DNA of 43,994 bases from Bacteroidaceae bacterium (lineage in GTDB: Bacteria; Bacteroidota; Bacteroidia; Bacteroidales; Bacteroidaceae). The position numbers and the translations under genes were made by a program. Below, piece after piece: positions 1 through 43,994 of this stretch. The stretch covers positions 1 to 43,994 of the forward strand of contig JAFRTL010000027.1 in assembly GCA_017427065.1 (NCBI GenBank). Reading direction: 5' to 3'. Every line of letters starts with the position of its first letter. The first letter of the stretch is position 1. The notes beneath the pieces were generated by a model. The model did not search any database and was not told where the DNA came from. It saw only the letters and a program-made list of their open reading frames with translations.

Positions 1-8
1 TATAATGC

Positions 9-41
9 AAAAAGGCTGCGCTAGTCATTGACTGCGCAGCC
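9..41 (-). terminator. Rho-independent terminator closing the leftmost minus-strand operon
   Basis: On the minus strand an 8-bp stem GGCTGCGC/GCGCAGCC, extended inward by AGTC/GACT, is followed by TTTTTGC. It lies about 30 bp beyond the stop codon of the oxidoreductase gene ending at 70. Confidence 0.8.
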
Positions 42-76
42 TTAATGTTTAATGTTTAATGTTTAATGTTCACTGT
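42..76. repeat. 7-bp tandem repeat (TTAATGT)
   Basis: Four perfect copies of TTAATGT (42-69) and one degenerate copy sit between the stop codon of the oxidoreductase gene and its terminator. The last, degenerate copy runs into the final codons of the gene. Confidence 0.85.
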
Positions 77-1092
77 TTAACGTCTGCTGGATATACCACT
101 CCAAGCTGCCTTCGCACCTCATCGATAATCTGTAAGGTGGTGAGGGAAGCGAAATGGGTATTGATGGTACTCTCACGCTTGCCAGCAAGGACGAGGTTGA
201 TGAACTCCTCAATCTCGTAGTAATACTCATCATGCAGCAAAGGAACGCTGAGATCTTCACGTACAGCTTCTGGTCCCCTACCCGACATGGCTGCCTGACG
301 AGGCAGATAGGTGACTTGGTGAGCCACATGGATCTGGTCTATCAGCAGGTTGCCATCCTCCCCTTCTATCTCTGTGGGAAGATTGGAATTAGCTATCTTG
401 GAATAGAGGACTGTTGCATTCAGCCCATCGTACTCCAGATTGACAGCACCTTGACCATCGACACCTGTAAAGAGTTTCACACCATGAGCATTCACAGCTT
501 TTGGAGCCCCAAAGAGTACCACCATCGGATAAATAGTATAAATACCAATGTCCATCATAGCACCATTTGACAGTTCTGGCTTGAAGGCATTGAGTACCAC
601 CCCTTCCTTGAGTTTGTCATATCTGGAAGAATACTGGCAGTAGCTGGCAAAATATCTTCGCAGAGTACCAAGCTTAGGGAGATGCTCCATCACCACACGG
701 AAATTGGGATTCAGCGTGCTGATCATAGCCTCCATCAAGGTGACACCATACTTCTTTGAAACCTCTATCATAGCCTGTGCTTCACGAGCATTGCTGGCCA
801 AAGGTTTCTCGCAAAGCACATGCTTGCCATGACTCATACAAAGAATGGCTTGCTCTGCATGCTTGAAATTAGGGGAAGCAATATACACCGCATCGATCAA
901 CGGACTGGATGCCATCTGCTCCAGGTCTGTGAAGGTGTGAGGGATGCCATGCTTCAGCGCAAACTCGTCCGCCTTCTCCTGAGTTCGTGAATATATTGCA
1001 ACAGCCTCATAACGAGGATCCTGACGGGCCCCAGTAAGTACCCATTCTGATATTTTACTTGTTCCAATGATTCCAAATCTAACTTTCTCCAT
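70..1092 (-). CDS. Gfo/Idh/MocA family oxidoreductase (cytoplasmic)
   Basis: NAD(P)-dependent sugar or sugar-acid dehydrogenase of the Gfo/Idh/MocA family; the substrate cannot be read from the sequence. The 340-residue protein has no signal peptide. It opens with a Rossmann nucleotide-binding segment (GIIGTSKIS, about residues 8-16) and carries the family EKP motif (HVLCEKPLASN, near residue 96) whose lysine is catalytic in characterised members. The length is normal for the family. It is the last gene of a four-gene minus-strand operon, starting 1 bp after the stop of the yccF gene. Its 3' end abuts a 7-bp tandem repeat. The family assignment is firm; the specific reaction is unknown. Confidence 0.92.
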   Translation of the reverse strand: MEKVRFGIIGTSKISEWVLTGARQDPRYEAVAIYSRTQEKADEFALKHGIPHTFTDLEQMASSPLIDAVYIASPNFKHAEQAILCMSHGKHVLCEKPLASNAREAQAMIEVSKKYGVTLMEAMISTLNPNFRVVMEHLPKLGTLRRYFASYCQYSSRYDKLKEGVVLNAFKPELSNGAMMDIGIYTIYPMVVLFGAPKAVNAHGVKLFTGVDGQGAVNLEYDGLNATVLYSKIANSNLPTEIEGEDGNLLIDQIHVAHQVTYLPRQAAMSGRGPEAVREDLSVPLLHDEYYYEIEEFINLVLAGKRESTINTHFASLTTLQIIDEVRRQLGVVYPADVKQ

Positions 1093-1093
1093 A

Positions 1094-1468
1094 TTATACA
1101 GTTATAATTTCTCTGCCAAAAGGATGTAAGGCTAAGCCTGCCAACTTAAAGTGCTGGTTGCCAAAAGGAATGCCAAGGATAGTGATATAGAGCAGCAGTC
1201 CAAAAAGGATATGGATGAGCCAAATCCAGATACCTGCCACTAAAAACCATATCACGTTCATAATAGTGTTGAGACAACCCCATGAATTATCTACCTTGAC
1301 TACCTTAGAGCCAAATGGCCAAAGCATCAGCACACCAAGCTTCAGAGTCTGCAAGCCAAAGGGGATGCCAACAAAGGTAATCATCAGCACCAAGCTCCCT
1401 ACCAGATATCCAATGGCAGATTCGAAACCACCAAAGATGAGCCAAATGATGTTTCCTATAAACTTCAT
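1094..1468 (-). CDS. YccF domain-containing inner membrane protein
   Basis: Small (124 residues) integral membrane protein made of two YccF (DUF307) repeats, at about residues 1-52 and 62-118. Each has the form N-I-W-hydrophobic stretch-G-I-P-F-G-x-(Q)-x-x-K-L and ends in P-F-G (WPFGSKVV and HPFGREI). The family is widespread and has no established function. It is packed between the oxidoreductase (1 bp gap) and the secreted hydrolase (6 bp gap), so it is co-transcribed with them, but the context does not suggest a shared pathway. The identification rests on the duplicated GIPFG motifs and is reliable. Confidence 0.9.
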   Translation of the reverse strand: MKFIGNIIWLIFGGFESAIGYLVGSLVLMITFVGIPFGLQTLKLGVLMLWPFGSKVVKVDNSWGCLNTIMNVIWFLVAGIWIWLIHILFGLLLYITILGIPFGNQHFKLAGLALHPFGREIITV

Positions 1469-1474
1469 ATCTAC

Positions 1475-3148
1475 TTAAGGTGTATAAATCAGTTTCTTGG
1501 TCTGCAAGTCGCGTGAGAAGTGCTTGAAGTGATCCCACATCATCTGTGCTGCAGGATAGAAGTTCCAATGTCCATAATTCATCACTGCCACCAGCTTCAA
1601 CAGAGGCACATTACCCTTGCGGAGTGTGCCCACCTGCACAGTAATACCCTTGTTGGTCTCTATCACCTGACGCTCGATGTTAGGCTGTCCAAAAGCAGGA
1701 TCAGCAGCGAAATCATATTCTTCCACCACATTCATACCATTCATAATTTCATAAACCTTCCAAGCATTAGTGATGCCATTGCCTTTCCAAGTGTCTGGTC
1801 TCGGATAGCGGATCACCATATCATCAGTACCACTAACACTCACATAAGCTACCTCTACTGCACCACTCTTCTGGATGGCTTCACTCATCACACCATCACT
1901 TCCAAATGGATTGGCAGAGCCAGCAAACAAGCCACCACTCATGGCACCCACAGCTGCGAAGATATGCGATTTCTTCACACCTATGGCAGAAGAAGTCATA
2001 GAACCAGCCGACAATCCTTCAGTATAGACGCGTGAAGGATCCAGCTGCGGATACTTGCGAAGCAGCATTTCTACAGTGGTCTCTATACCATCGTGTCCCA
2101 TAGCATCAAAACCTGGCTTACCTTGCCACTCCAGCTCTGCCACGAAGAATTTCTCTTTGGCTGCCAGTTCTATCCAACCAGAAGTCTCTGCCTGGGTACG
2201 TGGGTCGTTACCATTGCCATGCAGCAGAAGCACCAGAGGCACACTCTTAGGACGTACGCTCATGCCATCTGGTATGTACTCAAACCACAGATATTTGGTA
2301 GGCAGGTAACTCTGGATAGGCTGCACTACACAGTTGCGCTTCACACCCCACTCTTCCAAGTTCATCCAAGGTTCCAACTCGTAAGGACCATTCTCTCCGA
2401 ACTTCTGTCCCTCATAGAAGGTATGATACTTGTTGTTGAAGCGATAGTTCTTGCTAAGCAGTTCTTTCCAAGCATCGTTGAAAATCTCAGCCAGCGTCTG
2501 TCCGTTAGCCTCACTGATCACCACACGCAGCAAAGGTTCTGCTGCATTGGTATAGATCTGCATGTGTGCATCCTTACCAGTACGTGTAGCTTGATTGGCT
2601 GCAATGTAAGGCTTCGCCACATTAGCAGCGCCCTTACCCACGATAAAGGCAGGAACAGGCACACTGCCCGTCTTCAGCACCTTGCCAGCCTTGCCATCGA
2701 TACTTACGATGCCAGCTATCTCACCTGCGATAGGTGCGATGTTTTGGTTGACAAAAGTAGCACCATTGCCAATACCGATCACCTTGAGGTTGGAAATCAC
2801 ACGCATCTCATCAATCAACGCTTTGTAAGCATCCACATCCACCTTGGCATCATAGCCCTTAGCACCAGGATTAAAGATACTCACACCTGCAGCAAAACTC
2901 TGTTTGTCGATGCCCAGTTCTTTCACCAACGCAGCAGCCTGAGCCTCATTCAGCGCCTGATTAGGGAAGATGAGGTAGGATGGTGTGAAACTGCTGAAAC
3001 GGGCATCCAAATTGGTAGTATCAAGAGGTACCTGCGGAGCTCGATAGGATAAAACTCGCGCATTGTTGCGCATAGGAGTGAAATTCACTTGTGCCTGCAA
3101 TGCAACAGCACAGATCAGGGCAACAAGAGTAAAAAATGTCTTTCTCAT
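1475..3148 (-). CDS. Secreted alpha/beta-hydrolase (PHB-depolymerase/esterase-like)
   Basis: A 557-residue exported esterase or peptidase-like hydrolase. A classical signal peptide (MRKTFFTLVALICAVALQAQ) predicts export to the periplasm. The C-terminal half is the catalytic alpha/beta-hydrolase domain: the LLLHGNG oxyanion segment is at about 307-313, and the nucleophile elbow G-L-S-A-G places the serine at residue 380. A likely catalytic histidine lies in MNYGHWNF near the C-terminus. The N-terminal 300 residues look like a second, degenerate hydrolase-like or accessory domain without the elbow motif. The substrate is unknown; polyhydroxybutyrate is unlikely in this organism, and a carbohydrate ester or peptide is more plausible. 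It is the second gene of the minus-strand operon. Confidence 0.82.
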   Translation of the reverse strand: MRKTFFTLVALICAVALQAQVNFTPMRNNARVLSYRAPQVPLDTTNLDARFSSFTPSYLIFPNQALNEAQAAALVKELGIDKQSFAAGVSIFNPGAKGYDAKVDVDAYKALIDEMRVISNLKVIGIGNGATFVNQNIAPIAGEIAGIVSIDGKAGKVLKTGSVPVPAFIVGKGAANVAKPYIAANQATRTGKDAHMQIYTNAAEPLLRVVISEANGQTLAEIFNDAWKELLSKNYRFNNKYHTFYEGQKFGENGPYELEPWMNLEEWGVKRNCVVQPIQSYLPTKYLWFEYIPDGMSVRPKSVPLVLLLHGNGNDPRTQAETSGWIELAAKEKFFVAELEWQGKPGFDAMGHDGIETTVEMLLRKYPQLDPSRVYTEGLSAGSMTSSAIGVKKSHIFAAVGAMSGGLFAGSANPFGSDGVMSEAIQKSGAVEVAYVSVSGTDDMVIRYPRPDTWKGNGITNAWKVYEIMNGMNVVEEYDFAADPAFGQPNIERQVIETNKGITVQVGTLRKGNVPLLKLVAVMNYGHWNFYPAAQMMWDHFKHFSRDLQTKKLIYTP

Positions 3149-3150
3149 AT

Positions 3151-3552
3151 TTATTCGTTTTTCATTATATATTGTTTACAAATGGAATAGGCAGCGATAA
3201 AGAGGATAACTACCATCACAATCCATGCAGACCAACGTATCATAGGCTCTGCTTCTTCAAAGAAGTACATATAACCAATCATAAGCAAAAACGAGATTAC
3301 AAAGAGAGTTATATATCCTATTATTCTACGATTCTGGTCAACATTCGTACGATTCACATCTCCAATGAATTTATACAACAAAAAAGATTGGAAAAAGCAA
3401 AAGGCAGAAAGCCCGATAAATGCAATAAAAAACCAGATACCCATTCCTTCCATCTCATGCACGAAAGTGAAAATAGGAACGTAAGTCATTGGTATCGACA
3501 TAGATGCTGCCAGACTATCATTAAACTTTCTAAAACGTTCTTTATCTCTCAT
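3151..3552 (-). CDS. Small membrane protein of unknown function
   Basis: A 133-residue protein not assigned to a named family. Three predicted membrane segments lie at about 38-60, 78-98 and 107-126. The first 35 residues are hydrophilic (MRDKERFRKFNDS...) and a short basic tail (KQYIMKNE) follows. It is the first gene of the four-gene operon. A textbook Bacteroidota promoter (TTG, 19 bp, TATATTTG on the minus strand) lies 26 bp before the start codon, which supports both the start and the reality of the gene. The hydrolase gene starts 2 bp after its stop codon. Confidence 0.75.
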   Translation of the reverse strand: MRDKERFRKFNDSLAASMSIPMTYVPIFTFVHEMEGMGIWFFIAFIGLSAFCFFQSFLLYKFIGDVNRTNVDQNRRIIGYITLFVISFLLMIGYMYFFEEAEPMIRWSAWIVMVVILFIAAYSICKQYIMKNE

Positions 3553-3577
3553 AACAGTTATAGCTGTTTATTCTTTG

Positions 3578-3607
3578 CAAATATAACTATTCTCCTCGAA
3601 AAAGCAA
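3578..3607 (-). promoter_or_regulatory. Bacteroidota-type promoter for the 3552-70 operon
   Basis: Minus strand: TTG (complement of 3605-3607), a 19-bp spacer, then TATATTTG (complement of 3578-3585). This matches the -33/-7 consensus of the Bacteroidota primary sigma factor. Confidence 0.75.
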
Positions 3608-3657
3608 TATTTCTAAAAAAATATCAAAGCAAGTGCTACGATTCTAGTTTTATTTAT

Positions 3658-3665
3658 TACCTTTG
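3658..3665 (+). promoter_or_regulatory. -7 promoter element of the tRNA-Gly gene
   Basis: TACCTTTG matches the TAnnTTTG consensus and lies 21 bp before the tRNA. No good -33 TTG is visible at the usual distance. Confidence 0.6.
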
Positions 3666-3686
3666 TGCCGCTAAATGAAAAAGCAT

Positions 3687-3759
3687 GCGGTAATAGCTCA
3701 GTTGGTAGAGCATTGGCTTCCCAAGCCGAGGGTCGCGAGTTCGAGTCTCGTTTACCGCT
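3687..3759 (+). tRNA. tRNA-Gly (anticodon CCC)
   Basis: A complete 73-nt cloverleaf. Acceptor arms GCGGTAA/TTACCGC pair over 7 bp; the D stem is GCTC/GAGC; the anticodon stem is TTGGC/GCCGA with loop TTCCCAA, giving anticodon CCC; the T arm contains TTCGAGT. The discriminator base is T and CCA is not encoded. It has its own promoter element upstream and a strong terminator 10 nt downstream, so it is a single-gene transcript. Confidence 0.96.
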
Positions 3760-3768
3760 CAAACATCT

Positions 3769-3802
3769 GCCCTCCTTATTGTCGGAGGGCATTTTCTTTT
3801 TA
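3769..3802 (+). terminator. Terminator of tRNA-Gly
   Basis: A 7-bp perfect stem GCCCTCC/GGAGGGC with an 8-nt loop, followed by ATTTTCTTTTT. Confidence 0.85.
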
Positions 3803-3831
3803 CATACACATCATTCTAAAAATAAAATAGT

Positions 3832-3839
3832 TATCTTTG
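3832..3839 (+). promoter_or_regulatory. -7 promoter element of the cob operon
   Basis: TATCTTTG matches TAnnTTTG and lies 21 bp before the cobU start codon. The leader is therefore very short and leaves no room for a cobalamin riboswitch. Confidence 0.6.
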
Positions 3840-3860
3840 CGCCAATAAATTGAAAAAGTC

Positions 3861-4373
3861 ATGCGGAAAATCATTATCATCACTGGCGGAGCACGTTCTG
3901 GAAAGAGTACCTATGCGGAGCAATTGGCTTTGCAGTACTCGCCTAACCCCATCTATATGGCAACAGCACGTGTATGGGATGATGAATTTGCTGAGCGTGT
4001 ACGAATGCATAAAGAGCGTAGAGGTCCAGAATGGACCAACATCGAAGAGCAGAAGTTCCTAAGTCGACATGATGTGAATGGTAGGACGGTATTGATAGAC
4101 TGCATCACCATGTGGTGTAATAATTTCTTCTTCGACCTAAAGGACGAGGTGGACACCACGCTGGAAGCTCTGGAAGCAGAATTCGACAAATTTACCGCAC
4201 AGGAGGCCACCTTCATCTTCGTGACCAACGAGATAGGTATGGGAGGTGTGAGCATGAATGAAGTAACCCGAAAATTTACTGACCTGCAGGGATGGTTCAA
4301 CCAATATGCGACTTCCAAAGCCGATGAAGTGGTATTGATGGTCAGTGGTATACCTGTAAAAATAAAAGGATAA
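3861..4373 (+). CDS. cobU: Adenosylcobinamide kinase / adenosylcobinamide-phosphate guanylyltransferase
   Basis: Bifunctional CobU/CobP enzyme. It phosphorylates adenosylcobinamide and attaches GMP, activating the corrinoid for lower-ligand addition. The protein is 170 residues, normal for the family, with a P-loop GGARSGKS at residues 9-16 and the family segment LIDCITMWCNNFF in the middle. FVTNEIGMGGVS near residue 120 corresponds to the conserved VTNEVG(M/S)G motif. It is the first gene of cobU-cobT-cobS-cobC; cobT begins 4 bp after its stop. The enzyme acts in the cytosol for corrinoid salvage as well as de novo synthesis; no early corrin-ring genes are in the window. Confidence 0.95.
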   Translation: MRKIIIITGGARSGKSTYAEQLALQYSPNPIYMATARVWDDEFAERVRMHKERRGPEWTNIEEQKFLSRHDVNGRTVLIDCITMWCNNFFFDLKDEVDTTLEALEAEFDKFTAQEATFIFVTNEIGMGGVSMNEVTRKFTDLQGWFNQYATSKADEVVLMVSGIPVKIKG

Positions 4374-4377
4374 GAAG

Positions 4378-5418
4378 ATGGTAAGATCATTTCAAATAGA
4401 AGCCCCTAACGAGCAAATTAAACCTCTGATAATAGACAAGATAGACAATCTTACTAAACCAAAAGGTTCACTAGGAACCTTGGAGGAAATTGCCCTTCAA
4501 GTGGCTCTGATACAGCAGACATTGGAGCCTGAACTGAGGAAGCCTCAGAACATTCTCTTCGCTGCAGATCATGGCATCTTGGAGGAGGGAGTGAGCCCTA
4601 CCCCACGTGAGGTAACTTGGCAACAGGTACTGCACTATACACGTGGTGGAGCTGGTGTGAATGTATTCTGTGAGCAGCACGGCTTTGGTTTGAAGGTGGT
4701 GGATGCAGGCGTGGACTATGACTTTCAAGGTCACCCTGGCGTGATAGATATGAAGGTACGCCGTGGCACACGCAACTTCCTTTATGAAGCAGCCATGACG
4801 CGAGAGGAACTGGAACGATGTATGGAAAGAGGTGCAGAGATAGTGTGTCAATGCATTGATGAAGGTAGTAATGTACTGAGCTTTGGAGAGATGGGGGCAG
4901 GTAATACTTCTGCTGCCTCCCTCTGGATGCACCTGTTTACAGGTATCCCTTTAGAGAAATGTGTGGGTGCTGGTAGCGGACTGAATAAAGTTGGTGTACA
5001 GCATAAATTAGAGGTTCTTCAACAAGCATTGAACAATTATAAAGGAAATGGTTCGGTACTGGACATCATGGCTTACTTCGGTGGTTACGAACTGGTGATG
5101 GCCGTAGGAGCTATGTTGCAGGCAGCAGAGAAACACCTTATTATATTGGTAGACGGTTTTCTGATGACAGCCTGCATGTTAGCTGCCTCAAAGCTCTATC
5201 CACATGTAACCGATTATGCCATCTATGGTCATTGCGGGGATGAGAGCGGACATAGGATGATGCTTGATGCGCTTGGTGCCAAACCTTTGTTGAGCTTAGG
5301 TATGAGATTGGGCGAAGGCACTGGTGCCATTGTGGCCTATCCTATACTACAATCAGCTCTCTGCATGCTGAATGGCATGGAAAGTTTTAAAAAGACGGAG
5401 GTAACGAAATACTTTTAA
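4378..5418 (+). CDS. cobT: Nicotinate-nucleotide:dimethylbenzimidazole phosphoribosyltransferase
   Basis: Transfers phosphoribose from nicotinate mononucleotide to a lower-ligand base (5,6-dimethylbenzimidazole or another benzimidazole or purine), giving alpha-ribazole phosphate. The protein is 346 residues, typical for CobT. Visible motifs are the N-terminal KPKGSLG(T)LE loop, FAADHG (about 61-66), FGEMGAGNTSAA in the middle and GEGTGA near the end. In the last, Glu313 matches the catalytic base of characterised CobT. It is in the same transcript as cobU (4-bp gap) and cobS. The preferred lower-ligand base cannot be read from the sequence. Confidence 0.96.
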   Translation: MVRSFQIEAPNEQIKPLIIDKIDNLTKPKGSLGTLEEIALQVALIQQTLEPELRKPQNILFAADHGILEEGVSPTPREVTWQQVLHYTRGGAGVNVFCEQHGFGLKVVDAGVDYDFQGHPGVIDMKVRRGTRNFLYEAAMTREELERCMERGAEIVCQCIDEGSNVLSFGEMGAGNTSAASLWMHLFTGIPLEKCVGAGSGLNKVGVQHKLEVLQQALNNYKGNGSVLDIMAYFGGYELVMAVGAMLQAAEKHLIILVDGFLMTACMLAASKLYPHVTDYAIYGHCGDESGHRMMLDALGAKPLLSLGMRLGEGTGAIVAYPILQSALCMLNGMESFKKTEVTKYF

Positions 5419-5468
5419 CATTATTAATTGAAGATTGAGAATTGAAACTTGAGGATTATACCATCTAT

Positions 5469-6221
5469 ATGAAGCGGGGATTAGCAGCATTGATGTTTTT
5501 TACCCGACTGCCTTTCTGGCGTATAACTAACGTGCCTGCTGAGCATTTCAAGCGTGTGGTTCCATTATGGCCACTGGCCGGATGGCTCACTGGGGGCATC
5601 ATGACAGGTGTATTATGGATAGGTGCCCAATTCTTTCCTGTGGCTGTGGCGTGGATCCTGGCCATCATCAGCAGATTATTGGTGACAGGTTGTCTGCATG
5701 AAGACGGACTGGCCGATTTCTGCGATGGGTTCGGAGGCGGAACCACGCGTGAAAAGGTACTCAGCATCATGAAAGATTCGTACATCGGAACCTATGGAGT
5801 GATCGGACTGATAGTCTATTTCCTGCTTTTCACTCAGGCTCCTGCCATCAGACTGCCTATCCTGATCAAGATAGTTATAGTAGGTGATGCGTGGAGCAAG
5901 ATGTGTGCAGCGCATATCATCAACTTTCTACCCTACTGCCGAAACGCTGAAGAAGCCAAAATCCATACCATCTATGAACGCATGACATCGAAGGAATGGG
6001 GAGCTTGCATTGTATTTGGACTCCTTCCAGCAGTACTGTTCCTGCCTTATGAATTATACCCTGCCCTATTGGCCCCCATGGCTGTCACTACCCTGCTGAT
6101 ACTGCTGATGAAGCGTCGTATCGGTGGCTATACTGGTGACTGCTGTGGTGCAACTTTCCTGATGAGCGAGTTGAGTTTCTACCTCGTCAGTCTGGCAATA
6201 GTGTATAATTATTACTTATAA
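5469..6221 (+). CDS. cobS: Adenosylcobinamide-GDP ribazoletransferase (cobalamin synthase)
   Basis: Inner-membrane enzyme that joins adenosylcobinamide-GDP to alpha-ribazole (phosphate), the last condensation of cobalamin assembly. I place the start at the ATG at 5469, giving 250 residues (family about 250) and the usual beginning MKRGLAALMFFTRLPFWR. A TTG codon at 5442 would add nine non-conserved residues. The conserved acidic motif DGLADFCDGFGGG and the following KDSYIGTYG segment are intact, and about six to seven hydrophobic membrane segments follow. It lies 50 bp after cobT and 19 bp before cobC. Confidence 0.94.
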   Translation: MKRGLAALMFFTRLPFWRITNVPAEHFKRVVPLWPLAGWLTGGIMTGVLWIGAQFFPVAVAWILAIISRLLVTGCLHEDGLADFCDGFGGGTTREKVLSIMKDSYIGTYGVIGLIVYFLLFTQAPAIRLPILIKIVIVGDAWSKMCAAHIINFLPYCRNAEEAKIHTIYERMTSKEWGACIVFGLLPAVLFLPYELYPALLAPMAVTTLLILLMKRRIGGYTGDCCGATFLMSELSFYLVSLAIVYNYYL

Positions 6222-6240
6222 TCCATGAATAATTAATCCT

Positions 6241-6777
6241 ATGGAAATCGTACTCATCAGACATACTTCAGTGGACGTTCCCCAGGGCATATGTTACGGA
6301 CAGACTGACGTTCCTGTGAAAGCCACCTTTGAACAGGAAGCTGCTGCAACTAAAGCCAATCTACAAGCCTATGAGCCTTTCGACAAGGTGTTTTGCAGTC
6401 CACTGACCCGATGTGTGAAGTTGGCCACCTATTGTGGTTATGCCGATGCTCAACGCGATGACCGCATCAAGGAAATCAACTTTGGAGAATGGGAGATGAA
6501 ACCTTTCGACGTCATCAACGACCCTCGTATGCAGGAGTGGTTTGATGACTACCTGCATGTAGCTCCCACAGGAGGAGAGTCGTTCTTAGAGCAATATCAG
6601 CGTGTAGCAGCTTTCCTAGACGAATTGAGGAAGAAACCCTACGGCCGTGTGGCTGTTTTTGCACATGGTGGTGTGCTGCTCTGTGCTCAGATCTATGCTG
6701 GGATGGTCAAGCTTGAGGAAGCTTTCAACGCACTCACACCGTATGGAGGGATTGTAACATTGAGCATTGAACAATGA
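6241..6777 (+). CDS. cobC: Alpha-ribazole phosphatase (histidine phosphatase family)
   Basis: Removes the phosphate from alpha-ribazole 5'-phosphate (or from the cobalamin phosphate) to complete the nucleotide loop. The 178-residue protein has the phosphoglycerate-mutase-like signature LIRHTS with phospho-acceptor His8. CSPLTRC is at about 52-58, the general-acid region is INFGEWE, and the second catalytic histidine is His142 in FAHGGVL. Assignment to CobC rather than a generic phosphatase rests on its position directly after cobS. Its last codons overlap the start of the next gene by 4 bp (ATGA). Confidence 0.9.
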   Translation: MEIVLIRHTSVDVPQGICYGQTDVPVKATFEQEAAATKANLQAYEPFDKVFCSPLTRCVKLATYCGYADAQRDDRIKEINFGEWEMKPFDVINDPRMQEWFDDYLHVAPTGGESFLEQYQRVAAFLDELRKKPYGRVAVFAHGGVLLCAQIYAGMVKLEEAFNALTPYGGIVTLSIEQ

Positions 6778-8069
6778 ATACAACAAAACGAAATATCAAA
6801 GGTTGGTTGGCACTAAGTCCACTAGCAGTATTTCTCTGCCTCTACTTGGTGACTTCACTGTGGTTGGACGACTTCTACGCAGTTCCTATCACGGTGGCTT
6901 TCCTTGTTTCTTCTATCTATGCCATTGCGGTTACCACCAACCTGCGCCTTACCGACCGCATCCATCAGTTCTCTGCAGGTGCAGCCGACAAGAACATCAT
7001 GCTGATGATCTGGATTTTCATAATGGCTGGAGCTTTTGCTCAGAGTGCCAAAGCGATGGGAGCCATTGATGCCACTGTCAACCTGACACTCTCCATACTG
7101 CCCAGTCAGTTTCTCTTAGGAGGCATCTTTTTGGCAGCGTGCTTCATCTCTGTATCCATAGGAACCAGTGTGGGAACCATCGCGGCGCTTACTCCTGTAG
7201 CCATCGGATTGGCTGAACGCACGGGCATCGACCTCCCTTTCATGGTAGCTGTGGTAGTAGGAGGTTCTTTCTTCGGTGACAATCTCTCATTCATCAGCGA
7301 TACCACGATAGCTGCTACTACTACACAACATTGCCAGATGCGCGACAAGTTCCGTGTGAACATCCTCATCGTACTGCCAGCGGCCTTGATTGTATTAGGC
7401 ATCTATTTCTTCCAAGGACTCTCCCTGAATGCTACGCCTGAGATAGGTGCCATCGAATGGGTAAAGGTCATCCCCTACCTGCTGGTTCTCATCACCGCTC
7501 TGCTGGGCATGAACGTGATGGCGGTACTCCTTCTGGGCCTGTTCTCCACGGGCATCATCGGACTCTGCACAGACATGAGCCTACTAGGTTGGTTTGCTGC
7601 CATGGGCGAAGGCATCCTAGGCATGAGTGAACTGATTATCGTCACCCTGTTGGCTGGTGGTATGCTGGAGCTTATCAGACATAATGGAGGCATCGACTTC
7701 ATCATCGAGAAGCTTACCCGACGTATCAACGGTAAGCGTGGAGCTGAGTTCACCATCGCTGCATTAGTGAGTGTGGCCAACCTCTGCACCGCCAACAATA
7801 CCATTGCCATCCTGACTACCGGGCAGTTGGCAAGGAATATTTCTGAGAAATACGGACTGAATCCCAAACGCGTAGCCAGTATTCTGGACACTTTCTCGTG
7901 TCTGATACAAGGTATTATCCCCTATGGAGCACAGATGCTTATAGCTGCCGGACTGGCTCAAATCTCTCCTGCATCCATCATCGGACACCTCTATTACCCA
8001 CTTTGCATGGGTATTTGTGCCATTCTTGCCATTATTTTCAGGTATCCGCGCAGATTTACCCGACAATAA
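6774..8069 (+). CDS. NhaC-family Na+/H+ antiporter-like transporter
   Basis: A 431-residue polytopic membrane protein of about 10-12 segments. It has the family hallmarks SIGTSVGTIAALTPVA and VVVGGSFFGDNLSFISDTTIAA (NhaC/ArsB-NhaD-type ion transporter signature), with a matching second half including ANNTIAI. The closest functional description is exchange of Na+ for H+ across the inner membrane; related NhaC paralogues also exchange organic acids. It is translationally coupled to cobC (4-bp ATGA overlap) and is the last gene of the cobalamin operon. A role linked to corrinoid metabolism is possible but is only an inference from position. Confidence 0.88.
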   Translation: MNTTKRNIKGWLALSPLAVFLCLYLVTSLWLDDFYAVPITVAFLVSSIYAIAVTTNLRLTDRIHQFSAGAADKNIMLMIWIFIMAGAFAQSAKAMGAIDATVNLTLSILPSQFLLGGIFLAACFISVSIGTSVGTIAALTPVAIGLAERTGIDLPFMVAVVVGGSFFGDNLSFISDTTIAATTTQHCQMRDKFRVNILIVLPAALIVLGIYFFQGLSLNATPEIGAIEWVKVIPYLLVLITALLGMNVMAVLLLGLFSTGIIGLCTDMSLLGWFAAMGEGILGMSELIIVTLLAGGMLELIRHNGGIDFIIEKLTRRINGKRGAEFTIAALVSVANLCTANNTIAILTTGQLARNISEKYGLNPKRVASILDTFSCLIQGIIPYGAQMLIAAGLAQISPASIIGHLYYPLCMGICAILAIIFRYPRRFTRQ

Positions 8070-8070
8070 T

Positions 8071-8101
8071 TTGTTCACCTAAATTTTTATTACTACCTTT
8101 G
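8071..8101 (+). promoter_or_regulatory. Promoter of rpsP
   Basis: TTG at 8071-8073, a 20-bp spacer, then TACCTTTG at 8094-8101. The element starts 1 bp after the antiporter stop codon, giving rpsP a leader of about 55-60 nt. Confidence 0.8.
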
Positions 8102-8166
8102 CGCCCGCTATTATGGATTAGTAGCATCAGTTATCAAATTAATTAACTTAAAACAAATTATTTTAA

Positions 8167-8745
8167 ATGGCAACAAGAATTAGATTGCAAAGACACGGTC
8201 GTAAGGGCTATGCTTTCTACGGCATCGTGATTGCGAACTCACAGGCTCCACGTGATGGACGCTTCATTGAGAAGATCGGTACCTACAACCCAAACACCGA
8301 TCCTGCCACTGTAGAACTGAACTTCGAGCGCGCTCTGTATTGGGTTATGACAGGCGCACAGCCAACTGACACTGTTCGCAACATCCTCTCTCGTGAAGGT
8401 GTGTACATGATGAAGCACCTGCTGGGTGGTGTGCAGAAGGGCGCCTTTGACCAGGCTGCCGCTGAGGCAAAGTTCGAAGCATGGAAGCAGAGCAAGGCAG
8501 CTGCACTGAGCGCAGCCAAGATGAAGGCTATAGACGCTAAGAAGGCAGTGGGCAAGGCTCGTCTGGAAGCAGAGAAGAAAGTAAACGAGGCTATGGCTAA
8601 GGCCCTGGCTGAAAAGAAAGCTGCTGAAGCTGCCGCTAAGGCTGCTGAAGAGGCTGCTAAGGCTGCTGAGGAAGCTGCTGCAAAGGCTGCAGAACAAGCT
8701 CCTGTGGAAGCACCTGCTGCTCCTGAAGCACCTGCTGCAGAATAA
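8167..8745 (+). CDS. rpsP: 30S ribosomal protein S16 with a long Ala/Lys/Glu C-terminal extension
   Basis: Small-subunit protein S16, needed for 30S assembly. Residues 1 to about 85 are the canonical domain ([14 protein letters not shown] start, [21 protein letters not shown], then the [12 protein letters not shown] segment). The remaining roughly 105 residues are a low-complexity helix-forming tail rich in Ala, Lys and Glu, with repeats such as AAKAAEE, ending in a Pro/Ala/Glu stretch. The protein is 192 residues, compared with about 82 in E. coli. It has its own promoter and a strong terminator, so it is a monocistronic gene. The tail is acidic and alanine-rich and probably projects from the 30S surface; its role is not known to me. 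Confidence 0.97.
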
Positions 8746-8782
8746 TAGCAGTATTATTACAAAAATTGGGATTAAAACTATA

Positions 8783-8813
8783 AATCCTCCCTGTTTCCGC
8801 AGGGGGGATTTTT
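8783..8813 (+). terminator. Terminator of rpsP
   Basis: An 11-bp stem AATCCTCCCTG/CAGGGGGGATT (one G-U pair), a 6-nt loop, followed by TTTTTATT. It ends 9 bp before the next start codon. Confidence 0.85.
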
Positions 8814-8821
8814 ATTAAGTC

Positions 8822-9706
8822 ATGAATCGCGAGAAAGAAATATACAAGGTGACACTCATCGGAAGTGTGGGAAATGCCGTGCTGCTGACGTTTAAGTTCA
8901 TTGCAGGTATGCTGGGACACAGCTCCGCGATGATAGCTGATGCCGTGCACTCACTCTCCGATTTCCTCACCGATGTGCTGGTGCTAGTTTTCGTGCGCAT
9001 CAGCTCCAAGCCTCAGGATACATCACACGACTACGGGCATGGGAAATTCGAGACCATCGCATCCTTCCTCATCGCTTTAGCCCTGATAGCCGCTGCCATT
9101 GGCATCATTCTCTCCGGAAGCATGAAACTGGCCACTTGGCTAAAAGGAGGACAACTGGAAGCCCCCGGAACCTTGGCCTTATGGGCCGCTCTGCTGTCCA
9201 TCATCATCAAGGAAATCCTTTATCGCTACACCGCTGCACGCGGCAAGGCCTTAGAGTCGCAAGTCATGATAGCCAATGCCTGGCACCATCGCAGCGATGC
9301 CCTCTCCTCCATCGGTGCTGCCATCGGTATTGGGGGAGCCATTATCTTGGGAAACCGCTGGACGGTGCTTGATCCTCTGGCTTCTATAGTGGTAGGTGCC
9401 ATGCTCATCAAGGTAGCCGCAGAATTGCTGAAAACCAGCATGGGTGACCTTACCGAATGCTCACTGCCTGCTGAAACCGAGGAAGAAATCATTCGTATCA
9501 TCCAGTCCTACCCCGATGTCCAGCAGCCACACAACCTTCGTACCCGCCGTATAGGCAACCGCATTGCCATCGAAACCCATGTGCGCATGGATGGCAATCT
9601 GTCTTTACACAAGGCCCATGAGCGTGCTACATCCATAGAACAAAAACTGAAGGAGCGTTTCGGCCCTCAAACCCATGTCACCATTCACATGGAACCTGTG
9701 AAATAG
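8822..9706 (+). CDS. Cation diffusion facilitator (CDF) family metal exporter
   Basis: Proton-coupled exporter of divalent cations (Zn2+, Fe2+, Mn2+ or similar) in the inner membrane. The 294-residue protein has the typical six-segment arrangement. Site-A ligands are visible as D40-x-x-H43-x-x-x-D47 in TM2 (ADAVHSLSD) and H156-x-x-D159 in TM5 (WHHRSD). The cytoplasmic C-terminal domain ends in HVTIHMEP, a usual metal-binding beta strand. The HxxxD/HxxxD combination fits zinc-type rather than manganese-type (DxxxD) members, but the metal is not settled. It starts just behind the rpsP terminator; I see no clear promoter. Confidence 0.93.
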   Translation: MNREKEIYKVTLIGSVGNAVLLTFKFIAGMLGHSSAMIADAVHSLSDFLTDVLVLVFVRISSKPQDTSHDYGHGKFETIASFLIALALIAAAIGIILSGSMKLATWLKGGQLEAPGTLALWAALLSIIIKEILYRYTAARGKALESQVMIANAWHHRSDALSSIGAAIGIGGAIILGNRWTVLDPLASIVVGAMLIKVAAELLKTSMGDLTECSLPAETEEEIIRIIQSYPDVQQPHNLRTRRIGNRIAIETHVRMDGNLSLHKAHERATSIEQKLKERFGPQTHVTIHMEPVK

Positions 9707-9724
9707 AAAAACTATATGTGAAGG

Positions 9725-9755
9725 TTGTATATTAGATTGAAAAACAATACCTTTG
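9725..9755 (+). promoter_or_regulatory. Promoter of the thioredoxin-domain lipoprotein gene
   Basis: TTG at 9725-9727, a 20-bp spacer, then TACCTTTG at 9748-9755. Because the promoter lies inside the longest open frame, the TTG at 9725 cannot be the translation start. Confidence 0.8.
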
Positions 9756-9784
9756 CAGCAAATTTTAAAAAACAGAAGAAGCAA

Positions 9785-10879
9785 ATGAAGAAAATGTTAT
9801 TCCTCGTTGCAGCCGCTGCCATGTTTGCAGCCTGCAGCAATCCCCAAGGTTATGTCATCAATGGTACCATCGAAGGTGCTGCCGACGGTGACAGCATCTA
9901 CATCATGAACCTTAACTCCGCCAATCCCGTAGCTACCAATGCTGCCGTCATCAATGGTGGAAAGTTTACGTTCAAGGGTGTTCAGGATAAGGCTGAGAAT
10001 ACTTACATCGCCTATAAGATTACTGACCCACAGGTGCGCAAGTATGCCAATTTCTTCTTAGAGAACGGCACCATGACAGCTTTCCTGGGCGAAGACGATA
10101 ATTATGTGAAGGGAACTCCCAATAACGATGCCTTTGAGCAATACAAGAATGAGATTGCCGCTATGACCGACAAGATAGAGGCCGTGGAGGCGCAGTTGCA
10201 GAATGCCACCGAGGAGGAGAAAGAAAAGCTCAACGAGCAGATAGACAGCATGATGGACGAATATTTCAAGATCTTCGATGACAATATCACCAAGAACATC
10301 ACCAATCCCGTGGGTGTGAGTATCCTGAAGTCATACTACTACCAGATGGAGACAGAAGACCTTGCCGCTGCAATGGAAAAAATTCCTGCCGACTTGATCG
10401 AAGGTGATGAGCAGATGCAACAAATCAAGGAAGTGGTGTTGAAGAAACAAGCTACTGCTCCTGGTAAGAAGTTCACCGATTTCGCCATGAAGACCCCCGA
10501 TGGCAAGGATATCAAGCTCAGCGACTATGCCGGTCAAGGCAAGATAGTGCTGGTGGATTTCTGGGCCAGCTGGTGCGGTCCTTGCCGCGTGGAGATGCCT
10601 AATGTGAAGGAAGCTTATGCCAAATACAAGGACAAAGGTTTTGAAATCGTAGGTGTTTCACTTGACCGCAATGAAGCCGATTGGAAAAAGGGTATTGAAG
10701 ACCTGGGCATCACTTGGCCTCAGATGAGCGATGTGAAGTACTGGCAATGTGAAGCTGCCGACATCTATGGCGTACAGGCCATCCCTGCTACTGTACTGAT
10801 AGACAAGGACGGCACCATCCTGAAGCGAGACCTGCGCGGTTCAGACCTTGCTGCAGAGCTTGAGAAACTGCTGGGATAA
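9785..10879 (+). CDS. DUF4369/thioredoxin-domain lipoprotein (thiol-disulfide oxidoreductase)
   Basis: Membrane-anchored periplasmic thiol-disulfide oxidoreductase of the TlpA/ResA type common in Bacteroidales. I start it at the ATG at 9785, after the promoter, giving 364 residues with a lipoprotein signal (lipobox FAAC, Cys17). Residues about 22-120 are a DUF4369-like beta domain (VINGTIEGAADGDSIYI). A charged helical linker with a coiled-coil look (about 120-165) follows, and the C-terminal part is an AhpC/TSA-thioredoxin fold with WASWCGPC (Cys264 and Cys267). It probably reduces or isomerises periplasmic disulfides; the partner is unknown. A hairpin downstream may terminate the transcript. 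Confidence 0.9.
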   Translation: MKKMLFLVAAAAMFAACSNPQGYVINGTIEGAADGDSIYIMNLNSANPVATNAAVINGGKFTFKGVQDKAENTYIAYKITDPQVRKYANFFLENGTMTAFLGEDDNYVKGTPNNDAFEQYKNEIAAMTDKIEAVEAQLQNATEEEKEKLNEQIDSMMDEYFKIFDDNITKNITNPVGVSILKSYYYQMETEDLAAAMEKIPADLIEGDEQMQQIKEVVLKKQATAPGKKFTDFAMKTPDGKDIKLSDYAGQGKIVLVDFWASWCGPCRVEMPNVKEAYAKYKDKGFEIVGVSLDRNEADWKKGIEDLGITWPQMSDVKYWQCEAADIYGVQAIPATVLIDKDGTILKRDLRGSDLAAELEKLLG

Positions 10880-10897
10880 TCTTATTATAAATAACTT

Positions 10898-10956
10898 AAG
10901 CCACGAGTTTGCCGAACTCCCTATTCTTATCATTCGGTAAATTCGTGGTTTCTAAT
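10898..10956 (+). terminator. Long hairpin, probable terminator
   Basis: Arms 10898-10916 and 10933-10951 pair over 19 bp with three G-U pairs around a 16-nt loop, followed by TTTCTAATT. The T-run is weak, so this could also be a repetitive intergenic hairpin rather than a true terminator. Confidence 0.55.
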
Positions 10957-10968
10957 TAAATAAACTCA

Positions 10969-11928
10969 ATGAAAACTTTAAATATCTTATCAACGATGAT
11001 GCTGACAGCCAGCCTTGCAGCCTGCAGTCAGCCACCTGTCAATCTGGACCATAGCGTAAAGACCATCCCTGCCTCCTACCATGAGGATGCTACTGAGCAA
11101 GGCAGTGTGGTAAAATTCACCTACCAGACGCAGCTCCCTGATACAGAAGAGCAAATAGAGAAATACTGTTATGTGTACCTCCCTTATGGATACCAAGAGA
11201 ACGACAGCAAGCGCTACGATATCCTCTACTTCATGCATGGTGGTGGCAGCACAGCTGAGAAGTTCTTGGGTGGCAACGACTCCATCTCTCTGAACCGCAA
11301 GACGCTGGATCACATGATACAGGACAAGCTCATCAAGCCGATGATCGTGGTGACTCCATCGTTCTACAGAAGCGACCGCACAGATACCATTGCCAATGCC
11401 GGTGACCTGGTGAAGCGTTTCCCAGAGGAACTGACCAAAGCGCTGATTCCTGCCGTAGAAAGCAAATTCCATACCTATGCCAAGGACACAACCCCAGAGG
11501 GACTGATCGCCTCACGTGACCACCGTGCCTTCAGCGGCTTCTCCATGGGCAGCGTCACCACCTGGTGGGTGTTCAATAAGGCATTGGACTACTTCCAGTA
11601 TTTCTTCCCGTTGAGTGGCGACAGTTGGGTAGTTCAGCAGTTAGGCGGTTCACAGGCTCCAGAAGCCACTGCCGCAGCCCTCGCAGCTCCATTAGCCGAT
11701 AACAAGAAGGATTTCTTCATTTTCTCTATCACAGGTAGTGAAGATATGGCAGAGAAGTCGCTCACGCCTCAGATAGAAGCCATGAAGCAACAGCCAGCCT
11801 TCGTTGTGAACAATGACTTCCGCAAGGGCAATCTCTACTACAGCATCTTAGAGGGAGGCAAGCATGACAGTAGTGCTTACGGTCCGCACTACATTTATAC
11901 AGCGCTACCAGAATTCTTTGCGCGCTGA
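10969..11928 (+). CDS. Esterase family lipoprotein (CE1/feruloyl-esterase-like)
   Basis: Lipid-anchored alpha/beta-hydrolase of the esterase-D/CE1 group, which removes acyl or feruloyl esters from polysaccharides in characterised members. The protein is 319 residues, with a lipoprotein signal (LAAC, Cys19). The oxyanion segment is YFMHGGG (about 88-93), the nucleophile elbow is SGFSMGS (Ser192), and the likely catalytic histidine lies in EGGKHDSSAYG close to the C-terminus. No carbohydrate-binding or glycoside hydrolase domain is attached and no polysaccharide utilisation genes flank it, so the substrate is open. Its stop codon is only 2 bp from the stop of the convergent dctP gene. Confidence 0.87.
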   Translation: MKTLNILSTMMLTASLAACSQPPVNLDHSVKTIPASYHEDATEQGSVVKFTYQTQLPDTEEQIEKYCYVYLPYGYQENDSKRYDILYFMHGGGSTAEKFLGGNDSISLNRKTLDHMIQDKLIKPMIVVTPSFYRSDRTDTIANAGDLVKRFPEELTKALIPAVESKFHTYAKDTTPEGLIASRDHRAFSGFSMGSVTTWWVFNKALDYFQYFFPLSGDSWVVQQLGGSQAPEATAAALAAPLADNKKDFFIFSITGSEDMAEKSLTPQIEAMKQQPAFVVNNDFRKGNLYYSILEGGKHDSSAYGPHYIYTALPEFFAR

Positions 11929-11930
11929 AA

Positions 11931-12899
11931 TTAATTATAAAGTCTTATAAGATCTGCATCCACTTGCTGCCTGATATGTTGATAGACAGGTTCTGAAAGA
12001 CGGCGCATTTCCTGTTTCATCTCTGGAGAAAGAGAAATAATGGTGGTGCCGCTGGCTTCTATCATGCGGATGCGTGAAGCAATACGCTCATCGCTTTGCT
12101 GACGGGCATAGTCCTTGGCAATGGCAGCTGCTTCACGGATGATTTGCTTTTGACTGTCGGACAGGCGCGACATGAACTTCTCGCTGACGATAAGGGATAT
12201 GAGATGCGGCAGATGGTTGGTTTCTACCACATAGTCTTGCTGCTCGTAGAGCTTGTTGCTCACGATGACCTCATAGGGATTCTCCTGGGCATCGATGGTG
12301 CCCTGCTGCAGGCCGATATACACCTCTGAGAAGGTCATGGGTGTTGGATTGGCTCCCAGTTGCTTCCAGAACTGGAGGTGATAGGGATTCTCCATGGTGC
12401 GTATCTTCTGCCCCTTGAAATCATCCAATGTCTGCACCCGCTTATTGGTAGTCATCACACGGAAGCCCTGATCGGCAAACCCCAACAGCTCATATCCTGC
12501 CTGTTTATAGACTGTACTGATGCGCTGAAGGAAAGCAGGATGGTCCACAGTACGACGCACATGGGCAATGCTATCGAAGAGCATGGGCATGTCGAAGACA
12601 GCAATGTCGGGCATGAAGGTAACCTGAGGGGCTGTATTCTGCACCACGAAAGGGATATCGCCGTCCTTGCACGACTCCAACAATTCCCTGTCGCCCCCTA
12701 CTACGCTGTTGGGATAGACCTGAATCTTCATCTGTCCATCGCTGAGACAGGCTACCTCCTCGGCAAACTTCTCAGCATAGAGCTGGGTCACGGTATCATC
12801 GGGACTACTGGTACCAAGTGGCCAGGCATAGCGCTGTGTGCCCTCGGAGCAGCCTAGCAACAGCCACAATACGGAAATCAACAACACCCCCTTTTTCAT
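11931..12899 (-). CDS. dctP: TRAP transporter substrate-binding protein, lipoprotein form
   Basis: Solute receptor of a tripartite ATP-independent periplasmic (TRAP) transporter. The protein is 322 residues. Its signal ends in a lipobox (LLLGC, Cys17), so it is lipid-anchored rather than soluble, which is less common for Gram-negative DctP proteins. The invariant carboxylate-binding arginine is Arg167 in GQKIRTMENP, followed by the usual GANPTPMTFSEVYIGLQQGTIDAQENP segment. The ligand is therefore an organic acid. It is the last gene of a four-gene operon, overlapping dctM by 4 bp. The gene next to dctQ encodes a shikimate dehydrogenase-like enzyme, which makes shikimate or quinate a reasonable guess for the ligand. 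Confidence 0.92.
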   Translation of the reverse strand: MKKGVLLISVLWLLLGCSEGTQRYAWPLGTSSPDDTVTQLYAEKFAEEVACLSDGQMKIQVYPNSVVGGDRELLESCKDGDIPFVVQNTAPQVTFMPDIAVFDMPMLFDSIAHVRRTVDHPAFLQRISTVYKQAGYELLGFADQGFRVMTTNKRVQTLDDFKGQKIRTMENPYHLQFWKQLGANPTPMTFSEVYIGLQQGTIDAQENPYEVIVSNKLYEQQDYVVETNHLPHLISLIVSEKFMSRLSDSQKQIIREAAAIAKDYARQQSDERIASRIRMIEASGTTIISLSPEMKQEMRRLSEPVYQHIRQQVDADLIRLYN

Positions 12900-14185
12900 A
12901 GCAGCAACAAACTAATGGATGGAACGAACGTAATGAGCAACAGCGCCAATAAGAACATGCCAATCATTGGCAATGCTTTTCTGGCTATATTCACTACGGG
13001 AATCTTCGTCAGCGAACTAGCTACAAAGAGATTTACCCCAATAGGTGGAGTAACAAAACCAATAGCAAGGTTCACCACCATCATCACGCCGAAATGAATA
13101 GGATTCATGCCCACAGCCGTGACTATAGGTACCAGAATAGGAGCCAGAATGAGAATAGCAGGTGTGGTGTCCATCACCATACCCACCAAGAGTAAGAAGG
13201 CATTGATGACCAACAGCAGCACCACATAGTTGGTGAAACTGCCCAATATCCATGCACTGAGCATCTGAGGCACCTGCATCAAAGTCAGCACACGCGAGAA
13301 GGCAATGGAAGCTGCCAAGATGAAGAGTATAGGGGCATACGTGCGCATGGCCTCACTAAGGATGCCCCAAAGTTCCCCCCACTTGATGGTACGATAGACA
13401 AACAGACTGATGACCAAAGAGTAGAACACAGATATCACAGCTGCCTCGGTAGGTGAAGCCACTCCACTGTAAATGGCTCCCAACGTGATCACTGGACTCA
13501 GTATGGCCCAGAAGCTATCGAGAAACACCTTCCAGAAACCCCGTTGTCGCAGTTCCACCATCTTACGCCCAATTTTCACCCGGTTCTCTCCGTGACGTTT
13601 ACAATATAGCCAAGCATAGCCAATGAGCAGCAATCCAATCATCAGTCCTGGCATAATCCCTGCAATAAACAACTGGCTCACCGACTGCCCCGATGCCAAG
13701 CCATACATGATAAATGGAATACTAGGAGGAATGATCACGCCTAAACCACCTGCAATAGCCACCACCGCAGTAGAAAAATCTTTCTCATAGCCTAAGTCTA
13801 TTAATAGTGGAATGGTCATACTACCCACTGCTGCCACCGTAGCTGGAGCAGAACCCGAGATGGCTCCATAGAACAAACAGGTGATAATCACCGCTGCTGG
13901 AATACCTGCCGTTCTTCGACCAAGGAAATATGAAAAGACATCAAACAACTTTGAAGAAATCTTGCCATGGGCCATCAGGATACCCGCTAAGACGAACATA
14001 GGCACAGCCAATAAAGGAAAGCTGTCTATGCCTCCTACCATTGATCGAATCACAAAACTGGCTGTGGCCGTAAACGATGGATCGGTCATGCCTGGCAATA
14101 CAGACACAATGCCCAGAGACACCGCAATAGGGATGGCCAATGCGATAAATAGGAAAAAGAGGAGAAAGATAATCAAAGCTGACAT
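12896..14185 (-). CDS. dctM: TRAP transporter large permease subunit
   Basis: The 429-residue DctM-type permease, with about 12 membrane segments, that carries the Na+-driven transport reaction together with DctQ. Family features are visible: N-terminal alternating hydrophobic helices, FYGAISGSAPATVAAVGSMTIP (conserved glycine/serine-rich re-entrant region) and AGGLGVIIPPSIPFI. The matching second-half motif is VMMVVNLAIGFVTPPIGVNLFVAS. It overlaps dctQ by 13 bp and dctP by 4 bp, so the three subunits are translated from one message in stoichiometric order. There is no sign of truncation. Confidence 0.95.
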   Translation of the reverse strand: MSALIIFLLFFLFIALAIPIAVSLGIVSVLPGMTDPSFTATASFVIRSMVGGIDSFPLLAVPMFVLAGILMAHGKISSKLFDVFSYFLGRRTAGIPAAVIITCLFYGAISGSAPATVAAVGSMTIPLLIDLGYEKDFSTAVVAIAGGLGVIIPPSIPFIMYGLASGQSVSQLFIAGIMPGLMIGLLLIGYAWLYCKRHGENRVKIGRKMVELRQRGFWKVFLDSFWAILSPVITLGAIYSGVASPTEAAVISVFYSLVISLFVYRTIKWGELWGILSEAMRTYAPILFILAASIAFSRVLTLMQVPQMLSAWILGSFTNYVVLLLVINAFLLLVGMVMDTTPAILILAPILVPIVTAVGMNPIHFGVMMVVNLAIGFVTPPIGVNLFVASSLTKIPVVNIARKALPMIGMFLLALLLITFVPSISLLLL

Positions 14186-14751
14186 ACCCCATCCTCCTTT
14201 CCATCTATGGCAATCCCATCTACCACCCTCTTCATCTTGGCAGACTTCCCTGCCTTCAATTCATCATAATCCCTATGCTCCTCGTTGTAGTAGAAGTTGT
14301 GCCATTGCAAGAACCATCGTTCAGCAATGCGAAGAAGGCAAAGGCCAAAGCATACCAGCGGGGCCGACTGTACCAGATACATAGGGATGCCACAAGCAGG
14401 GCTCACTTGTCCACTCTCTATCGTTGACATCAGGTAGCGGTAGGCATAGGGCATCATATACGCAAAGAAAGCAAACTCCACGGTGAGGTTGAATATCTTC
14501 ACCAATGCCCTGCCACGCTTGGAAAACAAGCGGATGATCTGGTCGATGCGGATATTGATGGTGAGCTTTGTACAAAGGCTGACGCTCATGAAAGCCGACC
14601 AGACAAAAAGGTAACGGGTAATTTCTTCCGACCATGAAAGCGACATACCCAGAACGTAGCGACAGAAAACCTGCACAATCATGATGACTACCATGCCTAT
14701 AAGCAAGGTCACCATCACTCCTTCTTCCAGATTCTTATATACCTTATACAT
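14173..14751 (-). CDS. dctQ: TRAP transporter small permease subunit
   Basis: A 192-residue DctQ-type subunit with four predicted membrane helices. The hallmark W-x-E-E-x-x-R sequence is present as SLSWSEEITRYLFVW near residues 36-50. The last 40 residues form a charged cytoplasmic tail, longer than in most DctQ proteins; the tail region overlaps the start of dctM by 13 bp. It begins 8 bp inside the end of the upstream shikimate dehydrogenase-like gene, so the four genes form one tightly coupled operon. Confidence 0.93.
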   Translation of the reverse strand: MYKVYKNLEEGVMVTLLIGMVVIMIVQVFCRYVLGMSLSWSEEITRYLFVWSAFMSVSLCTKLTINIRIDQIIRLFSKRGRALVKIFNLTVEFAFFAYMMPYAYRYLMSTIESGQVSPACGIPMYLVQSAPLVCFGLCLLRIAERWFLQWHNFYYNEEHRDYDELKAGKSAKMKRVVDGIAIDGKEDGVCQL

Positions 14752-15592
14752 TGAACATCTCTTTCCCTGTCCATAGCTTAAACGCTGCAGCCCCCTGAAA
14801 AAGCATCATAGGGTGACCGTTCATGTAACGGCAACCTGCCTCACACGCCATCTCCAGGAAGCGTGTCATAGGAGGTGCATATACCGTGTCTGTCACAATA
14901 AGGTCTGGGCGCAGGTAACTGACATCTGGCAGCCAAGTGATACCCTCGTAAGGTTTCATGCCAAGCTCCGTCGCATTGGCTAACACCGTACTTTCAGCTA
15001 TCTCACGACGCAGAGCCTCATGATCGTTCAGATCGAAAATGGAAGCCTTACAGGTTGTATGCTCTTGAATCTTCCTTACCGTTTCCTCTCCACGCGCATA
15101 GAACGCGTCCTTGACATTGAAGATGGAAATCTCCCCCACTCCGTCGAGTGCTGCCTGTATCTGCATGGCTGTAGCAGCACCTCCTGCTCCCACAATGGTG
15201 ATTTTCTTACCTTTCACATCGATGCCTTCATTCTTCAAGGCTGCCATGTAGCCGATACCATCTGTACAATAGCCAGTCAATACGCCATTATCATTCACAA
15301 TGGTATTGACGGAGCCAATCAATGCTGCTTCGGGCGACAATTTATCCAGATATTGTCCCACCACCGTCTTATTAGGCATAGAGACATTTGATCCACGCAT
15401 CTTCAGTACGCGGATAGCCTTCACAGCATCCTCCAACGTAGTGTTGTCTACCTCGAAGGCCAACTGTATGCAGTCGATTCCAGCCCTGCGGAAAGCCTCC
15501 GTCTGCATAGCAGGTGAGTCCGAGTGACGAATGGGATATGCCATCAGCCCCACAAGTTCTGTATGTCCGGAAATAATCGCTTTTGCTTCCAT
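14744..15592 (-). CDS. Shikimate/quinate dehydrogenase-like oxidoreductase (AroE/YdiB family)
   Basis: NAD(P)-dependent reduction of 3-dehydroshikimate, or oxidation of shikimate or quinate. The 282-residue protein has the N-terminal substrate domain with NVSMPNKT (catalytic Lys75; NV(T/S)xPxK is family-wide) and the partner aspartate Asp111 in GYCTDGIGY. The Rossmann motif GAGGAATA is at about 135-142, and the C-terminal substrate loop is GHPMMLFQGAAAFKLWTG. At 282-288 residues and with the YdiB-like insertion (ISIFNVKDAFYARGEETV) it resembles YdiB more than AroE. It is the first gene of the TRAP transporter operon, so a catabolic role on an imported cyclic acid is more likely than aromatic biosynthesis. 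The direction and exact substrate are inferences. Confidence 0.85.
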   Translation of the reverse strand: MEAKAIISGHTELVGLMAYPIRHSDSPAMQTEAFRRAGIDCIQLAFEVDNTTLEDAVKAIRVLKMRGSNVSMPNKTVVGQYLDKLSPEAALIGSVNTIVNDNGVLTGYCTDGIGYMAALKNEGIDVKGKKITIVGAGGAATAMQIQAALDGVGEISIFNVKDAFYARGEETVRKIQEHTTCKASIFDLNDHEALRREIAESTVLANATELGMKPYEGITWLPDVSYLRPDLIVTDTVYAPPMTRFLEMACEAGCRYMNGHPMMLFQGAAAFKLWTGKEMFNV

Positions 15593-15619
15593 TTTGACTG
15601 ATCTATTGAATTATGTGTG

Positions 15620-15627
15620 CAAAAATA
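15620..15627 (-). promoter_or_regulatory. -7 promoter element of the TRAP operon
   Basis: Minus strand TATTTTTG, 28 bp before the start codon of the shikimate dehydrogenase-like gene. No good -33 TTG is seen at 19-21 bp. Confidence 0.6.
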
Positions 15628-15659
15628 ATAAAATATCTTCAGAACTGGGGAATTATGGT

Positions 15660-15700
15660 TTAAAAAGAAAAGAGATGGCACCCACGAAGATACCATCTCT
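15660..15700 (-). terminator. Terminator of the plug-domain gene
   Basis: An 8-bp perfect stem AGAGATGG/CCATCTCT (15671-15678 and 15693-15700), followed on the minus strand by TTTTCTTTTTA. It lies 27 bp beyond the stop codon at 15727. Confidence 0.8.
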
Positions 15701-15726
15701 ATCCTATAACCATAGTGAAAACTTCA

Positions 15727-16407
15727 TCAACCACGCTTACTGCCAACGGTTGTGATTTCTATCACACCATTGCCGCCACGAGCACCCCAGCCCGTGCCTT
15801 CCTTGTTAAGCTCCAGTCGTTCAATGTCCTCAACAGGCACCACGCGATCCACCTCCTCGAGAGAATCATAAATCATCCCATCTACCACGAAGAGAGGCTC
15901 ATTACTTCCCATCACAGACGTAGGTCCACGCATGGTGACGTGGCTACCCATCATATGTTGCTCCACGCGCACACCTGTCATGAAGTTTTTAAGCAAATCG
16001 CTCACACGTTGCATGCCCGATGCTATAATCAAGTCATGTTCCACAACACTGCCACGATTTGCTATTTCAGCAGCTAGCGCAGTATATGGCAATCGCTGTT
16101 CCAATCTGCCGTTATTCAGCACAAAATCAGAAGTGGCAATGTAAACCTTAAGCAAACGTGCCTCTGAAAGTTCAATACGAGCAGCCTTACGTGAAGTCAC
16201 ATCCACTTGAAGTATATCACCAGGAGCTGCATTTTTGAAATAGAAACGACCGTATTTGTCAGTGGTAGTTGTCTCATTAGTCCCAAGCAATTTCACCACC
16301 AAACCCTTCTTAGGTTTTCCCTTCTTGGTGATAATCCCAGAGAGCTCCTGCGCAGATAGCGTGAAGCCCGTCACTAATACCATCAATAATAAAACAATCC
16401 TTTTCAT
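15727..16407 (-). CDS. Barrel-less TonB-receptor-like protein (CarboxypepD-reg + plug domain)
   Basis: A 226-residue exported protein. The start is the ATG at 16407, because the TTG at 16437 lies inside the promoter. After a signal peptide (MKRIVLLLMVLVTGFTLSAQ) come a carboxypeptidase-regulatory-like beta domain (about 21-95; GRFYFKNAAPGDILQVDV is typical) and a TonB-receptor plug domain (about 120-220; PLFVVDGMIYDSL and GGNGVIEITT). The 22-strand outer-membrane barrel of SusC-type receptors is absent and the protein ends right after the plug, with a terminator behind it. It is therefore either a free-standing periplasmic plug protein or an ancient truncation. The frame is clean, with its own promoter, which argues for a working gene. 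Confidence 0.85.
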   Translation of the reverse strand: MKRIVLLLMVLVTGFTLSAQELSGIITKKGKPKKGLVVKLLGTNETTTTDKYGRFYFKNAAPGDILQVDVTSRKAARIELSEARLLKVYIATSDFVLNNGRLEQRLPYTALAAEIANRGSVVEHDLIIASGMQRVSDLLKNFMTGVRVEQHMMGSHVTMRGPTSVMGSNEPLFVVDGMIYDSLEEVDRVVPVEDIERLELNKEGTGWGARGGNGVIEITTVGSKRG

Positions 16408-16434
16408 ACCTCCTCCTATATAAATTCTGTGCTC

Positions 16435-16464
16435 CAAAGGTAATAAAAAAACTTTTCAATACAA
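16435..16464 (-). promoter_or_regulatory. Promoter of the plug-domain gene
   Basis: Minus strand TTG (complement of 16462-16464), a 19-bp spacer, then TACCTTTG (complement of 16435-16442). A GGAGGAGG purine run lies immediately before the ATG at 16407. Confidence 0.8.
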
Positions 16465-16510
16465 TTCAATCATTTCTTAAAAAAGAATAATTTGGCATTT
16501 AGGGCGATTT

Positions 16511-17020
16511 TTAGACGTTGGTGAACAGCTTACCTTTCTCTAACGCTAATAACCAACCTTTTCTCTCTAATCCTGCAGCATAACCCGTAAGACTACCATC
16601 TGTCCCGATGACACGGTGACAAGGGATGATAAGGGAGATGGGATTGTGCCCTACCGCCCCACCAACAGCTTGGGCTGACATTGATTTCTGCCCCTTTTGC
16701 TGAGCTATGTAATGAGCTATTTCAGCGTAAGTAACTGTCTGAGCGTAAGGTATGGCCAACAGATACTGCCAAACAGCCAAACGAAACGGAGTACCTTTAG
16801 GGCGAAGCAATGGTGCAAAATCGGGGTCCTGTCCGCTAAAATAGACATCCAACCAGCGAGATGTTTCCTGGAATATGGGTAACATTCGTTGCTCCTGCGC
16901 ACGTTCTAGTGTAGAGGCATAGAACTGCTGACCATCGAACCATAGGCCGATGAGTGCCTCGCCATCACTGGCCATCGTGATGCCACCTAGTGGGCTATCG
17001 TAATGGTAGATATAATCCAT
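16511..17020 (-). CDS. ogt: Methylated-DNA--protein-cysteine methyltransferase
   Basis: Suicide repair enzyme that moves the alkyl group from O6-alkylguanine in DNA to its own cysteine. The 169-residue protein has the acceptor motif IIPCHRVIG with Cys134. It also has the helix-turn-helix arginine-finger region (TYAEIAHYIA...AVGGAVGHNPI) and the C-terminal LTGYAAGLERK that shapes the active site. It lies back to back with a DNA-alkylation-repair gene of the AlkD family (17150), so the two divergently placed genes deal with the same kind of damage. A -7 element (TATATTTG) precedes it; no adaptive-response regulator (Ada AraC domain) is fused. Confidence 0.95.
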   Translation of the reverse strand: MDYIYHYDSPLGGITMASDGEALIGLWFDGQQFYASTLERAQEQRMLPIFQETSRWLDVYFSGQDPDFAPLLRPKGTPFRLAVWQYLLAIPYAQTVTYAEIAHYIAQQKGQKSMSAQAVGGAVGHNPISLIIPCHRVIGTDGSLTGYAAGLERKGWLLALEKGKLFTNV

Positions 17021-17043
17021 AGCTGAATAATTGTATCTAGCGA

Positions 17044-17051
17044 CAAATATA
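17044..17051 (-). promoter_or_regulatory. -7 promoter element of ogt
   Basis: Minus strand TATATTTG, 24 bp upstream of the ogt start codon. Confidence 0.6.
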
Positions 17052-17092
17052 CATCATTTATCGCTATTATTAATAACTTTTCCCAATAATCC

Positions 17093-17124
17093 TTTGGCAT
17101 GAGACACTCTTTGCATTACCTTTG
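17093..17124 (+). promoter_or_regulatory. Promoter of the AlkD-like gene
   Basis: TTTG at 17093-17096, a 20-bp spacer, then TACCTTTG at 17117-17124. It overlaps the first in-frame ATG (17099), ruling that ATG out as the start. Confidence 0.8.
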
Positions 17125-17149
17125 TTCTCCATATAGGATGGAAGGAATC

Positions 17150-17935
17150 ATGACAACTGCTAAAGAAATTATAGCTCACATGGAATCGCTGAAGAATGAG
17201 AAACAGCGAGAGGTATTGATGGGCTTCTTCAAGACAGGTCCTGGAGAATATGGCGAAGGCGATGAGTTCTTAGGACTGAAGGTACCTCAGACGCGTGAGA
17301 TTGTAAAACAGGTGTGGAAAGAGGTGCCACTTGATGAGGTTCCTGAACTGCTGCAAAATAAATGGCACGAAGTGCGTCTTTGCGGACTTTTGATACTTGT
17401 GGCCAAGTTCGAGGCATTGGCCAAGAAGTCACATGAACAAGATTTGAAGTCAGTTCATGCGCGTGACGGGATCATTGAGATGTACCTGCATTATGCTGAG
17501 CAAGCTAACAACTGGGATCTGGTGGATCTCTCTGCTCCAAAGCTTTTAGGACGCTGGATTATGCTGCCTACTTTACTTGGAAATTCAGCCAACGAGCATC
17601 CTTCACTTTACTCTAACTACAAAAGGCAAGTACTTGATAATTTAGCACATAGCAACAACCTATGGAAACAACGCATGAGCATGGTTTGTACGTGGGGAAC
17701 CTCCCATCAAGGCGACCCCTCATGGTGCCTGCGCTATGCAGAGATGCATCTTAGACATCCGCATGACTTGATGCAGAAGGCCGTGGGATGGATGCTTCGT
17801 GAGATGGGGAAGCAGGTCAGCATGGACTTGCTACGCGGCTTTCTGGAACAGCACGTCGAAGAGATGCCCCGCACTACCCTACGCTATGCCATCGAAAAGA
17901 TGGACGATAAAGAACGACGCTACTGGATGGGTTGA
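17150..17935 (+). CDS. DNA alkylation repair protein (AlkD/DUF-type HEAT-like fold)
   Basis: Probable DNA glycosylase-like protein of the AlkD family, which excises N3- and N7-alkylpurines. The 261-residue protein is all-helical. Family features include KTGPGEYGEGDEFLGLKVPQTR near the N-terminus, EVRLCGLLIL, YLHYAEQANNWDLVDLSAPKLLG (the conserved N-W-D-L-V-D segment) and GWMLREMGK towards the end. Start choice: the ATG at 17150 has an AAGGA-type ribosome site and follows the promoter. The ATG at 17099 lies within the promoter, and 17138 would leave almost no leader. It is divergent from ogt. A role in alkylation repair is a family-level inference. Confidence 0.9.
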   Translation: MTTAKEIIAHMESLKNEKQREVLMGFFKTGPGEYGEGDEFLGLKVPQTREIVKQVWKEVPLDEVPELLQNKWHEVRLCGLLILVAKFEALAKKSHEQDLKSVHARDGIIEMYLHYAEQANNWDLVDLSAPKLLGRWIMLPTLLGNSANEHPSLYSNYKRQVLDNLAHSNNLWKQRMSMVCTWGTSHQGDPSWCLRYAEMHLRHPHDLMQKAVGWMLREMGKQVSMDLLRGFLEQHVEEMPRTTLRYAIEKMDDKERRYWMG

Positions 17936-17965
17936 AATTATAATTAATATCTTATCGCTTATACC

Positions 17966-18799
17966 ATGATGAATCATCAAATCAAGAATTATAACTATAG
18001 ATTGCTTAGCCTGGCTTTAATGCTGCTCTGCTGTGTCGCCAAGGCCCAAGTTACCGATAAGTACCCTGCCGACTATGCAGGCAATCGTATTCGCTTCCAC
18101 GCTCTGTTTATCTGGGATCCCAATGCGGAATCTGCCCATGTAGAGTTCGACCAACAAGCCTTGCATTTTTTCCATAAGCTCAGCTATGGGGAGGGCTTCA
18201 CGTATGATGTGCGCACAGAATGCCCCAATAGTCTGGATAGCCTTAAGCGCTATGATGTCGTGGTGATGCTCAATGCCTTACCTCACGATGCTGACCAACG
18301 CAAAGTTTTCGAGCAATACATGGAGCAAGGGGGTGGATGGATAGGCTTCCATGCTACGGGCTATAATGACAAAGACACGCACTGGCCTTGGTTTAATGAG
18401 TTTCTGGGATGTGGTACCTTCCTCTGCAATAATTGGCCTCCACAGCCTGCCTTAGTGGAGGTGGATACGCAGCTCCACCCCATCACACGCACGCTGCCCA
18501 AGGAATTTGTGGTACCAGCCAGCGAGTTCTATCAGTTCTCGCCCTCTCCCCGTGATAATAAAGACGTGGAGGTGCTGGTAAGCATCTCGCCCAAAAACTA
18601 TCCTTTTGGCATCAAAGACATCGTGCTGTTCGGCGATTTTCCCATCGTGTGGACGAACAAGAACTACCGCATGGTCTATCTGAACATGGGCCATGGCGAT
18701 GAAGGATTCATCGATGCCACCCAGAACCTCCTCTTCACCAATGCCTTCAGGTGGATTTCCCTCCCTTCCGTTTCTTCATCCGAAACTCCGAAGGAGTGA
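17966..18799 (+). CDS. Secreted ThuA-like domain protein
   Basis: A 277-residue exported protein with a ThuA-like (class I glutamine amidotransferase-like fold) domain. The signal peptide ends in VAKAQ (about residue 28). The domain shows ILHALF-type opening (IRFHALFIWDPNAESAHVEF), YDVVVMLNALP, and GGGWIGFHATG in the place of the nucleophile-elbow region. A run of histidine and aspartate positions follows (PLT-type HPITRTLP, then MGHGDEGF). ThuA proteins are associated with 3-keto-disaccharide metabolism and are frequent beside Gfo/Idh oxidoreductases and DUF1080 proteins, both found 4-6 kb downstream. Its final 53 bp overlap the convergent AraC-type regulator gene. Confidence 0.85.
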   Translation: MMNHQIKNYNYRLLSLALMLLCCVAKAQVTDKYPADYAGNRIRFHALFIWDPNAESAHVEFDQQALHFFHKLSYGEGFTYDVRTECPNSLDSLKRYDVVVMLNALPHDADQRKVFEQYMEQGGGWIGFHATGYNDKDTHWPWFNEFLGCGTFLCNNWPPQPALVEVDTQLHPITRTLPKEFVVPASEFYQFSPSPRDNKDVEVLVSISPKNYPFGIKDIVLFGDFPIVWTNKNYRMVYLNMGHGDEGFIDATQNLLFTNAFRWISLPSVSSSETPKE

Positions 18800-19598
18800 G
18801 TCCTGTGTGATTCTTGATAAAGCGTGTGAAGTGTGAGAGCGACTGGAAATTCACTTCATTACTTATCTCCGTCAGACTTTTGTCTGTGTCTGTGAGCAGT
18901 TCCAGCATGTGTGTCAAGGCAAACTGCGTAATCCAAAAAGAAGCAGGATGCCCTGTGGACTGCTGACACACTCTAGAGAGATATTTGGGGGTGACAAACA
19001 ATTTATCTGCATAGAACTCCACCGTGCGCTCTTTCATCACATGATCCTTGAGCAGATCTATGAACTGCTGCGTCACCAAAGCCTCCTGCCCACCCTTAGT
19101 TGCCTGCTCCTGATTGCAACGCGTATAGATATCGAAAATATCATAGGTGAAATTCTCAATGGAGCGTTTCAGAGTTTCCTGATGGTAGAGGTGCCCTTTT
19201 TGCTGTAGCCTATGCTTGATGTCTTCCAAGTCTCTTAGGCATAGATCCATATCCTCTGCACTCATCTGCATGATGGGGTTGTCATAATAGAACTTCAGTC
19301 CTTTCACATGATGCGTCATCTTCAGAGGATAAGCCTGATGGTAGTATTTGGATTTCAGAAAGATAATCGTTTCAGTATCAGCACTTACACGAAGTTCTTC
19401 CAATGGCTTGCCTTCTATAAGGATAACCCCACTCCCTGCACTGGCTTGATACTGATTATTATTCAAGCGAAAACTAATGCTGCCTTTAGTTATGAAAATG
19501 TGCAGCAAGTAATCATTATACTTGCCTCCGCATGCTTCAAAGATATCCTCACAAAAGAAGATGCCAGAGCTCAGTTTCTCTATAATTTCTAATTCCAT
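18747..19598 (-). CDS. AraC family transcriptional regulator
   Basis: A 283-residue DNA-binding regulator. The N-terminal ~150 residues form a cupin-like sensing domain (LLHIFITKGSISFRLNNNQY...GSGVILIEG). The C-terminal ~100 residues hold two helix-turn-helix motifs of the AraC type (VEFYADKLFVTPKYLSRVCQQSTGHPASFWI and SLTEISNEVNFQSLSHFTRFIKNHTGLTPSEFR). The final HTH signature is complete. It is divergent from the PNPOx-fold lipoprotein gene (148-bp gap), its most likely target. It is convergent and overlapping with the ThuA-like gene by 53 bp. Confidence 0.93.
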   Translation of the reverse strand: MELEIIEKLSSGIFFCEDIFEACGGKYNDYLLHIFITKGSISFRLNNNQYQASAGSGVILIEGKPLEELRVSADTETIIFLKSKYYHQAYPLKMTHHVKGLKFYYDNPIMQMSAEDMDLCLRDLEDIKHRLQQKGHLYHQETLKRSIENFTYDIFDIYTRCNQEQATKGGQEALVTQQFIDLLKDHVMKERTVEFYADKLFVTPKYLSRVCQQSTGHPASFWITQFALTHMLELLTDTDKSLTEISNEVNFQSLSHFTRFIKNHTGLTPSEFRMKKRKGGKST

Positions 19599-19698
19599 GC
19601 GCTAAAATTAAGCATCTTTCTCCAATGAGACAAGCATTTTGGGTAAATTATTAAATTTTTGTGGAAATTCGGGTAAATCTTCATTGGCAATAAAGCAC

Positions 19699-19706
19699 TA
19701 ATTTTG
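19699..19706 (+). promoter_or_regulatory. -7 promoter element of the PNPOx-fold lipoprotein gene
   Basis: TAATTTTG lies 40 bp before the start codon in the 148-bp divergent region shared with the AraC regulator. No -33 TTG at normal spacing is visible, which would fit activator dependence. Confidence 0.5.
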
Positions 19707-19746
19707 CAGACAATTAAAATACTAACAATCATAATCCGTAAAAGAA

Positions 19747-20286
19747 ATGAAAAAGTTATTCTTAATGATGGCAGTCGCACTGACTGCATGTTTGATGTCT
19801 TGCACCCAGAAAGAGGCTCAGCCTCAAGCCGAAGCTGAAGCTCCTGCACAAGAGGATGGTACAACCTCTGCTACCCCAAAAGCCACTGATACTATGAGTC
19901 CAGAAGATTTCGTAGCTTATCTGGAGAGTTGTGGCAAATATTTCCTTGCCACGATGGATGGCGATCAGCCTCGTGTACGTCCTTTCAGTTTCTGCGACGT
20001 TATCAATGGAGAGGTTTATTTCATGACACGCAAGCCAAAGGATGTATACAAGCAGTTGGTTAAGAACCCTAAAGTACAGATTGCTGCCTTCCCACAAGAA
20101 GGCCGTGGCTGGATGCGTATCACCTGCAAGCTGGTGGAGGCAGAGACTCCAGAGGTTCGTACTCACTTCCTCGACAAATATCCAAGAATGAAAGAAGCTC
20201 ACCCATTGGATGATCCCGACTATGCTTTCATGAAACTGGTAGGCATCACTGCCGTGATGGGTGATAAAGTGTATAGCGTGAAGTAA
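19747..20286 (+). CDS. Pyridoxamine-5'-phosphate-oxidase-fold lipoprotein
   Basis: A 179-residue protein with a lipoprotein signal (LMSC, Cys19), a Glu/Pro/Ala-rich linker (about 20-45) and an FMN-binding split-barrel domain (about 55-179). Typical features of the barrel are FLATMDGDQPRVRPF, VYFMTRKPKDVYKQLVKNPKVQIAAF and WMRITCKLVEAET. Family members bind flavin and reduce small molecules (for example nitroimidazole-reductase-like proteins). Most are cytoplasmic, so a lipid-anchored version is uncommon; flavin would have to be loaded outside the cytoplasm or the anchor faces an unusual compartment. It is probably controlled by the divergent AraC regulator. Confidence 0.85.
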   Translation: MKKLFLMMAVALTACLMSCTQKEAQPQAEAEAPAQEDGTTSATPKATDTMSPEDFVAYLESCGKYFLATMDGDQPRVRPFSFCDVINGEVYFMTRKPKDVYKQLVKNPKVQIAAFPQEGRGWMRITCKLVEAETPEVRTHFLDKYPRMKEAHPLDDPDYAFMKLVGITAVMGDKVYSVK

Positions 20287-20313
20287 CAAGAATCATCTTC
20301 TAAATTGCCAAAG

Positions 20314-20344
20314 GAGGGGCAGCGTTTGGTGCTGTCCCTCTTTT
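20314..20344 (+). terminator. Terminator of the PNPOx-fold lipoprotein gene
   Basis: A 10-bp stem GAGGGGCAGC/GCTGTCCCTC with one G-U pair and a 7-nt loop, followed by TTTTATTA. Confidence 0.8.
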
Positions 20345-20418
20345 ATTATAATAATACTTGTGATGCTTAGCTTGGCATATCCACCAGCTTCCAGCCTTCA
20401 CGGGCAAACTCCTGAGCA

Positions 20419-21900
20419 TCATGGAATGCTGTTCAGCAAATCCACCTTACCCTCATTGACCAACTTAAGTATCAGCTCTCCGAAAAGGGTATTGGCCCAA
20501 GCAAACCAAGAACGGGTGAACTTCGTGGTGTCATCCTTGTGGAACGACTCATGCATGAAGCCTGTGCCTGCCTCATTGTCGATGAGCAACTTCACACAGG
20601 ACTTGATCTCCTGATTATCCGTACTGGTAAACGCACGCATCATTAGACTCATAGGCCAAGGCATATCGTAGCCAATGTGAGGACCTCCAATGCCCTCTAC
20701 AGCTTTGCCACGGAAGAAGTAAGGATTGTCCTCACTCCACACGAAGCGACGCGTATTCTGATAAATCGGGTCGCTGGCATCCACTAAGCCTAAGTATGGC
20801 ATTGCCAGAAGGCTCGGCACGTTGGCATCGTCCATCAACAGCTGATTGCCAAAGCCATCTACCTCGTAGGCATAGATTTTGCCATACTTCGGATGGTCAT
20901 AGATGGCATACTGCTTCAGAGCCGCTTCCACCTCATCTGCCAAGGCCTTGCACTGAGTAGCAAGGTCCGCACGATGGTTCACAGACGTAAGAATCTCCGC
21001 AGCTTTATTCAACACATTCACAGCAAAGAAGTTGGACGGAATGAGGAACAAGAACGTCGTGGCATCGTCTGAGGGACGGAAAGCCGAAGCTATCAGACCT
21101 ACGGGTTTCACTGGTGCCCCCCACCCGTCGTTTGACATCGTATCAAGCTGGCGCTCCGTGCGACGCTGGAAACGATAGCTGCCCTTGCCATCCTTTCGCT
21201 GCTGATCGCGGAAAGTAGCCAAGATGGTCTGCACAGCTTTCAGCCACTCTTCACCAAAGACGCTGGTATCACCTGTAGTCTTCCAGTATTGGTATGCCAA
21301 ACGAATGGGATAGCAAAGCGAATCTATCTCCCACTTGCGCTCGTGCAGCTCATCCTTCATAGCGGTATAGTCGCTCTTCCACTCACCTCCACCCTCTATC
21401 GGACCGTCGTTGAACGCATTGGCATAAGGGTCGATATTTATGCTGAGGAACTGACGATTGATCACGCCTGCAATCATCTCCTTCAGTTGGGCATCTTGAT
21501 TAGCCAACTGCACGTAAGGCCAAACTTGCGCTCCTGAGTCACGCAGCCACATGGCATGAATGTCACCCGTATAGACAAAGGTATCGGGACGGCCCTGTGC
21601 ATCGTGGCGGAAGTGCACCGTTGTGTCGATGGTATTTGGGAAGCAGTTGGTAAACATCCATGCCAACTTCTCATTCTTCAGCAAACCCTGCACACGCCTA
21701 ATCTGAGCCTCCACAGCATCAGAACGGAACAGACGATCAGCAGGAGCAGGACGATTGTCCTTATATATCGCACCTATTGCAGTTTTGCCATTCTGTCCCA
21801 AAAGACGGCTCGGAGCGATGCTAAATCCTGCGAATACCATACCAGTGGAGCGCAGGAAACTTCTTCTTGTGATTCTCATTATATTATTGTTGTTTGTCAT
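20419..21900 (-). CDS. Glycoside hydrolase family 125 exo-alpha-1,6-mannosidase
   Basis: Metal-independent, inverting alpha-mannosidase that removes alpha-1,6-linked mannose from N-glycan or mannan fragments. The 493-residue protein begins with a twin-arginine-like signal (ITRRSFLRSTGMVFAGFSIAP), so it is exported; an ATG at 21879 would give a shorter leader with the same signal. GH125 features are TFVYTGDIHAMWLRDSGAQVWPY (substrate-pocket region), the segment DGPIEGGGEWKSDYTAMKDELHERKWEIDSLCYP split by short loops, and GPHIGYDMPWPMSLMMRA near the C-terminus. The protein is full length. It is divergent (166 bp) from the Tat-exported oxidoreductase gene. Confidence 0.92.
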   Translation of the reverse strand: MTNNNNIMRITRRSFLRSTGMVFAGFSIAPSRLLGQNGKTAIGAIYKDNRPAPADRLFRSDAVEAQIRRVQGLLKNEKLAWMFTNCFPNTIDTTVHFRHDAQGRPDTFVYTGDIHAMWLRDSGAQVWPYVQLANQDAQLKEMIAGVINRQFLSINIDPYANAFNDGPIEGGGEWKSDYTAMKDELHERKWEIDSLCYPIRLAYQYWKTTGDTSVFGEEWLKAVQTILATFRDQQRKDGKGSYRFQRRTERQLDTMSNDGWGAPVKPVGLIASAFRPSDDATTFLFLIPSNFFAVNVLNKAAEILTSVNHRADLATQCKALADEVEAALKQYAIYDHPKYGKIYAYEVDGFGNQLLMDDANVPSLLAMPYLGLVDASDPIYQNTRRFVWSEDNPYFFRGKAVEGIGGPHIGYDMPWPMSLMMRAFTSTDNQEIKSCVKLLIDNEAGTGFMHESFHKDDTTKFTRSWFAWANTLFGELILKLVNEGKVDLLNSIP

Positions 21901-22009
21901 TTTGCACTAAAGTTACTACCGATAATTGAGATATCCTATTTTTTGTGCAAAAATGCGCAAATCTTTAGCAATTATAGTCGTTTTATCCGTTTTTTGGGGA
22001 AAAATATCC

Positions 22010-22027
22010 TACTTATAAAAATAAGTA
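22010..22027. promoter_or_regulatory. Palindrome between two divergent genes (candidate operator)
   Basis: TACTTAT-AAAA-ATAAGTA is a perfect 7-bp dyad, 40 bp before the oxidoreductase start and in the 166-bp region shared with the GH125 gene. It could be an operator; no regulator is adjacent, so this is tentative. Confidence 0.3.
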
Positions 22028-22066
22028 TTACATTCGTAGCTGTTAACCATTTAAATCCTAAATACC

Positions 22067-23482
22067 ATGACAACCAGAAGACGATTTCTAAAATCATCCG
22101 CCTTGGCAGCCACTGGTGCTTTCCTAGCGCCAAAGGGCATCTTTGCACAACCAAATGCCCGTACCCGATTCCATGCCGATAAAGTGAAGATAGCCTATAT
22201 AGGCATAGGTAATCGAGGCAATCAGATAATAAAGGATTTTGCTGCCACTGATATGGTAGATGTGGTAGCCCTTTGCGATGTGGACATGGGCAATAAGCAG
22301 ACGGAGGAAGTGATGAACATGTATCCACGTGCTAAGCGATTCAGGAACTTTAGGGAAATGTTCGAGAAATGCGGCAGTGAATTTGATGCAGTGGCAGCTG
22401 CTGTTCCAGACCATATTCACTTCCCTGTAGCCATGCTGGCACTATCAGAAGGTAAGCACATCTATCTGGAGAAGCCTATGTGTCGAACCTTCCATGAAGC
22501 AGAGTTGATGATCCAAGCTGCGCTGAAGCATCCAAACCTTGCGACGCAGGTGGGCAATCAAGGACATTCAGAGGCCAACTACTTCCAATTCAAAACATGG
22601 GTGGAGGCTGGTATCATCAAGGATGTGACTGCAGTAACAGCCCACATGAACGATGTGCGTCGTTGGCATCAATACGACTCTAACGAAGGTCGCCCTCCAC
22701 AGGCAGACCCTCTGCCTAAAGATATGGACTGGGATACCTGGCTGGGCGCTGCAGCCTATCATGATTACAGTGAGAAGTATCATCAAGGTAACTGGCGCTG
22801 CTGGTACGACTTTGGTATGGGAGCACTTGGTGATTGGGGTGCCCATATCCTTGACACTATTCATGAGTTCCTGAAACTGGGATTGCCCTACGAGGTAAGC
22901 ATGAAGTATGCCAATGGGCATAATGACTACTTCTACCCTTATTCCTCTACCATCTTGTTCCGTTTTGGTGCTAGAGAAGGCATGCCTCCTGTGGATATCA
23001 CCTGGTATGACGGAACAGACAACCTGCCTCCTCTACCTGCTGGCTATGGCAGCGCTGCCGTCACAGAAGGAGTACCTACAACCAATCAGGGCAATACCAC
23101 CAACCAGCGACTCACACCTGGCAAGATTATCTACTCACGTGACCTTATCTTCAAAGGTGGCAGTCATGGCAGTACACTGAGCATCATCCCCGAAGAGAAA
23201 GCACGTGAAATGGAAAGCCAGCTACCCCCAGTTCCAGAAAGCCCTTCGAACCATTTCGAGAACTTCCTGCTGGCATGCCAAGGACTGGAGAAGACGCGTT
23301 CACCATTCGAAATCAATGGGGTGCTAAGCCAAGTATTCTGTCTGGGAGTCATCGCCCAACGATTGAACGCACAGCTTTTCTTCGACCCACGCACCAAGCA
23401 ATTCACCAACAACCAGTTTGCCAATGCCTTGCTCGCTGGGCAACCACCACGTCGTGGCTGGGAAGATTTCTATAAACTCTAA
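22067..23482 (+). CDS. Tat-exported Gfo/Idh/MocA oxidoreductase
   Basis: A 471-residue periplasmic member of the Gfo/Idh/MocA family, of the glucose-fructose-oxidoreductase-like type that is exported folded with its nucleotide cofactor. The twin-arginine signal MTTRRRFLKSSALAATGAFLAP is clear. The Rossmann segment is GIGNRGNQIIKDF (about 47-59), the family motif is YLEKPMCRTF (near residue 135), and NDVRRWHQ plus a WGAHILDT segment line the active site. The following gene (19 bp away) is a DUF1080 lipoprotein. That pairing is typical of 3-keto-sugar pathways in Bacteroidales, in which an oxidoreductase oxidises C3 of a glycoside and a DUF1080 enzyme cleaves it. Confidence 0.92.
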   Translation: MTTRRRFLKSSALAATGAFLAPKGIFAQPNARTRFHADKVKIAYIGIGNRGNQIIKDFAATDMVDVVALCDVDMGNKQTEEVMNMYPRAKRFRNFREMFEKCGSEFDAVAAAVPDHIHFPVAMLALSEGKHIYLEKPMCRTFHEAELMIQAALKHPNLATQVGNQGHSEANYFQFKTWVEAGIIKDVTAVTAHMNDVRRWHQYDSNEGRPPQADPLPKDMDWDTWLGAAAYHDYSEKYHQGNWRCWYDFGMGALGDWGAHILDTIHEFLKLGLPYEVSMKYANGHNDYFYPYSSTILFRFGAREGMPPVDITWYDGTDNLPPLPAGYGSAAVTEGVPTTNQGNTTNQRLTPGKIIYSRDLIFKGGSHGSTLSIIPEEKAREMESQLPPVPESPSNHFENFLLACQGLEKTRSPFEINGVLSQVFCLGVIAQRLNAQLFFDPRTKQFTNNQFANALLAGQPPRRGWEDFYKL

Positions 23483-23501
23483 CCTCTAATACTATATCAT
23501 C

Positions 23502-24296
23502 ATGAAAATAATCAGATTATACTTTATTGCATTGTTAGGTTTTGCTGCCCTGCAGTCATGCCAGCAGCCAAGCAACGAACCTGCAGTTGTGGAACCTGCC
23601 TCATACTGGCAGATAGAAATCAGTGATACCCCTAATACCCTCTCACCTGCAGAGCTGGCCGATGGTTGGAAGTTACTTTGGGATGGACAGAGCACCGAAG
23701 GTTGGCGAGGAGCCCGCCTTGACGGCTTTCCTTCCAATGGTTGGACCATAGATGGTGGCATACTTAAAGTGAATCAAGGCGAAGGCAAAGAAGCCGCCAA
23801 TGGTGGAGATATCATCACTACACGCACTTATCGCAACTTTGTGCTCAAAGTAGATTTTAAGATTACAGAAGGAGCCAATAGTGGTATCAAGTACTTCGTT
23901 CATCCAGATCTGAACCAAGGCGAAGGCTCTGCCATAGGCTGCGAATTCCAGGTACTGGATGACCTACGCCACCCAGACGCCAAGTTGGGTGTGAAAGGCA
24001 ATCGCACGCTGGGTTCACTCTACGACCTGATTCCTGCTCCTGATAACAAACCTTTTGACATCAACAGCTTCAATACAGCTATGGTGTATGTCAAGGGCAC
24101 CCATGTGGAGCATTGGCTCAATGGCGTAAAACTGCTGGAGTATGAACGCAACAATCAAGAATGGAATGCTCTGGTGGCTTATAGCAAGTATCGCGACTGG
24201 CCCAACTTCGGAAACTGGGAAGAAGGCAATATCCTGCTTCAAGACCATGGCGATGAGGTGTGGTACAGAAATGTGAAGATCAAAGAACTGGATTGA
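23502..24296 (+). CDS. DUF1080 (3-keto-disaccharide hydrolase family) lipoprotein
   Basis: A 264-residue lipoprotein (signal [20 protein letters not shown], lipidated Cys20) with a single concanavalin-like DUF1080 domain (about 45-264). Characteristic segments are [53 protein letters not shown], and GCEFQVLDD with [12 protein letters not shown] at the end. Members tested in other bacteria hydrolyse 3-keto-glycosides made by a Gfo/Idh oxidoreductase, and here such an oxidoreductase is the gene immediately upstream in the same transcript. A strong terminator follows. The substrate sugar is not known; a mannoside is possible given the divergent GH125 gene. Confidence 0.92.
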
Positions 24297-24319
24297 AACT
24301 GGAGATAAGAAGAACTACA

Positions 24320-24364
24320 AAGCCCAATGCTGCTTCATCGAGCGCATTGGGCTTTTGCTTTTAC
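24320..24364 (+). terminator. Terminator of the oxidoreductase-DUF1080 operon
   Basis: An 11-bp perfect stem AAGCCCAATGC/GCATTGGGCTT (24320-24330 and 24344-24354), followed by TTGCTTTT. Confidence 0.88.
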
Positions 24365-24420
24365 ATACAGCAACAAAGTTTGAAGTGCAATTTTGGCACC
24401 TCAAAAAGAGGCGGCATTAG

Positions 24421-24462
24421 ATATCGGATCATTTTGCTGGCGTCAGCAAAACGATCCGATAT
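24421..24462. repeat. 19-bp near-perfect inverted repeat (long hairpin)
   Basis: Arms 24421-24439 and 24444-24462 pair with one mismatch around a 4-nt loop (GCGT). No T-run follows on either strand, so it is not a normal terminator. It stands between the DUF1080 operon terminator and the ORF6N promoter. I see no flanking target-site duplication. Confidence 0.85.
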
Positions 24463-24504
24463 ACAGCTGGTCAAAACCAAAATTGTAAAAACAATATGGA
24501 ATAG

Positions 24505-24535
24505 TTTGTATTAATTATTATTTGAACTATTTTTG
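24505..24535 (+). promoter_or_regulatory. Promoter of the interrupted ORF6N gene
   Basis: TTTG at 24505-24508, a 19-bp spacer, then TATTTTTG at 24528-24535, 36 bp before the ATG at 24571. The promoter is intact although the reading frame is not. Confidence 0.75.
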
Positions 24536-24570
24536 TCGCCAAATTGCAAACCATTAAAATAAAAACGGCA

Positions 24571-25143
24571 ATGAATGATATTGAATTAATCCAGAACAAA
24601 ATCTAAGAGATTCGAGGCCAGCGCGTCATGCTGGACTTTGATTTAGCAGAAATGTATGCAGTTGAAACACGTGTGCTTAACCAAGCAGTCAAACGTAATA
24701 TTGAACGCTTTCCACCAGACTTTATGTTTCAACTGACTAAAGCTGAATGGACTGTTATCTCATCACAATTTGTGATGACATCAAGATTGAAACGTCCTAA
24801 ATCCTCACCGCCATTAGCTTTTACTGAACATGGTGCCTTAATGCTTTCAAGTGTTTTACGAAGTGATATAGCCATCGAAACAAGCATCAATATCACAAGA
24901 GCTTTTGTTCGTATCAGAGAAAGCCTTTCTCTATTGTCGATTCCTATGAAACTATCTGAGCTCGAACACCGAATTACTGAATTAAGCAAAGAGGTAAATG
25001 ACATCCTTCGTGATCAAAACGACATCAACGAGGAAACCCGTATGCGGCTGGATGCCATCACCATCGCCCTAGCAGAGCTGCAAGCCAAGCCCAAGGAAGA
25101 GAAGCCCCGCCGTCGCATTGGTTTTATCCAAGATGACAAATAG
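24571..25143 (+). pseudogene. ORF6N domain protein, interrupted by an in-frame stop at codon 12
   Basis: Phage-type DNA-binding ORF6N/KilA-N-related protein. The natural start is the ATG at 24571 (MNDIELIQNKI), but codon 12 (24604-24606) is TAA. The same frame continues without a break as EIRGQRVMLDFDLAEMYAVET, which is the conserved start of the ORF6N domain in which the interrupted position is usually Tyr. The rest (to 25143) is intact: NQAVKRNIERFPPDFMFQL, FTEHGALMLSSVL, a coiled-coil-like helix and a basic tail ending GFIQDDK. Re-initiation at the ATG at 24628 would give 171 residues lacking the first strand of the domain. It may be a recent nonsense mutation, a sequencing error or a shortened working protein. 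Confidence 0.85.
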
Positions 25144-25145
25144 CA

Positions 25146-25187
25146 TAAAAATCCCGTTACACGATTTTTCAATCTTGCAGCGGGAAT
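25146..25187 (-). terminator. Imperfect hairpin with minus-strand T-run, candidate terminator
   Basis: Arms 25151-25166 and 25171-25187 pair (13-14 pairs, 2-3 mismatches) around the loop GAAA, followed on the minus strand by TTTTTATG. It lies just behind the small-protein relic read on that strand and just behind the ORF6N stop on the plus strand. Confidence 0.5.
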
Positions 25188-25194
25188 TCCTTTC

Positions 25195-25287
25195 TCACAG
25201 CATACTCATGCAGGATGATACACCTATGGAGGTTCCAATGGCAGTGAGACTACCTTATATTTTACCAAAAGTAAATGGACTTTTCAG
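25195..25287 (-). pseudogene. Relic of a 'smalltalk'-type small membrane protein gene
   Basis: On the minus strand the codons from 25248 down to 25195 read LTAIGTSIGVSSCMSML and stop. This closely follows the C-terminus of the roughly 32-residue Bacteroidales 'smalltalk' proteins (LTAIxTTLGVTSCM). Upstream codons read KSPFTFGKI, also like their N-terminus, but a TAA stop (25255-25257) interrupts the frame and a CTG stands where the ATG should be. In other Bacteroidales these genes sit in a cassette with an HU-like protein, an N-acetylmuramoyl-alanine amidase and a VirE/primase-like gene, none of which is here. I infer a decayed gene; the match is from memory of the family. Confidence 0.5.
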
Positions 25288-25433
25288 AAACACAAGGAGT
25301 TGTCGCGGAAATATCAAGCATTACCATAGGTATTATTGAAGCATTTTTGTTATAACACTGGACATTTTCGTGATAATTGCCTGCATTATTTGGATCATAC
25401 CTGATGTATGGCCTATTGATACGTTATCTCTCT

Positions 25434-25523
25434 GCTCAGTCAACGGTAGGACTTAGCTCAGTCATCGTTGGGATTTAGCTCAGTCAAGGTTAGGACTTAA
25501 CTCAGTCATCAGTGTGACTGAGC
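25434..25523. repeat. 22-bp tandem repeat with closing hairpin
   Basis: Three consecutive 22-bp units (25434-25455, 25456-25477, 25478-25499) of the form GCTCAGTCA-n7-GGAnTTA are followed by a fourth partial unit (ACTCAGTCAT). TGACTGAGC (25515-25523) is the reverse complement of the unit start and can pair with any of the three unit heads (9 bp). With the partial unit it forms an 8-bp stem, 6-nt loop hairpin. Confidence 0.9.
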
Positions 25524-25581
25524 ATGAAGGTATTAATACTAATTATTGAAAGATCCCTATTCTCCATACGAAATATGCCAA

Positions 25582-25797
25582 AAACACCTCACACCTCACC
25601 TTTTTCGAATTAACTAATAATCTACATACATTCTCAAGGGTGAGGTGTTGAAATGACACCTCACCACTCCTCACCCTTATTACTATGGAAAGCCCTTCAT
25701 GAAGGTGAGGTGTGGTGAGGAGTGTTCACAACACCTCACCGCTACATTGCATTGATATTCAACATTTTAAATGCCAAAGGTGAGGTGTGAGGTGTTT
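25582..25797. repeat. Inverted-repeat family 1: six GGTGAGGTGT sites with constant 38-bp spacers
   Basis: The decamer GGTGAGGTGT occurs three times on the plus strand (25639, 25704, 25779) and three times on the minus strand (as ACACCTCACC at 25591, 25656, 25731). Each minus site is followed by a plus site exactly 48 bp later, leaving three 38-bp spacers (25601-25638, 25666-25703, 25741-25778) of unrelated sequence. The outermost copies are extended to perfect 22-bp inverted repeats (25582-25603 and 25776-25797). Adjacent sites also form hairpins of 10 bp with loops of 7 and 17 nt. Confidence 0.92.
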
Positions 25798-25820
25798 CCT
25801 TGAAAATTCATTTTTAAAAA

Positions 25821-26114
25821 TAGACTTCACTCTTCACGCTGATTATAAAAGTACATGTTCTGCATGATATTTCTAGAGCAAATCCAAAACAGAGACTTCA
25901 CAAGACTTCACACAGACTTCACACGTGAAAAGGTGAAATCTACATATCAGTCATATATCTATTTTCGAATTATAATAATTTATGATTATCAGCTAATTCC
26001 ATCAATTAAAGCGTGAAGTCTATGTGAAGTCTTGTGAAGTCTCATTAGCAGAAAAACTTTCTTAACAAGTTATTATTCAGACGTTTTAGAAATGTATGTG
26101 AAGTGTGAAGACTA
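25821..26114. repeat. Inverted-repeat family 2: AGACTTCAC sites, mirror-symmetric with 55-bp spacers
   Basis: Inner arms 25893-25922 and 26013-26042 are 30-bp inverted repeats (29 of 30 match), each made of three AGACTTCAC-type units. Outer arms 25821-25837 and 26098-26114 match at 15 of 17 positions. The distance from outer to inner arm is exactly 55 bp on both sides, although the two 55-bp spacers are unrelated in sequence. All arms share one centre, at 25967/25968. Confidence 0.92.
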
Positions 26115-26132
26115 AAACAGAGAGATGGAGAT

Positions 26133-26169
26133 AAAAAAATGCAGCAAGGTCATCGTAACGCTTGCCGCA
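26133..26169 (-). terminator. Terminator of the blaI-M56 peptidase operon
   Basis: Minus strand stem TGCGGCAAG/CTTGCTGCA (9 bp with one G-U pair) with a 12-nt loop, followed by TTTTTTT. It lies 24 bp after the stop codon at 26193. Confidence 0.85.
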
Positions 26170-26192
26170 CTTTGCTATAGAGTTAAGAGAGA

Positions 26193-28142
26193 TTAGGAAA
26201 AACCATTAAACATACCTTTATCAACTAAGTATTGAAGGGTATAAACGCACAACGTTCCATCTTTCTCGACATGGAAGGTAGAGGCAAGCTCATTGAAATT
26301 GTTGATTTCTTTTTCAGTGACAGGTTCATCATTAATCATATATTTCTTCACTACTACTTCTGTTTTCTTGCCTGTAAGTAAGTCTGTGAAAACACATTTT
26401 TGCACTTGCTTAATATCATCAACGACATTTCCTTCCGCATCATAGTAAGTAGGAGCATTTATTTTAATTTCTTTCAATTGTGCTTGCGTTTTCTTCAGTT
26501 GTTCCATAGCAGAAAGTAAATCTTCATTTATCAATTCAGGGATTCTGCGCTTTTGCATCTCCTCCAAATAATCACGCAAGGAATCTGACATCACGTAAGG
26601 CTTTATGCTATCTTGAGTATTTTCCTCACTCTTTTTGGTAGTAATAATTATCACGCCATGCTTTGCCTCATCGCCATATAGGGGTATCGCATCTTTGTCT
26701 CTCAGCACTTTAAAAGAAGAAATAGTCTGAGGATCTAATTCGTTAAAATCTTTATTAGTCAGACGAACACCATCAATAAATACCAAGATAGAATCAAGAG
26801 AGGCAGCCATACCATTAACATTCGTTATTCTAATAGCAGGGCCCTTCTTCATTTCCTCCTTAGTGGCAGGGGTACCTAATACTACAGGTTCTTTCGTAGA
26901 CTTGGTTTCAATTTCCATTACCCCCTTCTTTCCTTCTTCACCATACTTGCTGACAGCTTCTTGATCCTTCAATACTCTGATCATCTTTATTTCTGAAGGG
27001 TTAAGAGCATTAATCTGTGCATACTTCACCCGTTCGCCATCCAAAATATAAATGACAGAGTCTTGAACCTCACTTAAACGCATGACATGCATCTCCTGAG
27101 AACTATAAACAACGCTATCAGCTTCTTGGATTCCCCTTCTTGATCTAAGATCATCCATTGAGATAGTCTCAGAAGAGCCTCCTCTAAAAATGGTAATAGA
27201 ATCTTCGGTAATTTTTTGCATATCTGCTGGCGAATCCGTAACTTTGTCACTTGGAGAAGCAAGTTTCTCCACATAATCTACTTGTGTCCGTGCGTTTAAC
27301 GCCAGACACGCCCCTACGAGGGGCAAGAGGTAGAGCGCTCTGAGCACCCTGCCACGATTTGATTTTTTACGACACATCATAGTGATTCTTGATTTTAGTT
27401 CCCTATGATTAAAGCTGTTGGCAACCGAGTAGCCGCTCATGCCAACGGCTTTTTTCACAAGGAGATATTGATATTGTTTTACGTTATAGCCTTCGTCAAG
27501 TACCTGTGCATCAGCCTCATACTCATGCACGGCACAAAGGTCGGCACGAAGCATCCAGATGGCAGGATTGAACCATTGGAGCAATGAAACTAAATCCACC
27601 AGCAACAAATCCCAAGAATGGCAAAGACGGATATGGGCCTGCTCATGACTGATGATGGCAGCATGGTCGTCTTCATAGTCTTTTCTCGACAGCACGATGG
27701 TATGCATCCAACTAAAAGGGGACACATCCTTTTCTGTAATGACCAACCAAGTGCCATCTTCCAACTGCCTACGTTCTCCACCAGAGATAATCCGCAGCAC
27801 CGTATATACAGAAATCAGAATCTGTATCAGCACGGCCAATGCTCCTAATATAAATAAGGTGGAAAGCAGAATCTGCCACCAAGGAGTGGTGACCACTGTC
27901 TGCTCTATCATTGGCAGCACGCCCTCTGGAACTTGCAGATTCAGAGGCGAAGCCTCCACCTCCACCGTCCGATGGATGGTAATGTGGAATAGTGGCAAAA
28001 GCAATGAACCAACAGCCGTGCAGAGCAACATCACTCTGTTCAGACGATGAAAGGTCTCCTTACTCAGCAGTAACCTATAGAACATATAAAATACTGCCAG
28101 GATGACTGCTGCCTTCACATCATAGATGATAAAATCCATCAT
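26193..28142 (-). CDS. M56/BlaR1-type membrane metallopeptidase with plug-like C-terminal repeats
   Basis: A 649-residue inner-membrane sensor peptidase that probably cleaves or inactivates the BlaI-type repressor encoded just upstream. Four membrane segments (about 10-25, 37-55, 90-118 and 278-294) surround a cytosolic loop with the zinc motif H166-E-Q-A-H170 and downstream ADLCAVHEYEADAQVL (third ligand region). The C-terminal half is periplasmic and contains no penicillin-binding domain. Instead it has two repeats like TonB-receptor plug motifs, VIYILDGERVKYAQI...GVMEIETK (about 370-423) and ILVFIDGVRLTNKDF...GVIIITTKK (about 455-510). The signal sensed is unknown. It starts 3 bp after the blaI stop. 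Confidence 0.9.
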   Translation of the reverse strand: MMDFIIYDVKAAVILAVFYMFYRLLLSKETFHRLNRVMLLCTAVGSLLLPLFHITIHRTVEVEASPLNLQVPEGVLPMIEQTVVTTPWWQILLSTLFILGALAVLIQILISVYTVLRIISGGERRQLEDGTWLVITEKDVSPFSWMHTIVLSRKDYEDDHAAIISHEQAHIRLCHSWDLLLVDLVSLLQWFNPAIWMLRADLCAVHEYEADAQVLDEGYNVKQYQYLLVKKAVGMSGYSVANSFNHRELKSRITMMCRKKSNRGRVLRALYLLPLVGACLALNARTQVDYVEKLASPSDKVTDSPADMQKITEDSITIFRGGSSETISMDDLRSRRGIQEADSVVYSSQEMHVMRLSEVQDSVIYILDGERVKYAQINALNPSEIKMIRVLKDQEAVSKYGEEGKKGVMEIETKSTKEPVVLGTPATKEEMKKGPAIRITNVNGMAASLDSILVFIDGVRLTNKDFNELDPQTISSFKVLRDKDAIPLYGDEAKHGVIIITTKKSEENTQDSIKPYVMSDSLRDYLEEMQKRRIPELINEDLLSAMEQLKKTQAQLKEIKINAPTYYDAEGNVVDDIKQVQKCVFTDLLTGKKTEVVVKKYMINDEPVTEKEINNFNELASTFHVEKDGTLCVYTLQYLVDKGMFNGFS

Positions 28143-28145
28143 GGC

Positions 28146-28514
28146 TTAGCCCTCCTTTCCAGCCTCTATCTGTGCAATCAGGTCTTTCAGTTCCTCCACA
28201 GTAATCTTTTCTTCTTTTACCAACGCAGAGACAGCCTTCAGATAAGAATTCTCGAAATAGTCGCTGATAAGACTAGTCAGACTGCGCTTCATGTATTCCT
28301 CACGCGTAAGCAATGGATAATACTGATGGGCAGTGCCAAAAGCCTTGTGCGCCATAAAGCCTTTTTGTTCTAATATACGCACCATAGTAGAGAGAGTGGT
28401 CAGCGCAGGTTTGGGATCTTCATAACAGTCCAGTAATTCACGCACGAACATAGGGCCTTTATCCCAAAACAACTCCATGATTTCCTGTTCTTTTTTAGTG
28501 AGTTTCCGTTGCAT
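28146..28514 (-). CDS. BlaI/MecI/CopY family transcriptional repressor
   Basis: A 122-residue winged-helix repressor: LTKKEQEIMELFWDKGPMFVRELLD is the first helix pair, and PALTTLSTMVRILEQKGFMAHKAFGTAHQYYPL is the recognition helix and wing. A C-terminal dimerisation helix pair follows. In the family the repressor is cleaved after signalling by an M56 peptidase, and such a peptidase is the next gene (3-bp gap). The promoter overlaps a perfect palindrome, presumably its own operator, so autoregulation is likely. The genes controlled elsewhere are unknown; no beta-lactamase is in the window. Confidence 0.94.
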   Translation of the reverse strand: MQRKLTKKEQEIMELFWDKGPMFVRELLDCYEDPKPALTTLSTMVRILEQKGFMAHKAFGTAHQYYPLLTREEYMKRSLTSLISDYFENSYLKAVSALVKEEKITVEELKDLIAQIEAGKEG

Positions 28515-28564
28515 AGTCCTTATCCTTTCCTTTGTTTATTGGCATTACTAACTAAATCACACTG

Positions 28565-28608
28565 CAAATATAACTAAAACATTTTTTAATACAACTAAAA
28601 TATTTAGT
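28565..28608 (-). promoter_or_regulatory. Promoter and palindromic operator of the blaI-M56 operon
   Basis: Minus strand TTG (complement of 28592-28594), a 19-bp spacer and TATATTTG (complement of 28565-28572). A perfect 15-bp palindrome, ACTAAA-ATA-TTTAGT (28594-28608), abuts the -33 element, and TTTTAGTT is repeated 20 bp further in. It is a good candidate for the repressor binding site. Confidence 0.75.
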
Positions 28609-28634
28609 AAGTCCTACCAATTAACCTACTTTAA

Positions 28635-28670
28635 CAAAAAAGCCCCAGAGTTCATGAGAACTATGAGGCT
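28635..28670 (-). terminator. Strong terminator behind the candidate small gene
   Basis: Minus strand 13-position stem with one mismatch (arms complementary to 28658-28670 and 28641-28653), loop TCAT, followed by TTTTTTG. It sits 22 bp beyond the stop of the small frame at 28692 and just before the blaI promoter. Confidence 0.85.
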
Positions 28671-28691
28671 AAGACAAACAGAAGAAAAAGA

Positions 28692-28775
28692 TTATTGCAA
28701 ACGTTCTGTGGTACCGCTGCTGGTAACCATCAGTATAGAATTACCTTTACCTACAAAGAAAAACAAGTTTTTCAT
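28692..28775 (-). CDS. Candidate 27-residue small protein
   Basis: An ATG-started frame of 27 codons, beginning MKNLFFFVGKGNSILM and ending SSGTTERLQ before TAA, lies in the 443-bp gap between the phosphorylase and blaI genes. It is followed after 22 bp by a strong terminator on the same strand, which no other gene nearby explains well. I do not recognise the sequence as a named family. The first residues are hydrophobic but too short for a membrane span. No clear promoter is seen, so it may ride on phosphorylase read-through or be part of a small RNA. An ORF of this length can occur by chance. Confidence 0.4.
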   Translation of the reverse strand: MKNLFFFVGKGNSILMVTSSGTTERLQ

Positions 28776-28888
28776 TTCTAGTTCCATGCAACGAACTGAG
28801 TTCCACTCGTCCTTCTATAATAAGAATGCAATAAGATGGAAATACTGCATCAGAAACTGAAAAATGTTTGAGTAATGGACCTAAGACA

Positions 28889-28920
28889 AGTAGGGCTGAT
28901 CTACAAAGACCAGCCCTACT
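28889..28920 (-). terminator. Hairpin behind glgP (weak terminator or 3' stabiliser)
   Basis: A perfect 10-bp stem AGTAGGGCTG/CAGCCCTACT with a 12-nt loop, 38 bp past the phosphorylase stop, but with no T-run. A second, 7-bp hairpin (28932-28950) lies between them. Confidence 0.5.
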
Positions 28921-28957
28921 CTATCATTTAATGCAACATCGTGTGTTGCAACGATTT

Positions 28958-31522
28958 TTAGTTGAACCAACGAACGTAACAGAAGTCCTGACGGTGAGGC
29001 AGGTCTGCATTCTTTGGATACATGCGGAAAGCAGTCTTAAACATACCAGCATTCTCCATCTTGTGCTTCAGTTGGAAGGTAAAGATATTACCCTCACGCT
29101 TTACTACCTGGAACTGTTCAACAGAATAAATCTTCTGCTCATCGTTTTTGTTCTGACGAGTGGTCACCAACTCAATACCAATAGCATCATCGAGTCCACG
29201 CTCGTCAACAACTACCTGAAGGGTGTATTCCTTACCACCATCAAGGATATGGTTAGGCTCATCCTCAGTCTGAACACTCAGCACCTGGATGTCGTTCCAA
29301 CGCTCGGCTACAGTCTCTTTCCACAGTGCTATCTCTTTGGCCTTCTCAAAGTTATTGGCAGCCAAAGCCTTGAAGCGCTTAGCTTCCTTGCAATAGAACT
29401 TAGAATAGTAGTCATCAAGTTGTCGCTTCATGGTGAAGTGAGGAGCAATCTGAGCAATGGAGTTCTTTATCACCTTGATCCAACCCTTAGAGATGCCCTT
29501 CTTATCCGTATTATAATAAAGAGGGATAATTTCTTTCTCTAGCAAGCCATAGATGGTAGCTGCATCAAGCTGATCCTGATGGTCTTGATTCTGGTAAGTA
29601 CGTTTCTCTGTAAGAGCCCAACCAGCACCCTCACGGTAGCCTTCAAGCCACCAACCATCTTTCACACTGAGATTGACCACACCGTTCATCTCGGCTTTCT
29701 CGCCTGATGTTCCAGAGGCCTCCAGTGGACGTGTTGGGGTGTTCATCCAGATATCAACGCCTGATACCAAGCGACGAGCCAACAAGAAATCGTAGTCTTC
29801 CAAGAAGATCACCTTCCCTAGAAATTCTGGACGCTGAGAAATCTCAAATATTTTCTTAATAAGACCCTGACCTGCACCATCGGCTGGATGAGCCTTACCA
29901 GCAAAGAGGAACATCACTGGACGCTCTGGATTATTCACTATACGGCTCAAACGATCAAGATCAGTGAACAACAAGTGTGCACGTTTATATGTAGCAAAAC
30001 GACGACAGAATCCGATGACCAGAGCGTTAGGGTTAAAGCCTTCAACAAGCTTCACTACACGTGAAGGATCTCCCTGATTCTTCAACCATGTCTCGCGGAA
30101 CTGCTCCTTAATATACTCGAAGAGCTTGTTCTTCAATGCTTTGCGAGTCTCCCAGATTTCTTCATCAGGACAATTGTAGATACCATGCCAGATTTCTTCA
30201 TTAGACTGGTCGCTCATATGGTTAGCGTCAAAATACTTAGCATAGACTTTGCGCCACTCACAAGCACACCATGTTGGGAAGTGAACACCATTGGTCACAT
30301 AGCCCACATGATTTTCTTCTGGGAAGTAACCCCTCCAGATAGGAGCAAACATTTTCTTTGAAACCTCGCCATGCAACCAGCTTACGCCGTTAACCTCCTG
30401 ACAAGTGTTGCATGCAAATGTTGACATACAGAATCGCTCTCCATGATCATCAGGATTGGTGCGTCCCATGCCAATGAACTCATCCCAAGAGATTCCAAGT
30501 CTCTGTGTATAACTGCCCAAGTACTTGCTGAAAAGTCCTTCGTCAAAGTAATCGTGACCAGCAGGCACAGGTGTATGAACTGTATAAAGAGAAGAGGCAC
30601 GCACCAATTCCAAAGCTTGGTTGAATGTCAGGTGATCTTCTTCAATATAGTCGCACAAACGCTGAAGGTTACAAAAAGCAGCATGTCCCTCGTTGCAATG
30701 ATAAATGTCCTTCTTGATACCAAGTTTCTTAAGCAGCAACATGCCACCGATACCCAGAAGAATCTCCTGTTTCATACGGTTCTCCCAATCACCACCATAG
30801 AGTGCGTGTGTAATAGACTTGTCGAACTCTGAGTTCATCTCGTTGTCTGTATCCAACAGGTACAACTTCACACGACCCACATTGACACGCCATACATAAG
30901 CATGAACCTGGTAGTTAGGATAAGGCACATCTATCACCATCGGATTGCCATCTTTATCAAGCTGACGTTCAACAGGCAGCGTAGCAAAGTTCTGACTCTC
31001 ATAGTTAGCAATCTGCTGTCCATCCATAGAGAGGCTCTGCTTGAAATAGCCAAAGCGATAGAGGAAACCTACAGCACACATGTCAACGTTGGAGTCTGAT
31101 GCTTCTTTCACATAGTCGCCTGCCAACATACCCAAACCTCCAGAATAAATCTTGAGGGCTGAATGAATACCATATTCCATACAGAAATAAGCCACTGACG
31201 GACGGGTAGCATCAGGCTTCACGTCCATGTAAGCACGGAAGAGGCCATAAACCTCCTTGACGCGCTTCATAAGTGCTTTATCATTCAATATCTCATCCTT
31301 GCGCGTCTGACTCAGACGTTCGAGCAACATCACAGGGTTATGTTTCACTTCACTATAAATCTCAGGGGCAAGGTCACGGAACAAGTCACGTGCTTCATAA
31401 TTCCATACCCACCACATATTGTGGGCAATCTCGTCCAAACATTTCAATTGCTCAGGAAGAATCGACTTCACGGTCTGTTCCTTCCACTGAGGAGCATTAG
31501 CGCAATTTGCTTTAATTTTCAT
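28958..31522 (-). CDS. glgP: Alpha-glucan phosphorylase
   Basis: PLP-dependent enzyme that releases glucose-1-phosphate from glycogen or maltodextrins by phosphorolysis. The protein is 854 residues, of the shorter archaeal/bacterial GlgP type in GT35. Visible features are [28 protein letters not shown]-like opening segments (about 109-135), HCNEGHAAF, a [10 protein letters not shown] segment, and the PLP-lysine region [15 protein letters not shown]. The N-terminal ~90 residues ([19 protein letters not shown]) are the DUF3417-type extension. It lies 27 bp after the glycogen synthase gene on the same strand, so synthesis and breakdown enzymes share a transcript. Confidence 0.95.
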
Positions 31523-31549
31523 TTATATAACTATTTAATTATAAGATTC

Positions 31550-33235
31550 CTAATTAACAAAACCTACATTACCTAACAAACGCTGATGAGCATTACGGAA
31601 AGCAATGTCGTAAGCTTCATAATAATAGACGATAAAGTGTTTCCACAAGGCTTGTTCTGCAATCTTAGAAGCCCCTCGTCTGCTATCTGCCACTTGTTTC
31701 TTTGTAAAAGTAGAGAATGCTGCAATGGTATCTTCTATTTCATCAGCTATCTCATGATAATTATAATCAGAACGATGCACCACCTTCACACCATTTAGCA
31801 AGGTGTTGGTTTTCTCCATACCCTTTACCCAGAGCCCAAAGCCAGTTAGGTCGGTAGTAATGGTAGGGACATGGAAAGCAACACTCTCCAATGGGGTATA
31901 ACCCCATGGCTCATAATAGGATGGATAAACACTAAGATCCAATCCAATCATGGTATCGTAATAGGTCTTATTGACAATACCATCCTTCCCATCCAAATAG
32001 CATGGCACGAAGATTACCTTTACTTGGTCGCCTGGAGCATTCTGAATGCCTACATGCTGAAGCATATTGAGGAGCCAATCATGTTGCATATCCTTTAACC
32101 AATGCGTGATGAAAGGCATAGGAAGTGGAGATGTGTACTTATGATGATGATCTTCCAGACGCTCTTTGAGATCTTCTCTTGCCTCTCCTACCCAAGCAGG
32201 AACGGTAACAAAAGCCACTACCTTTTTCTGAAGGTCTCCTCCGGCCTTCAATCTTCCCATCGCTTCAAGGAATACATCAATGCCTTTATTCTTATACTCA
32301 TATCGTCCGCCAATGCCTACCAGCATGGTTTCCTCATCTGAATAATCTTCTCCGAAAAGGTTCTGAGCAATGTGTAACATGACAGAACGTGCACGCTTAC
32401 GCTTGCCAGTGAAGGTACTTCCCTTAGGAACGAAATCATCTTCAAAACCATTCATCAGCACCACGTCTGCTGATTTATCCAACAATTCCTTACATTCATT
32501 ATCCGTGAGGTCACTCACTGTGGTAAAGCAATCTACATGATGGGCAGTTTGCTTCTCTATAGAATGCTTTGACTGCATGTTCAACTCTTCTGCCATCTGA
32601 TCTCCATTATAAGCGAAGAGGTAGTCATACAGTGGTTTATTGTTTCCTGCAATAGAGCGACCTATAGATGTAGCATGAGTAGTAAAGATTGTAGCAATCT
32701 CTGGAACTCTAATCTGTAAATAAAGTGCGGCCATACCAGTCATCCACTCATGTGCCTGGAATATGACTTTATCTTGTAGAGTAAGATTGAAACGATAGAA
32801 ACTTTCCACAACCTTACCAGCGGCGATAGCAAACATGGATGCTTCATCATAATCGCCATAGGCATGGAGTGAATCAACCTGATAGCGATTCCACATCTCT
32901 GTATAGATTTCGTTCTTATATTTATAAAAAGGAGTGAAATCAACTAATATAACAATAGGAGTTCCAGGGATATTCCAACGTCCCACTCGAACCTTCAATC
33001 CGTCATTTTCCTGGGCATGTTCTCTCCATGTCTTGCAGAGTGTCTCAGATTCCTCAAACAATGGATTTTCTTTATCTTTCCAGAAATCAGGTCCAACGAA
33101 GAACAGATGGTCCCTATGCTTTTCTTGCAGTATTGCAGCCCTTGTAGATAATACGGTGTATATACCACCCACTTTATTACAAACTTCCCAGCTTGCTTCG
33201 AAGATGTAATCAGGTGTAATCAGTTCTTTATACAT
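31550..33235 (-). CDS. Glycogen/starch synthase, eukaryote-like GT3 type
   Basis: Elongates alpha-1,4-glucan. The 561-residue protein resembles the eukaryotic glycogen synthase family (GT3) rather than the ADP-glucose-specific GlgA (GT5). It opens with FEASWEVCNKVGGIYTVLSTRA (donor loop KVGGIYTV), has FTTHATSIGRSIAGN and DCFTTVSDLTDNECKELLDK, and near the end the pair of acidic residues in YPSYYEPWGYTPLESVAFHVPTITTDLTGFG split by short loops. The nucleotide-sugar donor cannot be told from sequence. It has its own -7 element (TAATTTTG) just upstream and is followed by glgP. No branching enzyme is in the window. Confidence 0.93.
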   Translation of the reverse strand: MYKELITPDYIFEASWEVCNKVGGIYTVLSTRAAILQEKHRDHLFFVGPDFWKDKENPLFEESETLCKTWREHAQENDGLKVRVGRWNIPGTPIVILVDFTPFYKYKNEIYTEMWNRYQVDSLHAYGDYDEASMFAIAAGKVVESFYRFNLTLQDKVIFQAHEWMTGMAALYLQIRVPEIATIFTTHATSIGRSIAGNNKPLYDYLFAYNGDQMAEELNMQSKHSIEKQTAHHVDCFTTVSDLTDNECKELLDKSADVVLMNGFEDDFVPKGSTFTGKRKRARSVMLHIAQNLFGEDYSDEETMLVGIGGRYEYKNKGIDVFLEAMGRLKAGGDLQKKVVAFVTVPAWVGEAREDLKERLEDHHHKYTSPLPMPFITHWLKDMQHDWLLNMLQHVGIQNAPGDQVKVIFVPCYLDGKDGIVNKTYYDTMIGLDLSVYPSYYEPWGYTPLESVAFHVPTITTDLTGFGLWVKGMEKTNTLLNGVKVVHRSDYNYHEIADEIEDTIAAFSTFTKKQVADSRRGASKIAEQALWKHFIVYYYEAYDIAFRNAHQRLLGNVGFVN

Positions 33236-33254
33236 GCACTTTTTAATTTGGGTG

Positions 33255-33262
33255 CAAAATTA
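33255..33262 (-). promoter_or_regulatory. -7 promoter element of the glycogen synthase-glgP operon
   Basis: Minus strand TAATTTTG, 20 bp before the synthase start codon. It lies inside the 72-bp gap after the tyrosine-kinase gene. Confidence 0.6.
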
Positions 33263-33307
33263 CTCAAAAAAAACGAAAAAACCGCCCTAATTAGTAAAAA
33301 TCGACAC

Positions 33308-35749
33308 TCATTTTATACCTTTTCCTTTAAATATCTTTCTCCACCAGGATTTCTTGTTACTATGACCATAACCATAGCCATAGTGACCATATCCATAACT
33401 GTAACCATAACCATAGCCGTAACCATAGCCATAATAACTATGATTCTGAGCAATGGAACCATTAAGAACCAACGCCATGTTATTGAGGCTTCCAGATTCA
33501 TAGATGTGTTCTATTTCTGGAAGGATTCGTTTATCTATACGTCCAACTCTCACGATAAAGACAGTAAGGTCTGCAATACGATTTGTTATCACAGAATCGG
33601 CAACGATGCCATAAGGAACGTTATCCACAAAAATGAAATCATATTTTGTTCGTAAGTCAGCAATCAATTTATCCAATCTTTCACTCATCAACAAATCTGC
33701 AGGATTTGGGGCTACAGAACCAGAAGGAATGAAATCCAGATTTTCTCCAAGTTCATTAGGTTTCAGAATTTCATCCAATTCAGCCTGTCCAGAAAGATAT
33801 GCTGTCATACCTTTAGATTTCTCGTGCTTTGAACGGTTGGTCAGCGTGCCTTTTCGAATATCCAGATCAATAATGATCACACGCTTACCAGACAAGGCGA
33901 AACAAGCTGCGAGGTTGCTCGACACATAAGTCTTACCTGCACCTGAGCCAAAAGAGCTGAATGTCACTACTTGCAAATTCGGAGATTTCACATGCATAAA
34001 GTCCATGTTTGTGCGAATAATACGGAATGCCTCAGAAACAGAGTCACGACTACTTTGAGTCACAACTATACTATTCTTGAAACTCTTCAGCATCTTATTA
34101 CTAGTCTTAGGTATTTCACCTAAGAATGGAACATTCACAGCACGTTCAATATCTCTTCTGTTCTTAACTCGAGTATCAAAGAACAAGAAAAAAAGCAGAA
34201 TAGCTGTCGGAAGTGCCACACCACCAGCCATACCTTTCATCATCATCTGACTTTTACTTGGTGAAATAGGGATATCACTGCTATATGCTGGTTCAAGAAC
34301 CCGAGCATTAGATTCTGTGGTTGCTTGCAACAAGGCGTTTTCCTCACGTCTATTCAAAAGATATAGGTATAATTCTTCTTTTATTCTCTGCTGGCGTTGA
34401 ATAGCTTGCATCTCACGCTGCTGAGTAGGTATATTGGAAATACGTGCCATAGCCTGTCCTGCACGATTCTGTGCATCGCGTAAACGAACTTCGGTACTTA
34501 TATTCATATTATCCACGGACCGAATGATACTCTGACGCATAGAGCTAAGTGTATTATTCAGATCCTGAATGATAGGATTCTTATCGGAACTATCTTCTAT
34601 AAGCTTATCTCTTTTTAATTTAGTGTTGTTATATTGCTGGATTTGGGCTTCAATACTGGCATCGTTGACGGTTTGTGAAGGTATAAGTTGATTGGCATTG
34701 GAAGGATCTGTAAGGTAATCTTTGATATATTGTCCCATTTGAGCCTCACGAATAAGATCTCGTGACAAATTACCATACTGTTGGCGATCACTCTGTGAAA
34801 TACCCGCTTCAGACCCTAGGTCAATCATATTATTGGAAATTTGATAAGCTTCTATTTGGGATTCCACTCCACCCAACTCTTCCTCGATAATCTGCAGACG
34901 TTCATTGATAAAGTTTGTCGTATTAATAGACGCTTGATTCTTTTCCAATATATTTCTTTCATTATATAAGGTTATCAGTGTGTTCAATATATCTTCCGCA
35001 CGAACAGGTGATACATCAGAGAGTCTCATATTCAGGATTGATGAAGCCCCTTCTTCACCTGCTGCGTCGATACTAAGTCTTGAAGTAAGATCGGTAGCAA
35101 CCTTCATAAGATGTATCTTATTAACGGTAATACTTCTTCCATACCAAGAATCAGAATAGAATAATGTAGGAGTCACCACCAATTTTCCGAATGACGTTTC
35201 CACAGAATCACCCATAACGACTTCCATATCCTTATCCATCGTTGAAAAATCAGAAAGACGCACTCGTTTTTCGTCTAAAGGTACCGCCACCATGCTGACC
35301 TCTTTATTGTCTTCCACTTCATGAAAAACAATTTTGATGGGAGATTGAGTATATAGTTCCTCCTTTCTCAGTTTGTCCATCACTACATAACTAACTTCTG
35401 CCCCCAATCGCTTGATAACATCCTGCATAAGCTTATTAGAACGAAGCTGTAAGATCTCATTCGACACATTGTTGTTTCCATAATAATAATAGCCTCCCGT
35501 CAATCTGTCGAGTCTGGCTTCTGCAGCAGCCGACTGTGTATCTTTAAAAATCACAGAAGCGGAACAGGAATACATTTTCTGTGTGGTGGAATATATATAC
35601 CATCCAATACACACAAAAATGCCAACTGATAGGAGATACCAATACCAGTTGGACAACAAAAACTTGAAAACATCTAAAGGATTAATACCTGTACTGACAG
35701 GCAACGGAGCATTTTCTAATGCTTGGGATTGAACACCTAACTTAGCCAT
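33308..35749 (-). CDS. Wzc-type polysaccharide co-polymerase / tyrosine autokinase
   Basis: Inner-membrane protein that controls export and chain length of capsular or exopolysaccharide by cycles of tyrosine autophosphorylation. The 813-residue protein has an N-terminal Wzz domain with TM1 (about 34-50), a long periplasmic coiled-coil (about 240-450), TM2 (about 510-530), and a cytosolic BY-kinase domain. Kinase motifs are Walker A GSGAGKT (Lys606), Walker A' VIIIDLDIRKG and Walker B YDFIFVDNVP. The C-terminal tail has twelve tyrosines in 25 residues as (GY)n repeats, ending in a basic patch (KKSWWRKIFKGKG). No polysaccharide export (Wza) or glycosyltransferase genes are beside it, so it is an orphan here. 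Confidence 0.93.
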   Translation of the reverse strand: MAKLGVQSQALENAPLPVSTGINPLDVFKFLLSNWYWYLLSVGIFVCIGWYIYSTTQKMYSCSASVIFKDTQSAAAEARLDRLTGGYYYYGNNNVSNEILQLRSNKLMQDVIKRLGAEVSYVVMDKLRKEELYTQSPIKIVFHEVEDNKEVSMVAVPLDEKRVRLSDFSTMDKDMEVVMGDSVETSFGKLVVTPTLFYSDSWYGRSITVNKIHLMKVATDLTSRLSIDAAGEEGASSILNMRLSDVSPVRAEDILNTLITLYNERNILEKNQASINTTNFINERLQIIEEELGGVESQIEAYQISNNMIDLGSEAGISQSDRQQYGNLSRDLIREAQMGQYIKDYLTDPSNANQLIPSQTVNDASIEAQIQQYNNTKLKRDKLIEDSSDKNPIIQDLNNTLSSMRQSIIRSVDNMNISTEVRLRDAQNRAGQAMARISNIPTQQREMQAIQRQQRIKEELYLYLLNRREENALLQATTESNARVLEPAYSSDIPISPSKSQMMMKGMAGGVALPTAILLFFLFFDTRVKNRRDIERAVNVPFLGEIPKTSNKMLKSFKNSIVVTQSSRDSVSEAFRIIRTNMDFMHVKSPNLQVVTFSSFGSGAGKTYVSSNLAACFALSGKRVIIIDLDIRKGTLTNRSKHEKSKGMTAYLSGQAELDEILKPNELGENLDFIPSGSVAPNPADLLMSERLDKLIADLRTKYDFIFVDNVPYGIVADSVITNRIADLTVFIVRVGRIDKRILPEIEHIYESGSLNNMALVLNGSIAQNHSYYGYGYGYGYGYSYGYGHYGYGYGHSNKKSWWRKIFKGKGIK

Positions 35750-35947
35750 ATTATTTATTTTAATTGTTTATTATTCACTAACTCTATAATGCGCAACAAA
35801 CAATTCGATGGCAAATGGTATAAAAAACCAAAAAAGAATGGATCTAATTATACACAACACAACAACAATTCTTATAAATGCGCACTAATAAAATCTCAAA
35901 TAAATGAGACAAATCACTACTCTCAAAAAGGTAGCTTTTCCAGTTTA

Positions 35948-35955
35948 CAAAAATA
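35948..35955 (-). promoter_or_regulatory. Candidate -7 promoter element of the tyrosine-kinase gene
   Basis: Minus strand TATTTTTG, about 200 bp upstream of the kinase start. This implies a long leader. The 300-bp gap (35750-36049) shows no other gene, only this element and the V-ATPase terminator. Confidence 0.4.
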
Positions 35956-35991
35956 CAAATAATAATCTAAGATTATTAACGTCAACCTCTA

Positions 35992-36028
35992 AAAATAAAA
36001 AAGCCTCCATACAATGTTGTATGGAGGC
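35992..36028 (-). terminator. Terminator of the V-type ATPase operon
   Basis: Minus strand 10-bp perfect stem GCCTCCATAC/GTATGGAGGC with a 6-nt loop, followed by TTTTTTATTTTT. It lies 22 bp past the stop of subunit K. Confidence 0.9.
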
Positions 36029-36049
36029 GTAAGAAAGAAGTTCTACTTA

Positions 36050-36487
<438 letters not shown>

Positions 36488-36509
36488 TTATTTGTTATTA
36501 ATTTATTTA

Positions 36510-38351
36510 TTATTTATTCTTGTTCTCAACGGTTGTGAATGGATTATAGGTAACACCTGTTCCTTCATAACCGGAATTCTTGAAATATTCTACGAAGTTC
36601 AAACGCAATGGATGAACGAAAGCACTGATACAAGACATAGCAATGTTGAATGCATGTCCAAGTACCAAAATAATACAGCAAACGAGCCATCCTGGAATAC
36701 CACCCACAGAATCTTGAACCATTAAACCAAGTGAATTGAAAACTCCTCCCAACATACCGCCTGCCAAGCCAAGTGCATAGAGACGCATATAAGAAAGAAT
36801 ATCACCCATCAGACCTGTTGCCATATTATAAGTATCCCAAACACCAGCACCAATGTTGACGAATACATTACGATGAAGGTCGTTCAACAGATAGATACCG
36901 ATTGCTGCTACACCACCTATGACTATCAAAGCCCACTTGGAGATATTTTCTGGAATCAAATTGAGGAACATAAAGGTGGCAACGATAGTGCCAAAACCTA
37001 CCAATAAGAACCATCCCCATGCACCCAGCGCATTCTTAAATCCGAAACGACCTGTCTGCACAAGAGCCTTAATGAGCATAGCCACAATGGTATGAAATAC
37101 ACCAATTCCTAAAGCAAGAATCATCTGCTTATCGTAGGTGCCACCAGCGATATTCACTTTACCAGATATCATAAATGATTTCAAGCCTTCTGGTACCCAA
37201 GTGGCCTCATAAATATTAATGCCAAAGAATGTACCAAGAATCGTTCCGAAGATTGCCGTAAAAATACCCAGTGAGATGACCAAATTCATCATACCTCGCA
37301 TATTAGGCATTTTTTTCTTCAATATCATACCTAAGACTATCAGCACAAGACCATAGCCTGCATCACCAAGACAGAAAGCAAAGAACAAAGAGAAGAATGG
37401 AGCAATTAGCGGTGTAGGATCAAACTCCGTATACTCTGGCATACCATACATGCCAGTAAGCACCTCATACAACTTATTAAACCAATTGTTCTTCAGTTTG
37501 ATTGGAGGATTGTCACCCTTGACTGTCTCTCGAATCTCATAATAGACAGAACTTTCATCAAGAGTCTTTCGTACAGGCTCTTCACAATTTACAGGAATCC
37601 AACCTTCCATCAATAACACGGATCCTTCTGCTCGTGATTCACCATCCAAACGGACCTTAATCAAATCAATATCACCCTGCAGATACTTATCATAATGCTC
37701 TAATGTATTGGAGTATTTCCGACAAAAATCTTGCAATTCTTCTTTAGCGGATGCCTGATTTTCAAGAAGTTCGTTCTTTTTCTGTTGCAATTCAGAAAGA
37801 GACAATTTAGGCATAACCACAGGTTCGATATCCAGAGTCACCTGTTCCTTAGAAATGGTAATGAAGAAGACATGCCCAGCGGCCTTTGCAATCTGTACCA
37901 CATCACATTTCTCTTCCCACTCTTTCTGATATTCACGCTCTGTGCAATTATAGAACTGAATGAAATAGCCTGCTTCCTCAATCTTTCTGAGGTCGTTCCA
38001 ACTGAAATCACCCCAGATTCCCATCTCACCAATTTCTTTCTCCACCGCAGGAATGCGTTGGTTCAGTGTCTGGATCTTACCCACCAAATCATTATACTGA
38101 CTTATCAATTCATCAGCCGACAAATCTGTATATACCTGTTCATCTGCCTTGTCCTTAAACTGGAAAGACATTTCTTTGAGTATATCCTTATATTGGTTAT
38201 GAAGGGACAAGTTGCTCTGCAAGTCATCATTCATAACGCCAGCTTGGCGCTCTTGAACATGAATTACACCAAGTTCGCGGATCTTATCAAGAAAAGATTC
38301 ATAATCCTTATGATATATAAGGAATGTGAGTTTCTTCATTTTTGTAATCAT
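36510..38351 (-). CDS. ntpI: V-type ATP synthase subunit I (a-subunit)
   Basis: Stator subunit that forms the ion half-channels next to the c-ring. The 613-residue protein has an N-terminal cytosolic half (about 1-310) rich in heptad coiled-coil, followed by about eight membrane helices beginning at FSLFFAFCLGDAGYGL. The essential arginine of the last helices lies in SYMRLYALGLAGG, the family motif. It overlaps subunit D by 4 bp, so it is translationally coupled. It is full length compared with archaeal-type I subunits. Confidence 0.94.
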   Translation of the reverse strand: MITKMKKLTFLIYHKDYESFLDKIRELGVIHVQERQAGVMNDDLQSNLSLHNQYKDILKEMSFQFKDKADEQVYTDLSADELISQYNDLVGKIQTLNQRIPAVEKEIGEMGIWGDFSWNDLRKIEEAGYFIQFYNCTEREYQKEWEEKCDVVQIAKAAGHVFFITISKEQVTLDIEPVVMPKLSLSELQQKKNELLENQASAKEELQDFCRKYSNTLEHYDKYLQGDIDLIKVRLDGESRAEGSVLLMEGWIPVNCEEPVRKTLDESSVYYEIRETVKGDNPPIKLKNNWFNKLYEVLTGMYGMPEYTEFDPTPLIAPFFSLFFAFCLGDAGYGLVLIVLGMILKKKMPNMRGMMNLVISLGIFTAIFGTILGTFFGINIYEATWVPEGLKSFMISGKVNIAGGTYDKQMILALGIGVFHTIVAMLIKALVQTGRFGFKNALGAWGWFLLVGFGTIVATFMFLNLIPENISKWALIVIGGVAAIGIYLLNDLHRNVFVNIGAGVWDTYNMATGLMGDILSYMRLYALGLAGGMLGGVFNSLGLMVQDSVGGIPGWLVCCIILVLGHAFNIAMSCISAFVHPLRLNFVEYFKNSGYEGTGVTYNPFTTVENKNK

Positions 38352-38956
38352 ACGTCACTCTCCTCCTTTCTCTTCTCTTGATGTGCTTTCATGATTTTCT
38401 GTGAAGACTTGGAAAGATTCTCCTCATCTTCCATAAATCTCTTAATCTTACGAATCGCATCTTGATAGCCTGGTATCTGAACTTTCTCGAAAAGATTTAC
38501 TTTCTGCGTTGTTTTCTTTCGGGCATGTTCCAACAAACCCAGTTTTGCATCGGTGAACTCTCTTTCGATAGCAATTTGTGCCAGACTTTTCAGCAGATTG
38601 ATACCATCTGCATACCACTTGGGTGAATTGAACATACTATAAGGCTGCACCTCAAAATCCACATTATCTAATTGTGGGACACGCACACCTGCAATTTTCT
38701 TAATGGCAAGATGCACGTCAGTAACCTTAATCAAAGATGCATCAAATTCACTCCACAGGGCAAACATGGCTTCGTAAGCTTGAATTTCCTTTTCCAACTT
38801 CTCCTCCAAACGGACAGATTCATCCTTGCAGCGTTTAACTTCCATACGCAACGCACTCTCCTTGTTCTTAATAATAGGCAAGGTACGCTGACGCACTTTC
38901 AGTTGTTTTTCCAGCTGCTGAAGTGAAGTCTTATTATATTGAAACTTAATAGCCAC
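38348..38956 (-). CDS. ntpD: V-type ATP synthase subunit D (central rotor shaft)
   Basis: Central-stalk coiled-coil subunit that transmits rotation between the A3B3 head and the ring. The 202-residue protein is nearly all helical: an N-terminal helix (KTSLQQLEKQLKVRQRTLPIIKNKE...), a central hairpin with PYSMFNSPKWYAD, and a C-terminal helix (FTDAKLGLLEHARKKTTQKVNLFEKVQIPGYQ, split by variable positions). The length is normal. It lies 19 bp after subunit B and overlaps subunit I by 4 bp. Confidence 0.94.
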   Translation of the reverse strand: MAIKFQYNKTSLQQLEKQLKVRQRTLPIIKNKESALRMEVKRCKDESVRLEEKLEKEIQAYEAMFALWSEFDASLIKVTDVHLAIKKIAGVRVPQLDNVDFEVQPYSMFNSPKWYADGINLLKSLAQIAIEREFTDAKLGLLEHARKKTTQKVNLFEKVQIPGYQDAIRKIKRFMEDEENLSKSSQKIMKAHQEKRKEESDV

Positions 38957-38975
38957 TTTCTTGTCTGTTTAAAGG

Positions 38976-40307
38976 TTATTGTTCACTGTCCTTTGGCCAG
39001 TACTTTTCTACAAATTCCTTACGGATATTCACCTCTTCAGGGCGGAAGTATTTACCAAAGAGCTTCCAAGCAACATCCAGCATTTCTGTTGTATCGAGGT
39101 TCACGTCAATCGCAAGCAAATCGTTAGAGTATTCTTTTGCGAATGCCAAAGTACGCTCATCATAGTTAGTCAGATCAAAACCATTCTCCAACTTAGTCTT
39201 TGCATTGGCTGCGTCTGCATACAAACGAACAGCTGCATTCATCACTTGTGGATGGTCTTTACGGGTCTTCTTACCTGTTACCAACTGTTTCAAACGAGAC
39301 AAAGAGCGGAATGGATCGACAATAACCTTACCGATATCACTATCACGACGCAAGAAGAGCTGGCCTTCAGTAATGTAACCAGTATTATCAGGTACGGCAT
39401 GTGTAATATCACCACCAGACAACGTGGTCACTGCGATGATGGTTATAGAACCACCTGTTGGGAACTGTACTGCCTTCTCATAAATCTTCGCCAAATCAGA
39501 ATACAATGAACCTGGCATTGAATCCTTTGATGGAATCTGATCCATACGGTTAGACACAATAGCGAGTGCATCTGAATAAGAAGTCATATCGGTCAGCAAT
39601 ACCAGCACTTTCTCATTCTTCTGAACAGCGAAATATTCAGCTGCTGTCAAAGCCATATCAGGAACCAACAGACGCTCTACAGGAGGATCCTCCGTAGTAT
39701 TCATGAAGCTGATAATACGGTTCAGTGCGCCTGCATTAGAGAATACATTCTTGAAATATAGATAATCATCGTTTGTCATACCCATACCACCAAGGATTAT
39801 CTTATCAGTCTGAGCACGCATAGCCACCATTGCCATAACTTGGTTGAATGGTTGGTCCGGATCAGCAAAGAAAGGAATCTTCTGTCCTGAAACCAGTGTA
39901 TTATTCAAGTCAATACCTGCAATACCTGTAGCTATCAACTCTGAAGGTTGTTTACGACGAACTGGATTCACAGAAGGACCGCCAATTTCCACTTCAATTC
40001 CTTCAATCTCAGGGCCACCATCGATAGGGTCACCAAAAGCATTGAAGAAACGGCCTGCCAACTGATCACTTACTTTGATTGTCGGAGCCTTCCCTAAGAA
40101 GACAACTTCAGCATTGGTTGGAATGCCTTGGGTACCCTCGAATACCTGCAAGGTCACTTCATCACCAGCAATCTTTACCACCTGAGCTAATTTCCCGTTC
40201 ACGGTGGCCAACTCATCATAACCTACCCCCGTAGCTTTCAATGAAAGCGTGGCTTTGGTTATCTGAGTGATTTTTGTATATATTTTTTGAAAAGCTCTAG
40301 CTGCCAT
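38976..40307 (-). CDS. ntpB: V-type ATP synthase subunit B (non-catalytic head)
   Basis: Regulatory, non-catalytic subunit of the hexameric head. The protein is 443 residues. The place of the P-loop is occupied by SGQKIPFFADPDQPFN, lacking the GxxxxGKT of the catalytic subunit. Other family segments are GRFFNAFGDPIDGGPEI, LVPDMALTAAEYFA, VLLTDMTSYSDALAIVSNRMDQIPS (split at variable sites) and FRSLSRLKQLVTGKKTR. It follows subunit A after 19 bp. Confidence 0.96.
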   Translation of the reverse strand: MAARAFQKIYTKITQITKATLSLKATGVGYDELATVNGKLAQVVKIAGDEVTLQVFEGTQGIPTNAEVVFLGKAPTIKVSDQLAGRFFNAFGDPIDGGPEIEGIEVEIGGPSVNPVRRKQPSELIATGIAGIDLNNTLVSGQKIPFFADPDQPFNQVMAMVAMRAQTDKIILGGMGMTNDDYLYFKNVFSNAGALNRIISFMNTTEDPPVERLLVPDMALTAAEYFAVQKNEKVLVLLTDMTSYSDALAIVSNRMDQIPSKDSMPGSLYSDLAKIYEKAVQFPTGGSITIIAVTTLSGGDITHAVPDNTGYITEGQLFLRRDSDIGKVIVDPFRSLSRLKQLVTGKKTRKDHPQVMNAAVRLYADAANAKTKLENGFDLTNYDERTLAFAKEYSNDLLAIDVNLDTTEMLDVAWKLFGKYFRPEEVNIRKEFVEKYWPKDSEQ

Positions 40308-40326
40308 TGTATATTCGTTTTAAAAA

Positions 40327-42081
40327 TTAAACTTTTCTTTCTGCAACCAGATCATGCAACTGTCTCTTGTAATCGTTGTACTGCTCTGATTTGAACTTAG
40401 AATAATTCATCTGCTTACCAATGTTGATCAACTTCTTGAAGAAATCCATTACTTCATTGAAATTATCAAACTGGAAGTCTGTATGACAAATGTCGATAAC
40501 CAAGTTCATAATCTCCTCTTGACGATCGAGTGGAGTCACTGCATCTATTTCATCAAATGCATCTTGCTGCAAAATAATGAAATCAATCAATTCTGACTTC
40601 CAGAATGTCACGTGATAATCTACAGGAACACCATCATCACCCAAGATGTTTATCTGTTCAGAGATTTCCTTACCACGCTGCAATCTGGTTCTCAATTCAT
40701 TTACCTTCTCTAGCCATTCATCATTGATTCGTTTTGAGATATACTCACCGAACTCTGGATATTCCACGTACTTGGAATAAGAGTCTATAGGATTAATTGC
40801 AGGATAACGTTTTCTATCAGCACGTGCCTGTTCCAATGCATAGAAACAACGTGCCACTTTCTTTGTATTCTCAGTAACAGGCTCTTTTAAGTTACCACCA
40901 GCAGGTGACACTGTTCCGATAAAGGTAATGGAACCTGTTTGCCCGTTATACAAATCTACATATCCAGCACGTCCATAGAAGTTAGAGATGATTGAAGACA
41001 AATCCATAGGGAAAGCATCTGGACCAGGCAATTCTTCCATACGGTTGGACATCTCACGAAGAGCCTGAGCCCAACGAGAAGTAGAGTCTGCCATCATCAA
41101 CACTCTAAGACCCATGCTACGATAATACTCTCCAAGAGTCATTGCCGTATATACAGAAGCTTCACGAGCAGCCACAGGCATGTTTGATGTATTTGCAATG
41201 ATAATAGTACGTTCCATCAACATTCTGCCAGTGTGTGGATCTACCAATTCAGGAAATTCGGTAAAAATTTCCACTACCTCATTAGCACGCTCACCACAAG
41301 CAGCAATGATAACGATATCTGCTTCTGCCTGTTTTGAAATAGCATGCTGCAACACAGTCTTACCAGTACCGAATGGACCTGGAATAAAGCCTGTACCACC
41401 TTCAGTGATAGGATTCAAAGTATCAATAGCTCGAACACCTGTTTCCAACAATTTGAAAGGACGTGGCTTTTCTACATAATTCGTCATAGCAACTTTCACT
41501 GGCCATTTCTGAATCATGGTGACGTTAATATCTTTGCCTTCCTCATCAGTCAAAACCGCGATAGTATCATCAATAGTGAAATCGCCTTCATCAACGATAG
41601 ATTTAACCTTTGCTGTTCCTTCCAAACGGAATGGAGCCATAATCTTCAAAGGCTGATGATTCTCTTCCACCTCTCCTAACCAATAAGAAGCTTTAACTTC
41701 ATCACCAACCTTTGCAAGAGGTACAAAATGCCATTTTCTCTCTCTATCCAACGGATAAGTATAATCTCCGCGTTTGAGGAAAACGCCGTCCATTTTATCC
41801 AAGTCGTTCTGCAAACCATCATAGTTCTTAGAAAGCATACCTGGACCCAAAGTCACTTCAAGCATATGGCCAGTAAATTCAGCTTCTGCTCCCACTTTCA
41901 GTCCACGTGTACTTTCAAATACTTGCACATAAACCTGAGAGCCTACCACCTTAATCACCTCTGCCATAAGTCTGTCACCTCCAGTTAAGATATAACATAT
42001 CTCATTCTGTGCGACAGGACCATCTACGTTCAGGGTCACCATGTTGGCAATTACCCCACTAACAGTTCCTTTTGTTGCCAT
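40327..42081 (-). CDS. ntpA: V-type ATP synthase subunit A (catalytic)
   Basis: Catalytic head subunit that binds and hydrolyses or makes ATP. The 584-residue protein has the P-loop GPFGTGKT at 235-242 and the family-specific bulge domain (about 105-195, including YPLDRERKWHFVPLAKVGDEV). AACGERANEVVEIFTEFPEL and MADSTSRWAQALREMSNRME follow, and the C-terminal helical domain ends with LHDLVAERK. It lies between the DUF2764 gene (20-bp gap) and subunit B. The sequence is complete. Confidence 0.97.
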   Translation of the reverse strand: MATKGTVSGVIANMVTLNVDGPVAQNEICYILTGGDRLMAEVIKVVGSQVYVQVFESTRGLKVGAEAEFTGHMLEVTLGPGMLSKNYDGLQNDLDKMDGVFLKRGDYTYPLDRERKWHFVPLAKVGDEVKASYWLGEVEENHQPLKIMAPFRLEGTAKVKSIVDEGDFTIDDTIAVLTDEEGKDINVTMIQKWPVKVAMTNYVEKPRPFKLLETGVRAIDTLNPITEGGTGFIPGPFGTGKTVLQHAISKQAEADIVIIAACGERANEVVEIFTEFPELVDPHTGRMLMERTIIIANTSNMPVAAREASVYTAMTLGEYYRSMGLRVLMMADSTSRWAQALREMSNRMEELPGPDAFPMDLSSIISNFYGRAGYVDLYNGQTGSITFIGTVSPAGGNLKEPVTENTKKVARCFYALEQARADRKRYPAINPIDSYSKYVEYPEFGEYISKRINDEWLEKVNELRTRLQRGKEISEQINILGDDGVPVDYHVTFWKSELIDFIILQQDAFDEIDAVTPLDRQEEIMNLVIDICHTDFQFDNFNEVMDFFKKLINIGKQMNYSKFKSEQYNDYKRQLHDLVAERKV

Positions 42082-42101
42082 ATATAGTCAATTTATTTTT
42101 A

Positions 42102-42947
42102 TCAAAATTCTTCAGGTACTCTTACCTCATCCTTTAGAGATGAAATAATATTTCTGAACATCTGATTACCCTTTTCTTTATCAAGAGTCAACCAACGCTC
42201 TATAATATCTGTTTGTAAGAGAAAAACATACAAGCGTTCCAAAGTGAAATAGTCGAAGAAAGTCTTATCTTCCATCCACTTCCAACGCATCTGGTCAAGT
42301 TTCTTCTCACGTTCTACCAGTTCTGTAATTTCTGAGATTTTAACCACCTGATCCATATAGTCCACTTCACTAGAAAGGCCGAAATCCCTAGCATTTGAAG
42401 TTCTCAATGCCTTACAAATTTCAGTATCTCCGACAATCAGAGGATTAACATCCATTTTAAATTTTCTAGCGGTAAGCGCAACCAAAATATTGTTTACATT
42501 TAGATTATATTCAAACCAAGAAGAAACGAAAGCATCTCCACACTTCATGGCATGGTCATAATACATGGCAGCCAATCTATCTACGGCCAAGATTCTACTT
42601 TCGGCAAAAGAATCATCCGTAAGAAATAAAGTAATATATTGGTTGAGATATGCAGGAAGAACATTGGGGGTAAGTATCTTACCTTCTTCTTGAATCTGGT
42701 GGATTATCTCTAGTATGGTCTCAGCAGAAAAATTGCCACGTTCATCTATAGCAGCCTCCCTGTTCTTAAGAAGAGACAACACATTATCATTGTCGAATTT
42801 AAGAAAGAATAAATCCACCAACTTTTTATCTTCTTCTGTAAGATATGGATAGAACTCTGTCTTAAAATCAGCAACAGAATACCTGAGTTTATTATCCTCT
42901 AAAGTTAATTCAGGCAAGCCAGTAACTAAGTAATAGTATTTACTCAT
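42102..42947 (-). CDS. DUF2764 protein, V-type ATPase-associated
   Basis: A 281-residue soluble, mostly helical protein beginning MSKYYYLVTGLPELTLED, typical of DUF2764. The family occurs almost only inside V-type ATPase operons of Bacteroidota, chlamydiae and spirochaetes, between subunits E and A, where other organisms encode subunits C and F. No C (d-type socket), F or G gene is present in this operon, so DUF2764 is a candidate replacement for the C socket subunit. This is an inference from position and size; I see no motif that proves it. Confidence 0.88.
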   Translation of the reverse strand: MSKYYYLVTGLPELTLEDNKLRYSVADFKTEFYPYLTEEDKKLVDLFFLKFDNDNVLSLLKNREAAIDERGNFSAETILEIIHQIQEEGKILTPNVLPAYLNQYITLFLTDDSFAESRILAVDRLAAMYYDHAMKCGDAFVSSWFEYNLNVNNILVALTARKFKMDVNPLIVGDTEICKALRTSNARDFGLSSEVDYMDQVVKISEITELVEREKKLDQMRWKWMEDKTFFDYFTLERLYVFLLQTDIIERWLTLDKEKGNQMFRNIISSLKDEVRVPEEF

Positions 42948-42963
42948 AGTACTAGCATTTAAA

Positions 42964-43557
42964 TTATTTAAATAACAAGTCTACTAACTGTGGACGTAAG
43001 AAATCCTTCAAATAGTTTACAAACTCCTCTTCACCAAAATTCACTTTATACGATCCATCAGCAGGAGACACTGAGAACAAAGTCTTCAAACCGTTAACTT
43101 GTTCTATTTTCACACTCTTATCCAGCAAATCTTTTGCTTGTGCAGAGAAAAATGATTTTAAACCTGCAGCATCTTTAGTCGAAATAACAAGAGGTTCTGT
43201 AGCAGACCATTTCTGAGCCAAAGAAACAATAAACTTGTTAAGGAAATCCTTATTCTCCGTGAAAGCTTTCACATCTGTATTTACAATCTTATCGGTGAGG
43301 AGATTCGTAACTTCAGATTTCAATGCATTCACAGCCTGACCTGTGTAAAGTTTCAACTCAGATTTGGTATTCTCTGATAATTCATTCGCAGACTTCTTAG
43401 CTGCTTCTAATATCAATTCAGCCTCATTTTTCGCTTCTGCAACAATCTTTGAAGCTTCCTCTTGAGCCTTGGTAATAAGTCTTTGGGCTTCCTCATTACC
43501 TTTCTCTACGCCTTCGCGATAGATCTTATCGGTCAATTCTTGAATTTTGTTTTCCAT
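42964..43557 (-). CDS. ntpE: V-type ATP synthase subunit E (peripheral stalk)
   Basis: Peripheral-stalk subunit. The 197-residue protein has an N-terminal long amphipathic helix (about 1-90; LTDKIYREGVEKGNEEAQRLI, then ASKIVAEAKNEAELILEAAKK) and a small C-terminal domain (KIEQVNGLKTLFSVSPADGSYKVNFGE region split by loops). It is the first gene of the operon E-DUF2764-A-B-D-I-K. In other species the helix pairs with a G/H subunit, but no such gene is next to it here. I see no clear TAnnTTTG promoter before it. Confidence 0.92.
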   Translation of the reverse strand: MENKIQELTDKIYREGVEKGNEEAQRLITKAQEEASKIVAEAKNEAELILEAAKKSANELSENTKSELKLYTGQAVNALKSEVTNLLTDKIVNTDVKAFTENKDFLNKFIVSLAQKWSATEPLVISTKDAAGLKSFFSAQAKDLLDKSVKIEQVNGLKTLFSVSPADGSYKVNFGEEEFVNYLKDFLRPQLVDLLFK

Positions 43558-43831
43558 ATCAATTTAAGGAATTTATTTATTATTTACTATTTTATTATTT
43601 CGCATGGATATATTAGACCCTGCTAAGTTAATAATTTTTTTTTTAAAAACATTACATGTGGAATAAAAGAATTTCAAAAAATCTTTTTTAAACCATTAAT
43701 AAAGAAATATAGGACAAATGCTTTGTGTCTGTAAAATAGAACTTACAAAATGAGGTATTTGTTGCTAATCATGTTATAATTTAGCAACTATAATAGTTCT
43801 ACAACTAAGAAGTAGAATTTCAGATAATCTA
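43558..43831. other. AT-rich gap between V-ATPase operon and rRNA operon
   Basis: About 275 bp, strongly AT-rich with long T and A runs. I find no gene, no repeat and no confident promoter, although the V-ATPase operon must start here or read through from the rRNA operon. Confidence 0.6.
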
Positions 43832-43870
43832 TAAAAAAGGCGGGTGGACTCCCTGTTGGAATCCACCCGC
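43832..43870 (-). terminator. Terminator of the rRNA operon
   Basis: Minus strand 13-bp stem (arms complementary to 43858-43870 and 43840-43852, one G-U pair) with a 5-nt loop, followed by CTTTTTTATAG. It lies just behind the 5S gene. Confidence 0.88.
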
Positions 43871-43879
43871 TCTAGCAAG

Positions 43880-43991
43880 ACGGCAGCTACCTACTCTCCC
43901 ACCCGTCAGGGCAGTACCATCGGCGTAGGCGGGCTTAACTTCTCTGTTCGGGATGGGAAGAGGTGGAACCCCGCCGCAATAGCCACCTCAA
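43880..43991 (-). rRNA. rrf: 5S ribosomal RNA
   Basis: The minus strand contains the conserved 5S core CCCATCCCGAACAGAGAAGT, GCCGATGGTACTGC and GGGTGGGAGAGTAGGT. The 5' GGTGGC and 3' GCTGCC ends can pair as helix I. It is about 112 nt and ends within a few bases of the window edge, so the exact 5' end is uncertain by a few nucleotides. The 23S and 16S genes would lie beyond the right edge. Confidence 0.93.
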
Positions 43992-43994
43992 TAA

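Follow-up and report, generated by a model that had tools for sequence, protein, structure and literature searches.

CRISPR arrays consist of direct repeats separated by spacers of fixed length and variable sequence, and REP, BIME and REPIN sequences are intergenic palindromic units in mosaic order. Closer to the locus described here are repeats that lie beside the gene of the protein that reads them. The Rep protein of SaPI recognizes iterons beside its own gene through its C-terminal domain, and Cch2 of SCCmec, an element with a putative origin, likewise recognizes through a C-terminal domain the repeats beside its gene, according to the part of the source consulted (PMC7581432). Prevotella intermedia has several VapE genes per strain, and the consulted part of the paper that describes them makes no mention of inverted repeats or iterons (PMC4349605). 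Here we analyze a repeat array in the window, by which we mean the whole 43,994-nucleotide stretch of Bacteroidaceae bacterium DNA under study. From its sequence and that of its relatives, we put at roughly 0.63 the probability that the window contains a gene-less copy of a bipartite, iteron-like putative binding array belonging to a short VapE-like/DUF3874 helicase family.

Architecture of the array and of the composite around it

The initial annotation had described three equivalent inverted-repeat units built from six copies of the decamer GGTGAGGTGT in alternating orientation, and six exact copies are present (25591−, 25639+, 25656−, 25704+, 25731− and 25779+), compared with a mean of 0.10 and a maximum of two in shuffles of the window. 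Its measurements were correct: partner starts lie 48 bp apart in every minus/plus decamer pair, which gives three 38-bp spacers, the outer arms at 25582–25603 and 25776–25797 form a perfect 22-bp inverted repeat, and the palindromic segments of 27 and 37 bp exist. The three-unit parse did not survive. Four sites had been overlooked, namely heptamers with one mismatch at 25668 and 25715 and tandem copies on the outside at 25586 and 25787, and with them the array parses as two mirrored half-arrays of five sites each, in which the outer two 38-bp spacers alone are constant (Table 1). What had been taken for a middle 38-bp spacer is the distance between the halves, which varies between 5 bp and 1.4 kb at other loci; the parse into three units is wrong. 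Each half-array follows a template with heptamers at offsets 0<, 7<, 54>, 72< and 82<, plus the mirror image, and the window fits it without a shift at all of the sites given in Table 1, the mirrored half being read inward from 25787.

Table 1. Positions of the composite element, its modules and the parts of the array in the window
Feature	Position	Strand	Description
Dispersed composite, modules H, C, D and E	25253..26117	+	Ends TTTACCAAAAGT ... CTAAAA; from an alignment of seven copies in the same genome
Module H (leader)	25253..25432	+	First ~128 bp also occur apart from the rest
Module C	25434..25521	+	22-bp tandem repeats (GCTCAGTCA...), four copies
Module D, reported array	25582..25797		10 heptamer sites, two mirrored half-arrays, motif GGTGAGGTGT
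Left half-array	25586..25674	+	Sites 25586<, 25593<, 25640>, 25658<, 25668< (1 mismatch)
Left constant spacer	25600..25639		40 nt between heptamers, 38 nt between decamers
Inter-half gap	25675..25704		30 bp; variable elsewhere; position of VapE in gene-bearing elements
Right half-array, exact mirror	25705..25793	−	Sites 25705>, 25715> (1 mismatch), 25733<, 25780>, 25787>
Right constant spacer	25740..25779		40 nt
Module E, second mirrored array	25825..26110		Sister motif GTGAAGTCT; no inverted partner at 54

The array forms a single module within a composite of ~865 bp that contains no ORF of 80 aa or more. Whole or partial copies of the composite lie on eight contigs of the genome from which the window comes (G000; contigs C3, C5, C10, C13, C15, C19, C20 and C25), and the first ~128 bp of module H were found on their own at G000:C7:72061-72188 and at G023:C47:36518-36647, G023 being a member of the same genus. 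The left end is common to all seven copies that were aligned and the right end to six of them, the remaining one being cut by the end of its contig. Their flanks are mostly unrelated, with ~100 bp on the left common to three, and identity among four of the copies in this genome is 86–90%. In module E, CTTCAC sites at 25825, 25832, 25896, 25906 and 25917 are mirrored by GTGAAG sites at 26013, 26024, 26034, 26098 and 26105, giving offsets of 0, 7, 71, 81 and 92 from each end; module E directly adjoins module D in the full copies aligned.

The spacers of the seven aligned copies can themselves be aligned, and within the composite family they are therefore inherited, not free. The initial annotation had called the spacers unrelated in sequence, which is true inside the array and untrue of copies elsewhere in that genome, whose spacers are homologous to those of the window. 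Homology among copies at other loci speaks against spacers that are unrelated everywhere, and the description of spacer sequence as free holds only between positions and between families, not within one family.

The composite sits between two convergent genes, their 3′ ends toward it, one with an ORF6N domain and the other BlaR1-like. Positions 24461–26117 of the window are ~92–95% alike to locus L041 across parts of the ORF6N gene, the ~100 bp downstream of it and the composite, as if the ORF6N region and the composite on contigs 25 and 15 had been duplicated together. At 26193–28514, the BlaR1-like gene (with matches to Peptidase_M56 and a TonB Plug domain) adjoins a Penicillinase_R repressor gene. 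Tandem repeats of 22 bp were seen beside arrays in different genomes (window 25434–25521; L139 and L128; L385 and L386), and by eye they comprise a CTCAGTCA type, a CTGAC..GTCAG type and a GTCAGCCATAG type. At L228, a lone right half-array (2055–2143) follows an ORF that by eye resembles the end of an AAA/DUF4143-type protein. A search of the window against Rfam at gathering score returned 5S rRNA and tRNA alone; hairpin matches at the array scored far below the gathering scores and are most likely inverted-repeat artefacts.

Geometry and dispersal across genomes

A collection of 84,980 species genomes was scanned for decamer pairs with gaps of 23–53 bp allowed, which returned 135 pairs in 102 stretches. 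The gap was 38–40 bp in 98 of the 135 pairs (69 at 39, 26 at 38 and 3 at 40), an outcome in favor of the spaced-motif search that the initial annotation had proposed; a few MAGs supply most of these pairs. Among the 80 of the 102 stretches listed with titles, gaps of 38–40 bp belong to Bacteroidales MAGs, many of them ruminant, with SRR873600_bin.104 the source of most, and taxa outside the Bacteroidales show other gap lengths. The virus collection contained one stretch with a decamer pair, at a gap of 30. Across 61 genomes from the genus and the order, a set that includes the window's own, the pair was present in two (G000, 14 matches; G023, 22 matches). A sister nonamer pair, ACACTTCAC/GTGAAGTGT, occurs in 6 of 119 genomes of the genus. 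Its gap is exactly 40, the same distance that separates the nonamers of module D, in 15 of 16 matches in G000, 12 of 17 in G023, 3 of 4 in G095 and 11 of the 17 matches listed (of 21) in G144; many of the matches with other gaps span the two halves, and G081 and G099 have repeats at other gaps.

The full half-array template was sought in 59 loci with seven heptamers, with up to 5 mismatches tolerated across 35 letters and three of the steps free to shift by one base. This search found half-arrays in 58 of the 59 loci, L305 giving none, and none in 482,424 reversed bases; the total of 112 half-arrays includes one place counted twice (two half-arrays) and two that overlap in L075. The 47-bp step was kept without a shift in 109 of them, and the later steps vary by one base between families. 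Because the template search was limited to one base of play, a search with free steps of 20–90 bp was added, in which the first inverted partner lay at exactly 47 bp in 106 of 114 outer tandem pairs from 58 loci; the reversed control gave 16 pairs, none at 47 and 14 at 27. Inter-half gaps in the template set were 5–111 bp without a gene and 1229–1404 bp with VapE. Prevotella arrays have an outer pair 8 bp apart and an inner period of 12, and a template of this type, with one base of play, found 91 distinct half-arrays and none in the control, with a 48-bp step in 84; their inter-half gaps fall into bins from 25 to 450 bp, with one of 1463 bp in L114, a contig equal in length to the contig of the VapE locus L305.

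Spacer length is kept far better than spacer sequence: the 86 spacers taken from 43 arrays have a median pairwise identity of 40%, with 28 clusters below 60% identity. The spacers are not wholly free, and a weak consensus remains, with a mean identity of 39% among 36 nonredundant oriented A-type spacers compared with 27% when shuffled, in consensus classes that overlap (the A and D patterns are one base apart, with one mismatch allowed). These data support the proposal that selection maintains the geometry and lets the spacer sequence vary, as would suit a putative multi-site protein-binding array.

Dispersal is plain. The likeness of the window array to arrays that flank a replication-type helicase gene in related genomes points to a dispersed genetic element for which no transposase has been recognized so far. 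Array positions can be old at some places, since G000 and G023 carry orthologous copies at C20/C28 and C10/C68. On the 3′ side of the blaR1-like gene, the composite is present in the window and a different A-type array in G023.

VapE-like genes beside and between the half-arrays

At two loci, an ORF lies between the two halves, encoding 385 aa at L226 (contig 6 of the window's own genome) and 392 aa at L237 (G144). Pfam identified in this type of ORF the VapE-like_dom (PF05272; 2.9e-30), DUF3874 (2.5e-16) and DUF5906, the PHROGs matches were phage DNA helicase and primase families, and the sole match among solved structures was 7pds, "Similar to D. nodosus vapE" (E 4.6e-06). NCBIfam gave no family for the ORF and PADLOC none for the two VapE proteins scanned. 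The ~385-aa VapE-like/DUF3874 product is predicted to be of the initiator-helicase type. No transposase domain was detected in six array-gene proteins scanned with Pfam, and no gene other than VapE was seen between the halves. Relatives in plasmid and phage collections were all below 60% identity, the best listed at 38%, and 23 loci in IMG/VR were at 22–35%; no member of the short VapE clade was seen in IMG/VR, plasmids or phages.

VapE genes were surveyed in two rounds, one a protein search of 11 genomes after which the flanks were read, the other in 158 genomes of the genus with bracketing of new short VapE genes predicted beforehand. Ten of the 16 earlier loci were bracketed, three had an array on one side (L299, L300 and L302, the last disrupted), L301 and L303 had an array on the sole available flank, and L306, a distant partial gene, had none. 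Among the 11 new short loci, three were bracketed (L342–L344, all by one heptamer) and six had an array on one side (clear at L345–L349, weaker at L351); L352 had none and L350 was cut. Overall, 13 of 27 loci were bracketed, nine had an array on one side, two on the sole available flank and two none, with one cut. An array adjoins the VapE gene in 24 of the 27, a count that leaves out at least six further short VapE genes. The strict prediction of bracketing failed, and the looser one, that an array lies next to the gene, held.

Thirteen short VapE genes are bracketed by this architecture, with several different motifs. The bracketing motif is GTGAAGTGT at L291 and L296, GTGAAGGT at L292, L293 and L295, GTGAAAG at L294, GTGAAGGGT at L297, GTGTAGGGT at L298, GGTAGGTGT at L304 and GTGAAGA at L342–L344. 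The window motif, GGTGAGGTGT, brackets a VapE-DUF3874 gene at L305 in G063, a Prevotella MAG, where hexamers lie at mirrored offsets of 0, 8, 56, 73, 85 and 97 from both ends. No initiator-type helicase gene was seen beside the window array itself. Three VapE matches were found in the window's own assembly, which is 83% complete, one of them long; the two short ones, whose flanks were read, carry other motifs, and no VapE gene with the window motif was found there. G061, G062 and G064 have GGTGAGGTGT arrays and gave no VapE match. By eye, TTTTCCCTG-type repeats lie upstream, outside the left half-array, at L292, L293, L294, L297 and L298, and a promoter-like TATATTTGC lies outside the left half-array in several of these, which would place the left array within the VapE 5′ leader at these five loci.

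Long VapE genes (~700 aa) had been predicted to be without arrays. They occur at 14 loci, seven of which were parsed, and the prediction went wrong in four of the seven, where 5–8 copies of another palindromic motif lie on the 5′ side. Palindromic arrays were seen just 5′ of the long VapE genes L357, L353, L355 and L358, the one at L357 being CACCCGGGTG-like with 23-bp spacing.

The pair TCTTCAC/GTGAAGA was sought in 157 genomes. G164, whose VapE is of the TCTTCAC type, contained 50 matches, with a gap of 40 or 47 in all 13 forward matches listed, and five arrays read there fit the template without a shift. G006 and G013, which have VapE with the same heptamer, contained four matches each, the number that the gene's own ends would give. 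Other genomes mostly had 0–3 matches, as in the control. A further 68 matches were found in G168, with a gap of 43 in three forward matches listed and no VapE at 1e-60; its arrays (L385–L387) are perhaps a related array family with another partner.

With motifs assigned from the flanks of the VapE genes, the C-terminus of the protein tends to follow the array motif, as judged from sequence comparisons. Among the 13 bracketed proteins, five same-motif pairs with ATPase identity of 82–92% have C-termini 94, 80, 78, 81 and 81% identical, compared with 43–60% at the DUF3874 end for the 11 different-motif pairs in the same range; the split has p = 0.001, which is descriptive since the protein pairs are not independent. 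L293 and L298 occupy one syntenic site and have different motifs, with 90% identity in the ATPase and 49% in the C-terminus, and L292 and L295, at different places, share a motif and 80% C-terminal identity. The VapE genes L291 and L296 are 82% identical with the same motif and different flanks. Across 136 pairs, with four one-sided loci added, motif difference correlated with C-terminal identity at rho −0.45 and with ATPase identity at rho −0.37. The pair L300/L345 is an exception, with 91% ATPase identity, 81% C-terminal identity and motifs that differ at 2 of 9 positions; this exception and the modest overall correlation lower our confidence in the VapE-array reading. A site in G000:C14 that is syntenic to that of the G144:C1 element lacks VapE, yet is rearranged, so that it is suggestive of an empty site for that element.

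Explanations and comparison with described systems

Inverted ends and dispersed gene-less copies, both features of a MITE, are present here. A conventional MITE, with ends moved in trans by an ordinary (DDE or other) transposase and VapE as a passenger, would account for the dispersed copies, the sharp ends, the long inverted repeats and the similarity of the four copies in the window's genome. We nevertheless consider it unlikely. No clear target-site duplication was detected in 44 arrays (at best 4 seen compared with 1.26 expected), and no autonomous relative combining a transposase with the same ends was found, the gene between matching halves being VapE-DUF3874, whose C-terminus tends to follow the motif. 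No neighboring protein family is widely recurrent within 3 kb of 88 array loci (~10 of them included twice), and the biggest cluster, of 8 loci, consists mostly of ORFs overlapping the repeats. Transposase ends, moreover, usually need fewer than ten sites at fixed offsets. The alternating palindromic units, intergenic and beside genes in several orientations, also recall a REP/BIME/REPIN mosaic, mobilized by a RAYT (Y1) transposase or made up of host NAP or gyrase sites. Among eight array genomes, however, Y1_Tnp (PF01797) was absent from the window's own, G063 and G064, and the six matches in the other five (one strong, in G065, and one below the cut-off) are none of them flanked by arrays, with a motif copy of any kind at one of the six; the array units also differ from REPs of 20–40 bp, and such a mosaic is very improbable.

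The orthologous arrays that keep their positions between G000 and G023, the array-bearing genomes without a VapE match and the many VapE genes accompanied by an array on a single side would suit sites for a host regulatory or chromosome-organizing protein unrelated to VapE, with VapE captured between the sites or regulated by them. That explanation is quite unlikely in our estimation, given motifs that differ within one genome and tend to change along with the VapE C-terminus, and a patchy occurrence among relatives. The arms of the array are perfectly complementary, and a structured RNA or cruciform would have the 10-bp arms as hairpins with loops of 38–40 nt, to which the weak Rfam hairpin matches might be added. 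The motif is kept in direct repeats, at 7 and 10 bp, that are not pairing partners, the spacers keep length rather than sequence, and the Rfam matches are far below the gathering scores, all of which leaves an RNA or cruciform with hardly any probability.

Of the possibilities raised by the initial annotation, iterons agree best with the data, since a gene of the initiator-helicase type is flanked by such arrays in related genomes. In the preferred reading, that of a gene-less copy of a VapE-associated array, the C-terminal DUF3874 domain would bind the repeats, and VapE-DUF3874 oligomers would load on both halves, perhaps one hexamer per half, and their arrangement would be set by the step of 47 bp together with the inner period of ~10 bp. 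As happens at an origin, the AAA+ part may then open DNA that lies between the halves or next to them; SaPI Rep and SCCmec Cch2 provide the analogy for both the oligomer assembly and the opening. Arrays without a gene would be nonautonomous or origin-only derivatives, and the window array a putative binding platform or origin without its gene. By the same analogy, it would work like the iteron origin of an initiator helicase; membership in that class is not claimed, since the gene is absent from the window and binding and replication are putative. A bolder proposal, which we regard as doubtful, is a class of bacterial mobile element whose sole gene, the replication-type helicase VapE-DUF3874, lies between mirrored 5-site arrays without transposase, recombinase or Rep nuclease. 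Such an element would spread itself and its gene-less copies by replication or strand displacement from its own ends, and would be re-targeted by joint exchange of C-terminus and motif.

If the VapE reading is right, noncoding repeats that are patchy and locally abundant in the Bacteroidales gain a candidate recognition protein, and natural protein/motif pairs become available for studying DNA recognition by VapE/DUF3874 helicases. A further question, and a testable one, would be whether an initiator helicase and its origin can be a mobile element without a transposase. Among titles and the opening lines of abstracts in the open-access literature, subscription papers being outside that scope, we found no VapE with such arrays.

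As the initial annotation had held, the array is not a CRISPR: its repeats alternate in orientation and its spacers recur at other loci. Unlike REP, BIME and REPIN sequences, the arrays have a longer, fixed multi-site geometry and no associated RAYT was found. The BrickBuilt MITE of Porphyromonas gingivalis is likewise a dispersed, intergenic, noncoding repeat of the Bacteroidales with a leader, and its tandem repeats have a period of 23 nt compared with 22 nt here; its 12-bp TIRs resemble those of ISPg elements, unlike here, and the consulted part of the paper's text contains no mention of VapE or a helicase (PMC4596501). SaPI Rep and SCCmec Cch2 resemble the arrays described here in that the gene of an initiator-type helicase adjoins short repeats, and the VapE proteins match phage helicase and primase families; in the part of PMC7581432 consulted, C-terminal recognition is known for the SaPI and SCC proteins. 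Compared with what that part describes, VapE was the only gene seen between the halves here, the repeats form two mirrored halves with a fixed 47-bp step between inverted partners, the arrays may flank the gene on both sides, and gene-less copies are dispersed in the chromosome.
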